Shown: piece after piece, positions 1 to 48,395 of the stretch
Layout: every line of letters starts with the position of its first letter
Position numbering within the stretch: position 1 is the stretch's first letter
Source: Nitrosarchaeum sp.
Lineage (GTDB): Archaea > Thermoproteota > Nitrososphaeria > Nitrososphaerales > Nitrosopumilaceae
Length of the DNA: 48,395 bases
Reading direction: 5' to 3'
NCBI GenBank assembly: GCA_023265135.1
Contig: JAHFUM010000001.1
Location: forward strand, 1 to 48,395
Notes under the pieces: generated by a model
Database searches by the model: none
What the model was told of the DNA's origin: nothing
The model's input: only the letters and a program-made list of their open reading frames with translations
Position numbers and translations under genes: made by a program

Positions 1-66
1 TACAATCATAGCAATAAGTAATAGCATAATTATAAGACCTGCCAAACTTAGTTTTTCGTTTTCCAC
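1..66 (-). CDS. 5' end of a small membrane protein gene (partial)
   Basis: Only the first 22 codons are inside the window. They read from a GTG start as a short charged N-terminus (VENEKLSLAG) followed by a run of hydrophobic residues (LIIMLLLIAMIV), typical of an N-terminal membrane anchor. An in-frame TGA lies two codons upstream of the GTG, so the start cannot be further out. Function is unknown. The gene runs off the left edge. Confidence 0.4.
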   Translation of the reverse strand, partial: MENEKLSLAGLIIMLLLIAMIV

Positions 67-454
67 TATTCAATCAACTCTTCACTTACAAATAAAACAG
101 ATCCATGTGCCAACACTACCAAAATAATATTTTAGAAAAGATCCGAAAATTGGGCAAAACCATCTTATGTCTAGTTATTATTTTAAACTCTTTTCTTCTA
201 TTAATGATAGTTTTTTTTTCATAATTTCCTACTCTTAACACAAGTAAAATTAGTGACATTTCTTGGGCTCCGTCTATATTCCCAAAATTAAAGTGCTGGG
301 AATATAGTTAGGTGATTAGATTTTGCACTATTTCACTCTAAAAACAGGCACAAGTTGACAAAATTATTCAAAACCATAATTACAATCTTAAAACAATTAT
401 CGGCACATTCATTTCCGTAACTCTTAATTCTATTCTTTCATAGTTTTTGATCAT
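67..454. other. intergenic stretch between divergent genes
   Basis: About 390 AT-rich bases lie between a partial minus-strand gene and the plus-strand gene at 455. No ORF of convincing length or composition was seen on either strand. The one clear structure is the inverted repeat at 274-307. Both flanking genes should have promoters here, but no single TATA box stands out. Confidence 0.5.
274..307. repeat. perfect 11-bp inverted repeat
   Basis: The arms CTATATTCCCA (274-284) and TGGGAATATAG (297-307) are exact reverse complements separated by 12 bases. No T-run follows on either strand, so an intrinsic terminator is unlikely. An operator, or a hairpin in an unannotated transcript, is more plausible. 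The inner sequence TATATTCC/GGAATATA recurs in the inverted repeat ahead of the ArsR gene at 2683-2724, although with a different spacing. Confidence 0.6.
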
Positions 455-1099
455 ATGTCGGATAATGAACACAGATCATATCGAATTGATCTTGTATATG
501 CGAGTATACTTGGTCTAACTGTTATAATGACAGCTTGGTGTGGATTACAACATGAATTGTGGAGTAGTATGGTTACATTTGAATTAAAAGATGCAAATAC
601 TGCACATCGTGAATTTACGACTGCCGAACTAAAAGAAAGACAAACCATAATTATTGACGTGATTTCATTTACTAAATATATGGATGCTACACAAAATGAT
701 GATAAAAAATTAGGTGAACTTTACAAGAATAGTTTTAGCCCCGAACTAAAACAAGTATTTGATGTTTGGATGAAAACTGATCCACTGAATAATCCCGATG
801 CCGGAACACCATTTACTATGTCCGAATACCAATCAAAGTTAGATTCAACAAAAGCAACAGAATTTTTACAACGGGCTAATGAAAAATCACAAAGTGCAAG
901 CAACATGAGCACGATTGCCTCAAATTATGTGTTTTTTACCACAATTTTTGCATCTGTTTCATTTCTTGAAGGAATTGGTCGTGTTTTCCCATCTAAAAAA
1001 ATGCAATTGATATTTCTGATTATGGGCATTGTGCTATTTTCTGTTACTGCCGGAATACTATTTACAGTATTACCAATTGCCAACATTCATCTTATTTGA
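455..1099 (+). CDS. three-helix membrane protein of unknown function
   Basis: A 214-residue protein with one hydrophobic segment near the N-terminus (about residues 14-30), a roughly 120-residue polar, mostly helical middle part (about 35-155), and two closely spaced C-terminal segments (about 157-175 and 184-206). The layout suggests a soluble domain held at the membrane by helices on both sides. I recognise no family motif and no catalytic pattern. The gene stands alone on this strand, with no close partner. The start is the first ATG of the frame. Confidence 0.65.
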   Translation: MSDNEHRSYRIDLVYASILGLTVIMTAWCGLQHELWSSMVTFELKDANTAHREFTTAELKERQTIIIDVISFTKYMDATQNDDKKLGELYKNSFSPELKQVFDVWMKTDPLNNPDAGTPFTMSEYQSKLDSTKATEFLQRANEKSQSASNMSTIASNYVFFTTIFASVSFLEGIGRVFPSKKMQLIFLIMGIVLFSVTAGILFTVLPIANIHLI

Positions 1100-1269
1100 T
1101 TAATAACAATAAACACCTGTCCTGATAAAATCAACTGATAGATATTTGAATGTAGGGATAAAATGAAAAATACTTTGTTTTACTCTTCTGCAAAAAATAA
1201 TTACGAACCCAAAAAATAATTTTTAATCCTATAAAAAAAGAAAAGAAGATGATTGACTTCTCAATTCAT

Positions 1270-1611
1270 CTATCTTCTATTTGCTTCAGAAAAAATTTTT
1301 TGCAACTTTGATGCAACTTCCTGTTTTGCCTCAGACTGAGTAAGCATTGAGCTCCACATCTTTCCAATTGCTTCAAAGACAGCGTCTGCTGCCTTGTCCA
1401 TAGTTGGGCCGTATGCAGTTTCAATTTTCTTTCTCATTCTTTCAGTCATTGCATCATGGTGTGCTGCAAAAAATGCCTTGTGCCAAGCCATCATTGCATG
1501 TTGTATTGGATCCATCGTCTCGCAACCACAACACTGATCATATGATTTGCTTGAACCACAAGCGCAGTTTTCTGTGTTTTCTGTTTTACATGTTCCGTCT
1601 GTGCATTCCAT
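1270..1611 (-). CDS. small protein with N-terminal SEC-C-like zinc motif
   Basis: A 113-residue protein. Residues 16-29 (CACGSSKSYDQCCG) match the SEC-C zinc-binding consensus CxCGSxKxYxxCC, known from SecA C-termini and many small stand-alone proteins. Further cysteines at 3, 8 and 30 make the first 30 residues very Cys-rich. The rest is a charged helical region containing AHHD, without recognisable catalysis. It is divergent from an HxlR-type regulator gene that also has paired cysteines, and the 86-bp gap between them carries a dyad. I infer that the regulator controls this gene. Start is ATG at 1611. Confidence 0.65.
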   Translation of the reverse strand: MECTDGTCKTENTENCACGSSKSYDQCCGCETMDPIQHAMMAWHKAFFAAHHDAMTERMRKKIETAYGPTMDKAADAVFEAIGKMWSSMLTQSEAKQEVASKLQKIFSEANRR

Positions 1612-1665
1612 GTTACTTTCTTATAGTAACTATAGAAAGGTAAGTATATTAATTAGAAAGTTACT
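1612..1665. promoter_or_regulatory. operator-like dyad between divergent SEC-C and HxlR genes
   Basis: The gap holds an imperfect palindrome at 1616-1639: arms CTTTCTTATAG and CTATAGAAAG around TAA, differing by one extra T. The hexamer GTTACT occurs at 1612-1617, inverted at 1625-1630, and again at 1660-1665. A TATA-like TATATTAA lies at 1645-1652. Such symmetry next to a winged-helix regulator gene suggests autoregulation and control of the divergent gene; this is inferred from position. Confidence 0.45.
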
Positions 1666-1697
1666 ACAAAGAAAGCAGATGAGGTTTTGGTAAGTTG

Positions 1698-2087
1698 ATG
1701 CCACAGGAACTCAAAGTAATGTCAGATCAGATAAAATGCTGTCCTGTAGATAACACTTTTAAAATCATTGGAAAAAAATTTACAATCCACATTCTTCGAA
1801 ACATTACATTGCTTGGTCAAAGTAGATTCAATGAATTTTTAGAATCAGTTGAAGGAATAAACCCCAAGACACTTTCTGTCCGTTTAAAAGAAATGGAAAA
1901 AAGTGAAATCATCAAAAGAACTGTGTACAATGAAACTCCAATTAGAATAGAATATACTGTCACTGAAAAGGGTAAGGCATTAAAGCCAATAATTATGCAG
2001 ATGGCTGCATTTTCAATGAAGTATTGTAGCTGTGACATATTCAAAGATGGAAAACCCAGAACTCTTGAGCAAGTGTTTGGAAAATAA
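1698..2087 (+). CDS. HxlR-family winged-helix transcriptional regulator
   Basis: A 129-residue protein matching the HxlR (DUF24) family along its length. An N-terminal CPVDNTFKIIGKKF segment corresponds to the family's conserved CP...IGGKW region. The helix-turn-helix NEFLESVEGINPKTLSVRLKEME and the wing with EYTVTEKGKAL follow. Paired cysteines lie near the N-terminus (C14, C15) and in a late CSC, which in this family can be redox-sensitive; that role is inferred here. A TTG codon lies directly before the chosen ATG, and a second in-frame ATG lies seven codons downstream. It is divergent from the SEC-C gene with a dyad between them. Confidence 0.85.
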   Translation: MPQELKVMSDQIKCCPVDNTFKIIGKKFTIHILRNITLLGQSRFNEFLESVEGINPKTLSVRLKEMEKSEIIKRTVYNETPIRIEYTVTEKGKALKPIIMQMAAFSMKYCSCDIFKDGKPRTLEQVFGK

Positions 2088-2184
2088 CATACTTTGTTGA
2101 TTTCGTAATTTTCAAATTCAATTATTTACTTCTACCTTGCAAAGAGTAAAAGAAACGCAAGATATCCTTATGTTAGTGTATGTT

Positions 2185-2571
2185 TTATTGCAATATTCTA
2201 GGTATTTTCTTTATTACTTGAGATAATGAAATCCGTCCTGGGCCAATAACAATAATTACCAAACTTACTGCAAGTAATACCAAAGGATACTCGTATCCCA
2301 TCTGCCCAGTATAATTTTCTGCATGTAAAACAACAAAAATTGCACCCATCATTATTATCGCAAGCATTAATGCTGAAATTCTATTTAGTATTCCAATTAT
2401 TAGCAATATTCCTGAGACAAGTTCTGCAAGTGCAATTGGAATTTGCATTTCTACTGGAATGCCAAACGATGGCATGTAACTAGCAAATACAGGATTAAAT
2501 TTTTCAGTACCATGCACAATGAATGAAACTCCCAAGACAAGTCTTAACCCAAAATGAACAATATCGTGCAT
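2185..2571 (-). CDS. DoxX-family membrane protein
   Basis: A small polytopic membrane protein of about 128 residues with four hydrophobic segments. The conserved N-terminal pattern LRLVLGVSFIVHGTEKF followed by ELVSGILLIIGI is typical of the DoxX/SURF4-like family, some members of which are quinone-linked and others of unknown function. The frame continues upstream to a TTG at 2598; I prefer the ATG at 2571 because the membrane domain starts directly after it. It is divergent from an ArsR gene, with an inverted repeat between the two starts, so the regulator may control both. Confidence 0.8.
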   Translation of the reverse strand: MHDIVHFGLRLVLGVSFIVHGTEKFNPVFASYMPSFGIPVEMQIPIALAELVSGILLIIGILNRISALMLAIIMMGAIFVVLHAENYTGQMGYEYPLVLLAVSLVIIVIGPGRISLSQVIKKIPRILQ

Positions 2572-2682
2572 AATGGTTTCTTTGATTTTTGCATCCAATG
2601 TCTAAGAATTTTTAATGACATTCATAAAAACTATGTTAGTTACACATCATACTATTGGAATAAATTATTTAAAATCACAAGT

Positions 2683-2724
2683 TATATATTCCTCTGTAAG
2701 CATATTTCTGTATAGGAATATATA
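2683..2724. promoter_or_regulatory. 11-bp inverted repeat upstream of arsR-like gene
   Basis: The arms TATATATTCCT (2683-2693) and AGGAATATATA (2714-2724) are perfect reverse complements with a 20-base spacer. Arm centres are therefore about 31 bp apart, close to three helical turns. The right arm ends four bases before the ArsR ATG. A site placed this way would let a dimeric regulator block its own transcription and perhaps that of the divergent DoxX gene. Confidence 0.5.
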
Positions 2725-2728
2725 AAGA

Positions 2729-3082
2729 ATGAAAGCCAAATTACTTAGTGTTCTTGCCGAACCAAACCGTTTAGACATAGTTGAACTTTTGCGTAACGGC
2801 CCACAACCAGTTGGAGAAATCTGCAACAAACTAAAACTACATCAACCACAGGTATCAAAACATCTGAATGTGTTAAGTAAAGCCGGATTTGTTGAAGTAC
2901 ATCCTGAGGCACAGCAACGAATCTACAATTTACGAATAGAACCGTTTCAAGAGATTGATACTTGGCTTAACTCATATCGTAAATTTTGGAAAGATAGTTT
3001 TGATAGGTTGGATGATTATTTAATTAAATTACAAGAAGATGAAATGAAAAAAAAAGGAAAAAGCCATGGTAAAAAAAAATAA
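2729..3082 (+). CDS. ArsR-family winged-helix repressor
   Basis: A 117-residue regulator beginning KLLSVLAEPNRLDIVELLRNGPQ, the classic ArsR opening. It continues with the recognition region PQVSKHLNVLSKAGFVEV and a winged strand QQRIYNLR. I see no metal-binding CxC in the recognition helix. The C-terminal half (RKFWKDSFDRLDDYL) matches the ArsR subgroup that is paired with SRPBCC/AHSA1 proteins. Its 3' end overlaps the next gene by 17 bp, so the two are translationally linked. Confidence 0.88.
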   Translation: MKAKLLSVLAEPNRLDIVELLRNGPQPVGEICNKLKLHQPQVSKHLNVLSKAGFVEVHPEAQQRIYNLRIEPFQEIDTWLNSYRKFWKDSFDRLDDYLIKLQEDEMKKKGKSHGKKK

Positions 3083-4007
3083 TCTCAATATTCGAGTATC
3101 GGGCAGAGAGATTATCATGACGCGTGTTTTTGATGCTCCCCGAGAACTAGTCTTCAAAATAATGGCTGATCCAAATGCCCTACCACAATGGTGGGGACCA
3201 AGAATACTTACAACCGTTGTTGATAAAATGGATGTGAGACAGGGTGGAGTTTGGCGATATGTCCAGCGTGATCTTGATGGTAATGAGTATGTATTCAATG
3301 GTGTATATCGCGAGATTGTACCACCAGAACGAGTTGTCAGCACATTTGAATTTGAAGGCATGCCAGGACATGTGGTGATTAATACTATAATATTCGAAGA
3401 GCACGATGGTAAAACAAAGATAACCGTAACATCACTCTTCCAGACAGTTGAGGATCGCGACGAAATGCTCCAATCTGGAATGGAATCAGGAGCTGCCGAA
3501 AGTTATGATCGTCTTGATGAGTATTTGGCGAACATGTCAACTGAGAAGGAGATTGTTATCACGCGTATCTTTGATGCTCCTCGTGAACTAGTGTGGAAAG
3601 CATGGACTAACCCAGAACATATGAAGCGTTGGATGGGACCAAAAGACTTTACAACACCTTTCTGCAAAATAGATTTTCACGTAGGTGGTGTCTATCTTTT
3701 TTGCATGCGATCTCCAGAGGGTAAAGATTATTGGAGTACAGGTGTATATCGTGAAATTATTCCGCTAGAAAAAATTATGATGACTGATAGTTTTGCTGAC
3801 GAGAAAGGCAATGTAGTTCCTGCCACACATTATGGTATGAGTGATGATTGTCCATTAGAAATGTTGGTGACAGTGACATTTGAGGAACATGATGGCAAAA
3901 CAAAGATGATCCTACGACATGTTGGTATTCCTGCTGGCATAATGAGTGATATGACTAATGTAAGTTGGAATGTATTGTTTGACAAACTTGCTGAATCTCT
4001 AAAGTAA
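3066..4007 (+). CDS. tandem SRPBCC (AHSA1-like) domain protein
   Basis: A 313-residue protein made of two AHSA1/START-type SRPBCC domains, roughly residues 14-155 and 160-313. Each opens with the same block: FDAPRELVFK at 22-31 and FDAPRELVWK at 169-178, followed by W(W/M)GP and GGVW/GGVY motifs. These domains form a hydrophobic ligand pocket; the ligand is unknown. Single-domain proteins are the usual partners of ArsR repressors, so the duplication is noteworthy. The opening blocks are also alike at DNA level, suggesting internal duplication. The ATG overlaps the ArsR gene; a later ATG exists at codon 18. Confidence 0.82.
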   Translation: MVKKNNLNIRVSGREIIMTRVFDAPRELVFKIMADPNALPQWWGPRILTTVVDKMDVRQGGVWRYVQRDLDGNEYVFNGVYREIVPPERVVSTFEFEGMPGHVVINTIIFEEHDGKTKITVTSLFQTVEDRDEMLQSGMESGAAESYDRLDEYLANMSTEKEIVITRIFDAPRELVWKAWTNPEHMKRWMGPKDFTTPFCKIDFHVGGVYLFCMRSPEGKDYWSTGVYREIIPLEKIMMTDSFADEKGNVVPATHYGMSDDCPLEMLVTVTFEEHDGKTKMILRHVGIPAGIMSDMTNVSWNVLFDKLAESLK

Positions 4008-4052
4008 CAAACGAAAAAATACCTGTAACAAATCAATCCATTTTGTAATACG

Positions 4053-4080
4053 AAAGTCTTTTGAATGACTTTTTTAATTT
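4053..4080 (+). terminator. hairpin plus T-run after SRPBCC gene
   Basis: AAAGTC (4053-4058) and GACTTT (4067-4072) form a 6-bp stem with an 8-base loop. The downstream arm runs directly into T-rich sequence (4070-4080). It lies 46 bp after the stop of the ArsR-SRPBCC pair. The stem is short, so this is a moderate call. Confidence 0.4.
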
Positions 4081-4226
4081 TTTACTCTCGATTAAGAGAA
4101 TAAAAGATTGGATTAATTGAACATTCTACGAACAGTTTCAATTTTCATTATAATGTTCATTATGAGTCAAATTGAGGGGCATGTCTATATCTCAGCACTT
4201 GAACTTGTTTATCAAATAATTGTTTG

Positions 4227-4234
4227 TTTAAATA
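4227..4234 (+). promoter_or_regulatory. TATA box of a leaderless gene
   Basis: TTTAAATA is centred about 26 bases before the TTG start at 4257. That is the archaeal TATA-to-TSS distance, so the transcript would begin at the start codon. This supports the TTG start of the downstream gene, which has no upstream ATG and no Shine-Dalgarno sequence. Confidence 0.45.
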
Positions 4235-4256
4235 AGAAAATCTTATTAAAAAATTA

Positions 4257-4910
4257 TTGAGTTTAAAAGAAATTAAACTAGAAGAAGAATACCGTTCAGA
4301 TAGAAATAACATAGTAACAGATTTTTTCTTTCCATGTCTAAGTAATTGCACTGAATATGATAGGTGTGTGGATTTTTTGTCAATTAGAGGCTTAGCTGGT
4401 ATAGTTATGGGTTTTGATAACTTTGCTGCAGGCAAAGCAAAATTAAGAATGATTACAGGCAATAGGTTCAAAATAGCAGATCTGAACATATTGACAAAAC
4501 TATTTTCAGAAAAATACACTAAACGCTTTGATGGAAAATTTATCAAAAACAACAAAATCCAAAAACTACAAGATTTCATAAATAACGGCCAAATTGAATT
4601 AAAAATTGCAATCACAAATTCTGAAGAAATTTCTAATTTATTTTCAGAGAGAATAGGGATATTCAAAGACGAAAAAGGAGACGCGGTTGCATTTACTGGA
4701 ACATCATCATCTCTTTCTATTCAGATAAGAGATTTTGAATCAGTAGATGTGTTTACATCATGGAATGATAAATCAAGAGTTCAAAGAAAAATAAAGGATT
4801 TTGAAGATCTGTGGGAAAACAAAACAAAGTATGTTCAAGTTTATGATTTTATGTATGCAGAAAAAAATAATCTTTTGAAATATTCATCAGAGTGGGCGTT
4901 TGGCATTTAA
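4257..4910 (+). CDS. orphan PLD-like domain resembling helicase N-terminal modules
   Basis: A 217-residue protein resembling the phospholipase-D-like N-terminal domain found in front of SNF2/DEAD helicases and some restriction proteins. The best block is about residues 130-190: GIFKDEKGDAVAFTGTSSSL, then FESVDVFTSW and a FEDLWENKT tail, like the G(I/V)F.D..G....F(T/S)GS.N.S...E.V.V..SW pattern of that domain. The usual HxK of the catalytic motif appears here as SER, so phosphodiesterase activity is doubtful. No helicase follows; the frame stops and meets the convergent EndA gene with a 4-bp overlap. It is either a stand-alone domain or the remnant of a larger gene. Start is TTG, supported by the TATA spacing. 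Confidence 0.6.
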   Translation: MSLKEIKLEEEYRSDRNNIVTDFFFPCLSNCTEYDRCVDFLSIRGLAGIVMGFDNFAAGKAKLRMITGNRFKIADLNILTKLFSEKYTKRFDGKFIKNNKIQKLQDFINNGQIELKIAITNSEEISNLFSERIGIFKDEKGDAVAFTGTSSSLSIQIRDFESVDVFTSWNDKSRVQRKIKDFEDLWENKTKYVQVYDFMYAEKNNLLKYSSEWAFGI

Positions 4911-5470
4911 ATTTGAGATAATTCTTCTAATCCTGTCTTGTTTTCATAAAAGTTCATTCTGTTGATTTTATAATAGATTACTTCTCCACGTCTTTCAATA
5001 ACTGCAATTACAGGTTCTTTTCCCATTTGTGTTATTTGTTCTATTTTTTTCTGGAGAGTTCCCATTTTTTCTTGTTGACCCTCATTGAGACCAAAAATCA
5101 GAAACTTGGCTCCTTTTTCTCCAAATTGCCCTCGTTCATACACTCGAAAATCAGAACCAAATCCAAAACCATCTTTGACTACATATCCCCTAGTTTTCAA
5201 ATCTCTGTAGATCAAAAATTTTGTTAGAGTTTCAGAATCATTTTTTTGACAGATTGTCATCAAATCATCAAAATTAATTTGCTTTTTACCTTTTTTTAGA
5301 ATTAGTTTATCTGCATACAGCAAATAGAGTGATTCAAATGACTTTAAGAATAATTTTTCTTTTTCAATTTCACCATATCCTTTGAGTTGAAGTTCATGAA
5401 TCATTTCATTATTTGTGATACAGGTTTGATCTGATACCAATTCACCTTTCACAAAAGGAGTTTCTTCCAT
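4907..5470 (-). CDS. endA: tRNA-splicing endonuclease (EndA family) lacking the usual His
   Basis: A 187-residue protein of homomeric EndA length. The C-terminal catalytic domain is clear: FLIYRDLKTRGYVVKDGFGFGSDFRVYERG, about residues 85-114. In this family a Tyr/His/Lys triad cuts bulge-helix-bulge introns. Tyr111 (FRVY) and Lys168 (YYKI) are present, but the position where His is expected, about 10 residues after the Tyr, reads EKGAKFL (118-124) with no His. It may be a subunit that pairs with a second EndA protein, or use an altered mechanism. The window has an intron-containing tRNA-Ser at 40000-40100, a natural substrate. Confidence 0.78.
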   Translation of the reverse strand: MEETPFVKGELVSDQTCITNNEMIHELQLKGYGEIEKEKLFLKSFESLYLLYADKLILKKGKKQINFDDLMTICQKNDSETLTKFLIYRDLKTRGYVVKDGFGFGSDFRVYERGQFGEKGAKFLIFGLNEGQQEKMGTLQKKIEQITQMGKEPVIAVIERRGEVIYYKINRMNFYENKTGLEELSQI

Positions 5471-5616
5471 AATGATGAGGAAATCATTAGTTTTCCATAT
5501 TTATGTTGACCAAAATCAATGCTTTTCAATTATTTCTGTATTGAGATTCTAGAAAAAACAGCCTCAATATGCCAAATCTATCAATATCTAAGATATAGAA
5601 ATGAGAATAGTGCTTA

Positions 5617-7350
5617 TTACTGATCTAGATTTGAATTTGGATAATCTGCTAATTTTCTAAAGTTGTATTCTAAATTTTGCCAGTCATTTTGAGCTTTTAA
5701 AAGTTGAATACCGTGTTCGCCCATTTCCACATATCCAGTTCTTGGAAAATTCTGAATTACTTTTGAGGTATCGCAATTAGGTGCTTCATCGATTTGCCAT
5801 ATTATATTATTTACATCACTATAAACTCCCGTATCTTTTGGTTTACCATTTTGATTCCAATCAATATCACTATTTGTAATTCCAGCTTTTTTAATAAAAT
5901 CACCGTTATTGTCCCCATACAAAACTATGCGGTTTTGTGAGTATGGGATTGGATTTATTTCAGACAGATTAGATTCATCCAGAGATGGAGGTGGATTAGG
6001 ATTTTCTTTTGCAATTCCTCTTGCATAATCAAGCGGTGCATTTGGATCATAAATTGGAAAATTATAAAGTCTATTCATCACACTAAAGTAATTTGGTTTG
6101 CAGTTTATGTTATCTTTCCCACCATGTAATAATCCTAGATTGTGACCCAACTCATGCATAAAATTTCCAGATGAAGCTCTATCATATCCGCCAAGTTTCT
6201 GAGTAGTATCTATGGATTTATCAACCCAATCATTTTCTGCAATGACAATATCATTACCTCCTAGTTCTGCTATGCCTTTGGCATTGTATACAGATCCATC
6301 AAGTTCATGTGCAAAAATTACATAATGAAATACTCTCTGTTTTGCTTCTAACGTCCAATGACAATCAGGATACGGTCGATTTCTTTCCATAAAATTACCA
6401 AAAGCACCATCACAATCACCTGATTTTGTACCATCATTTGGAATTCCATTTTTTATTTTCCAAAAATCATTATCAGCGTTTGTGACAGCAGGACCAAACA
6501 CAATTGTTGGATAATATTGTATGGCCTCATTTACATCAATTTGAAGATTAATTCCTTTAAGATGCGAAACTTGATTTTGAACGTCTCCATTTGCAAATGC
6601 ATAGATGATTGAATTTATTGCATTTTGGCTTGGTTTGTGATTCCAAGATCCCCAAAGAGGTAAGTCTGAAACGGTAGTCTGCATGTAATCTGCTTCAACA
6701 AAAATATCTTTTTGGTCAGGATTTGCGCCATGTAAAACAAGATCAGTTATTCCATCATTATTGACGTCAATTCCATTTGTTTCCCAAATATCATACAATG
6801 AATCTCCATCAGTATCGGTACAAGGTAATGCACTTGAACAGACAATTATGTTAGTAGTACTAGGTTTACTTTTATTTCCATTCTCATCGATGACTACCAA
6901 TTCAAATGTTAATGTTGTTTCAGTGGTAATATTACCAGGTAAATTAAAAGTTGGATTTGAAGGAATTTTTGTATCCAAGGTAACAGTAGGTCCATATTTT
7001 TGAGTCCAAACATATGTTAATGGATTATCTCCAATACTACCAGTTCCATTAAGCATAACAATACTTTCAGGACCTACATTTTGATCTGGACCTGCATTAG
7101 ATTCCAGTTGGATGGTATCAAGATTTGAGCCCCAACTAAGACTTCTGCCATATGCTGATTCATCATTCAGTTCTACTAATTCAATTCCATCTTTATTGAT
7201 GGTAAAAATGCCATAAGTGTTGAACCCAAATGAACTTTCAGTGGAATGACTTGAGGCATATACCTGTTGATAATGTGAAACTGATACAACGATCAAAAAT
7301 ATTGTGAGAGATATTATTGTTTTATATGATTTGTAACTGCAGTTATTCAT
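5617..7350 (-). CDS. secreted zinc metalloprotease with PKD-like domain
   Basis: A 577-residue exported protein. Residues 1-32 form a signal peptide with a hydrophobic core (TIISLTIFLIVVSVS) and a YASS cleavage region. Residues about 85-170 form a PKD/REJ-type Ig-like domain (AGPDQNVGPESIVMLNGTGS...YVWTQ). Next comes an acidic, calcium-site-like stretch (TDTDGDSLYDIWE, DVNNDGITD; 178-203). The catalytic centre is HELGHNLGLLH at 399-409, an HExxHxxGxxH zinc site, with a following SVMN Met-turn at about 423-426, the metzincin arrangement. It probably degrades extracellular protein or trims surface proteins. No inhibitor or secretion gene is adjacent. Confidence 0.83.
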   Translation of the reverse strand: MNNCSYKSYKTIISLTIFLIVVSVSHYQQVYASSHSTESSFGFNTYGIFTINKDGIELVELNDESAYGRSLSWGSNLDTIQLESNAGPDQNVGPESIVMLNGTGSIGDNPLTYVWTQKYGPTVTLDTKIPSNPTFNLPGNITTETTLTFELVVIDENGNKSKPSTTNIIVCSSALPCTDTDGDSLYDIWETNGIDVNNDGITDLVLHGANPDQKDIFVEADYMQTTVSDLPLWGSWNHKPSQNAINSIIYAFANGDVQNQVSHLKGINLQIDVNEAIQYYPTIVFGPAVTNADNDFWKIKNGIPNDGTKSGDCDGAFGNFMERNRPYPDCHWTLEAKQRVFHYVIFAHELDGSVYNAKGIAELGGNDIVIAENDWVDKSIDTTQKLGGYDRASSGNFMHELGHNLGLLHGGKDNINCKPNYFSVMNRLYNFPIYDPNAPLDYARGIAKENPNPPPSLDESNLSEINPIPYSQNRIVLYGDNNGDFIKKAGITNSDIDWNQNGKPKDTGVYSDVNNIIWQIDEAPNCDTSKVIQNFPRTGYVEMGEHGIQLLKAQNDWQNLEYNFRKLADYPNSNLDQ

Positions 7351-7696
7351 ACCAATTAATCTTGAAATTTGTTTAAAACATTCACGTATGAATTCTCAGT
7401 GTTAAAAAAATAGGGCATTACACTAAATTTTTATTAGTTATTTTGGTATAAATTCATATGATCAAAATATTGTGTTTTTAAAATGTGTTATTTTTTGAAA
7501 TTCACTTTCATTTATCAGAAATAAAAAGAGTTTAGAGTCTAATGTTAATCAAACAAATCCATTTTTGAAATGATATTAGTTAGATCCCACTGTATACCCA
7601 TCATGAGATAGTACGCCTGTTTCCATATAAGCAGTGAAGAATACTAATGTATGTTGTCTAACCGTTAAAATATGGGCATTTTGGTTTGAGGTTATA
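7351..7696. other. divergent intergenic region with L10e promoter
   Basis: The 346 bases between the protease gene (minus) and L10e (plus) contain no convincing ORF. TTAAAATA at 7665-7672 lies about 28 bases before the L10e ATG and is the likely TATA box of a leaderless or very short-leader transcript. The frame upstream of that ATG remains open to a GTG at 7634, but those codons look non-coding. I see nothing else of note. Confidence 0.45.
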
Positions 7697-8206
7697 ATGC
7701 ACGGTGCAAATTATAGAGTAGGAAAGGGACAGCCATTCTGTAGAAAAGAATTCATCAAAGGTAATCCGCAGATAAAAATTGCAAAATTCCAAGGAGGAAA
7801 AAGGGCAAGCTATGATTATTGTGTTCAGTTACTCATAAACGAAAAAATTCAGATAAGACATATGGCTATAGAATCTTGCAGATTAGCAGCAAACAAAACT
7901 CTTGAGCAGGTGACGGGAGAAACAGGATATTTCTCCAGACTCAGAATTTACCCTCATGTTCTTCTAAGAGAAAACAAAATGGTTGCTACAGCGGGAGCAG
8001 ATAGAATTTCAGAGGGAATGAGAAGGGCTTGGGGAAAAGCTACTAGTTTAGGAGCCAGAGTAAAGCACGGACAATGCATTATGGAGTTTTATGTTAATGC
8101 ACCGTATTTAGAAAAAGCAAAAAAAGCCCTTAAAAGCGCTTGTGTAAAATTACCGGGAACAGCAACAATCAAAGTTATTCCTTGGGAACAAAAAATGTCA
8201 CCATAA
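7697..8206 (+). CDS. rpl10e: 50S ribosomal protein L10e (uL16)
   Basis: A 169-residue large-subunit protein of the L10e/L16 family. Family blocks include FIKGNPQIKIAKF near the N-terminus, HMAIESCRLAANKTLE, YPHVLLRENKM and the basic AGADRISEGMRRAWGKATSLGA, which contacts 23S rRNA near the P site. The start is the ATG giving MHGANYRVGKG, the expected family N-terminus, rather than a GTG 21 codons upstream. It is monocistronic here and overlaps the end of a convergent small gene by 9 bp. Confidence 0.95.
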   Translation: MHGANYRVGKGQPFCRKEFIKGNPQIKIAKFQGGKRASYDYCVQLLINEKIQIRHMAIESCRLAANKTLEQVTGETGYFSRLRIYPHVLLRENKMVATAGADRISEGMRRAWGKATSLGARVKHGQCIMEFYVNAPYLEKAKKALKSACVKLPGTATIKVIPWEQKMSP

Positions 8207-8461
8207 ATCTTCTAGATATGATTTCTTACTTTTAACAAATTCTAAAAACTCTGTGAATTCTAATTGAGTTGGTTCACGATTTAGAATTCTTTTTGTTTGA
8301 TAGTGAAAGGCATTGTAAAGTCTTCCAACAACAATTCCAAGTGCAAAAGATTTAGAATCATCAATGTTTGAAAGCAATTGAATAAGCTGTTGTATCTCCT
8401 CTTTGTTTGAAATAGTCTCATGAATTTTTTGCTTAATTTTCCCCATCAATATTTCATCCAT
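8198..8461 (-). CDS. small helical hypothetical protein
   Basis: An 87-residue protein rich in charged and hydrophobic helical segments (KIKQKIHETISNKEEIQQLIQLLSNI; FTEFLEFVKSKKSYLEDLW). No signal peptide, membrane segment, metal site or known motif is seen. Composition and codon use resemble the neighbouring real genes. It starts with ATG and overlaps the 3' end of convergent L10e by 9 bp. Likely a lineage-specific protein of unknown function. Confidence 0.55.
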   Translation of the reverse strand: MDEILMGKIKQKIHETISNKEEIQQLIQLLSNIDDSKSFALGIVVGRLYNAFHYQTKRILNREPTQLEFTEFLEFVKSKKSYLEDLW

Positions 8462-8492
8462 AGTTTAACTTGGATGTAATAGTTAAAAACAG

Positions 8493-8500
8493 TTTAATAT
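8493..8500 (+). promoter_or_regulatory. TATA box of tRNA-Gly
   Basis: TTTAATAT is centred about 28 bases upstream of the first base of the tRNA-Gly gene, the spacing expected of an archaeal promoter. It also lies upstream of the divergent small gene whose start is at 8461. Confidence 0.45.
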
Positions 8501-8524
8501 CCAAATTCATTCCTTAGGATTGTT

Positions 8525-8601
8525 GCAGTTATAGTACAGTTTGGTTAATATTCGAGCTTGCCAAGTTCGTGACCCGGGTTCAAATCCCGGTAACTGCACC
8601 A
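8525..8601 (+). tRNA. tRNA-Gly(GCC), CCA encoded
   Basis: The cloverleaf folds fully. The acceptor is GCAGTTA with TAACTGC and discriminator A. The D-arm is GTA/TAT with the loop containing GG. The anticodon stem is CGAGC/GTTCG with loop TTGCCAA, giving anticodon GCC. The variable loop is 4 bases and the T-arm is CCGGG-TTCAAAT-CCCGG. The 3' CCA is encoded (8599-8601). The mature part is 74 nt with no intron. It decodes GGC and, by wobble, GGU. Confidence 0.95.
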
Positions 8602-8602
8602 T

Positions 8603-9034
8603 TTATCTTTGATTGTTTTGTTCTAATCCGCGTTCTATTATCTCTAATGCATTTTCAGCTTTTTCAGGTCTAGGTAACTGAATCATAAAGACATTATCTT
8701 TTCCATAATGAGATTTTGGTGATGAAAGTGCAAGCATTGAAGTTTTTGCAAGAGATTGAAAAAAGAACAAATCTTTGTTTGCGTTGATTAACAGTTTTTC
8801 AACAATTCCACCTTGAGAAAATGTTAAAACAATTTCTACAAAAACATGGCCCAATCCATCTTGTAGTATGTTAAGATCTGTATTAATTGCAAGAGGCTTT
8901 CCAGCAATTCGAGAAATTATTTCATCATATTTTCTTTCATCTAAAATTATACAAGGAATATCCTTACCATCAAAATCAAATGTGGTTACACCGTCATGGA
9001 CTTGTTCAGATAGTTTTTTGAGTTCATCAGACAT
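8603..9034 (-). CDS. conserved-looking hypothetical protein downstream of antiporter
   Basis: A 143-residue soluble protein with alternating strand-like and helical segments (TTFDFDGKDIPCIILDERKYDEIISRIAGKP; HVFVEIVLTFSQGGIVEKLLINANKDLFFF). No catalytic or metal motif is recognised. Its ATG overlaps the end of the antiporter gene by 8 bp, so the two are co-transcribed and probably translationally coupled, which hints at a role linked to ion transport. The stop lies two bases after the tRNA-Gly CCA on the other strand. Confidence 0.6.
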   Translation of the reverse strand: MSDELKKLSEQVHDGVTTFDFDGKDIPCIILDERKYDEIISRIAGKPLAINTDLNILQDGLGHVFVEIVLTFSQGGIVEKLLINANKDLFFFQSLAKTSMLALSSPKSHYGKDNVFMIQLPRPEKAENALEIIERGLEQNNQR

Positions 9035-10364
9035 TTTTCTTTTCTAGTATTGGAACAATTTTGTCTCCTGCTTTTATCATAAACGGTGAAAGAAATGCAG
9101 TGACAATGGAAATCACACCGACTAATGGGAACAAAAATGCACTTACCGCACCAATATCCACTCCAGTTTTTATTATAACAATTGAAAATTCGCCTCTTGG
9201 AGCAGCTAGTGTAAATGCAGAACGAACAGCTTTGTAACTTTTTTGACGGAATAAAAAGTTACCAATCAAATTACCCATAAACTTCATACTGATTGCAACA
9301 ACAATTAACACAACTGATATCACGATATAATTTTGAAGTTGTGATACATCCATCAAAGCACCTACCGAGATAAAGAAAATAGCTACAAACATGTCTTTTA
9401 TCGGACTTGCCAAAAGTTTAGAGACTTCAGATGATTTAGATTCAGCCACTAGAACACCTGCAAGAAATGCACCTATAGCAACAGACAGTCCAACTATATT
9501 TGCTAATAATGCATAACCAAAACACACACCAAGAACACTCAATAATAAAATTTCATGGTGTTCAGATGCAGCAACTCTATCAATTAATGGCGTTATAATT
9601 TTTGTTCCTATTGTGAATGTGCCAACAATCAAACCTGTTGCAACAATAACTATAATCAAAATAGATTCTATAGATACAGTTCCAACTAAAGCAATTGATT
9701 GTAATGTGGAAATCAAAATAACTGCAATTACATCTTCTACAATCAATATTCCCAATACAAGAATTGTAGATTCTCTTTTTATTCGTCCCATTTCTTCTAA
9801 AATTTTTGCAATTACAGCAGTACTAGAAATTGAAAGTGCTGCGGCAATGAATAATGAATCAATTGAATTTAATCCTAATAAGATGGCAGCATAGAAAATT
9901 GCTCCTAATGTAGTAAACAGACCAACAGTACCTATACCAATTGCAAGTCTTCCAATGCTTTTGATTTTTGCGTAAGGAAATTCAATGCCAATTACAAAAA
10001 GTAGTAAGATAACACCTATTTCAGAAAATAGATTTAGTGCAGACGTATCAGACAGAATTCCTACGCCTTTTAACAGATCAGAAGGATGACTTCCTAGAGG
10101 AAGAATCCAAGACCAAAGTGGAGACAGAGGTCCTAACAACATTCCTGCAAAAAGATATCCTATGATCAATGGTTGTTTTATCTTAAAAAAGGCTAGAGTC
10201 ACAATTGCTCCAATAATCATGATAAAAGCTAAATCAGTGACAAACGAAGTGTGTGGAATGTGTGCAATCTGATCAACAAAACCGATTACAATCTGATTTA
10301 GAATATTATGAATTTCAGATGAATTAATCTGAAGTGCAATGTTATCCACAACATCATTTAACAA
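9027..10364 (-). CDS. CPA2-type monovalent cation:proton antiporter
   Basis: A 445-residue membrane protein with about 12 hydrophobic segments and the sodium/hydrogen exchanger (CPA2, KefB/NapA-like) pattern: the opening IKQPLIIGYLFAGMLLGP, the SISSTAVIAKILEEMG segment, and AIGAFLAGVLVAES. No C-terminal RCK (TrkA-N) domain is attached, so regulation would have to come from another protein, possibly the overlapping downstream gene. It would exchange Na+ or K+ for H+ to set internal pH or salt balance. Start is TTG; the nearby ATG is out of frame. Confidence 0.88.
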   Translation of the reverse strand: MLNDVVDNIALQINSSEIHNILNQIVIGFVDQIAHIPHTSFVTDLAFIMIIGAIVTLAFFKIKQPLIIGYLFAGMLLGPLSPLWSWILPLGSHPSDLLKGVGILSDTSALNLFSEIGVILLLFVIGIEFPYAKIKSIGRLAIGIGTVGLFTTLGAIFYAAILLGLNSIDSLFIAAALSISSTAVIAKILEEMGRIKRESTILVLGILIVEDVIAVILISTLQSIALVGTVSIESILIIVIVATGLIVGTFTIGTKIITPLIDRVAASEHHEILLLSVLGVCFGYALLANIVGLSVAIGAFLAGVLVAESKSSEVSKLLASPIKDMFVAIFFISVGALMDVSQLQNYIVISVVLIVVAISMKFMGNLIGNFLFRQKSYKAVRSAFTLAAPRGEFSIVIIKTGVDIGAVSAFLFPLVGVISIVTAFLSPFMIKAGDKIVPILEKKNV

Positions 10365-10483
10365 ATTTGTTTAAAAACAGTTGCGCACTAGTCAGACAAC
10401 AAAAATGAGTTTTTGAATACATAACTTTTATGTGAATTTATTATGGGTTTAACCTCTTTATGCCTAGTTATTATCAATCTAAT

Positions 10484-10547
10484 TGCAGAATGATGAGTAG
10501 GTCAACTGAAAATAATGTAGAGAAATGACCTGGGGTATCTGACTGCA
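10484..10547 (+). ncRNA. candidate C/D-box guide sRNA
   Basis: The sequence shows a perfect box C ATGATGA (10490-10496), box D' CTGA (10506-10509), a degenerate C' GAAATGA (10522-10528) and box D CTGA (10539-10542). A 5-bp terminal stem, TGCAG (10484-10488) with CTGCA (10543-10547), closes it. The two guide intervals are 9 nt (10497-10505) and 10 nt (10529-10538). This is the archaeal C/D layout that directs fibrillarin/Nop5/L7Ae to 2'-O-methylate rRNA or tRNA. Guide 2 is complementary to ATACCCC(A/G)GG-type sequence; the target is unverified. The internal boxes are weaker than the outer pair. Confidence 0.55.
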
Positions 10548-10570
10548 TAATTGGTAACGTCACAATTACC

Positions 10571-10604
10571 TAAATATTAATAGTACGGTACCATACGGTA
10601 CTAT
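10571..10604 (+). promoter_or_regulatory. TATA box with 10-bp direct-repeat operator
   Basis: A TATA-like TAAATATTAATA (10571-10582) is followed by two copies of TACGGTAC in a 10-bp period (TACGGTACCA 10584-10593, TACGGTACTA 10594-10603), ending one base before the ATG at 10605. The outer edges TAGTAC (10581-10586) and GTACTA (10598-10603) are also inverted. The spacing suggests a leaderless transcript with a repressor site, one helical turn per copy, between TATA and start. Confidence 0.5.
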
Positions 10605-10712
10605 ATGATTCAATGTGAATATTGCCCAAGAGGTTTCATTGATACAGCAAATGGACTAGCTGAAAAGACCTTTCATGAGTTACTTCATGAACCAGAAGTT
10701 GTCAACAAGTAA
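10605..10712 (+). CDS. 35-residue C2H2 zinc-finger-like microprotein
   Basis: The ORF starts at ATG 10605 and encodes 35 residues. Cys4 and Cys7 (CEYC) followed by Phe11, Leu18, His24 and His28 (FHELLH) follow the order of a classical C2H2 finger: C-x2-C, aromatic, leucine, H-x3-H. The Cys-to-His spacing is 16 rather than the usual 12. With no other domain, the whole protein is one finger. The promoter-plus-repeat directly before the ATG supports real expression. It may be a small DNA-binding regulator acting on its own repeat, but this is inference. Confidence 0.55.
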   Translation: MIQCEYCPRGFIDTANGLAEKTFHELLHEPEVVNK

Positions 10713-10773
10713 CTCTTTACATTTTTTATTTTACACCTAACTTTTTTATCATCATATTTTATTGTTAATAGAT

Positions 10774-12300
10774 ATGACTACCAAAGAAACTAAAAAGGCA
10801 GACAAAGTTTCAGATAAAACAAAAAAGGGCATAAAACGTGAACCTACACCCACAGCAATACTAAAAAAGGTAGCAGCAGTAACTGATTCCAGCAAGGCAT
10901 TGCAAAAAGAAATTAAAGCGATGTCAAAGATTTTTGGAGATAATCAAAAAGTCCTTGTTTCTATGAAAGGAATGATTGATACATTAACTGTAACATTAGA
11001 AAACATACAAAAGCAATCAAAACAAATAAACATTCTAGAAGACGATACTGAGAAACTTTATGCAGGATTAAATCATGTAAGAACACAATCAGATTTAGTT
11101 GCAAAAATTAATGATCAAACTGAAAGATTACAAGAAGAAATAAACAAAATAAACGCATTACAGAAATCATCCCCAAAAACTCAGGTATTAGCACAGCAAG
11201 TAGAAGACAGCATGAATTCTATGAGAAATAATTCACAAATGATTATAAAAATTGCACAGAGAATAGACGAAGTAAGAGATGATCTTAGAAAGGTATCTGG
11301 AAAGACAGATTCATTTTTAGGAATAGGTAAGGAAATCGACAATCTGAAAAATAGTGTTGAAGGAGTAATTAAAAAAACAGATAATATCCAAGTAAGTTCT
11401 CAAGTAATTTCTAGCTTGAATCAAGAACTTGGAAAAATCAAAGATGAGGTAAATTCAGCATCAAAACTGAGATTAGAACCAGACGCAATTAAAATTGCAA
11501 TTGACGCGGTTGCTGGAAAAGCCTCAAAAATTGATTCTTTAGGAGGAATCATTGAAGGATTAAAGCAGCAGTTTGCCACAATTGTCACAAATGCAGATTC
11601 AATATCAAATTTGAGCATGAATTCATTTAAAGGAATTTCCGGAAAAATTGATAAAATTGAAACTGAGATAAACGCATTGTCACATAGAGCAGATTCTACA
11701 GCATTTGTGGGAGAGGGGCTAAAATCAGTGCAAGAAGATTTCTCAAATTTCAAAAAGAATGTTTTTGAGAAGACAGACAATATTGAACAAAAAATTTCTT
11801 CTGTGTCAGATATTTTGAAAAGACAAGATGCATCTACAGCAGAATTTCACAAAAAATCAGATAAAATATTTGAGGAAATGCAATCAGTCAAAAATGTCAC
11901 AAATAAGGTATCAAAAGAATCATCAAAAGAAATGATGGCGCTGTTAAAGCTTTCAGAATTTCAATCAAATATCAGAATACACTCAGAATCAAAGTATGGG
12001 GATGCAAAAGATCTTGAAAACATGGCAGCACAAACAGCAGAGATTGTGAATTTGTTTGATAGATTATCAATAGAAGCAGGAGAAAAAATTCCACTACCGC
12101 ATGAAGTAAGACAATGGGCAATTAGCAAAATTTTAGATTGTGCAGACAAGTGGGAGATTAGATTTAGTGACATCTTGGTAATTTTAAAAAATGCAATTGG
12201 CAAAGATCTACTAAAAGAATCAATCAGAATTCAACAAATTAGAGATATTTACGGCATTAGAGCTGTGGATGAAATACGAAATGAATTGAGTATTTCCTAA
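10774..12300 (+). CDS. long coiled-coil protein of unknown function
   Basis: About 508 residues. A basic Lys-rich N-terminus (1-30) precedes some 370 residues of repeating amphipathic helix rich in Lys, Glu, Ser and Asn (for example EIKAMSKIFGDNQKVLVSMKG and EEINKINALQKSS), with many QxxxK and IxxLxxx spacings as in methyl-accepting or filament-forming coiled coils. The last roughly 110 residues are a compact helical domain (LPHEVRQWAISKILDCADKWEIRFSDILVIL). No membrane segment is present, so it is cytoplasmic. The frame also opens at a TTG 12 bases earlier; the ATG is preferred. It overlaps the convergent glycosyltransferase gene by 4 bp. Confidence 0.65.
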   Translation: MTTKETKKADKVSDKTKKGIKREPTPTAILKKVAAVTDSSKALQKEIKAMSKIFGDNQKVLVSMKGMIDTLTVTLENIQKQSKQINILEDDTEKLYAGLNHVRTQSDLVAKINDQTERLQEEINKINALQKSSPKTQVLAQQVEDSMNSMRNNSQMIIKIAQRIDEVRDDLRKVSGKTDSFLGIGKEIDNLKNSVEGVIKKTDNIQVSSQVISSLNQELGKIKDEVNSASKLRLEPDAIKIAIDAVAGKASKIDSLGGIIEGLKQQFATIVTNADSISNLSMNSFKGISGKIDKIETEINALSHRADSTAFVGEGLKSVQEDFSNFKKNVFEKTDNIEQKISSVSDILKRQDASTAEFHKKSDKIFEEMQSVKNVTNKVSKESSKEMMALLKLSEFQSNIRIHSESKYGDAKDLENMAAQTAEIVNLFDRLSIEAGEKIPLPHEVRQWAISKILDCADKWEIRFSDILVILKNAIGKDLLKESIRIQQIRDIYGIRAVDEIRNELSIS

Positions 12301-14339
12301 ATGCCAGGTGCTTCATCAAGTGCAGTTAGTTGATCTTTCTTTCGTTTTAGAGCTGTAAATATTCCTAAAATTGCAGCTATCCACATTGTACTAAATACAA
12401 TATTAGATACACTGACAAACATATACGGAGTAGCATCCATGATGTTTTGACGTAGCGCCAAAGATCGTTCACCTATGTTGGTCATACCTGTCTGAAATGC
12501 AGCACTGTCATCAGATACTCCAGAAAGGGTTTGAACGTTTACAAGCATGTTATCAACTGCATGTTCTATTCGAAGAAAGTTTGTAGATTCTGTGGGAAAT
12601 ATCCAAACTGGGTTTTTGCTTTCAGGTAATTTTTCCATGACAATTCCTAAATCTTGTTTAATTGCGGTCAAGTGAGTTTTAATCGCAATAGGATCAGCAG
12701 AACCAATTATGGCATCCAAATTTCCACGAATTCTATCAAGAGGATAAACATCGGAGCGATATCCGTTTATCGCCATAAATCCTCCAAAAATAATAATCGC
12801 AACCACTCCAATCATTGCAAGTTGATATGTTCTTTTTGCCATTTTTTCTGTCTTGGTTAAAACTGGAATATTGTGTGATTTAATTCTTTTAAATCTTGTA
12901 TGAGAGAGGCTCATAAAGGAGATATAAAAAAAGCCAACAGTTTGTAATCCGATAATAGGCGCAAATATAGGATTGTTGGAAAATATCGAAATTAGAATTC
13001 CCATTAATCCATAGATGCCAAAAAAGATTTCAAGTAACGTTGTTTTTGTAAAAGGTAAATTGTATGCTTTATCTCTCCAATCATCTTCTCTGTTAACAAT
13101 TCCGTATTTAGGAGTTCTCAGAAATTCATTTTTCTTTCCAAAAACAGCATCAAATACAGCTACACTGTTATTTACAGACATTCCTGCGTTGTAAACGAGT
13201 AACGCAGGCAATATTTTTGCTTTTGATTTCCAAGATTTATGGTACATACTTTGAATAATCACAATGTATGCTCCAGGACCCATAGCAAGATATGTAGCAA
13301 TAGTCAATGCTGGAATAAAACTAACTAAATAGAGATTCATGTTTGAAGCTAAAAGAACAGGTAATGCAAGAAATTGTATCAACATCAGTGGATAAACAAT
13401 GTGACGAGTTAGTTGGACAAATGCTTGAATTTTAGCTTCTATTGTAACTTTACGTTTGATTACAATGGCTGTTAATAATTTAATTGCACATTGGATTGAG
13501 CCTTTTGCCCAACGAAATTGTTGTCTTTTAGCAGCATTCATTTGAACTGGAAGTTCAGCATCAACTACAATATCAGGCAAAAAAACACATTTCCATCCTT
13601 TCATTTGAGCCCTGTAGCTTAGATCAAGATCTTCAACAAGTGTAGCAGTATGCCATCCACCAGCATCTTTTATACAAGCACATTTCCAGATTCCAGCAGT
13701 ACCATTAAAGTTCATAAACAAATTTGAATTACTTTTTGCCTTTTGTTCAATTAAAAAATGAAAGTCCAGACTAAGTGCTTGTGCTTGAGTAATTGCTGAA
13801 TAGTTTTCATTTACATGTCCCCAACGACATTGAACCAATCCAATATTTGATTTAGAAAAATGCGGAATAGCTCTTTTTAAAAACCAACTAGGGGGAATAA
13901 AATCAGCGTCAAAAATCGCCACAAATTCTGTATCAGTGGTTTGCATTGCATATTTCAAAGCGCCTGCTTTGTATCCCTTTCGAGTATCACGTCGGACATG
14001 CTCAATTTGAAATCCTTGTTTTTTGTATGTTGCCACAACATTAGATAAAAGACTCACTGTTTCATCGTCAGAATCATCTAAAACCATTATCTTCATCTTT
14101 TCTTTTGGATAATCTATTGCGCATACTGCGTCGACTAGTCTTTTTGCAACATATTTTTCATTATAGATTGGCAATTGAATAGTAACTGATGGAGTTCCTA
14201 CATTTACAGTAGAAAGAATTTCTTTTCTTTTGATTGAAAGATATGTAAGATAGTAAAAGTTGAGAGTATAAGCAGTGATTATAATAGCTGAGAAGATAAA
14301 GAGATCAAAAACAAACTGAGTAAATGTATTTAGTACCAT
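12297..14339 (-). CDS. membrane processive glycosyltransferase, family 2 (cellulose synthase-like)
   Basis: A 680-residue protein. An N-terminal membrane helix (about 10-35) precedes a GT2 catalytic domain with all hallmarks of processive synthases: LDDSDD (87-92), DAD (144-146), the ED of LVEDLDL (236-237) and QQFRW (273-277). Several membrane helices follow from about 295. A C-terminal part with an extracytoplasmic segment (about 535-640) lies between the last two helices. Such enzymes polymerise a sugar nucleotide and extrude the chain; CslA/BcsA relatives make mannan or cellulose. The product here cannot be told from sequence. No polysaccharide genes are adjacent. Confidence 0.87.
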   Translation of the reverse strand: MVLNTFTQFVFDLFIFSAIIITAYTLNFYYLTYLSIKRKEILSTVNVGTPSVTIQLPIYNEKYVAKRLVDAVCAIDYPKEKMKIMVLDDSDDETVSLLSNVVATYKKQGFQIEHVRRDTRKGYKAGALKYAMQTTDTEFVAIFDADFIPPSWFLKRAIPHFSKSNIGLVQCRWGHVNENYSAITQAQALSLDFHFLIEQKAKSNSNLFMNFNGTAGIWKCACIKDAGGWHTATLVEDLDLSYRAQMKGWKCVFLPDIVVDAELPVQMNAAKRQQFRWAKGSIQCAIKLLTAIVIKRKVTIEAKIQAFVQLTRHIVYPLMLIQFLALPVLLASNMNLYLVSFIPALTIATYLAMGPGAYIVIIQSMYHKSWKSKAKILPALLVYNAGMSVNNSVAVFDAVFGKKNEFLRTPKYGIVNREDDWRDKAYNLPFTKTTLLEIFFGIYGLMGILISIFSNNPIFAPIIGLQTVGFFYISFMSLSHTRFKRIKSHNIPVLTKTEKMAKRTYQLAMIGVVAIIIFGGFMAINGYRSDVYPLDRIRGNLDAIIGSADPIAIKTHLTAIKQDLGIVMEKLPESKNPVWIFPTESTNFLRIEHAVDNMLVNVQTLSGVSDDSAAFQTGMTNIGERSLALRQNIMDATPYMFVSVSNIVFSTMWIAAILGIFTALKRKKDQLTALDEAPGI

Positions 14340-14393
14340 TTGCCTAATTTCACAAAATGTCTGTTCGCTATTTATACTTGCAAAATAATTTAC

Positions 14394-15341
14394 TTATTTT
14401 TGCTCAAAGATCTTAATTGCTTGAGGTGGACAAACGCTTTCACAAGCAAGACAAAATATACAATCAGGTTCTTTTGACATAAGAGGTTTTTTCTCTGATC
14501 CAGGGTTTCCTGGAGTATTAAACCATTCATAGACTCCAACTGGACATGCCTCAATGCATCCACCATCTGCAATACAGATATCATAATCAACAGATACGAA
14601 TTCGCCCCAAACGCCAAGAATTCCATTGTTGGTGCCTCTTCTGCCCCAAGTTTTGATTGTGTATCCATTAGCATCAAATGGAGTGGATAGTTTCATTTTA
14701 GTTTTGTAAGCAACATCAATTGGTCCTGGTTTTGCACCATCTGGAATTTCAATTTCGCCTCCATCATCTTCTGCAATTTCATCTGTTGCTTCGGATGGTT
14801 TTGGTTTAGCATTAAGAACAATTTTTGCAAGAGGAGTAAGATCTTCGAGTCTCTGTATGGCTTCAGAACGATTAAGCTTCTCTGCTTTTGCAAGATAAGA
14901 AATCATTTTATCTGCTAAGATTGTGTTACGTAAGATAGTATCAATAACCATTTTTGCAAAATGGTCTGCCTTTTTTCTATAATCTTTTACCCAGTTAGGA
15001 TCACCAAATTTTTCAATTGGAAAAATTTGATAAATAATATCAACCACTTCTCCACTGACAATCTCAACAGTAACAGATAATTCTACTTCTTCATACCCTT
15101 TTGCATCAGGATCTTTCATATTCTGTTCTTTCCAACGATATGTTGCAAAGACTCTGTCTGCATAAGCATCCATTTCAAAAGCTTTTTTCAAGCCATCATG
15201 AACGGATTTAATTTCCAGAGGATCCTCAAGTTTAATTGGCAATCTATAAAGTCCAAGTTTGAAGCCATGAAGAGGATATACACCACGTTTTGCTGTTGGT
15301 GCTTCCATTGTCCAAACACGATCTTTTAGAAGTAATGACAT
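14394..15341 (-). CDS. extended ferredoxin with Sulfolobus-type 2[4Fe-4S] domain
   Basis: A 315-residue protein. Residues about 215-315 resemble the zinc-containing ferredoxins of Sulfolobales: CIADGGCIEACPVGVYEW, then PGNPGSEKKP and CIFCLACESVCP. These eight cysteines bind two 4Fe-4S clusters. The first roughly 200 residues are an unrelated domain of unknown function with an acidic linker (EIAEDDGGEIEI), about twice the length of an ordinary ferredoxin. It is last in a run with a 103-residue protein and a rhodanese, so a role in sulfur or Fe-S chemistry, or as electron carrier for the 2-oxoacid oxidoreductase, is plausible but inferred. Confidence 0.83.
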   Translation of the reverse strand: MSLLLKDRVWTMEAPTAKRGVYPLHGFKLGLYRLPIKLEDPLEIKSVHDGLKKAFEMDAYADRVFATYRWKEQNMKDPDAKGYEEVELSVTVEIVSGEVVDIIYQIFPIEKFGDPNWVKDYRKKADHFAKMVIDTILRNTILADKMISYLAKAEKLNRSEAIQRLEDLTPLAKIVLNAKPKPSEATDEIAEDDGGEIEIPDGAKPGPIDVAYKTKMKLSTPFDANGYTIKTWGRRGTNNGILGVWGEFVSVDYDICIADGGCIEACPVGVYEWFNTPGNPGSEKKPLMSKEPDCIFCLACESVCPPQAIKIFEQK

Positions 15342-15377
15342 TCAGTTTCAGTAGATTGAATTTATTTAAAAAGGTTA

Positions 15378-15689
15378 TCAGTCACTATCGTCTGGGCAGG
15401 TGAGTTCCCGAAGTTCAACGTATTTTTTTTCCATTGATTCAGCGTATTCTGAGATTTTTTTGATATCAAACAGATCTTTTGAAAAATACCAACGAATTGG
15501 AACCCAATGGCCAATTCCATCCATATCGTGAATCATGCCTTTGTCAGCTTTAACATTTAGTTTTTCATCGATGGATGTATCTTTTACAGTAAGACCTCTT
15601 TTTGTTTTATCTTCGAGAATGAAATCGGTGTCACCATCCTTAATGTAATAAAATGAGCCTTTCTTTAACACAGGAAGGTCTAAAGACAA
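15378..15689 (-). CDS. small hypothetical protein in rhodanese-ferredoxin operon
   Basis: A 103-residue acidic protein without recognised motif. It looks like a small beta-rich domain (FYYIKDGDTDFILEDKTKRGLTV) with a helical C-terminus (KKISEYAESMEKKYVELREL). A single cysteine sits near the end. It lies one base after the rhodanese stop and 36 bp before the ferredoxin gene, so all three are probably one transcript. The function may be tied to one of those neighbours. Confidence 0.65.
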   Translation of the reverse strand: MSLDLPVLKKGSFYYIKDGDTDFILEDKTKRGLTVKDTSIDEKLNVKADKGMIHDMDGIGHWVPIRWYFSKDLFDIKKISEYAESMEKKYVELRELTCPDDSD

Positions 15690-15690
15690 T

Positions 15691-16560
15691 TTATTTTTCC
15701 ACAGGATTTCCTATCATGTTACCCCACTCAGTCCAAGAACCATCATAGTTTCGAACCTTGGAGTAACCAAGTAGATATTTCAAGACAAACCAACTGTGAG
15801 AAGATCTTTCTCCAATTCTACAATAACAGATTACATCTTTGTCTGGAGTAACACCTTTAGATTCATAATTTTGTTTAAGATCAGATACAGACTTGAATGT
15901 GCCATCTGCATCATTTACAGCGGTTGCCCATGGAATATTATTTGCTTTAGGAATATGTCCTCCTCGTTGTGCATGTTCCATTGGATATTCTGGAGGTGCT
16001 GTAATTTCGCCAGAGAATTCTTTAGGAGATCTCACATCAACCATCACAGTGTCTTCTCGTCCCAATGCTCTACTGACATCAAACAGATAAGCACGTAGTC
16101 CTTCATCAGGTGGTTGTGCTTTGTATGTTGTCAAGGCAAGTCGAGGTTCATCTGTAGTGTATTCTTTATTTTCCAATTCCCATTTTTTTCTTCCGCCATT
16201 CATGATTTTTAGATTTTCATGACCATAGTATTTGAAAACCCAGAAAACAAATGCTGCAAACCAATTATTAAAATCACCATAGAGAATTACTTCAGTATCT
16301 TCACGTATACCATTTTTAGACATTAATGTCTCAAATTGTTTTTTATTTATGATGTCTCTAGTAATAGGATCATTAATGTCTCGTTTCCACCAAATTAAGC
16401 TAGCTTCTTTGATGTGGCCTTTTTGATATCCGTTTACTGGATCGTAATCAACTTCGACCAATTTTCTATTTTCATTTGGAGGGTTTTTCAATACCCATTC
16501 TGTCTCTACTAGAACTTCAGGATGTGCGTAGTTCATGTTATTTTCTAAATTTGCATTCAT
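15691..16560 (-). CDS. two-domain rhodanese (sulfurtransferase)
   Basis: A 289-residue protein of the tandem rhodanese type. The C-terminal domain carries the active-site loop CRIGERSS with Cys247. The N-terminal domain has the fold (VEVDYDPVNGYQKGHI) but reads YGDFNNW where a cysteine would be, so it is a non-catalytic structural half, as is normal for thiosulfate or mercaptopyruvate sulfurtransferases. It would move sulfane sulfur to cyanide or, more likely in cells, to a thiol acceptor. It heads the operon with the ferredoxin. A second rhodanese lies at 17900. Start is ATG at 16560; a second ATG is eight codons in. Confidence 0.9.
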   Translation of the reverse strand: MNANLENNMNYAHPEVLVETEWVLKNPPNENRKLVEVDYDPVNGYQKGHIKEASLIWWKRDINDPITRDIINKKQFETLMSKNGIREDTEVILYGDFNNWFAAFVFWVFKYYGHENLKIMNGGRKKWELENKEYTTDEPRLALTTYKAQPPDEGLRAYLFDVSRALGREDTVMVDVRSPKEFSGEITAPPEYPMEHAQRGGHIPKANNIPWATAVNDADGTFKSVSDLKQNYESKGVTPDKDVICYCRIGERSSHSWFVLKYLLGYSKVRNYDGSWTEWGNMIGNPVEK

Positions 16561-16629
16561 ACTTATTTGTTTTTACAGTAAATCAAATAAAAAATATCTT
16601 TTTAACTAAATGATATTTAGGAGAACTGG

Positions 16630-17445
16630 TTGAAACTTAAAAAAGTAGCAGTGGTCAGCAAAGTAGGTTCAAAAGAGTCAGAAGAAGCAGCAAGAAATGT
16701 CGCAAAAAAATTTTTAGCAAAAAAATCCACAGTATTTACAATTTCTCCTATAGAGGTAGAAGGCGCAAAAAAAGTAGAGACATTAGATGAGCTGAAAAAA
16801 GAAGAGTTGGATCTAGTAGTTACATTAGGAGGGGATGGAACAACTCTAAGAGTTTTCAGATATCTTGAAAACGATACACCAATTTTAACAATCAATGTAG
16901 GTGGAAATAGAGGCATATTATCTGAGATAACAATTGAGGAAGTAGACGAAGCAATTGATAAAATTCTAAAAGACAAGTTCTTTTTAGATAAACGAATCAG
17001 AGTTGTTGCTTCATGTGGAGGTAAAGAATTTCCACCTGCATTAAATGAGATCTACATTTGTAGAACAAATCTTACAAAAACTGCAGAAATTGAGATAAAA
17101 TTTCAAAATGACACGGTTAAACAAAAAATGGATGGAGTCATCATTGCCACTCCAAGCGGTTCAACAGGACATTCATTTTCTTTAGGAGGTCCGATTCTTC
17201 ATGAAAGTTTAGATGTTTTGATCATTACGCCAGTTGCTCCAGTTTACAGATTAGAATCAATTGTTGTGCCAGATGAAAAAATAGAAATAATATCATCACA
17301 TGACTGTAGTATAGTTATGGATGCACAAGTGGTAAAATCCGCAGGTTACGGAGAGCCAATAATTATAAAAAAATATAGAAAACCAGCAGTCTTTGTTAGG
17401 TTGAAGAAACGAGGACTGAGACAGATGAGTAAACTTGGATTTTAG
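16630..17445 (+). CDS. nadK: NAD kinase
   Basis: A 271-residue NAD/ATP kinase that makes NADP. The conserved GGDGT (67-71), the NVGGNRGILSE block (89-99) and the later TPSGSTGHSFSLGGP motif identify the family. The start is a TTG preceded by a purine-rich AGGAG about 7 bases upstream (near 16619), a clear Shine-Dalgarno site. It is divergent from the rhodanese operon. The last 11 bp overlap the Nob1 gene, so the two are translationally coupled. Confidence 0.93.
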   Translation: MKLKKVAVVSKVGSKESEEAARNVAKKFLAKKSTVFTISPIEVEGAKKVETLDELKKEELDLVVTLGGDGTTLRVFRYLENDTPILTINVGGNRGILSEITIEEVDEAIDKILKDKFFLDKRIRVVASCGGKEFPPALNEIYICRTNLTKTAEIEIKFQNDTVKQKMDGVIIATPSGSTGHSFSLGGPILHESLDVLIITPVAPVYRLESIVVPDEKIEIISSHDCSIVMDAQVVKSAGYGEPIIIKKYRKPAVFVRLKKRGLRQMSKLGF

Positions 17446-17941
17446 AATATTAGATGCAAGTGCATTTTATGCAGGAGTGCCGTTTGGATCAGCCAATGAT
17501 TGTTATACAACATCTCTGGTTTATGAAGAAATAAAACATATTAAAAAAAATGAGGATACGTTAGGAACACTACTAGAAACTAATAGATTAAAAATAATGG
17601 ATCCAGACAAAGAATCAATAAATGTAGCAATAGCATCGGCTAAAGAAACTGGCGACTTTCCACAATTATCAAAGCAAGATATTTCAATAATTGCTCTATG
17701 TATCAATCTTAAAGGTGAGATTATTTCAGATGATTTTGCGATTACAAATGTTGCAAAGAATATAGGATTAAAGGTGTCATCGATAATGACAAATAGTTTT
17801 CAAGATGTTGGTAAATGGGTTCATTATTGTCCGGGTTGTAGAACAAACCATACAACTGGAAAAGAATGTCCAATGTGCGGCACGCCACTTAAAAGAAAAT
17901 TACTTAAGGGGCAATCCCCGTCTATACCAGTCAACGAATGA
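17435..17941 (+). CDS. nob1: Nob1-type rRNA endonuclease (PIN domain plus zinc ribbon)
   Basis: A 168-residue protein. The PIN domain (about 1-120) begins FRILDASAF with Asp7 and has further acidic residues in SKQDISI and ISDDFAI that form the metal-dependent nuclease site. A zinc ribbon with Cys132, Cys135, Cys145 and Cys148 (CPGC...CPMC) follows. This is the architecture of Nob1, which trims the 3' end of 16S rRNA in small-subunit maturation. Start is TTG inside the end of nadK. The 3' end overlaps the convergent rhodanese by 42 bp, unusually long. Confidence 0.88.
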   Translation: MDFRILDASAFYAGVPFGSANDCYTTSLVYEEIKHIKKNEDTLGTLLETNRLKIMDPDKESINVAIASAKETGDFPQLSKQDISIIALCINLKGEIISDDFAITNVAKNIGLKVSSIMTNSFQDVGKWVHYCPGCRTNHTTGKECPMCGTPLKRKLLKGQSPSIPVNE

Positions 17942-18658
17942 GCCATCATACAATTTAATATTTTTATAACCTGCTATCATCAATTGGAAAAATAGACTAG
18001 ATGCCCTATGACCATGCATACAATAACAAATAACATGTTTGTCTTTAGATATTTGATTTTGAGAAAATAGATTTTGTAAAAAATCTTTATTTTGAAATAA
18101 TTTACCGTCATATGCAATTCCTTCGGTAAACGGAATTAGTTTTGAATTAGGCAAATGACCTGCCATAAACTCTTGAGGTGTTCTTGCATCCAAGATTACA
18201 AAATTTTTAAGATTTTCTTTAAGATGATCAGCCTCTATTCTAATATCAGAGTTGATTTTTGGAATAAATTTTGTTGATTCAGAAATAAACAGTTTTTTTG
18301 TTAATTCAAATCCATTTCTTTGTAAGTCAACAACAGTTGCATCAAGCAGACATATTTTTTCATGTCCAAAGTAGAGAAATGTCCACGCGATTCTAGCAGA
18401 TGACGGATCCATGGAATCACCTATAAGAACAACAGTTTTAGAATCATCAATTCCTACAGAACTAAAAAGTTCAGCAATTTTTTTTTCATCTAAAACCAGA
18501 TTTGCACCATATGGATCAAATTGAATAACTTGTTCTATTGTTAATGATTGTGATTTCAAGACATGTCCATACAAAAACATTGTTTTAGGTCGTGTATCCA
18601 AAAGGACAATATTTGGATCAGATTGATGAATTTTTAGCCAATCTATTGAAACTAACAT
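17900..18658 (-). CDS. two-domain rhodanese (second copy)
   Basis: A 252-residue tandem rhodanese. The C-terminal half has VILDARTPQEFMAGHLPNS and the active-site loop CMHGHRAS with its cysteine. The N-terminal half (VLLDTRPKTMFLYGHV; VVLIGDSMDP) lacks the cysteine. It differs clearly from the copy at 15691 in both length and active loop (CMHGHR versus CRIGER), so the substrates may differ. The chosen start is ATG, with a TTG one codon earlier. It follows XPF by 34 bp on the same strand and may be the tail of that transcript. Confidence 0.87.
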   Translation of the reverse strand: MLVSIDWLKIHQSDPNIVLLDTRPKTMFLYGHVLKSQSLTIEQVIQFDPYGANLVLDEKKIAELFSSVGIDDSKTVVLIGDSMDPSSARIAWTFLYFGHEKICLLDATVVDLQRNGFELTKKLFISESTKFIPKINSDIRIEADHLKENLKNFVILDARTPQEFMAGHLPNSKLIPFTEGIAYDGKLFQNKDFLQNLFSQNQISKDKHVICYCMHGHRASSLFFQLMIAGYKNIKLYDGSFVDWYRRGLPLK

Positions 18659-18692
18659 CAATTACACAGATTTATCAATTTATTTAATAGTA

Positions 18693-19379
18693 TCATGAAT
18701 CATGCAAAGTTTTTTGATTTGATTTCTTCAGGTATTTGCTTTTAGATTCAAGTACTTTTTTTATTTTTTTAGCTCTGGCATCTCCAAGACCTTCAACTTT
18801 TGCAAGTTCAGTTGATGTAGCAGTGAAAACTTTCAATGGTGTTCCAAATTTCTCAAGCATCCTAACAGCAAATTTCTCTCCAATTCCAGGCAAACTGCAA
18901 AGAGAGGATAATTGTTGTTTTTCTAGATCATTTGATTTTTTTATTTTTTTCAAATAAGGACCTTTTTGTGATTCGTTTCTAGAACATAATGAAACAAGTA
19001 ATTTTGCAGTATGAATTGCACTAGGAGTGGGAATTATTGGAATTTTAAAATCAATTACTACTCTAGATAAAGCACCGTAGAAAATCATTGGGTTATCAGC
19101 TATTTCTTCAATTTCATCTACATTTCCTTCTATAAGCACTATTGGAAATTGGAAATGTTCTTTTAGTCTGGTGCATTGATCAAAAAGCCTTCCATCAAAA
19201 ACAGAAGACATCAAATCACGAATGCTCTTTCGTTCTACAACAGTTTCAGGTGCAACAATATAATCACCTACGGGTAGTGTTTTCATTTCAAGATTAAGAC
19301 CTACGGATTTTAGTATATCGGGAATACCACTCTTACGTTCTCGTTCATCTACAATTATTCGTAAATTCTCTAATTTCAC
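18693..19379 (-). CDS. xpf: XPF/Mus81-type structure-specific endonuclease, short form
   Basis: A 228-residue protein. An ERCC4 nuclease domain (about 5-140) has GDYIV (38-42) and the catalytic VERKSIRD (48-55). A tandem helix-hairpin-helix domain (about 157-215) has LPGIGEKFAVRML and VEGLGDARAKKI. There is no helicase domain; this short form is known from Crenarchaeota and Thaumarchaeota, whereas euryarchaeal Hef carries the helicase. It cuts 3' flaps and branched DNA in repair and fork processing, usually as a dimer with PCNA. The C-terminal tail contains QKTLHDS, at best a weak PCNA-interaction motif. Start is GTG. Confidence 0.9.
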   Translation of the reverse strand: MKLENLRIIVDERERKSGIPDILKSVGLNLEMKTLPVGDYIVAPETVVERKSIRDLMSSVFDGRLFDQCTRLKEHFQFPIVLIEGNVDEIEEIADNPMIFYGALSRVVIDFKIPIIPTPSAIHTAKLLVSLCSRNESQKGPYLKKIKKSNDLEKQQLSSLCSLPGIGEKFAVRMLEKFGTPLKVFTATSTELAKVEGLGDARAKKIKKVLESKSKYLKKSNQKTLHDS

Positions 19380-19431
19380 AAATATAATTTTGTTAATTTG
19401 TTAATATCCTTTTGAAATTTCAATTATAGTG

Positions 19432-19839
19432 TTATTTCCTAGGATTGTCATCGGATGATGAAGGCTGGTTCATTTGAGCACCTCCTGATGCAGGACCTCT
19501 CATCATTTCAGTGATTTTTGCTTCTTGTTCTTTCAGAGACTCTTTAATTCTAGATTCTTGTTTTTCAAGAACAGTTGCACGTGTTTTTGCCAGTTCTCTT
19601 CTTTCTTCCAATTCATCAATTAGTTCTTGTTTAGTGGATTTTATTAAAATTGAGCCTGCATGCTTGTAGACATTATCATCATCTGCTGTTTTTTTTAATT
19701 CCTCAAGTGCCTTTTCAGTCTCAATTTTTTCCATTTCAAGATGTTGTTTTTGTGTTATAATTGATTGGAGATTTTGTTGAGATTGCTGCATTTTGATGAG
19801 CTGTTCTTGAAGCCAAGGAGGCATTTGTCCTGCTGACAT
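19432..19839 (-). CDS. pfdB: prefoldin subunit beta
   Basis: A 135-residue protein with the long antiparallel coiled-coil pattern of prefoldin beta: helix one around QEQLIKMQQSQQNLQSI, a central hairpin with DDDNVYKHAGSILIKSTKQE, which is highly characteristic, and a second helix. Prefoldin hands unfolded proteins to the thermosome. The tail is rich in Gly, Ser and Asn (PASGGAQMNQPSSSDD). Its place behind pcc1 and the exosome genes is the usual archaeal arrangement. Confidence 0.92.
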   Translation of the reverse strand: MSAGQMPPWLQEQLIKMQQSQQNLQSIITQKQHLEMEKIETEKALEELKKTADDDNVYKHAGSILIKSTKQELIDELEERRELAKTRATVLEKQESRIKESLKEQEAKITEMMRGPASGGAQMNQPSSSDDNPRK

Positions 19840-19863
19840 GTTAATACAATATCTTTGATTTCA

Positions 19864-20106
19864 TTATATCTTTACCGATTCAATTGAATCATAACTTGCC
19901 TGAATTAATCGTAAAGTAGAGTTAAGATTTGCACGTAAGTGTGGAATATGATCAGATTCGATGGAAATAGTGATTTTTTCGTTTAATGACATGTGTGTCT
20001 TCGTAGGATTTTCAGGATAAAATGAATTATCAGTGTTTATAGAATCAAATATTGCTTTTGTTTTTTCTTTAGCGTCAATGATGATTTTTGCATTAAAGCT
20101 TGACAT
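19864..20106 (-). CDS. pcc1: KEOPS complex subunit Pcc1
   Basis: An 80-residue protein with the Pcc1 pattern: an initial strand FNAKIIIDA, the helix KTKAIFDSINTDN, strands around NEKITISIESD and a last helix ANLNSTLRLIQASYDSIESV. Pcc1 is the dimerising subunit of KEOPS, which makes t6A37 in tRNA. The frame runs further upstream, but the ATG at 20106, which overlaps the end of L37Ae by 14 bp, gives the normal family length. Confidence 0.85.
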   Translation of the reverse strand: MSSFNAKIIIDAKEKTKAIFDSINTDNSFYPENPTKTHMSLNEKITISIESDHIPHLRANLNSTLRLIQASYDSIESVKI

Positions 20107-20302
20107 CGTATGCTGTTCCAGCAACTTTGAAACTACATTTCTTACAAGACCAAATACCAACTGCATCTCGATTAAATTGTTGAGAACCACATTCAGGGCA
20201 AGATCTTTTTTCTTTTAATTGAAAGTGAATTTTGGCATATAGTTTTCTATGTTTGATACCATATCTTGCACCTAGTCCTTTTAGTGATTTTTGCTTTACC
20301 AT
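20093..20302 (-). CDS. rpl37ae: 50S ribosomal protein L37Ae
   Basis: A 69-residue zinc-ribbon ribosomal protein. The opening KSLKGLGARYGIKHRK is typical, and CPEC...CKKC gives the four cysteines of the zinc site at about 35, 38, 53 and 56. It sits between rrp42 and pcc1, as in many archaea. Confidence 0.94.
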   Translation of the reverse strand: MVKQKSLKGLGARYGIKHRKLYAKIHFQLKEKRSCPECGSQQFNRDAVGIWSCKKCSFKVAGTAYDVKL

Positions 20303-20309
20303 TTTATTG

Positions 20310-21122
20310 TCATCCTTCCACTGCTTGTTTTAACTTTTCTCTGATTTTTGAGCCTACCTTAACAGATAATTCACCGCATTTGATTACCTCATCAAATGAA
20401 AATCCACCTATTCCTCCTTTTTGCAAAGCGCAGATATTTCCATTAGAATCAGTTGTGATTGTAATTCTTGCATCCATACTATCCCATTCATCACCGTTAG
20501 GATCAACTATTATGTAATTTCCGATTTTGCCCATAGTAACAGATACTGGAATAGTTGTAATTGGAACAGATGATTCTCCACCTTCAACTAATGTAGGAAC
20601 ATCATCTTTCATTTCCCATTTTGGTGTTTTTGAAGAGAGAATTGCAGCTGTTGCAGCATAAGCACATGTATCAAACAAGTTTCCGTCATAATCAACTACA
20701 ACATTGTCAGCAAAAATCCCAACAACAGATTTATTTTTTGCAATTACTAATTGAGATAAATCAATCATGTGGCTTTCTCTGATACCTCTATCAACTACTC
20801 TTGCTAATTCAATAACATCAGGTCCAGGAGGTCCAGTTTCAACACTGGGGTGAGAAAGTGGCAAAAGTTCGGCGGTGCAAATGAAGATACCTTTGTCACC
20901 CATATCTGGAAAAGGTCTATCTGGTTGAATTTTAACACCACAAACTACTTCACTGTTACCTAATCGTACTCGTGCAGAACCATTTGCTTTTGGAATTGCG
21001 TTTATTTCAATAATTAATTTTCGCGATTCATCTAGTGCTCTACCATCAACTCTTTTTCCTTGTTCTAATAATTCAAGAATTTGCGATTTTTTTAGTTCGT
21101 CAATTACAGATATAGATGTCAT
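20310..21122 (-). CDS. rrp42: exosome complex subunit Rrp42
   Basis: A 270-residue RNase PH-family protein. Family blocks are EQGKRVDGRALDESRKL near the start, ARVRLGNSEVVCGVK, and the late GIGGFSFDEVIKC. Rrp42 forms the hexameric ring with Rrp41 and is needed for, but does not itself contain, the phosphorolytic site. The gene directly follows rrp41 with no gap. Confidence 0.95.
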   Translation of the reverse strand: MTSISVIDELKKSQILELLEQGKRVDGRALDESRKLIIEINAIPKANGSARVRLGNSEVVCGVKIQPDRPFPDMGDKGIFICTAELLPLSHPSVETGPPGPDVIELARVVDRGIRESHMIDLSQLVIAKNKSVVGIFADNVVVDYDGNLFDTCAYAATAAILSSKTPKWEMKDDVPTLVEGGESSVPITTIPVSVTMGKIGNYIIVDPNGDEWDSMDARITITTDSNGNICALQKGGIGGFSFDEVIKCGELSVKVGSKIREKLKQAVEG

Positions 21123-21857
21123 TTATTTTTCCCCGTTTCCAAAATATTTTTCAGTTAATGCTTTTCTTTGCAATTCATAAACAATTTTACAACCATGAAT
21201 TCCTGTCTCGACACATTTCTTGTATTCTGCAGGAGTTAGTACACCATCCAATTGAAGTAATGTGATTTTTTCAAGACTAGGCATGTACCCAATTGGCATA
21301 TCTGCTTGTCCTGCTTGGTCTTCTTCATTATTAACATCAAGAATAATTGTATCTGCTGCTTTACCTGCAGCACATGCTGCCACCATATCTCTCATAGGAA
21401 TTCCAGCATCAGCCAAAGCTACAGAAGCGGCTGAAAGTGCAGCACACCTAGTACCACCGTCGGCTTGAAGAACTTCGATAAAAACATCAACTGCAGTTCT
21501 TGGAAATTTATCCAGCATTACTGCAGGTTCTAACGCTTCTTTGATAACTTTTGAAATTTCAATTTCTCTTCTAGATGGTGCAGGATTTTTTCTCTCGGTT
21601 ACAGAAAATGGTACCATATGATATCTAACTCGCAAAATGCCAGTATCAGTATTAGACATGTGTTTTGGATGGACATCTCGTGGGCCAAAGACACCAACTA
21701 AAATTTTGTTATCTCCAAATTCAATGTATGCTGAACCATCAGCATTTTTTAATCCTCCAGCTTTAATCATGATTCGTCTCGGTTCATCGACTTTTCTACC
21801 ATCACAACGAATTCCATTCTCATCTAGTAACACTAGTGTGGTATCTCTTCCGCCCAT
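21123..21857 (-). CDS. rrp41: exosome complex subunit Rrp41 (catalytic)
   Basis: A 244-residue RNase PH-type subunit: IRCDGRKVDEPRRI, GSAYIEFGDNKILVGVFGPRD, and QADGGTRCAALSAASVALADAGI, the last being the conserved phosphate- and RNA-binding region. Asp-containing MPIGYM follows. With Rrp42 it degrades or tails RNA in a phosphate-dependent manner. Its ATG shares one base with the end of rrp4. Confidence 0.96.
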   Translation of the reverse strand: MGGRDTTLVLLDENGIRCDGRKVDEPRRIMIKAGGLKNADGSAYIEFGDNKILVGVFGPRDVHPKHMSNTDTGILRVRYHMVPFSVTERKNPAPSRREIEISKVIKEALEPAVMLDKFPRTAVDVFIEVLQADGGTRCAALSAASVALADAGIPMRDMVAACAAGKAADTIILDVNNEEDQAGQADMPIGYMPSLEKITLLQLDGVLTPAEYKKCVETGIHGCKIVYELQRKALTEKYFGNGEK

Positions 21858-22537
21858 TATGATTCACCTTTTGATTCTAACATTTCTTTTACTTGGTCAG
21901 TTAAATTAGCAACATGTGCCTTTTCATCTACCATTTGTATGGCATTTTTAGCCTTTAATAATCCCTCGGGAGTTTCACATGAAACTACTACCCAGCCATT
22001 TTGACCAATGGTGATAGCTGCGCCAGTAGCCATTTCAATTGCTTGAATCATAGTTCCCCTTTTTCCAATCAGGCGTGGAACTTTGCTAGGTGAAATCTTG
22101 ACTAAGTGTCCAGAGTCAATCTTCCCAAGATCCCTATCAGATATTGTAACAAGTGGATCTCTAGTTCTATCAAAATTAGCGATTCTGGCTGCAACGAGAT
22201 CGCCTGATTTCAATTTTGATGAAAGCTCATCTGCATGTGCAGAAAAATCCCTTCCAAAAACATCTTGTGCAGGCAGAAATCCTACATAACATGAATTAAT
22301 ATCTAATTCCCAAGATAATGATGTGTGAGAGATTACCTTTCCAATTACAAGATCATCTATCTTTGGAATGTATTTTCCAGTTAACGGTATTACTTTAATT
22401 GAATCATCGTAAATTTCTGAAATTCCTATCGCCGTGGAAATGATTTTGTTGCCATCAAGGATTACATTTTGTTCAGGTCTGTATGGGCCTGTTGTAATTA
22501 CATCTCCGGGTATAACGTATTTTCTTTTGTTTTCCAT
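21857..22537 (-). CDS. rrp4: exosome RNA-binding cap subunit Rrp4
   Basis: A 226-residue protein with three parts: an N-terminal domain (RKYVIPGDVITTG), an S1 domain (about 60-140, IDDLVIGKVISHTSLSWELDI) and a KH domain (VPRLIGKRGTMIQAIEMATG, then TIGQNGWVVV). It caps the exosome ring and feeds RNA into it. It lies between SBDS and rrp41 with single-base junctions. Confidence 0.95.
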   Translation of the reverse strand: MENKRKYVIPGDVITTGPYRPEQNVILDGNKIISTAIGISEIYDDSIKVIPLTGKYIPKIDDLVIGKVISHTSLSWELDINSCYVGFLPAQDVFGRDFSAHADELSSKLKSGDLVAARIANFDRTRDPLVTISDRDLGKIDSGHLVKISPSKVPRLIGKRGTMIQAIEMATGAAITIGQNGWVVVSCETPEGLLKAKNAIQMVDEKAHVANLTDQVKEMLESKGES

Positions 22538-23223
22538 TACTTCATAACCTCAACTGTAGCAGAACCTTTTGTTATAGAACCCAATCTATCAATCACGTTT
22601 GGCCTTGCTCCAGCGGGTATTTCAAGTATTGCTTTTAAAGAACCATTATTTTGCCATTCTTCCTTTTTTAGAAATCCTACAGATTTCAAAACAGCATAAG
22701 ATTGAGATGCGTATTGTGCAGGTATGGTAATTTCAAGATCCAAGTTTTCAGATTTCAAAGGTATTATCGAACGAAGTTTTTCTACAATATCTTTTACTTG
22801 TTCATCTACACTTTTTTGCGGTTCTATTGTGATCTTTCCATCTTTTAATGCTTGTTCAATTCTCAGTGGAGGATGAGGTAAATGCGATCTTGGATCAACG
22901 TAAGTCTTTGCAATAAACGAAATAATTTGTTTTCTCTTCTCATCAAGCATTTTGCGTCTTTGTTCAGTAGTAAGATTCAGTTCGCCTTTTTGAAGCATTA
23001 TCTCAGCGATTTCATTCACATCCTCAGTTTTGAAAGCCTTGAGTAGTTTTTCGGTTGAAGGCTTAGTGCCTTTACCAGAGTCAGTATAGATTTCATCAGA
23101 AATCAAGACTGCTGAAATGTCTTTTTTCTTTCCCAGTTTGAAATCTAATGCTGGGTCTGGCTTTACCAAAATCTCAAATTTTTCACCTTCGTATGAATAT
23201 CTAACTACTGTTACATCGGTCAT
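22537..23223 (-). CDS. sbds: SBDS-family ribosome maturation protein
   Basis: A 228-residue protein of the normal archaeal SBDS length. The N-terminal FYSH domain is seen in EKFEILVKPDPALDFKLGKK and ISAVLISDEIYTDSGKG. The middle domain contains LTTEQRRKMLDEKRKQIISFIAKTYVDPRSHLPHPP, nearly diagnostic, and a ferredoxin-like C-terminal domain follows. It helps release eIF6 from the large subunit. It heads the exosome superoperon; ATAAAT at 23251-23256 on the minus strand, 31 bases before the ATG, is the likely TATA box. Confidence 0.95.
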   Translation of the reverse strand: MTDVTVVRYSYEGEKFEILVKPDPALDFKLGKKKDISAVLISDEIYTDSGKGTKPSTEKLLKAFKTEDVNEIAEIMLQKGELNLTTEQRRKMLDEKRKQIISFIAKTYVDPRSHLPHPPLRIEQALKDGKITIEPQKSVDEQVKDIVEKLRSIIPLKSENLDLEITIPAQYASQSYAVLKSVGFLKKEEWQNNGSLKAILEIPAGARPNVIDRLGSITKGSATVEVMK

Positions 23224-23286
23224 TTCTGAATTAATCTATGATAATTTGGTATTTATCTATACTCAAAAATAGTTTTAAAAATCAGT

Positions 23287-23892
23287 TTAAGGTTCAACGT
23301 TAAGAATTCCCTTCATTGTATCAGGATGATATTTACAATGATACTCAAAAACACCTGTTCTGCTTGGTTTTATTGATAGTTTACCAGATACACCAGGTCC
23401 AATATCCTTACTTTCTAGAATCACTTTATTGTTTTGCTCTATTACGAATGCGTGTTTTATATCAGTAGGGTTTGTGAGTTGAATGATATTAGTCATATTT
23501 ACTTTAAGTGTTATTGTAGGATTTGTTTCATTTGAGTTTGACCATCTATATGCTCCATCTACTTCTTTAATTGAAATATCAATTCGATTAGGATTAATAT
23601 TTGGTGCAGAATTAGTTTGTTCAGCACTCTCATTTTGTTCTGTGGTTTCAGATTTTTCACCAGTTTCATTTTGTTCTGAATTTGGTTTGTTTTGAAGACT
23701 GTTTACAATCTCACCTGCTATTTGACTTGCAGTTTCATTTTCATTCTGTTCAGCGCCTGATTGGACTTCAGATTTTTCCGTTTCTGAAAGTCTAAAGTGC
23801 ACAGTTAATGCTGCAGCAATTATCACAATCGCCACTATACCTGAAATGATTGCTATTTTGGAAGTATGTTTCAATTTACACCCGTTTAACAC
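23287..23892 (-). CDS. membrane-anchored plastocyanin-like blue copper protein
   Basis: A 201-residue exported protein. One hydrophobic segment (about 12-31) anchors it. A long Glu/Asn/Ser/Thr-rich linker (about 36-100) follows, ending in a cupredoxin domain. Copper ligands are visible: His147 (DIKHAF), Cys186, His189 and Met193 (CKYHPDTM), the type 1 set. Thaumarchaea use many such proteins in place of cytochrome c to carry electrons from ammonia oxidation. The start is a GTG; a TTG at codon 7 is an alternative. Confidence 0.88.
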   Translation of the reverse strand: MLNGCKLKHTSKIAIISGIVAIVIIAAALTVHFRLSETEKSEVQSGAEQNENETASQIAGEIVNSLQNKPNSEQNETGEKSETTEQNESAEQTNSAPNINPNRIDISIKEVDGAYRWSNSNETNPTITLKVNMTNIIQLTNPTDIKHAFVIEQNNKVILESKDIGPGVSGKLSIKPSRTGVFEYHCKYHPDTMKGILNVEP

Positions 23893-24101
23893 GTAGCAGG
23901 ATTATAAATGAAAGGACTGTTCCCAAAAGTTGAGAATAGATGAAATTAATAACAAATGGAAAATAAATTGTTCAAGAATTGACAATTTTGAAAATAATAG
24001 AATTATATCCTAAAAAGACTTGATTACACCACATTAACTTTAGTAACTACCCTAAAACTAGCTAGATTTTTATGTGGATTTTGAAAATTTTATTCTAAGG
24101 T

Positions 24102-24737
24102 TTGTCTTTAGAGATAATTAACAAGGATAATCAGAAAATGTCAATAAAGCTCAAAGGTGTCCCTTTGCAGTATGCAAATGCACTTAGACGTATTTGTTTA
24201 AATGGCATTCCGGTATTTGCCATAGATACCGTAGACATCATAGAAAATTCATCAGTATTACCAGATGAAGGTTTGGCACACAGACTTGGATTAATACCAA
24301 TTAGGACAGATTTAACTAGATTCAATGAGCCATCAAAATGCGATTGTCAAAGTGAAACAGGTTGTTCTAACTGTAAAGTTATGCTAGTTCTTGATTCAGG
24401 AGATTCAGACGTCACTAGAACAATTTTATCAAATGAATTAACATCTGAAGACGAATTAGTGAAACCAACTTCAGACAAAATCTCAATTATTCAACTTGCA
24501 CCTGGACAAAGAATTAAAGTTGAATGCTATGCAAGACTTGGCCGTGGAACAGAACACGCAAAATGGAATTCAGCTAACATTTCAGTTTTAACTGAAACTA
24601 ATAAAGAAGATGAGAGAATACTCACAGTAGAATCAACTGGAGCGTTAAAACCAGAACAAATAATCATTGCAGGAGTAGATGAATTAAGTAATAGATTATC
24701 AGAGTTTAAAGAAATAATTGGTCAACTAAAAGAATAA
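24102..24737 (+). CDS. rpoD: DNA-directed RNA polymerase subunit D
   Basis: A 211-residue homolog of eukaryotic Rpb3 and bacterial alpha. The dimerisation helix region YANALRRICLNGIPVFAID and LPDEGLAHRLGLIPI are hallmark blocks. Cysteines 80, 82, 88 and 91 (CDCQSETGCSNC) form a short four-Cys loop followed by VMLVLD, much like the zinc loop of Rpb3 and unlike the longer Fe-S insert in Sulfolobus subunit D. Start is TTG, with an AAGG element just before it. It heads the operon with L18e, L13 and S9. Confidence 0.95.
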   Translation: MSLEIINKDNQKMSIKLKGVPLQYANALRRICLNGIPVFAIDTVDIIENSSVLPDEGLAHRLGLIPIRTDLTRFNEPSKCDCQSETGCSNCKVMLVLDSGDSDVTRTILSNELTSEDELVKPTSDKISIIQLAPGQRIKVECYARLGRGTEHAKWNSANISVLTETNKEDERILTVESTGALKPEQIIIAGVDELSNRLSEFKEIIGQLKE

Positions 24738-24750
24738 ACTAAGCATAGAC

Positions 24751-24782
24751 ATTATATTTGGGTTTTAAACCGGTTTATACAC
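24751..24782 (+). promoter_or_regulatory. internal promoter with perfect palindrome before L18e
   Basis: ATTATATTT (24751-24759) is centred about 28 bases before the L18e ATG, as expected for a leaderless transcript. A perfect 12-bp palindrome TAAACCGGTTTA (24766-24777) lies between this TATA box and the start. It could let the ribosomal genes be transcribed apart from rpoD, with a regulator sitting on the palindrome. Confidence 0.45.
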
Positions 24783-25130
24783 ATGACAAATCAAGTCGTC
24801 ATACGCATGGCAAGAGATTTAAAAAAGGCATCCACGAAAAATGATGCTCCAATTTGGGCAAGACTTGCAGAATATGCATTAAAACCATCTATTGCAAGAC
24901 GACATATCAATTTGAATAGAATAGGTCTACTAACAAAAGATGCAGACACAGTAGTTTTTCCAGGAAAAGTGTTAGGAACTGGAGATATTCATCATAAAAT
25001 TACACTTTGTTCATTTTCAATTTCAAATTCTGCAGCTACAAAGATTTTGGAAAAGGGGGGAAAGATAGTTAGTTTTTCAGATTTAATAGAAAAACATCCA
25101 ACCGGAAAAGGAGTTGTATTACTTGGCTAG
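24783..25130 (+). CDS. rpl18e: 50S ribosomal protein L18e
   Basis: A 115-residue L15/L18e-type protein: RMARDLKKASTKNDAPIWAR, RRHINLNRIGLLTKDADTVVFPGKVLGTG, and a C-terminal TGKGVVLLG. All are typical of L18e, found in archaea and eukaryotes only. The ATG at 24783 is supported by the TATA spacing; another in-frame ATG occurs at codon 9. Confidence 0.94.
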   Translation: MTNQVVIRMARDLKKASTKNDAPIWARLAEYALKPSIARRHINLNRIGLLTKDADTVVFPGKVLGTGDIHHKITLCSFSISNSAATKILEKGGKIVSFSDLIEKHPTGKGVVLLG

Positions 25131-25587
25131 TCAAGAAAATATGGTATCCATAGACAAACCAATTGTAGTAGATGCTACAGATCATATAGCAGGAAGATTA
25201 TCGTCACATGTTGCCAAATTATTGTTGAATGGAAACAGAGTCACAGTTGTGAATTGTGAAAAAATCATGATAAGTGGTGCAAGAACAAACATAATTAGCG
25301 AATATAGAGGATTTTTAGAAGTTAAAAGTGTAATTCATCCAAGACATGGTCCGGTACATCCAAGAAGACCAGATACAATTATGAAGAAAATGATTCGTGG
25401 AATGCTACCATATGGAAAGAAACCATCTGGCATATTAGCCCATAAAAGGCTAAGAACGTACATTGGTTCACCTAAAGAATTAAGTTCGTTTGAAAAAATT
25501 CAATTCAAAGAAGCGAAAATTAGAAAATCTTCAGCAAACTATACAACAGTTGGAGATATTGCAAAAATAATAGGGTGGACGGAATGA
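25123..25587 (+). CDS. rpl13: 50S ribosomal protein L13
   Basis: About 154 residues. The L13 signatures are VDATDHIAGRLSSHVAKLLL, HPRHGPVHPRRPDTIMKKMIRGMLP and the tail GDIAKIIGW. The TTG at 25123 is chosen because AAAGGAG (25107-25113) lies nine bases before it, an ideal Shine-Dalgarno distance; the ATG at 25141 is an alternative. It overlaps L18e by 8 bp. Confidence 0.92.
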   Translation: MASQENMVSIDKPIVVDATDHIAGRLSSHVAKLLLNGNRVTVVNCEKIMISGARTNIISEYRGFLEVKSVIHPRHGPVHPRRPDTIMKKMIRGMLPYGKKPSGILAHKRLRTYIGSPKELSSFEKIQFKEAKIRKSSANYTTVGDIAKIIGWTE

Positions 25588-26033
25588 CAACACCAAAAAC
25601 AGAAATTTATTTTGCAACTAGAAAAACATCCAGTGCACATGTTTACATTACAAAAGGAAAAGGAAAAATCAGAATAAACAACATACCTATTGAAATGATT
25701 CCACAAGAAACTGCTCGCGAGGTTATGTTAGCACCATTAGAGATTACAGGAGATTTAAGAGAAAAGATAGATATTTCTGTGAGAGTACGAGGGGGAGGAT
25801 TTATGGGACAAGCTAGTGCAACTGCTACAGCTATCTCAAGAGCACTAACAGGTTGGACCAAATCTAAAAAAGATCCTAAAGATCATCCATTCCCAAAATC
25901 AACCAGAGAAGACCTAAGACAGAGAATTACAGATTTTGATAAGTATCTCATTAGTGGTGATGCCAGAAGAAAAGAACCAAAAAAGTTTGGTGGACCTGGT
26001 GCAAGAAGAAGAAAACAAAAATCATATCGTTAG
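25584..26033 (+). CDS. rps9: 30S ribosomal protein S9
   Basis: A 149-residue protein with the S9 pattern: TRKTSSAHVYITKGKGKIRIN near the start, VRGGGFMGQASATATAISRAL in the middle, and the basic C-terminal tail GGPGARRRKQKSYR, whose last residues reach the P-site tRNA. The ATG overlaps the L13 stop as ATGA, so translation is coupled. Confidence 0.95.
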   Translation: MTTPKTEIYFATRKTSSAHVYITKGKGKIRINNIPIEMIPQETAREVMLAPLEITGDLREKIDISVRVRGGGFMGQASATATAISRALTGWTKSKKDPKDHPFPKSTREDLRQRITDFDKYLISGDARRKEPKKFGGPGARRRKQKSYR

Positions 26034-26036
26034 GCT

Positions 26037-26765
26037 GTGAAGGCTGTAATTTTAGCTGGTGGCAAAGGAACTAGAGGTAAGCCATATACAGAGTATTTTC
26101 CAAAAGCAATGACACCCATTAATGATAGACCATTAATTGATTACATTGTGAGATATTTGAATTCATTTGATTTCATCAAAGAGATCATCATAATTTCAGA
26201 TTATGAGGGATTAGGAGGTCAAATTAAAAATTATTACAGTTGGACAAAAAATAGTAAAAAGATCACCTTTGTTCAAGATACACAAAGTGGAACTGGAGGG
26301 GATCTTTTACACATTGAAGACAAACTTGGGGGAGATTCAGAATTTGTATTATGGTTTGTAGATAATCTATGTGCTATAGATCTAGCAAAGATGAGAAAAA
26401 TATTCAAAGAAAAAAATAGTATTGCATGTATTGCAACCAGAACAAAAAGAAAAGAAGAAACAGGATTTGCAGTAGTAGAAAATGGAATAATTAAGAAATT
26501 CAAAGAAAAACCAATTATGAAATTACAGTTATCGGAATGTCTAGGAATTTACATTTTAGGAAAAGAAGTAATTAAAAGAATAAAAGCAAAAACAAACCAG
26601 AAAGAGATTAATCTTTCATTTGACATTTTGCAACAATTATCAAAAGAAAGAAAAATAAGTGCATATGACATTGATGATAAAGAATGGATAGATGCGGAAT
26701 CACCAACTGTTTTAGAAAGAAACGAAGTAATAGTAAAAAAAATCATAAAACAGATGGGATTTTAG
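26037..26765 (+). CDS. sugar-nucleotide/NDP nucleotidyltransferase
   Basis: A 242-residue nucleotidyltransferase with the N-terminal signature AVILAGGKGTRGKPYTEYFPKAMTPINDRPLIDY, the GGxGTRxxPxTxxxPKxxxPxxxxP pattern of NDP-sugar pyrophosphorylases. VDNLCAID corresponds to the metal-binding acidic loop. It lacks a C-terminal left-handed helix domain. It starts with GTG three bases after S9, so it is in the ribosomal operon, where many archaea have rpoN. The substrate cannot be told; sugar activation for glycans is likely. It overlaps convergent leuD by 23 bp. Confidence 0.82.
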   Translation: MKAVILAGGKGTRGKPYTEYFPKAMTPINDRPLIDYIVRYLNSFDFIKEIIIISDYEGLGGQIKNYYSWTKNSKKITFVQDTQSGTGGDLLHIEDKLGGDSEFVLWFVDNLCAIDLAKMRKIFKEKNSIACIATRTKRKEETGFAVVENGIIKKFKEKPIMKLQLSECLGIYILGKEVIKRIKAKTNQKEINLSFDILQQLSKERKISAYDIDDKEWIDAESPTVLERNEVIVKKIIKQMGF

Positions 26766-27327
26766 AATGTTTTTCGAATTCAGATATTTTTTTTTCATAT
26801 AATAAAGTTTGTGCTATATCGTCCAGTCCTTCTAGGAGAATTTTTTTCTTGTGGGAATCAATATCAAAAGAGATGTTCTCAGAACTAGTTCTAATTTTTT
26901 GATTTTCCAAATCCACTTCCACTTCTCCTATTTCTCGTTGTAGTTTTTCTATTGTTTCATCATCTAATGTGATTGGTAAAAGTCCATTTTTGAAACAATT
27001 GCTGTAAAAAATATCTGCAAATGAAGGAGCTATAACGACTGAGATGCCATAATCCAATAATGCCCAAACTGCATGTTCTCGGCTAGAACCGCATCCAAAA
27101 TTATCGCCTGCAACAAGAATTTTAGAATATTTGTATTTCGGATCATTTAGTATGAAATCAGATTTTAAGTGTTCATGATCATCGTATCTCCAATTATAGA
27201 AAAGAAATTTTCCAAATCCTGATTTCTGAACCAATTTTAGAAATTGTTTTGGCACAATTTGATCTGTATCAACATTTACCTTATCTAATGGAGTCAAGAT
27301 AGTTTTTATTTTTCTGAAAGATTGCAT
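26743..27327 (-). CDS. leuD: 3-isopropylmalate dehydratase small subunit, bacterial type
   Basis: A 194-residue LeuD. VNVDTDQIVPKQFLK near the start, the [17 protein letters not shown] motif and APSFADIFYSNCFKNGLLPI are the bacterial LeuD pattern, and the length is that of bacterial LeuD, longer than the archaeal type (about 160). With LeuC it isomerises 2- to 3-isopropylmalate in leucine synthesis. It lies one base after leuC. The bacterial type beside an archaeal-type pair suggests transfer. Confidence 0.92.
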   Translation of the reverse strand: MQSFRKIKTILTPLDKVNVDTDQIVPKQFLKLVQKSGFGKFLFYNWRYDDHEHLKSDFILNDPKYKYSKILVAGDNFGCGSSREHAVWALLDYGISVVIAPSFADIFYSNCFKNGLLPITLDDETIEKLQREIGEVEVDLENQKIRTSSENISFDIDSHKKKILLEGLDDIAQTLLYEKKISEFEKHSKIPSVL

Positions 27328-27328
27328 T

Positions 27329-28744
27329 TTAATTCAAATCCATTTCTCTAACATCTACAAAATGACCTTCTATAGCTGCTGCAGCTGCCATCACTGGACT
27401 TACTAAATGTGTTCTCCCTCCAGTTCCTTGCCTACCTTCAAAATTTCTATTAGAAGTACTTGCACATCTTTCACCAGGAGATAAAATGTCAGGATTCATA
27501 CCTAAACACATACTACAACCTGCTTCTCTCCATTCAAAATTTGCATCAATGAATATTTTATCAAGACCTAATTCTTCTGCTTGTTTTTTTACCATCTGAG
27601 AGCCAGGAACTACCATAGCTCTAACATGTGTGGATGTTTTTCTCCCTTTAACAACTTTCGATGCTTCAATTAGATCCTCCAATCTAGCGTTTGTGCATGA
27701 ACCGATAAAAACTCTATCAATTTGAATTTCAGTGATTGGAGTCCCAGGTTTAAGGGCCATATATTCAAGTGCTTTTTCAGCACCTTTCTTTTGATTTTGA
27801 TCACCTTTAGAAAAAGTTTCGGGAAATGGAACAGATTCTGTGACGTCACAGGTCATACCAGGATTAGTACCCCAACTCACTTGAGGTGCAATGTCATCAA
27901 TGTGTAGAGTATAATTTTTTTCAAATTTTGCATCGTTATCTGTTTTTAGATTATACCGCCAATAATCAACGAGTGATTCATAATTTTTTGGAGTGTATTT
28001 CCTACCTCGAAGATATTCAAAAGTTTTCTCATCAGGTGCAATCAAACCTGCACGAGCACCTGCTTCAATGGACATATTACAAATTGTCATTCGTTGTTCC
28101 ATAGAAAGATCCTGGATACCTTCACCTTTGTATTCAATAACTGTCCCGTTGCCACCAGATGTACCAATGTTTTTGATTATTGACAATATGATATCTTTTG
28201 CAGTAATTGCATGCGGATTCTTTCGTTTACCTTTGACTTGGATTTCAAAAGGTTTTGGTTTTTCTAACCAAAGAGTTTGTGATGCTAAAACGTGCTCTAC
28301 TTCACTTGTTCCTATTCCAAAGGCTAATGCACCGAAAGCTCCATGTGTAGAAGTGTGACTGTCACCACAAACAATAGTACTCCCAGGCAAAGTAATTCCT
28401 AATTGAGGTCCAATTACATGAACGATCCCTTGATTGGGACTATTAATATCAAATAACTGAATTCCAAAATCATTACAATTTTTTTCCAGAGTTTGTATTT
28501 GAACTTTAGATGTTTGATCCAAAATAGGCAAGGTTCTGTTATTTGTTGGAACATTATGGTCCATTGTGGCAATGGTAAGATCAGGTCTCCTCACAGTTCT
28601 GTTATTCATGCGGAGTCCATCAAATGCTTGAGGAGAAGTTACTTCATGAACTAGATGTCTGTCAATATAGATTAGAGATGGACCATTTTCTTTTTCTACA
28701 ACAATGTGAGTATCCCAAATTTTTTCAAAAAGTGTTTTTCCCAT
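27329..28744 (-). CDS. leuC: 3-isopropylmalate dehydratase large subunit, bacterial type
   Basis: A 471-residue aconitase-superfamily protein of bacterial LeuC length. It opens [13 protein letters not shown] and carries [42 protein letters not shown] and CSMCLGMN. The three cysteines of IGSCTN and CSMC hold the 4Fe-4S cluster. It needs oxygen-sensitive cluster assembly. It lies 7 bp after the archaeal-type small subunit, so all four isomerase genes look like one operon. Confidence 0.94.
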
Positions 28745-28751
28745 TTTGATC

Positions 28752-29237
28752 CTAGTCTGGTTTGTATTTGAATAGACCTCCAGCTTCTATTATTTTTCCA
28801 ATAATTTCTGAGAAAGGTTTCATTTTGTATATTTTGTTTTTTGTAATATTTTTTATTTCATTAGTGTGAATGTTAACATCGATTTCATCACCTTCAGAAA
28901 TATCAGAATATGCATCCTCTTCAATTTCTATAGGTAACAAAAATGCACCATCTACTGCATTCCTATAAAATATTCTTGCAAATGAGAGAGCAAGTACTGC
29001 CTTTATTCCAGAATGAGAAAGTGCAATAGGTGCATGTTCACGAGATGAACCACAACCAAAATTTCTACCAGACAATATAAAATCGCCTTCTTTTACTTTT
29101 GAGTGGAAATCAGGATCAAGTCCTTCCATAGCATGTAATGCGAGTTCTGCATAGTCATGAACTTTTAGATACTGACCAGGTATAATGACATCAGTATCAA
29201 TATTGTCTCGTTCGTATTTGATGACGTTTCCTTTCAA
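28752..29237 (-). CDS. archaeal-type isopropylmalate/homoaconitate isomerase small subunit
   Basis: A 161-residue protein of the short archaeal LeuD/HacB type: [14 protein letters not shown], the [17 protein letters not shown] loop and [19 protein letters not shown]. In this family the residues after QYL help select the substrate; here they read KVHDY, which I cannot assign with confidence to isopropylmalate or homoaconitate. The TTG start overlaps the end of the large-subunit gene by 4 bp. Confidence 0.87.
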
Positions 29238-30505
29238 TTCAAATCCCTCGGATCAGTTATTTTTCCAGTAACTGCAGATGCAGCTGCAACAAGTGGCGAG
29301 GAAAGATATGTTTGCGATTCAACATGACCCATTCTTCCTGGGAAGTTTCTATTTGTGGTACTAATACAAATTTCATCTTTTGCCAAAACCCCCATATGCG
29401 CACCACAACATGCTCCGCATGTTGGCGGGCCGATAGTTACGCCTGCATCTAAAAATATTTTGAGTAGTCCATTTTCCATGGCACGTTTGTAAATAGAAAT
29501 TGAAGCTGGTAAAACTTCAGTTCTAATCTTAACTTTTCTTCCCTTGAGAATTTTAGCAGCTGCTTCTAAATCTTCGTATTTTGCTCCAGTGCAAGAGCCA
29601 ATGTATGATTTGTCTAATTCTACAGATGGAGCTTCTCGAACTATAGAAATATTTTCTGGAGAAAATGGTTTTGCTACAATAGGTTCCATTTCTGAACCTT
29701 CGTATTCGTATATCTTTTCATATTCAGCATCACTGTCTCCATTAACTAATGAAATATTTTTAGCTCCTCTGCTTACAAGATAATCAATTACTTTTTGATC
29801 AGGTTCCACTATTCCATTCTTGGCACCAGCTTCCGTAGTCATGTTACATAAAGTCAATCGACTTTCAACAGACATTTCATTTATTCCGCTTCCACCAAAC
29901 TGCATGGTTTTGTATGCACCTCCCTCAGTACTGATATCACCAATGATCTTCAGAATAAAGTCTTTAGCCATTACATGTTCTGGGAGTTTTCCATTTAGCT
30001 TAAAATATAATGTTTCAGGAACTTTAAACCAAATTTTTCCATTCAATAAAACATATGCCACATCAGTATGACCTAACCCACAAGCAAACGAACCCAATGC
30101 ACCAGTGGTATTAGTATGAGAGTCACCTCCAACATATACTTCCCCAGGTAACACTAATGCTTCTTCATGTGATAGTGTATGACAAATTCCATATTGTCCC
30201 ATACCATATTTGAAATGTTTTTCAATGCCATAATTTTTTGTAAAATTAGATAATAGAACAACATTTTGAGCTGAGAGTTTATCTGCCGAGGGAACAAAAT
30301 GATCTTCTGCCACCCAGACTTTTGTAGGATCCCATAATTTATCAACATTAATGCCTTGTTTCTTTAATTTGTCAAATACTTTGATCACACCTGGACCGGA
30401 TACGTCGTGAACCATTACCTTGTCTACATTTGCAAAGATTATATCGTCAGGTACAACACGTTGCCTTCCTGAAGCACGTGCAAGAATCTTTTCAGTTATA
30501 TTCAT
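29234..30505 (-). CDS. archaeal-type isopropylmalate/homoaconitate isomerase large subunit
   Basis: A 423-residue protein of archaeal LeuC/HacA length: GGDSHTNTTGALGSFACGLGHTD, IGSCTGAKYEDLEAAAKIL, and PTCGACCGAHMGVL with the cluster cysteines. It differs clearly from the bacterial-type LeuC downstream. Possible roles are leucine synthesis, homoaconitase in lysine synthesis by the aminoadipate route, or methylmalate isomerisation for isoleucine. The chosen start is ATG; a TTG lies two codons earlier. It is first in the four-gene isomerase run. Confidence 0.9.
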   Translation of the reverse strand: MNITEKILARASGRQRVVPDDIIFANVDKVMVHDVSGPGVIKVFDKLKKQGINVDKLWDPTKVWVAEDHFVPSADKLSAQNVVLLSNFTKNYGIEKHFKYGMGQYGICHTLSHEEALVLPGEVYVGGDSHTNTTGALGSFACGLGHTDVAYVLLNGKIWFKVPETLYFKLNGKLPEHVMAKDFILKIIGDISTEGGAYKTMQFGGSGINEMSVESRLTLCNMTTEAGAKNGIVEPDQKVIDYLVSRGAKNISLVNGDSDAEYEKIYEYEGSEMEPIVAKPFSPENISIVREAPSVELDKSYIGSCTGAKYEDLEAAAKILKGRKVKIRTEVLPASISIYKRAMENGLLKIFLDAGVTIGPPTCGACCGAHMGVLAKDEICISTTNRNFPGRMGHVESQTYLSSPLVAAASAVTGKITDPRDLN

Positions 30506-30786
30506 AATCAAAAAAGCCAGTTCTTCAGATTAAAAGCTTTTCAGATGTTACATATCAGTTATGAAAATACCATATCCATATTTCTGAATAAAAATTCATT
30601 CAAACAGATACCTAAAAACCACAGGATGTTTTGTAGCATACTCAAATAACAAAGAAATTCTTAGCAGGCTTACATTCTTACCTATATTGAACAGCAAAAG
30701 TGAGTATTTTTTCGGAGATCAGGAAGAATGGGATAGAAATTCTTATTCCAGAACAATAAAAAAGAAAAGAAATATCACAGTATAAT

Positions 30787-31563
30787 ATGTCTCTAACAGT
30801 TTCATCCTTATTTTCAGAAAGAAAAGAAGATGAATTTGATGTATTTGAGGCATTATTAGACACATTAAATAAAAATGAACAAAAATTGCAAGAGGGAGAC
30901 ATAATAGTAATATCAACAAAATATATCTCTAATTCTCAAGGAAGATTAATTGATTTAAACAATGTCAAGGCATCTAGAGAAGGATCAGATATTTCCAAGA
31001 GATTTCAAATAAAAGCTGAAATTGCAGAGATAATTTTAAGAGAATCAGATAAAATATTTGGAGGTATTTCTGGTTTTGTTATCACTTCAGCAGATAACAT
31101 AATGGCTCCAAATGCTGGAATTGATAAATCAAATGCTAAAAAAGGAAAGGTGGTGTTATATCCAAAAAATCCATATCTCATTGCAGAACAAATTAGGAGA
31201 AAAGTTTTTTTAAAATTCCTTATTCATGTAGGAATTATTTTAGTAGATAGTAGATTGATGCCATCACGCGTTGGAACATCGGGTGTGGCAGTATCTTGTG
31301 CAGGAATTGAACCGGTGTTAGACATGAGATCTGAAAAAGATCTTGATGGAAATCCATTAAAGGTAACTTTTCAAGCAGTTGTAGATAATATTGCAACAAT
31401 TGCAAATCACAAAATGGGTGAAGCTGCAGAATCAAAACCATTTGCAATTGTCAGAGATTCTGGAGCAAAACTAACAGATAGAAAAATCAGTCCAACAGAG
31501 ATGACAGTATCTCCAGATCAGTGCGTATATGTTAGAGGCCTAACAAATACCATGAATCATTGA
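30787..31563 (+). CDS. cofE: coenzyme F420-0:L-glutamate ligase
   Basis: A 258-residue CofE. Blocks are LQEGDIIVISTKYISNSQGRLIDL, GFVITSADNIMAPNAGIDKSN and VGTSGVAVSCAGIEPVLDMRSEKDLDG, followed by the Asn/Met-rich NHKMGEAAESKPFAIVRD. It adds glutamates to F420 by a GTP-dependent reaction. Thaumarchaea are known to contain F420. No other cof gene lies in the window. It is divergent from the isomerase operon across 281 bp. Confidence 0.93.
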   Translation: MSLTVSSLFSERKEDEFDVFEALLDTLNKNEQKLQEGDIIVISTKYISNSQGRLIDLNNVKASREGSDISKRFQIKAEIAEIILRESDKIFGGISGFVITSADNIMAPNAGIDKSNAKKGKVVLYPKNPYLIAEQIRRKVFLKFLIHVGIILVDSRLMPSRVGTSGVAVSCAGIEPVLDMRSEKDLDGNPLKVTFQAVVDNIATIANHKMGEAAESKPFAIVRDSGAKLTDRKISPTEMTVSPDQCVYVRGLTNTMNH

Positions 31564-31608
31564 ATTGTAGTGGTTTTGCTTAAATAGAGGTTTTCGGAGG
31601 ACAAGATT

Positions 31609-32157
31609 ATGGAGTACCTAACAAGATATCCCAAGACAATTTCATTTTTGGACGGATTAAAACATAGTATCAATGTAGATAATAAAGGAGTAGAACAGCT
31701 TCACATTGTAGTCAAGAAGAGTTTCGATGAATTAATGAAAATTTTCACAGATGAGGGATTTACTAAAGTCAAATTAGAACATAAACAACCTAACCAAATT
31801 GGAAATGGTTTGAATCTCAAATTAAAGAAACCTTGGGAAATGCATGTAAGAATGGTAGATCTAAAAAAAGGGTTAATTGGAATACATGCAGAAGTAGAGG
31901 TTTCAAGAGATTATCTTCAACACTTAGTATCACAAAGAACACCTGTGATATATGAAGTGGAAGAGATATTAAAAAAATACCAAGTGGATTACAAAATATG
32001 GCACGACAGAATCAAAAAAAATGTTCATATGATTTTTGATAATTATAAAGTAAAGCTTGCAACGCCTAGCATTCCAGTGTTTGCATGGAAGCCAATGTTA
32101 TTTGTAATTGGGACAATTTGTATATTTTACCTATGGAAATTTATTAACACCATCTAA
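31609..32157 (+). CDS. tail-anchored hypothetical protein
   Basis: A 182-residue protein: a soluble domain of about 155 residues with mixed strands and helices (LHIVVKKSFDELMKIFTDEG; LIGIHAEVEVSRDYLQHLV), then one C-terminal hydrophobic segment (PMLFVIGTICIFYLW, about 162-177). This is a tail-anchor layout with the bulk in the cytoplasm. A strong GGAGG lies 9 bases before the ATG. It follows cofE by 45 bp and may be co-transcribed with it. No known motif was seen. Confidence 0.65.
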   Translation: MEYLTRYPKTISFLDGLKHSINVDNKGVEQLHIVVKKSFDELMKIFTDEGFTKVKLEHKQPNQIGNGLNLKLKKPWEMHVRMVDLKKGLIGIHAEVEVSRDYLQHLVSQRTPVIYEVEEILKKYQVDYKIWHDRIKKNVHMIFDNYKVKLATPSIPVFAWKPMLFVIGTICIFYLWKFINTI

Positions 32158-32191
32158 AATAATCAAAAATGAAAATAAAAATTAGTGGGCA

Positions 32192-32518
32192 TTATATACC
32201 TAAAGTTTCTTCTTTGGTTAATTCAAGATAGACTTTATCACCTACAGATAAGCCCATTTCTTTGTATTCATGCATCTCAAGTTTTAGCTGTGTTACTCCA
32301 CTTTGCATGCCCAATCCACCCATCCCAGAAAACATTTTGTTGAGATCTTTCATCATGTCATTCATGTTAGTAAATCCCATAACTTTTGGTGCTCCAAAAG
32401 TAGACGGAGCAGATGATGCTCCTTCTTTAAGGTCTTTAACGGAAGATAAAGAGACTATAACGTATGGTGCACCATCAGGGGCAGAATCAATACTTCTTAC
32501 TACAAATTCCTTTTTCAT
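32192..32518 (-). CDS. small hypothetical protein with Gly/Met-rich middle
   Basis: A 108-residue cytoplasmic protein. It looks like a small beta-barrel-type fold (FVVRSIDSAPDGAPYVIVSL; QLKLEMHEYKEMGLSVGDKVYLEL) interrupted by a flexible Ala/Ser/Met/Gly-rich insert (about 34-76). The closing GDKVYLEL is reminiscent of small nucleic-acid-binding barrels, but no family is assigned. It is convergent with the preceding gene across 34 bp. Confidence 0.6.
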   Translation of the reverse strand: MKKEFVVRSIDSAPDGAPYVIVSLSSVKDLKEGASSAPSTFGAPKVMGFTNMNDMMKDLNKMFSGMGGLGMQSGVTQLKLEMHEYKEMGLSVGDKVYLELTKEETLGI

Positions 32519-32619
32519 TAGATGTTATTTATTACTCCATAATTTTAATTTTGAGTAGAATCTAAGCAAATCCAGGCCAGATTTGAAGCTTTAATTACAA
32601 TTTTTGTGATTTCCAATTA

Positions 32620-33156
32620 ATGACTGATGAGAATTTAAAAATATACATGCAATATTATGGGATATCACCATGGGAGATCGAAGTAATTTACGGATATTTG
32701 AATTCTAGATTTTCAATTATTCAAGAAGAGATTGAAGTAAACGATGATAATTTTGTCAGTTTTTTGAATTTGGATATACCACTTGCTTTTAATGAAGAAT
32801 TTTTTAAATGGTTTGATTTTAGACGTTGGGAAAAAATGAAAGCTGTTTTCAAAGAAATGAAAAGACGTAGAGGGACTGGAAATGCTTTAAAGATAATCAT
32901 AAATTTTTTTGGTACTCCAAAAATAGTTTTTGTGTTAGATACGGAAGATAGACAATGGTATGATAATGCAGTTGAAAAGATAGATTTCGTTTTAGAATTA
33001 CTCCCGTATCATCTAGATCCTGAAAAAATGCCATCAGATGTTTTAGAGATAATTTATAAATTTGATCCTGAATCAATAAGATGGCGCCTTAATACTGCAA
33101 AATCAGAAAATAAGAAATATGTTTTCAGAGGAGATAGGTGGAATGCAGTTATTTAA
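32620..33156 (+). CDS. hypothetical protein, aromatic- and charge-rich
   Basis: A 178-residue soluble protein rich in Trp, Tyr and Phe (YYGISPWEIEVIYGYLNSRF; FFKWFDFRRWEKMKAVFKEMKRRRG). No metal-binding or catalytic motif was found. The basic KEMKRRRGTG patch could contact nucleic acid. It has its own upstream gap and overlaps a convergent gene by 8 bp. Function unknown. Confidence 0.6.
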   Translation: MTDENLKIYMQYYGISPWEIEVIYGYLNSRFSIIQEEIEVNDDNFVSFLNLDIPLAFNEEFFKWFDFRRWEKMKAVFKEMKRRRGTGNALKIIINFFGTPKIVFVLDTEDRQWYDNAVEKIDFVLELLPYHLDPEKMPSDVLEIIYKFDPESIRWRLNTAKSENKKYVFRGDRWNAVI

Positions 33157-33583
33157 GATCTTTTTGAAGTGGTTCAAGTAAACCGTGGAGCTCTTTGTAT
33201 TTTGATTCTAAAAATTCTAATGCGTCATCAAGTTTTTTTGATTTACCATATTTGTAGCGTATTAATTCACGATGATGCCAAAATGTTTTTCCATTCTCAT
33301 CTGAAATAGTTGTAAAGTAATCAGCACCTTTCAAAGTATCTGGAAGTTTAATGTCATGTGGAAAAAGTAATTCAACAATAAACCACTCATCTGCATCTGG
33401 ATAATCAGAACCAGTATCTACATCAAAAAATACGTGGAGTAAATCAGATTGCATTAAACCATCGTCAGTTATAGAAGGATGTTTGATTCCTGATTTTTTA
33501 AAATCAAGATTAACTAGTTGTGGCTCAAAAAATCCTTTGATAATAGATTTTCTAAATATTTTATTTGCCTCGTTTATGTTCAA
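33149..33583 (-). CDS. hypothetical protein downstream of 2-oxoacid oxidoreductase region
   Basis: A 144-residue acidic protein with a start at TTG 33583. Segments such as DLLHVFFDVDTGSDYPDADEWFIVELLFPHDIKLP suggest a beta-rich core and the end (KKLDDALEFLESKYKELHGLLEPL) a helix. No known motif. It lies 54 bp after korB on the same strand and could be the last gene of that transcript. Confidence 0.58.
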   Translation of the reverse strand: MNINEANKIFRKSIIKGFFEPQLVNLDFKKSGIKHPSITDDGLMQSDLLHVFFDVDTGSDYPDADEWFIVELLFPHDIKLPDTLKGADYFTTISDENGKTFWHHRELIRYKYGKSKKLDDALEFLESKYKELHGLLEPLQKDLK

Positions 33584-33637
33584 CAGTAAGGTGATCTAAA
33601 AATAAACTAGTCTATAACTTATTAGGTTATAGATATT

Positions 33638-34600
33638 CTAAACTCTGAGGGAGTCAAGTATTTCTGAAACATCAGTAGTGGGCAATCCATTCTCTGAAAT
33701 TTTTTGTTTTGCAGGAGGATTTTCAAGATAATTTGGAATTTTATCAGTTAATCTGGTTGAATATTCAGAAATTAGTTCATTTTGATAAAATACACCTATT
33801 GGAATCTTATTTCCCCATTCCAGAGATTTAATCAAGGCTTGAGATAGTTTTTCATTAACTTCTGTCTCATCATCGTAATGTACGATAGGATCAAATTGCA
33901 TATCATCAAGTTTATAGATTCGAGAGTGTCTTTCCATAGATTCTTGCGCCAAATCAACTCCAGCATACCAATCTCTTGTATTGATATCATTGTAAGTTGG
34001 ACATGGTTGTAGTACATCAAGGAAAGAAAGACCTTTGTGACGAACAGCTTTGATTATCAGATCCTTGAGATGTCTAACATCATAAGAATAACCACGTGCT
34101 ACAAATGTGAAACCACTTGTTACTGCCAATCCAATAGGATTTACGTTATAGTTTGTATTTGGAGAAGGAAGTGATTTTGTTTTCTCACCGAGTTTTAAGG
34201 TTGGAGAAGCTTGTCCTTTAGTTAAACCATATACACCGTTATCAAATATTATGTATGTCATGTCAACATTACGTCTTCCAGCTGCAACAAAATGACCAGC
34301 TCCGATTCCCAATCCATCCCCATCACCACCTACTGCTACAACTGTCATCTCTGGATTTGCAAGTTTTCCACCTTGGGCAAAAGTCAAAACTCTTCCATGT
34401 AATGTATGGACGCCATATGTATTGATAAAATGAGATGTTTTCCCAGAACATCCTATTCCAGAAAAAATTGTTGCCTTATCACGTTCTATTCCCATTTCAG
34501 CTAATGCCATTTGTAATGCATTGACTATTCCAAAATCCCCACACCCAGGACACCAATCATTATGAACTTCAGTTTTGTAATCAGCTAGTTTAAGCGCCAT
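33638..34600 (-). CDS. korB: 2-oxoacid:ferredoxin oxidoreductase beta subunit
   Basis: A 320-residue beta subunit. [13 protein letters not shown] (Cys17, Cys20), GIGCSGK and LQPCPTYND hold the 4Fe-4S cysteines, and [20 protein letters not shown] plus [12 protein letters not shown] form the thiamine diphosphate site. With the alpha subunit it oxidises a 2-oxoacid (2-oxoglutarate or pyruvate) with CoA, giving reduced ferredoxin, or runs in reverse to fix CO2. It overlaps korA by 11 bp. Confidence 0.92.
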
Positions 34601-36500
34601 GACTTAGAACCTCTCTTTTGTTTGCTTTATTTTCAACTATCTTTTTTAATGAATCATAAATTTCAGTACTGGTCATTCCTCTTCCAGTATATTTTAGAAT
34701 AAAATAATCAATTTCTCTAGAGATGTTTTGCTTAAAGATCTTACCCAATTGGCCTGAATGATTAGCCTCAATGTCAATGATAGTTTTAGCATCTTCTAGA
34801 AGAGATTTGACATAATCAGATGGGAAGGGATGAATTAATTTAATTTGAATAAATCCAATGTTGATTCCTTCTTTTTTAAGCATGAACATAGCATCCAAGA
34901 TTGGACCCTTGGTAGAACCCCAAGAAATCACAGTATAGTCATGAACACCAAATGAAACAGCTTGCTCCTCATTGGGAACTCTTTTTGTCACTAAATCTAA
35001 TCGAGACATTCTTTTGTCCATCATTTTGATTCTAACTTGAGGATCTTCAGTAATATGACCAAATTCATCTGATTCATCACCAGTATTCCAAAAAACACCG
35101 TTATCCAATCCTAATCTAGAACGAGGAGAAATACCATCCTCAGTAAAAGCAAATCGCTTGTATTCCCCCTCAACTTTATCTAACAACATTCCCCTATCAA
35201 TTGAAATCTTTTGAGGGTCAAATTTTTTGCAGGTAACAACAGAACTTGAAAGAAATTTGTCCATCATATGAATAACTGGAATCTGATAAACATCCGCATA
35301 ATTAAAACATCTTCCAGTATCATAGAAGCTTTCTTCGATATCACCAGAAGCATAAACAATTTTTGGAAAATCACCGTGTCCAGCATGTACTGCAAAAAGT
35401 AAATCATCTTGTCCATGTCTAGTAGGAAGACCTGTTGAAGGTCCACTTCTTTGATACAAGGTAATCACAATTGGAACTTCATTAATACCTGCCCAACCAA
35501 GTGCTTCAGTCATTAATGCAAATCCAGGTCCAGAAGTAGATGTAGATGAACGCGTCCCAGTTAATGCTGCACCAATCATCATACCCATTGCAGATATTTC
35601 ATCTTCTGTTTGAATCACAATTGTTGAACCAGGTCTATCATTTTGAATTTCTAAAAGTTCATGAGATTCCAGATAGACGCTTTCATCAGATGCAGGAGTA
35701 ATAGGATAGTATGATTGGAATCTACAACCGCTAACCATTTTTCCTATAGAAGTTCCAAAATGACCCTGAACAAGAATGGTATCAGGTTGTTTAGTAGTTC
35801 CAGTTAAAGTATATTGAAAATTTCCAAATTTTGATTTAGCATAATCATATGCAAAATTTGCTGCTTGTTTATTGATTTCTGCTATCTGAGGTTTTTTTGA
35901 AAATATAGAATCAATAGATTTGAGCAAAGAATCAAGAGGCATTTTGATTAATCCAAGAGATAAAGAAACAGCAATTACGTTAAACAATCTAACCATACCT
36001 TTTAGTTTTGGATTTTCTGTTTTTTCAGCAAGCGATGTAAGTATTTCTCGAAAAGATACAGGGTAAAGATTAACACCTTTCTCTTTTGCAATCTCCAGAA
36101 CTCCTGCAATTGTGAAAGGTTTGTTTTTTGATTCTAATTCGTCATGTAGTCTTTGTTTAAAATAATTATCAAGAGTATGTACTTCGTCAGTGTATGTCTT
36201 ATCTAAATCAGAATCATAAATTATTCCACCACCTTTAGGAACTTCATTAAAATGTCTGAAAATTGTTTCAGCGTCAAATGAAGCCATCAAGCTAACGTCA
36301 TTTACATTTGAGTGAATTTCTTTATTGGAGACTCTGACGGCAAAATAACTATGCTCTCCTTTAATATTAGAATAAAATTCTCTCTTGCCAAAAATACTAT
36401 ATCCCATTTCAGCACAAACTTTAGAAAAAACGTTAGCCCCAGAATCTACCCCACTTCCCTGAGGTCCGCCAATTAACCATGTAAAATCAATAGCACTCAT
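34590..36500 (-). CDS. korA: 2-oxoacid:ferredoxin oxidoreductase alpha subunit (gamma-alpha fusion)
   Basis: A 636-residue subunit. Residues about 1-195 are the gamma domain ([17 protein letters not shown] at 9-25; CoA side). The alpha domain follows with YPITPASDE (265-273), the signature of the two-subunit archaeal type. [19 protein letters not shown] and [21 protein letters not shown] are further hallmarks. The two-subunit form usually has broad 2-oxoacid specificity. A small Cys-rich protein gene precedes it by 50 bp on the same strand. Confidence 0.92.
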
Positions 36501-36550
36501 ATGTAATCTTCTTATTTTTTGGATATTAATAATATGACGGATGAATTATG

Positions 36551-36691
36551 CTAACCACCTGTAACTGAATCAAATAGAACACATTCACACTTATCTCGTT
36601 CACCACAATAGGGACATACACAAACACATTTTTCAATAGAATTTCCACACTCGACACAAATTGCAAATTCCTCTTCTTCTGTACTTGACAT
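36551..36691 (-). CDS. 46-residue eight-cysteine microprotein
   Basis: An ORF of 46 codons. After an acidic N-terminus (SSTEEEEF), cysteines lie at 12, 15, 22, 24, 26, 29, 35 and 37 (CVEC, CVCVC, CPYC, CEC). Four CxC or CxxC pairs in so short a chain can hold two zinc ions or a metal cluster. It lies 50 bp upstream of korA on the same strand, in position to be co-transcribed. Too short for routine gene calling, but composition and clean start and stop favour a real gene. Confidence 0.6.
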   Translation of the reverse strand: MSSTEEEEFAICVECGNSIEKCVCVCPYCGERDKCECVLFDSVTGG

Positions 36692-36745
36692 CTTGTTCAC
36701 CTAGAAAGAAATCATATAAATGGTTTGAGATAAAACTCATGAATA

Positions 36746-37717
36746 ATGATGAAAAAAAGAGTTTTTCTTACTAGAACACTTCATGATTTTGCATTAAAAG
36801 AATTAAAAAAAAGATATGAGATTGAAATTCACTCGGGTAAAATTCCAATTCCTAAATCAAAACTACGATCAAAAATTGGGAATATAGAAGGATTGATCTG
36901 TTTCCCATATGATAAAATCGACCGGGATTTAATAGATAATGCAAAAAACCTCAAAATTATCAGTACTTACAGTGTAGGTTTTGATCATATAGATACAAAA
37001 TATGCAAAGAAAAAGAAAATTCGTGTTGGATATACTCCGGAAGTTCTCACAGATGCTACAGCTGATTTGGCATTTTCTTTGATGCTCGATGTTTTACGTA
37101 GAGTTTCTGAAGGAGATAGGATTATCAGAAATGGCAAATGGATCCAAATTTACGGAGCATATGATTATGTTGGAACTGATCTTCAAGGTATGACATTAGG
37201 AATTTTTGGATTGGGGAGAATTGGAAGTGCATTGGCAAAGCGAGCTAAGTCATTTAACATGAAGATAATTTATCATAATAGAAAACCTATTTCAAAAAAT
37301 AAAGAAAATTCATTAGGAGTAAAATATGTCACATTTTTAAAACTGATTAGATCAAGTGATATTATTTCTATACATGTTCCACATACAAAAGAAACCAATC
37401 ATATGTTCAATATGAAAATTTTTAAAAAAATGAAAAAATCAGGATTTTTAATCAATACTGCACGAGGTAAAATTGTTAATGAAAAAGATCTTATAAAGGC
37501 ACTAAATAAAAAAATCATTGCAGGTGCTGCGCTTGATGTATATGAATCAGAACCAATTAGCAAGAAACATCCATTAACAAAAATTCAAAATGTGGTTTTA
37601 GCGCCACATATAGGAAGTTCAACCAAAGAAACTAGAGCAAAAATGGCGGAAATTACAGTAAAAAATCTAAACCTGGGAATTGAAGGGAAATCACCAATTT
37701 ACTCTGTTGGCTATTAG
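36746..37717 (+). CDS. D-isomer-specific 2-hydroxyacid dehydrogenase (glyoxylate reductase-like)
   Basis: A 323-residue NAD(P)-dependent dehydrogenase. The nucleotide fold shows GIFGLGRIGSALAKRAKSF. The catalytic set is visible: Arg in INTARGKIV, Glu in DVYESEP and His in LAPHIGSST. Length and layout match glyoxylate/hydroxypyruvate reductases more than the longer SerA, as no ACT domain is present. The substrate is not certain. Two ATGs in a row open the gene. It is divergent from the microprotein-korAB operon. Confidence 0.87.
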   Translation: MMKKRVFLTRTLHDFALKELKKRYEIEIHSGKIPIPKSKLRSKIGNIEGLICFPYDKIDRDLIDNAKNLKIISTYSVGFDHIDTKYAKKKKIRVGYTPEVLTDATADLAFSLMLDVLRRVSEGDRIIRNGKWIQIYGAYDYVGTDLQGMTLGIFGLGRIGSALAKRAKSFNMKIIYHNRKPISKNKENSLGVKYVTFLKLIRSSDIISIHVPHTKETNHMFNMKIFKKMKKSGFLINTARGKIVNEKDLIKALNKKIIAGAALDVYESEPISKKHPLTKIQNVVLAPHIGSSTKETRAKMAEITVKNLNLGIEGKSPIYSVGY

Positions 37718-37784
37718 CAGGGTGAATTCATGCTTAGATTACATTGGGAGGAATTGTGAAGTTTTTATATAAAGAATGTAAACT

Positions 37785-37883
37785 ATGGTTAGATTGAAAA
37801 AATTCAAACACACAAATGAAGAATTAGAATTAGCTAAACAACAATCTGAAAAAGAAAAGAAGAAAAAACAATTAGAACAATAA
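37785..37883 (+). CDS. 32-residue charged microprotein (candidate)
   Basis: A 33-codon ORF encoding a Lys/Glu/Gln-rich helix (MVRLKKFKHTNEELELAKQQ and a Lys/Glu-rich tail). A TATA-like TTTATATAA lies just upstream (about 37764-37772) and a strong hairpin terminator begins 13 bases after the stop. A promoter and a terminator around such a short frame point to a short transcript that is either a microprotein mRNA or a small RNA. The TATA box is closer to the ATG than usual, so the true transcript start may fall inside the frame. Confidence 0.4.
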   Translation: MVRLKKFKHTNEELELAKQQSEKEKKKKQLEQ

Positions 37884-37896
37884 AAAAAATTTTTCT

Positions 37897-37924
37897 CCTT
37901 GTCATTTTCAGACAAGGTTTTTTT
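37897..37924. terminator. strong hairpin terminator, probably bidirectional
   Basis: CCTTGTC (37897-37903) and GACAAGG (37911-37917) form a perfect 7-bp stem with a 7-base loop, followed by TTTTTTT (37918-37924). Read on the minus strand it is also followed within a few bases by a T-run. It sits between a plus-strand micro-ORF and the end of a minus-strand gene, serving both. Confidence 0.65.
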
Positions 37925-38294
37925 AAAATTTAATTTTTGAGCCATATTTCTGACACAAGTTTTCATATATTTTTTTTCTTTCAAAATTGAGATGGTCATC
38001 ATCATACATTTTTGTAAAAAATGCACTTAAGACAGGTTCATGGTTTTGGTCAAAGAATTGGATGCTAAAACTGGTACAAACGGGTTTTTTATTCTCTATA
38101 AATTCAGCAGTTCGTATCATTTCAGTGTTAATGTGCATATGCGCTGGCTCATCACTATCACCAATTGTAATCCACTTTTCTTTCTGTTTAATGTTTAAAG
38201 AATTGCTTTTAATCTCAGATATAGCAGCGCTGTTTTTTATAATCATTAAAACATCATCGATTTTTAACAAATCAGTTAAGATAGCCAAGAGCAA
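37923..38294 (-). CDS. hypothetical protein, possibly ChuX/HutX-like fold
   Basis: A 123-residue protein. The central part (WITIGDSDEPAHMHINTEMI, then AEFIENKKP, FSIQFFDQNHEPVLSAFF) resembles the heme-utilisation ChuX/HutX repeat, where an H-x-H strand is followed by A-x-F/W-V-x-K-P and a FFD-x-x-G strand. The resemblance is by eye and partial, so heme binding is only a possibility. Start is a TTG. The stop lies inside the T-run of the bidirectional terminator. Confidence 0.5.
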   Translation of the reverse strand: MLLAILTDLLKIDDVLMIIKNSAAISEIKSNSLNIKQKEKWITIGDSDEPAHMHINTEMIRTAEFIENKKPVCTSFSIQFFDQNHEPVLSAFFTKMYDDDHLNFERKKIYENLCQKYGSKIKF

Positions 38295-38320
38295 TACAAT
38301 GGTATTAAAAAGAAATTATT

Positions 38321-38602
38321 TCAATTTTTAGGATTATTAGTGTCTAAACGAACAAAATCGTCTGGATCACCATGTATACAATCAGTCCCAACTGCTTTTA
38401 ATGGTAAAAAACTGATTTTTCCATTAGGTAGTTTATTTTCATTTTGAAGAAGTTGAATTTTTCCTGAAACTATTTGTTTATGTTTATTACATGTAACTCC
38501 AACCATGTATTCATCATTTTTTACAACAACAGAAACCACAAATTCTGGCGGGTTTACGCATTGTTCGCCATCTTCCATAATGGAGCATCTATCAGGCAAC
38601 AT
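38321..38602 (-). CDS. small Cys-containing hypothetical protein
   Basis: A 93-residue protein with RCSIMEDGEQCVNPPEFVVSVVV at the N-terminus and VTCNKH near residue 37. These Cys and His residues (6, 15, 38, 41) could bind one zinc ion, as in small treble-clef proteins. The rest is unremarkable. It is 26 bp upstream of the preceding minus-strand gene and likely co-transcribed with it. Function unknown. Confidence 0.6.
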   Translation of the reverse strand: MLPDRCSIMEDGEQCVNPPEFVVSVVVKNDEYMVGVTCNKHKQIVSGKIQLLQNENKLPNGKISFLPLKAVGTDCIHGDPDDFVRLDTNNPKN

Positions 38603-38684
38603 GATCAGAACTAGATTTTATATGATATTAATCTTGATTGTTGCATATTCAATTTAATATTGACGGTCATAAAATTGAAATGGG

Positions 38685-39995
38685 TTGATACGTAATTTTG
38701 ATCTAGTGATTATTGGTGGAGGAATACTAGGAACTTCGATCTCATATTTTCTTAGTTTCCTAAATAAAACAAAACAAATTGCATTGATTGAACAGGCACA
38801 TAATGTTGCATTTCATACAAGTGGCAGAAACACTGGAAAAGTTCATGCCCCTTATCTATACAATCCGGAGAAAAAAAAGGTGTTTGCAAAAACAGCTTTT
38901 CATGGATATGAAATGTGGGATGAATATTCTAAACTGAAGAGTTTACCATTTAAAAAAGATGGAGTCATAGAAGTATCTTTAGATGAAAAAGGAACCAAAG
39001 TACTTGAGAAATATTTGAAATGGGGAAAACAAAATGGATTGCAAGATAATGATATCAAATTAATGGATAAAAATGAATTAAAAAAAATAGAGCCAGAAAT
39101 AAAATGTGAATCTGCACTTTATGTGTATAAAGATGGTTCTACAGATTATTCTAAATTTACTAATGCTGTGATGAATGATAGTAGAAATAACGGGATAAAT
39201 TTTCTTCTAGACACCAAAGTAACCAATATCAAAAGAGTGTATGATAAATGGGAAATCACATTAAATAACGACTATAGTATTTTTTCAAATTTTATTATTA
39301 ATGCAGCAGGCGGTGAAGCGATAGATATTGCCCATAAAATAGATGTTGCAGAAACATTTACAGATGTTCATTTTAGAGGAGAATATTGGAAAGTCCCCAG
39401 TGAATACAATAATTTGACACAAACAAGTGTGTATTCTGTACCAGAATATCCAGATTATCCATTTTTAGATCCTCATTGGATTATTAGAATAGATGGAAGT
39501 TGTGAAATTGGACCAAATGCAGTACCAGTATTTAGTCCATATGGATACACCAAAACAGAAAACATTAAGGAATTTATTCCAAAAATGATGGAGATGTTAA
39601 GATCTGGAGCAAGAAAGGCAATATTTGACAAACAATTTCAAGAACTTGCAATAAATGAAATTCAATCATCAATGTCAAAATCAGTAATGATCAACAGAGT
39701 AAAACGATTTTTACCAAAAATTGACGCCAATAAGATTACAGAAAAAGGAACTGCCGGGATTCGCTCGTCAGTGATAAATGAGAAAGGGCAATTTGTTCCA
39801 GATGTGATTTTAGAAGGTGACTCGATGTCATTTCATATTTTAAATTATAACTCTCCAGGGGCTACAGGAGCTTTGCCATTTTCTGCACATATTGTAAATT
39901 ATCTAAACAAACAAGGAATGTTTCAAAGTGAAAATTCAGATGCTCAATGTGGACCTTGGAAGTTTAGCAGCATAATTGAAAAATTATCACTGTAA
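38685..39995 (+). CDS. FAD-dependent oxidase, L-2-hydroxyglutarate oxidase-like
   Basis: A 436-residue DAO-superfamily flavoprotein. The dinucleotide fold DLVIIGGGILGTSISYFLS opens the protein, then SGRNTGKVHAPYLYNP, and INAAGGEAIDIA in the middle. The C-terminal GTAGIRSS and FHILNYNSPGATGALPFSAHIV match LhgO/L2HGDH. These enzymes remove L-2-hydroxyglutarate, a side product of 2-oxoglutarate reduction, passing electrons to quinone or O2. The start is TTG because the ATG just upstream runs into TGA. tRNA-Ser follows convergently. Confidence 0.87.
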   Translation: MIRNFDLVIIGGGILGTSISYFLSFLNKTKQIALIEQAHNVAFHTSGRNTGKVHAPYLYNPEKKKVFAKTAFHGYEMWDEYSKLKSLPFKKDGVIEVSLDEKGTKVLEKYLKWGKQNGLQDNDIKLMDKNELKKIEPEIKCESALYVYKDGSTDYSKFTNAVMNDSRNNGINFLLDTKVTNIKRVYDKWEITLNNDYSIFSNFIINAAGGEAIDIAHKIDVAETFTDVHFRGEYWKVPSEYNNLTQTSVYSVPEYPDYPFLDPHWIIRIDGSCEIGPNAVPVFSPYGYTKTENIKEFIPKMMEMLRSGARKAIFDKQFQELAINEIQSSMSKSVMINRVKRFLPKIDANKITEKGTAGIRSSVINEKGQFVPDVILEGDSMSFHILNYNSPGATGALPFSAHIVNYLNKQGMFQSENSDAQCGPWKFSSIIEKLSL

Positions 39996-39999
39996 AAAA

Positions 40000-40100
40000 T
40001 GGCGCCGGGAGGGAGATTTGAACTCCCGTTCCCTTGCGAGAACGCGCTTTATGGTAAATTATTTCCAGGCGCGCGCCCTACCAAGCTAGGCGACCCCGGC
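40000..40100 (-). tRNA. tRNA-Ser(GGA) with a short intron, CCA encoded
   Basis: Read on the minus strand: acceptor GCCGGGG with TCCCGGC, discriminator G, encoded CCA (40000-40002). The D-arm is GCCT/GGGC with GG in its loop, the anticodon stem CGCGC/GCGCG, a 15-nt variable arm (TTCTC-GCAA-GGGAA stem-loop) and T-arm GGGAG-TTCAAAT-CTCCC. The long variable arm and G73 indicate serine. The anticodon loop is 21 nt, and removing 14 nt after position 37 leaves CTGGAAA with anticodon GGA. It decodes UCC and UCU. Confidence 0.93.
40049..40062 (-). other. 14-nt tRNA-Ser intron at position 37/38
   Basis: The intron ATAATTTACCATAA (minus-strand reading) separates A37 and A38. Its CCA can pair with TGG of U33-G34-G35, giving a 3-bp core rather than a full bulge-helix-bulge, so it looks like a relaxed splice motif. 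It would be cut by an EndA-type enzyme, a homolog of which lies at 4907-5470. The exact boundaries could shift by one or two bases. Confidence 0.7.
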
Positions 40101-40169
40101 ATTTGTGTTTCTACAAAGTAATTCGGGAAAATTTGATTATATATTGTGTTACTTGAAATTACAAAAACT

Positions 40170-40616
40170 TTACTTCCAAATGTTAATGCTAATAGATTTT
40201 TCTACTTTGTTTCCCATGGAATCAATTCCTTCTGAACTGATTTTGTAAAGACCTTCCAAAACAGGTACGTTGTCCTTCTTCATCTGATCCCAAATAAATA
40301 CAATTTCTTCTCTTGGTTTTAAGGTTGTAATTACTTGAGATGCAGGAGGAGAGTACATCATAATGCCAAATAACCCACTGATCTTCAAACCATAGGACGT
40401 ATCTGGAAAAATCAGTGGTGTTATTCCAGAATTTACAATGGTTATTTTAATTTCCTCACCTTTCTTAAAATCAGATTTTTCTGTCACTATAGAAATTGAA
40501 GAGCTATCTACAAACACAAGTTGATTGGTGTTTTTCATATCAAGTAAATAAAAACCAAATGTAAAACCTGCTAAAACACCAACACAAATAAAAATTACAA
40601 GACTTTTTGCTAACAA
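40170..40616 (-). CDS. exported protein with BsuPI-like beta-sandwich domain
   Basis: A 148-residue protein. An N-terminal hydrophobic helix (about 5-25) acts as signal or anchor. The rest looks like an Ig-like sandwich (ISIVTEKSDFKKGEEIKITIVNSGITPLIFPDTSYGL, then REEIVFIWDQM and GLYKISSEG), the order of motifs seen in BsuPI-type and CARDB-like domains. It is probably a surface protein facing outward. Start is TTG. No neighbour suggests a partner. Confidence 0.62.
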   Translation of the reverse strand: MLAKSLVIFICVGVLAGFTFGFYLLDMKNTNQLVFVDSSSISIVTEKSDFKKGEEIKITIVNSGITPLIFPDTSYGLKISGLFGIMMYSPPASQVITTLKPREEIVFIWDQMKKDNVPVLEGLYKISSEGIDSMGNKVEKSISINIWK

Positions 40617-40643
40617 TTATTCAAAGGTTTTATGTTTGATTTT

Positions 40644-41642
40644 TTAATCCTTTGGGGTAGATTTTGATCGCCATTTCTTTGGATATGTATTAGGAGCCAT
40701 AATAATTCGTTTTGTCTCAAATGCATAACCTTTGGTTGCATCGCGTATTTCTGCTTCAGACATCATAGATTCGGCCAAAGATACAGCTTCTCCTTTTTGT
40801 GTGTATATTCCTACAATGTCACCTTTTTTTAGATTTGGAGAAATTTGCAATATTCCAGGAATTGCAAGTTGAGCTCCATGACACAATGCGTCTACTGCAG
40901 AATCACGAATTATCACAGATTTTAGTTCGCTTAGTGCATATTCTATTGGTTTAATCATTTTCATAAGTTTAGTGCCATCCTTTTTTTCTTCCCAAAGTGC
41001 AAAAGCATTTGCAAGCTCATGTAACGTTACTAGACCATCAGATTCATGGAATTGATCAACTCTTGTTCTTCTTAGCTCAATCATAGTTGCACCAGGACCA
41101 AGAATCTCTCCGATATCATAGTATAGTTTTCTAATGTAGGTTCCAGCTTCACATAGAATACGGGTTAGAAGTAATCTTTCTTTTTGCTCTAGCACTTCTA
41201 ATTCATAAATTGTTCTTGTTCTAGTTTGTCTAAGAACAGAAGAACGTTGAGGAGGTTTTTGGAAAATTTCACCTCGGAACATATCAAGTACATCTCCAAG
41301 TTTTTCTTTTGATGGTAGTGAATGAAATCTTCCAAGGGCATGGTATTCTTTTGGACCGTAAAGTAATACACCAAGTGCCTTAGTTGCTTCCCCAAGACCC
41401 AAAGGTAATACACCTGAAACTTGAGGATCAAGAGTTCCACTATGGCCGATTTTTGGAATCTTCAAGATTCTTTTTGTCCAAGCAACAGTTTCGTGACTAG
41501 TTGGGCCTGGTGGTTTATCTAAAATTATTAGACCGTACTCAAGTAATTGTTCAAGAGTTCTTTTGTCATAGTATGTTCCATATGCTTCATCAGTTATATC
41601 CTGATCAATTACAATCAAGTTCTGAAGTTGTTTTAGAGTCAT
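40644..41642 (-). CDS. cbf5: tRNA/rRNA pseudouridine synthase Cbf5 (TruB family)
   Basis: A 332-residue Cbf5. The catalytic motif GHSGTLDPQVSGVLPLGLG has Asp72. IILDKPPGPTSHE precedes it, and a PUA domain follows (about 250-315, KSVIIRDSAVDALCHGAQLAIPG). With L7Ae, Nop10 and Gar1 it modifies rRNA in H/ACA particles. It is the last gene of the distal spc operon, coupled to cmk by a 4-bp ATGA overlap. Confidence 0.95.
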   Translation of the reverse strand: MTLKQLQNLIVIDQDITDEAYGTYYDKRTLEQLLEYGLIILDKPPGPTSHETVAWTKRILKIPKIGHSGTLDPQVSGVLPLGLGEATKALGVLLYGPKEYHALGRFHSLPSKEKLGDVLDMFRGEIFQKPPQRSSVLRQTRTRTIYELEVLEQKERLLLTRILCEAGTYIRKLYYDIGEILGPGATMIELRRTRVDQFHESDGLVTLHELANAFALWEEKKDGTKLMKMIKPIEYALSELKSVIIRDSAVDALCHGAQLAIPGILQISPNLKKGDIVGIYTQKGEAVSLAESMMSEAEIRDATKGYAFETKRIIMAPNTYPKKWRSKSTPKD

Positions 41643-42199
41643 AATAATTTCCTTACTGTTTCTTTTGCAATATTAATTACTTGAGTTGCATTAAGATTAT
41701 CAGTATCGATAATTTTATCAAAGACAGTTATGTCATTTCCAAAATCAAAATGATATAATTTTCTGTATAGTGCTCGGTTTTTATCATATCTTATTTTTGT
41801 TATTTCATATGCTTCTTTTGAAGTCATATTGTCTCTAGTTTGCATTCTTTTTGAACTACTGTCATGGGAAGCAGATAGCCAGATTTTGATACCATTCTCA
41901 ACTAACCAGGGTAGAGTATAACTTGTTATGACCATTCCCCCCTTGTTAAAAAGTTCAATTAATTTATCGTCAACTTTCTTATCAAATTCAGAATTATTTT
42001 CTCGTTGACTGAGAAATTTCATGCCATTTTCAGTGTCCCACCAATCATCACCAATTGCATCAAATCCTTGTTCTTTTGCCATTTCTTTCAGAACGTCGCC
42101 TCCACTTAGATAGGTGAGATTAAATTCATCAGCTAATCCTTTAGCTACAGTTGTTTTTCCTACAGCGGGAGGACCGGAAATTACTATTGACTTGGTCAA
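41639..42199 (-). CDS. cmk: cytidylate kinase, archaeal type
   Basis: A 186-residue kinase with P-loop GPPAVGKTT (9-17) and the short archaeal Cmk layout: LSGGDVLKEMAKEQGFDAIGD for CMP binding, then a lid around RMQTRDNMTSKEAYEITKIRYDKN. It makes CDP from CMP. Start is TTG, overlapping the previous gene's TGA as TTGA. The order Adk-DUF106-Cmk-Cbf5 is common in archaea. Confidence 0.9.
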   Translation of the reverse strand: MTKSIVISGPPAVGKTTVAKGLADEFNLTYLSGGDVLKEMAKEQGFDAIGDDWWDTENGMKFLSQRENNSEFDKKVDDKLIELFNKGGMVITSYTLPWLVENGIKIWLSASHDSSSKRMQTRDNMTSKEAYEITKIRYDKNRALYRKLYHFDFGNDITVFDKIIDTDNLNATQVINIAKETVRKLL

Positions 42200-42831
42200 C
42201 TAAGATCCATGGATGTTTTTGTTAGTTTCATAATGATGCCACTAAACGCAATCGAGGATAGAAAATACCATGCCCAAAGAAAGAGAGCATTTTCTTTAGG
42301 GCACACACCTGTAGGATCTGCAGCTTGTGCGGCAGTACAAGTTAACTGGAAAAAGTTTCCAGGAATTATATCAAGTGAAATTGGAGATAGTGCTACTGTG
42401 TGTGAAAATAGTTGTGGTAGAACCAGATAAAATATTAGAATCAATGGGACAAAAGTAATCATCATCGGCCTCATGTTCATCTGCATCATTTCCATGGACA
42501 TTTTGTTCATGTATGATGATTTTTTGTTAAGTTCATTTATCTTTGTTTGATCTTTTGATCTCATTGCAGCCATTCTTTCTTTTTGCCAAGAACGTGTTTC
42601 TGTCATTATTCGTTTTAGTTTTGTTCTATCAACCATTTTCTTCCTAACTGCTGCATTAAAAAAATTGAGCAAAATTCCAAAACCTGCAACAGCAAACGCT
42701 GTTGGAATGATACCTTTTACAATTGGATCAGCACTTCCTAATGCAGCTCTACCTCCTCCACCTCCAAGAAATCCAAAAATTCCATTATCACTTAGAAATA
42801 CCGAATTCAAAAATAACAAGATAAAATCCAT
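42196..42831 (-). CDS. DUF106 membrane protein (Oxa1/EMC3 superfamily)
   Basis: A 211-residue membrane protein with three main membrane segments and, between the first two, a cytoplasmic coiled coil (about 65-115, RKKMVDRTKLKRIMTETRSWQKERMAAM and many Met residues). This layout is that of archaeal DUF106 proteins, which are related to YidC, Get1 and EMC3 and insert membrane proteins. It lies between adk and cmk next to secY, which fits the role. A Gly-rich FGFLGGGGG sits near the N-terminus. Confidence 0.87.
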   Translation of the reverse strand: MDFILLFLNSVFLSDNGIFGFLGGGGGRAALGSADPIVKGIIPTAFAVAGFGILLNFFNAAVRKKMVDRTKLKRIMTETRSWQKERMAAMRSKDQTKINELNKKSSYMNKMSMEMMQMNMRPMMITFVPLILIFYLVLPQLFSHTVALSPISLDIIPGNFFQLTCTAAQAADPTGVCPKENALFLWAWYFLSSIAFSGIIMKLTKTSMDLS

Positions 42832-42832
42832 T

Positions 42833-43411
42833 TTACAGACCTATTGCCTTAATTATTTTATTAGCCACTTCATCAATCATACCTTCTCTGTTAAGAACAT
42901 GTTTAATAGGAGAGCCAGAAAGTACAGCACATGCAGAAATCATACCAGATTGTACATCTAATTCCTTTTTAATATTATCAATTGATATTTTATCTCTATT
43001 TCTAGTATCATCTTTCATTCTTCTATTGTAGATTTCCTCCGGTTTTGCTGAAACAGATACAAAGTTTGAAGGCTTGAGAATTTTCAAAACATGTTCCGGC
43101 AATCCAGGATAATAACCCTCAGGAGAATTGATAAAAGCATGTGTGTCGATGATTACCACATCATCATTTAGTAAAGCAAGTTTTTCAGCAGCGATTTTTT
43201 GAAGAATTTTTTGTTCAGATAAGGGTAGCTTTCTTAATTCATCTCTATCTTTAATGCCATTTTCTTTTGCAACTTCAAACATAATACTTCCAAAACTATT
43301 AACACTAACACTTTTGTTATGATCTTTTAAAATTTCAACTATTTTTTCCAATAGAGATGTTTTTCCAACACCAGGTATGCCTACCACTACAACTTTTTTA
43401 CTTTCTACCAA
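42833..43411 (-). CDS. adkA: adenylate kinase, archaeal AdkA type
   Basis: About 192 residues. The P-loop VVVVGIPGVGKTSLLEKI lies close to the N-terminus, and DDVVIIDTHAFINSPEGYYPGLP is characteristic of the archaeal family. It interconverts ATP and AMP with ADP. The frame is open upstream through GTG and TTG codons inside secY; the TTG at 43411 is chosen because it places the P-loop at the normal distance, and it overlaps secY by 14 bp. Confidence 0.9.
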   Translation of the reverse strand: MVESKKVVVVGIPGVGKTSLLEKIVEILKDHNKSVSVNSFGSIMFEVAKENGIKDRDELRKLPLSEQKILQKIAAEKLALLNDDVVIIDTHAFINSPEGYYPGLPEHVLKILKPSNFVSVSAKPEEIYNRRMKDDTRNRDKISIDNIKKELDVQSGMISACAVLSGSPIKHVLNREGMIDEVANKIIKAIGL

Positions 43412-44828
43412 GTAAAGCACCAAGACGTGGCATTACAACTTCTACTTGTTCTCTTACTAGTTGAGTGTAATAATTGATGAGAATATCCACCATAAGTAAA
43501 ATTCCAATTCCACCACCAAATACTCCTAAAACATCAGATACTCCAGATAAACAACCCAAAATCATAGAACCGATAATTGTAACAGATGGTATGTATTTGG
43601 CCAGTAATGCTTCAACAGGTGCATTTGATCTTCTAAATCCAGGTATTTGCACATCTGCATCAAGTAAGTTTTGAGCTGCACTCTTTGGAGATAAACCTCC
43701 TAGTTCAACCCATAATTTACCAAATAAAACTACAATTCCAATCATAAACAGTATGTATCCAATAGCTCTTCCAGGATCCAAGGATGCAACTGCTAATCCT
43801 CTTGGAGGGGTAACATAGTAAATTATTCCTCCTATAGGAGTTGAAGGACTAGTAGGATCAAATTGACCTAAAATATTCATAAATACATTATTATTTTTAG
43901 GGTTAAAGTTTGCCCACAACATCTGACCAAGAAATACGGCGTTTGCAGTTAGAGCAGATGCTAAAATAACTGGAATGTTAGAAGTGTACAACATCTTAAT
44001 TGGATAAACTGCTGAGAATCCTCTGTATTTTGTAGAAACAATAGGAATTTCAATTTTCATGCCCTGTGTAAATACTAGAATCAAGAGAATTCCTGCGGTC
44101 AGAAATAATCCAAAAATACTTGGTAGTTGATTAGAACGGAATAATACGTTAGATAAATCACCATGCATCATTTGTTGACCAATGTATGGTATGATGCCAA
44201 CAGCACCACCATCACCAGCTGGTAATGGGCTAAATAAACTCCATAAAATTTGTTGAGCAACACCAGCCATAATGAATAAACTAATTCCACTACCTAGACC
44301 CCAGCCTTTTTGGACTAATTCATCTAAAAGCATAATGATAATTGATGCACCCATCAATTGTCCAATCATCACATACAAGATGTATGGTTGATGTACACCT
44401 GGACCATAAACAGCAGTTGCATATACAATAGATTCAGCTGCAATTACAATGTAGGTTACTACTTTAGTAGCAGTTTGAAATACTCCTCTTTCTTCTGGTT
44501 TTTTAAAGTCAAAATGTAAAATGTCTGAACCTTTAAGCAATTGCATCAAAAGACCAGCTGTGACAATCGGCCCAATTCCTAATTCAACAAGTGTTCCCTG
44601 TTGAGATGCAAAAATGACTCTAGCAAACTGTAGAAAATCAAACTGAGGTGCTGTTGCTCCAAATAACGGAGTCTGTCCCATAACCATATAGATTACCAAT
44701 ACCAAACCAGACCAAATTAATCTAGTTTGTAGAGATACCTTTTTTTTCGGTTTTGGAACTTGTGGAATATATGGTTCTGCTTTGAAAACAACTTTTCTAA
44801 TAAGAGCAGTTATACTACCTTCAGCCAT
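43398..44828 (-). CDS. secY: preprotein translocase subunit SecY
   Basis: A 476-residue channel protein with ten predicted membrane helices. Family blocks include QFDFLQFARVIFASQQGTL in the plug region, IGPIVTAGLLMQLL, KMEIEIPIVSTKYRGF-like KIEIPIVSTKYRG and the C-terminal QEVEVVMPR-like REQVEVVMPRLGALLGRK. It is the main pore for protein export. It overlaps L15 by 8 bp and is followed by adk. Confidence 0.95.
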   Translation of the reverse strand: MAEGSITALIRKVVFKAEPYIPQVPKPKKKVSLQTRLIWSGLVLVIYMVMGQTPLFGATAPQFDFLQFARVIFASQQGTLVELGIGPIVTAGLLMQLLKGSDILHFDFKKPEERGVFQTATKVVTYIVIAAESIVYATAVYGPGVHQPYILYVMIGQLMGASIIIMLLDELVQKGWGLGSGISLFIMAGVAQQILWSLFSPLPAGDGGAVGIIPYIGQQMMHGDLSNVLFRSNQLPSIFGLFLTAGILLILVFTQGMKIEIPIVSTKYRGFSAVYPIKMLYTSNIPVILASALTANAVFLGQMLWANFNPKNNNVFMNILGQFDPTSPSTPIGGIIYYVTPPRGLAVASLDPGRAIGYILFMIGIVVLFGKLWVELGGLSPKSAAQNLLDADVQIPGFRRSNAPVEALLAKYIPSVTIIGSMILGCLSGVSDVLGVFGGGIGILLMVDILINYYTQLVREQVEVVMPRLGALLGRK

Positions 44829-45246
44829 TATCAGCTAGCACCTCTCCCCCTACTGATTTTATTTTCTCTTCTGCTGTTGCAGTAAATCTTGGTACTTTGA
44901 CGGTGTATACGTTAGATAACTTACCGCCACCTAGGAGTTTATCATACCCTGCAGTTATGAGGTCTATGATTTTCTTTCCTCCTTCATCTTTACCAAATTT
45001 TGAGAATAGATCATCGAGATCACGGACACTAGCCCATTTTCTTGTGATAATTGGGTGAGGTGGATGAGTAGAATCATGTCCAAAATGATCTGGCATTTCT
45101 TTTAGTAAAGTACTAAAATGATATTTATGCAACCCAGCAATTCCAAGACCGCCTTTATGACCACTTGCGCGATGTTGACCTACTTGTCCCCATCCCATAT
45201 GTCGTCCACCTCTTAATCTTCTTGTTTTTCTTAATCTTGTTGCCAT
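44821..45246 (-). CDS. rpl15: 50S ribosomal protein L15
   Basis: A 141-residue protein with the glycine-rich basic L15 N-terminus: TRLRKTRRLRGGRHMGWGQVGQHRASGHKGGLG. The usual acidic end with VPRFTATAEEKIKSVGG follows. It lies between L30 and secY, the standard spc order. Confidence 0.95.
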   Translation of the reverse strand: MATRLRKTRRLRGGRHMGWGQVGQHRASGHKGGLGIAGLHKYHFSTLLKEMPDHFGHDSTHPPHPIITRKWASVRDLDDLFSKFGKDEGGKKIIDLITAGYDKLLGGGKLSNVYTVKVPRFTATAEEKIKSVGGEVLADNG

Positions 45247-45247
45247 T

Positions 45248-45715
45248 TTACATCATATTCCTTACTAATGTTCCAAGGTCTTTATTTTGTCCAAGTATAC
45301 CTTTTTGCCCATATAGTTTTTTTGTACTTCGCTTGAATCCATATCTTGGTGGAGATAAAGCAAACCAAGGTTTCAAAGGTTTTAGTTTAGAAAGAGTTGC
45401 TTTACCTTCAGCGAGTGCTGAGCCAAGCGCTTCGGTACTGGCAAATCCAAGTTCTTTAAGATCAGCAGTAGTAATTTTTTGATAACCTTCTTTTCTAGCT
45501 TTTTTGTCAATGAGTTCTTTTGCTAAACTAGCATCTAATTCAATCCAAGTTACATAGTGTTTTACTTTGTTTAACATTCCCAATGTATTTTCTTTAGCAG
45601 GTAAAATTGTAGCACGATATTTTTTATCCAATTTTAGCAAGGTCATAGTTGTAGTTGCCCAATAAGGACAATCAGCTTGACCCTTTATTCTAACTACGAG
45701 ATACGCATTTACCAT
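45248..45715 (-). CDS. rpl30: 50S ribosomal protein L30
   Basis: A 155-residue archaeal-length L30: YLVVRIKGQADCPYWATTTMTLLKLDKKYRATILP at the start, then NTLGMLNKVKHYVTWIELDA, and the C-terminal LSPPRYGFKRSTKKLYGQKGILGQN. The longer archaeal form with its C-terminal extension is expected here. It lies 6 bp after S5. Confidence 0.94.
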   Translation of the reverse strand: MVNAYLVVRIKGQADCPYWATTTMTLLKLDKKYRATILPAKENTLGMLNKVKHYVTWIELDASLAKELIDKKARKEGYQKITTADLKELGFASTEALGSALAEGKATLSKLKPLKPWFALSPPRYGFKRSTKKLYGQKGILGQNKDLGTLVRNMM

Positions 45716-45721
45716 TTTATA

Positions 45722-46516
45722 TCAACCCTGACTAAATGTCTGTTTTAGACAGTCCAATATAGCTTTAGAAGTAGAATTCATTGTTGGCGTAGAGCCTTTT
45801 GCAGTTGTCCATGCATCTTTAAGACCTGCCAATTGTAATAATCGTTTAATTTTACCACCAGCAACCAAACCTAATCCACGTGGAGCTGGAATTATTTCAA
45901 TTGTGACACTTCCACCTTTACCACGAATCTTAAATGGAACAGAATGTTTTTGATCACATCTACATTCCCAACTACCACATCCTAGTTTTATTGGACTTAC
46001 ATTAAGAAGAGCTTGATTTGTTGCCTTTTCAATTGCAATTCTCATTTGTTTAGATTTACCTTGCCCTACTCCAAGGTAACCATTTTCATTGCCAGTTGCA
46101 ACAATTGCTTTGAATCTAGTAGACTGTCCATTAGAAGTCATTTTTTGAATAATACCTACATCGATAACCTCACTTTTTAAATCAGGAAGTAATTTTTTAA
46201 TTATGCCAGATTCTTGAATTCTTAAACCTTCTTGAATAATTTCTTCAATAGAAGTAATTTCTCCAGAAGCTACTTTTTTTCCTAAAATTGTTTTTGGAAT
46301 CCAAGCTTCTTCTTCAGGTTCTCTTCTTGGACGTCTAGCTTGTCCTCCAGGTTTACCTCCGCCATAAGTTTTCTGACCTCCAGGTCCACCTCTACCTCCA
46401 GGTCCACCTCTACCTCCAGGTCCACCTCTACCTCCAGGTCCACCTCTACCTCCAGGTCCACCTCTACCTCCAGGTCCACCTTGACCAGAAGGTTTAGTTT
46501 GGGTTGTTTGGCTCAT
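45722..46516 (-). CDS. rps5: 30S ribosomal protein S5 with GGPGGR-repeat N-terminal extension
   Basis: A 264-residue S5. The core from about residue 75 is standard: VIDVGIIQKMTSNGQSTRFKAIVATGNENGYLGVGQGKSKQMR, then RGKGGSVTIEIIPAPRGLGLVAGG. The first 70 residues are unusual: six tandem copies of GGPGGR (the last GGPGGQ) at 13-48, then a Gly/Arg-rich GGGKPGGQARRPRREPEEE. Such RGG-like tails are flexible and bind RNA. The extension is in frame from an ATG three bases after L18, so it is likely translated. Confidence 0.94.
   Translation of the reverse strand: MSQTTQTKPSGQGGPGGRGGPGGRGGPGGRGGPGGRGGPGGRGGPGGQKTYGGGKPGGQARRPRREPEEEAWIPKTILGKKVASGEITSIEEIIQEGLRIQESGIIKKLLPDLKSEVIDVGIIQKMTSNGQSTRFKAIVATGNENGYLGVGQGKSKQMRIAIEKATNQALLNVSPIKLGCGSWECRCDQKHSVPFKIRGKGGSVTIEIIPAPRGLGLVAGGKIKRLLQLAGLKDAWTTAKGSTPTMNSTSKAILDCLKQTFSQG
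46373..46480 (-). repeat. 18-bp tandem repeat inside rps5
   Basis: Six head-to-tail copies of an 18-bp unit, near-identical at DNA level, encode GGPGGR units of the S5 extension. The uniform nucleotide sequence suggests recent slippage expansion, and copy number may vary between strains. Confidence 0.9.
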
Positions 46517-46518
46517 TT

Positions 46519-47001
46519 TTACTTGACCTCACTATCAATAACAGATTTAATTTTTGAAGTATCATTTTTTACTTTTAGATGATTCCCGTTAATTCTATCA
46601 TCTGATGGAAATGTTTCTGAATCTGCTGGAACTTTTACACCTGCATCAACAACACCTTTTAGTGCAGCGGCCATTCGTTGTGTGTATCTCCTGGTACCAG
46701 TATACAAAATTGCATCTTTAGCACCATTACCAATAGCTTTCTTTCCAGCAAGATAACCAGTTAGATATGCTGCTGGAATACTTTTTCTTGAACCTTTCCA
46801 ACCTTTTTTAAGTAAATAAGCAGAATGGGCAGATGCAATGACCTTATCACCAGTCATGCCAGGTTTTAAAACTTGTACTTGAGTATTTTCATTAGTAATA
46901 TTGACCGTAATGAAATCACGTTTCCCTATCAATAAGGTTCCACGTTTTTTATAATTGGTCTTTTCCTCCCTTAGTCTTCTCAGGATGTTTGAATATGCCA
47001 T
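46519..47001 (-). CDS. rpl18: 50S ribosomal protein L18
   Basis: A 160-residue archaeal L18: RRLREEKTNYKKRGTLLIGKRDF near the start, ASAHSAYLLKKGWKGSRKSIPAAYLTGYLAGKKA in the middle, and GVKVPADSETFPSDDRINGNHL at the end. It binds 5S rRNA. It has its own TATA box, so this half of the spc operon can be started here. Confidence 0.95.
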   Translation of the reverse strand: MAYSNILRRLREEKTNYKKRGTLLIGKRDFITVNITNENTQVQVLKPGMTGDKVIASAHSAYLLKKGWKGSRKSIPAAYLTGYLAGKKAIGNGAKDAILYTGTRRYTQRMAAALKGVVDAGVKVPADSETFPSDDRINGNHLKVKNDTSKIKSVIDSEVK

Positions 47002-47027
47002 CTATAGAACACGAGTTTGAAACTGCT

Positions 47028-47036
47028 CTTATATAC
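47028..47036 (-). promoter_or_regulatory. TATA box ahead of rpl18
   Basis: Minus-strand GTATATAAG is a strong TATA match centred 31 bases before the L18 ATG, and it lies just after the argF stop. It would start transcription of the L18-S5-L30-L15-secY run with almost no leader. Confidence 0.55.
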
Positions 47037-47037
47037 G

Positions 47038-47949
47038 TTAAGCGCGAATAATTGAAGCAAGTAAAGCTTTTTGAGAATGAAGTCTATTTTCTGCCTCATC
47101 CCAAACAACGGATTGAGGGCCATCAATTACAGAAGATGTAACTTCATTTTCTCTTGTTGCTGGAAGACAATGTAGAAAGATTGCATCATTTTTGGCATGA
47201 TTCATTAAAGTTTGGTTGATCTGATATTTTGGTAAGAATTTTTTAATTTTTTTTGGATCATTATTATGAATTGAAGTATATGTGTCAGTCACTACAACGT
47301 CGGCATTTTTAATTGCCTTTACAGGATCTGTTGTTAAATCAATATCAATAAACTTTTCAGATTCTTTAACAACTGTTTTTGCAGGTTCAAACCCTTTCGG
47401 AGTTGCAATAGATAATTTGACATCAGATAAGGCGCATCCGTAGATCATTGAATTACATACATTATTTCCATCACCTATCCAAGCTATTTTTAGTCCTTTG
47501 AAATTTCCTTTTTTTTCTTTAATTGTCATAAAATCTGCCAATATCTGGCACGGATGAAAGGAATCAGATAATCCATTAATTACAGGGATACTAGAAAATT
47601 CAGATAATTTTTCTAACATACTATGTTCATAAACTCTTGCCATTATGCAATCAGTATATCTTGATAAGGTTTTTGCGGTATCTTCTATTGACTCACCTCT
47701 AGATAATTGCATATCTTGTGATGAAAGATTTATTGCATGCCCACCTAGTTGATACATAGCAATTTCAAAGCTTACTCGTGTTCGAGTGGATGGTTTTTGA
47801 AAAATCATAGTAAGTGTTTTGTTTTTCAATAAAGGTTTGTTACCATTTCTTAGTTCTTTTTTTAGTGTGATAGAATAATCAATTAGGTGAACAAATTCTT
47901 TTGGTGTTAATTCTGCTAAAGTGAGTAGATCTTTTGTTTTGAGTTTCAT
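47038..47949 (-). CDS. argF: ornithine carbamoyltransferase
   Basis: A 303-residue enzyme of full family length. The carbamoyl phosphate loop STRTR is at 54-58, HPCQILADF gives the second site, and HCLPA gives the ornithine-side motif. It makes citrulline for arginine synthesis. Its ATG overlaps the stop of the upstream gene as ATGA, so the two are coupled. Confidence 0.94.
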
Positions 47950-48395
47950 TTCTTAAAGAATCCAAATACACCTCGTTTCTTTTTAGATTTTTCTTCTTCT
48001 TTATCTTGTTTGTGTTTCTCATCATTAATTTCTTCTTTTTCCAACAAATGTTCTTCAGATTTATCATGTTTTGTTTTTTTGTCTATTTGTAATTCTCTAG
48101 GTGTTGGTCGCCCTTGTTTAATCCAAGCATGAATTTTTATAGCGAGTTTAATTGCTTCAGCATCATTTTCTGGAGGAGGAATATCGTATAATTCTGAATA
48201 ATTGAAAATATCAGCATCTACAATTCCTGTAAATGGATCACTTCTAAAAGAATCGGTATTGGATTCTGGTGTTGGTTTAGGTTCTGGTGTTGGTTTAGGT
48301 TCTGGTGTTGGTTTAGGTTCTGGTGTTGGTTTAGGTTCTGGTGTTGGTTTAGGTTCTGGTGTTGGTTTAGGTTCTGGTGTTGGTTTAGGTTCTGG
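47946..48395 (-). CDS. 3' part of a gene with PEPKPT repeats (partial)
   Basis: The last 149 codons of a larger gene that continues beyond the right edge. From the edge inward there are seven copies of Pro-Glu-Pro-Lys-Pro-Thr, then an acidic linker, a short domain ([25 protein letters not shown]) and a very Lys/Glu-rich tail ending [12 protein letters not shown]. Pro-rich repeats usually act as stiff spacers between domains. The final GVFGFFKK could touch the membrane. The N-terminal part is needed to name it. It overlaps argF by 4 bp. Confidence 0.7.
48264..48395 (-). repeat. 18-bp tandem repeat encoding PEPKPT
   Basis: Seven complete copies and part of an eighth of an 18-bp unit, spaced exactly 18 bases apart (TTCTGG at 48264, 48282, 48300, 48318, 48336, 48354, 48372 and 48390 on the plus strand). 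The copies are almost identical and run off the right edge, so total copy number is not known. Confidence 0.9.

Follow-up and report, generated by a model that had tools for sequence, protein, structure and literature searches.

The window, the 48,395 nt stretch of DNA analysed here, contains a divergent gap between a gene encoding a Na+/H+ exchanger (positions 9027-10364, reverse strand) and an open reading frame (ORF) of 35 amino acids (10605-10712, forward strand), in which a 64 nt element is located on the forward strand (10484-10547). This element almost certainly encodes a C/D-box guide RNA, in an ammonia-oxidising archaeon of the Nitrosarchaeum type. A preliminary description had placed a candidate of this type in the gap and had assigned it a box C, a box D, an internal CTGA, a degenerate C′ and a 5-bp closing stem; the location and all of these components were confirmed by direct reading. 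The following features can be distinguished:

10448-10465, forward strand: BRE/TATA-like promoter block containing TTTAACCTCTTTATGC, with a mean identity of 0.964 within the genus
10484-10547, forward strand: predicted mature C/D-box guide sRNA of 64 nt, based on its boxes, stem, conservation and RNA-model matches across the order
10484-10488, forward strand: 5′ arm of the closing (terminal) stem, TGCAG, read directly and supported by covariation
10490-10496, forward strand: box C, ATGATGA, read directly and retained across relatives
10497-10505, forward strand: D′ spacer of 9 nt, in which 10499-10504 (AGGTCA) is a strand of an internal helix and covaries with 10526-10531
10506-10509, forward strand: box D′, CTGA, read directly and retained across relatives
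10515-10521, forward strand: degenerate box C′, ATGTAGA, which reads ATGATGA or ATGAAGA in many relatives
10526-10531, forward strand: TGACCT, the 3′ partner in the internal helix, placed by single-strand folding and covariation and sharing three bases with the start of the rRNA-pairing guide
10529-10537, forward strand: putative D guide, CCTGGGGTA, complementary to 23S UACCCCAGG and with G10534 as the N+5 guide nucleotide
10539-10542, forward strand: box D, CTGA, read directly and retained across relatives
10543-10547, forward strand: 3′ arm of the closing stem, CTGCA, which pairs with 10484-10488 and is supported by covariation

The ordered C-D′-C′-D pattern occurs once on the two strands of the window; 100 dinucleotide-preserving shuffles yielded none, irrespective of whether a stem was required. 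The C-D′ and C′-D spacers are 9 and 17 nt in length, respectively, and both the closing and the internal helix are formed in the predicted fold of the free RNA (-15.9 kcal/mol; z: -2.6). No Rfam family was assigned to the element at the gathering threshold, the only matches in the window being two tRNAs, while the best match to a CD-box family attained 22.2 bits where 42 were required, with e-values of 0.16-0.7 to CD-box snoRNA models. A tRNA match at 40003-40100 (reverse strand) is unusually long (98 nt) and possibly contains an intron. Profile searches identified genes for fibrillarin (PF01269; e-value: 1.9e-87) and Nop5 (PF01798; e-value: 2.1e-68), which are separated by about 0.5 kb on contig C5.

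The element is present in 17 of the 18 genomes of the genus, the single genome without a match being 61% complete, and 53 of its 64 alignment columns are invariant among these 17 sequences, against 3 of 48 columns far upstream. A covariance model derived from the genus sequences recovered the element in most genomes of the Nitrosopumilaceae-type family to which the window belongs and which probably includes Nitrosotalea (hereafter the first family). A second covariance model, built on 54 aligned sequences, recovered it in 59 of 70 genomes, and in 35 of the 37 good genomes, of another family of the same order, taken to be the Nitrososphaeraceae (hereafter the second family), as well as, at an e-value of ≤0.01, in 253 of a sample of 400 genomes from the order. 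Several low-scoring matches that do not resemble the element (L250, L251, L253, L254 and the second match in L068) were left out of the element set, as were L257 and L258. A few complete or fairly complete genomes of the first family, for example G199 and G098, yielded no model match; either the element is not universal in this family, or the search filters missed some copies. Box retention, which the preliminary description had left to be checked in close relatives, extends to distant relatives as well. The degeneracy of C′ holds for the window, but many relatives carry the canonical ATGATGA (14/52 aligned sequences of the first family and 22/32 of the second). The spacers measure 9 and 16-17 nt in the first family; in the second, nearly all sequences have spacers of 8-10 and 14 nt. 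In the closing stem, four of the five pairs are altered on both sides among 53 distinct sequences, with a G-C to G-U to A-U series evident in L014 and L016.

The 23S rRNA of the same genome contains UUACCCCAGGGAUAACAGG, with which the putative D guide forms nine of nine Watson-Crick pairs at a one-base offset from box D, the residue adjoining the box facing the target in a U:U mismatch. The pairing spans positions 2438-2446 of the E. coli 23S rRNA (numbered from the K-12 record), beside the peptidyl transferase centre, and the N+5 rule predicts the C at position 2441 as the candidate methylation site. In the preliminary description, the region 10529-10538 was considered complementary to ATACCCC(A/G)GG, with possible targets placed in the peptidyl transferase region of the 23S rRNA and near position 790 of the 16S rRNA. 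The former target is borne out by the 9 nt complement at the guide position, although the paired sequence is corrected to UACCCCAGG opposite 10529-10537, while the 16S site (AUACCCGGG) matches over 6 nt only. The same 23S site is matched in eight genomes of the first family, over 8 nt in one of them. A match of 9 nt is equalled by 1.7% of shuffled guides and, taken alone in a single genome, constitutes modest support.

The guide reads CCTGGGGTA in 51 of 52 aligned sequences of the first family, which were collected without requiring the guide, and the 23S rRNA carries UACCCCAGG in 11/11 sequences read. The exception is G110, whose guide, CTCTGGGGTA, remains able to pair with the site by means of one G-U pair. 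All 30 displayed sRNAs of the second family carry CTAGGGTA, with the position of G10532 occupied by A, and the 23S rRNA of this family reads UACCCUAG (3/3 sequences read), with U at E. coli position 2443. Guide CTAGGGTA and target UACCCUAG were both read within one genome of the second family, G065, and the same-genome pairing refers to this genome only, the guide given for G072 being the typical family sequence and not taken from that genome. We consider this correspondence decisive evidence that the putative D guide co-evolves with its 23S target across the two families. Together with the rRNA complement and the conservation of the boxes, it upholds the original reading of the element as a C/D-box guide RNA.

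The D′ spacer has no consistent rRNA target among eight genomes of the first family, the best Watson-Crick runs being 6-8 nt long and located at unrelated sites, nor does it match any of 30 tRNAs of the genome over at least 7 nt; a functional second guide is not supported. The best match for guide 1 in the 16S and 23S rRNAs of this organism, a 16S site with eight Watson-Crick and two G-U pairs, was set aside, being weakened by the occurrence of G at the base adjoining D′ in most of the genus. Within the spacer, AGGTCA (10499-10504) pairs with TGACCT (10526-10531) to form a 6-bp internal helix, for which relatives carry AGGTG/CACCT, GGGTA/TACCT, AGAG/CTCT and GGGC/GCCT. In the closing and internal helices together, 8 of 11 pairs are altered on both sides, in 47 such alignment cells; none of 500 shuffles scored as high, and while relatedness inflates these counts, the changes are nonetheless spread over several genera. 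The covariation score of the helices is 0.284, compared to at most 0.062 when the partners are slid. The helix is present in the Nitrosopumilaceae and absent in the second family, and the energy of the guide 1-guide 2 duplex is -8.5 kcal/mol in the first family versus -2.5 kcal/mol with shuffled guide 1, the corresponding values in the second family being -0.8 and -0.4 kcal/mol.

Two guides are found in most archaeal C/D sRNAs (PMC4644070); moreover, the assembly lacks the 3′ end of the 23S rRNA, and the tRNA scan covered 30 of 46 tRNAs. The element might as such be a conventional double-guide sRNA, with a D′ guide directed at an rRNA, tRNA or mRNA beyond the targets found. We regard this as unlikely, given that guide 1 varies between lineages along with the 5′ part of the guide 2 region and not with any rRNA site, that its rRNA and tRNA matches are short and scattered, and that the D′ spacer, at 9 nt, is itself short. 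We tentatively propose, at slightly less than an even chance, that the D′ spacer, instead of guiding, contributes a strand to a conserved helix between the two guide regions that covers the 5′ end of the sole working guide and that the rRNA must displace, and that the resulting ribonucleoprotein (RNP) would be asymmetric.

Archaeal C/D sRNAs are described as double-guide molecules that direct N+5 methylation, many of the sites lying close to the peptidyl transferase centre; some of their guides lack a target (PMC4644070). The element resembles the sR families of Sulfolobus, Pyrobaculum, Pyrococcus and Methanopyrus in the order of the C/D and C′/D′ boxes, the terminal stem, the guide beside box D, the N+5 register and the rRNA target, which lies close to the peptidyl transferase centre; in both cases the genome also encodes fibrillarin and Nop5. 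It differs from them in its spacers of 9 and 16-17 nt, as opposed to 10-12 nt in the sR families, in having one targeted guide, with the guide 1 strand pairing with the D-guide strand in a helix that covaries, and in its own conserved promoter block. It thus lacks two guides with spacers of about 12 nt, a typical archaeal trait rather than a strict requirement, and is classed here, on sequence grounds, as a single-guide, asymmetric form of C/D-box guide sRNA. Eukaryotic C/D snoRNAs with a weak C′/D′ are similarly asymmetric, with one working antisense element, and share weak Rfam similarity with the element; however, C′ is canonical in many of its archaeal relatives, and its terminal and internal stems are short.

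Putative sRNAs of Methanothermococcus (L117, L119 and L131), Thermofilaceae, Micrarchaeota and Heimdallarchaeota (L140, L091 and L150) have the D guide CCTGGGGTA in common, with N and CTGA after it, but show 12-nt C-D′ spacers (canonical 12/12 in Methanothermococcus) and an unrelated D′ guide. In L091, two C/D-like matches adjoin each other. The 23S rRNAs of the Thermofilaceae and Micrarchaeota genomes, the two checked, carry G at E. coli position 2444, which gives a G-U pair with the guide. The canonical 12/12 sRNA of Methanothermococcus suggests that the 23S site may be methylated in several archaeal lineages, through descent or convergence. These sRNAs also bear on whether the element might chaperone 23S folding without methylation, on the view that its D spacer would be too long for the geometry of the archaeal RNP. 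Such roles have been proposed for C/D sRNAs (PMC4644070), and the optimal spacer in archaea is 12 nt, although this is not a strict definition (PMC8413462); with spacers of 9 and 16-17 nt, the methylation efficiency of the element is uncertain. A purely chaperoning function nevertheless appears improbable, as box D and the N+5 register are retained and the same D guide occurs in the canonical or near-canonical sRNAs of Methanothermococcus and the three other deep archaeal lineages.

The TTTAT of the promoter block (10457-10461) begins 27 nt upstream of the predicted 5′ end of the RNA. The BRE/TATA-like block is found at equal distance in most Nitrosopumilus-type relatives despite otherwise diverged upstream DNA, while different AT-rich motifs occupy this position in Nitrosotalea-type relatives. 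A TATA-like motif is found in only about 20% of archaeal C/D sRNAs (PMC7994747). A promoter shared with tRNA genes was considered and rejected, the AACCTCTTTAT block being absent upstream of 30 tRNAs of this genome, and a bacterial-type promoter scan was set aside as uninformative for an archaeal host. Just 3′ of the predicted sRNA, a short inverted repeat, GGTAA...TTACC (10552-10570, forward strand), is conserved in the genus and could be a processing or regulatory signal. Further downstream, a near-perfect palindrome of operator-like appearance, AGTACGGTACCATACSGTACT (10584-10604, forward strand), is strongly conserved in the genus; it is flanked on one side by an AT-rich TATA-like stretch and on the other by the start codon of the 35 amino acid ORF. 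The translated product of this ORF, MIQCEYCPRGFIDTANGLAEKTFHELLHEPEVVNK (10605-10712, forward strand), is conserved and shows a C-x2-C ... H-x3-H pattern, possibly a mini zinc finger, although a Pfam search returned no match.

This ORF adjoins the element in about 100 records, co-directionally and 50-75 bp downstream, an arrangement that would be expected of a cis-acting leader or operator with coincidental C/D boxes. The element is, however, about 500 bp from the ORF in nine records and unlinked to it in at least six, and it is therefore not the leader of that ORF, the start codon of which is furthermore adjoined by a TATA-like, AT-rich stretch and a palindrome belonging to the ORF itself; with the guide-target co-change in the 23S rRNA also left unexplained, we consider this reading very improbable. 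A chance match within conserved non-coding DNA, despite the AT-richness of the sequence and a p of about 0.02 for the 9 nt complement alone, is of negligible probability in light of the shuffles, the order-level conservation, the covariation and the guide-target co-change.

The element is thus very probably a C/D sRNA with its own TATA promoter, a guide on the D side only, directed at C2441 of the 23S rRNA, and a D′ spacer held in a helix. The RNA would be transcribed from this promoter and bound by L7Ae, Nop5 and fibrillarin at the C/D and C′/D′ motifs. The D side, as the sole acting guide, would pair through 10529-10537 with positions 2438-2446 (E. coli numbering), on the strand leading into the peptidyl transferase loop, and fibrillarin would methylate the 2′-OH of the C at position 2441 according to the N+5 rule. 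In the Nitrosopumilaceae, the D′ spacer is predicted to be sequestered by pairing over 6 bp with the 5′ portion of the D-guide region, such that a seed of about 7 nt (GGGGTAT) may remain accessible, with the rRNA then displacing about 3 bp of the internal helix to attain the full 9-bp pairing.

The main pan-archaeal survey of C/D sRNAs covered seven species, six of them thermophiles, and included no ammonia-oxidising archaeon (PMC4644070). We found no report of Nitrosopumilus C/D sRNAs in the openly readable main texts searched, and earlier predictions may exist elsewhere. The element represents a deeply conserved putative guide aimed at the catalytic centre of the ribosome, and the archaea that carry it are very abundant inhabitants of oceans and soils; the co-change of guide and target provides strong sequence evidence for one predicted methylation site. 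Furthermore, with its covarying internal helix and unequal spacers, the element lends itself to a clear test of whether symmetry is obligatory in archaeal C/D particles. If the RNP is indeed asymmetric, it would contradict the rule of symmetric archaeal methylation RNPs that function best with 12-nt spacers, and this exception would be fixed throughout a globally abundant archaeal family.
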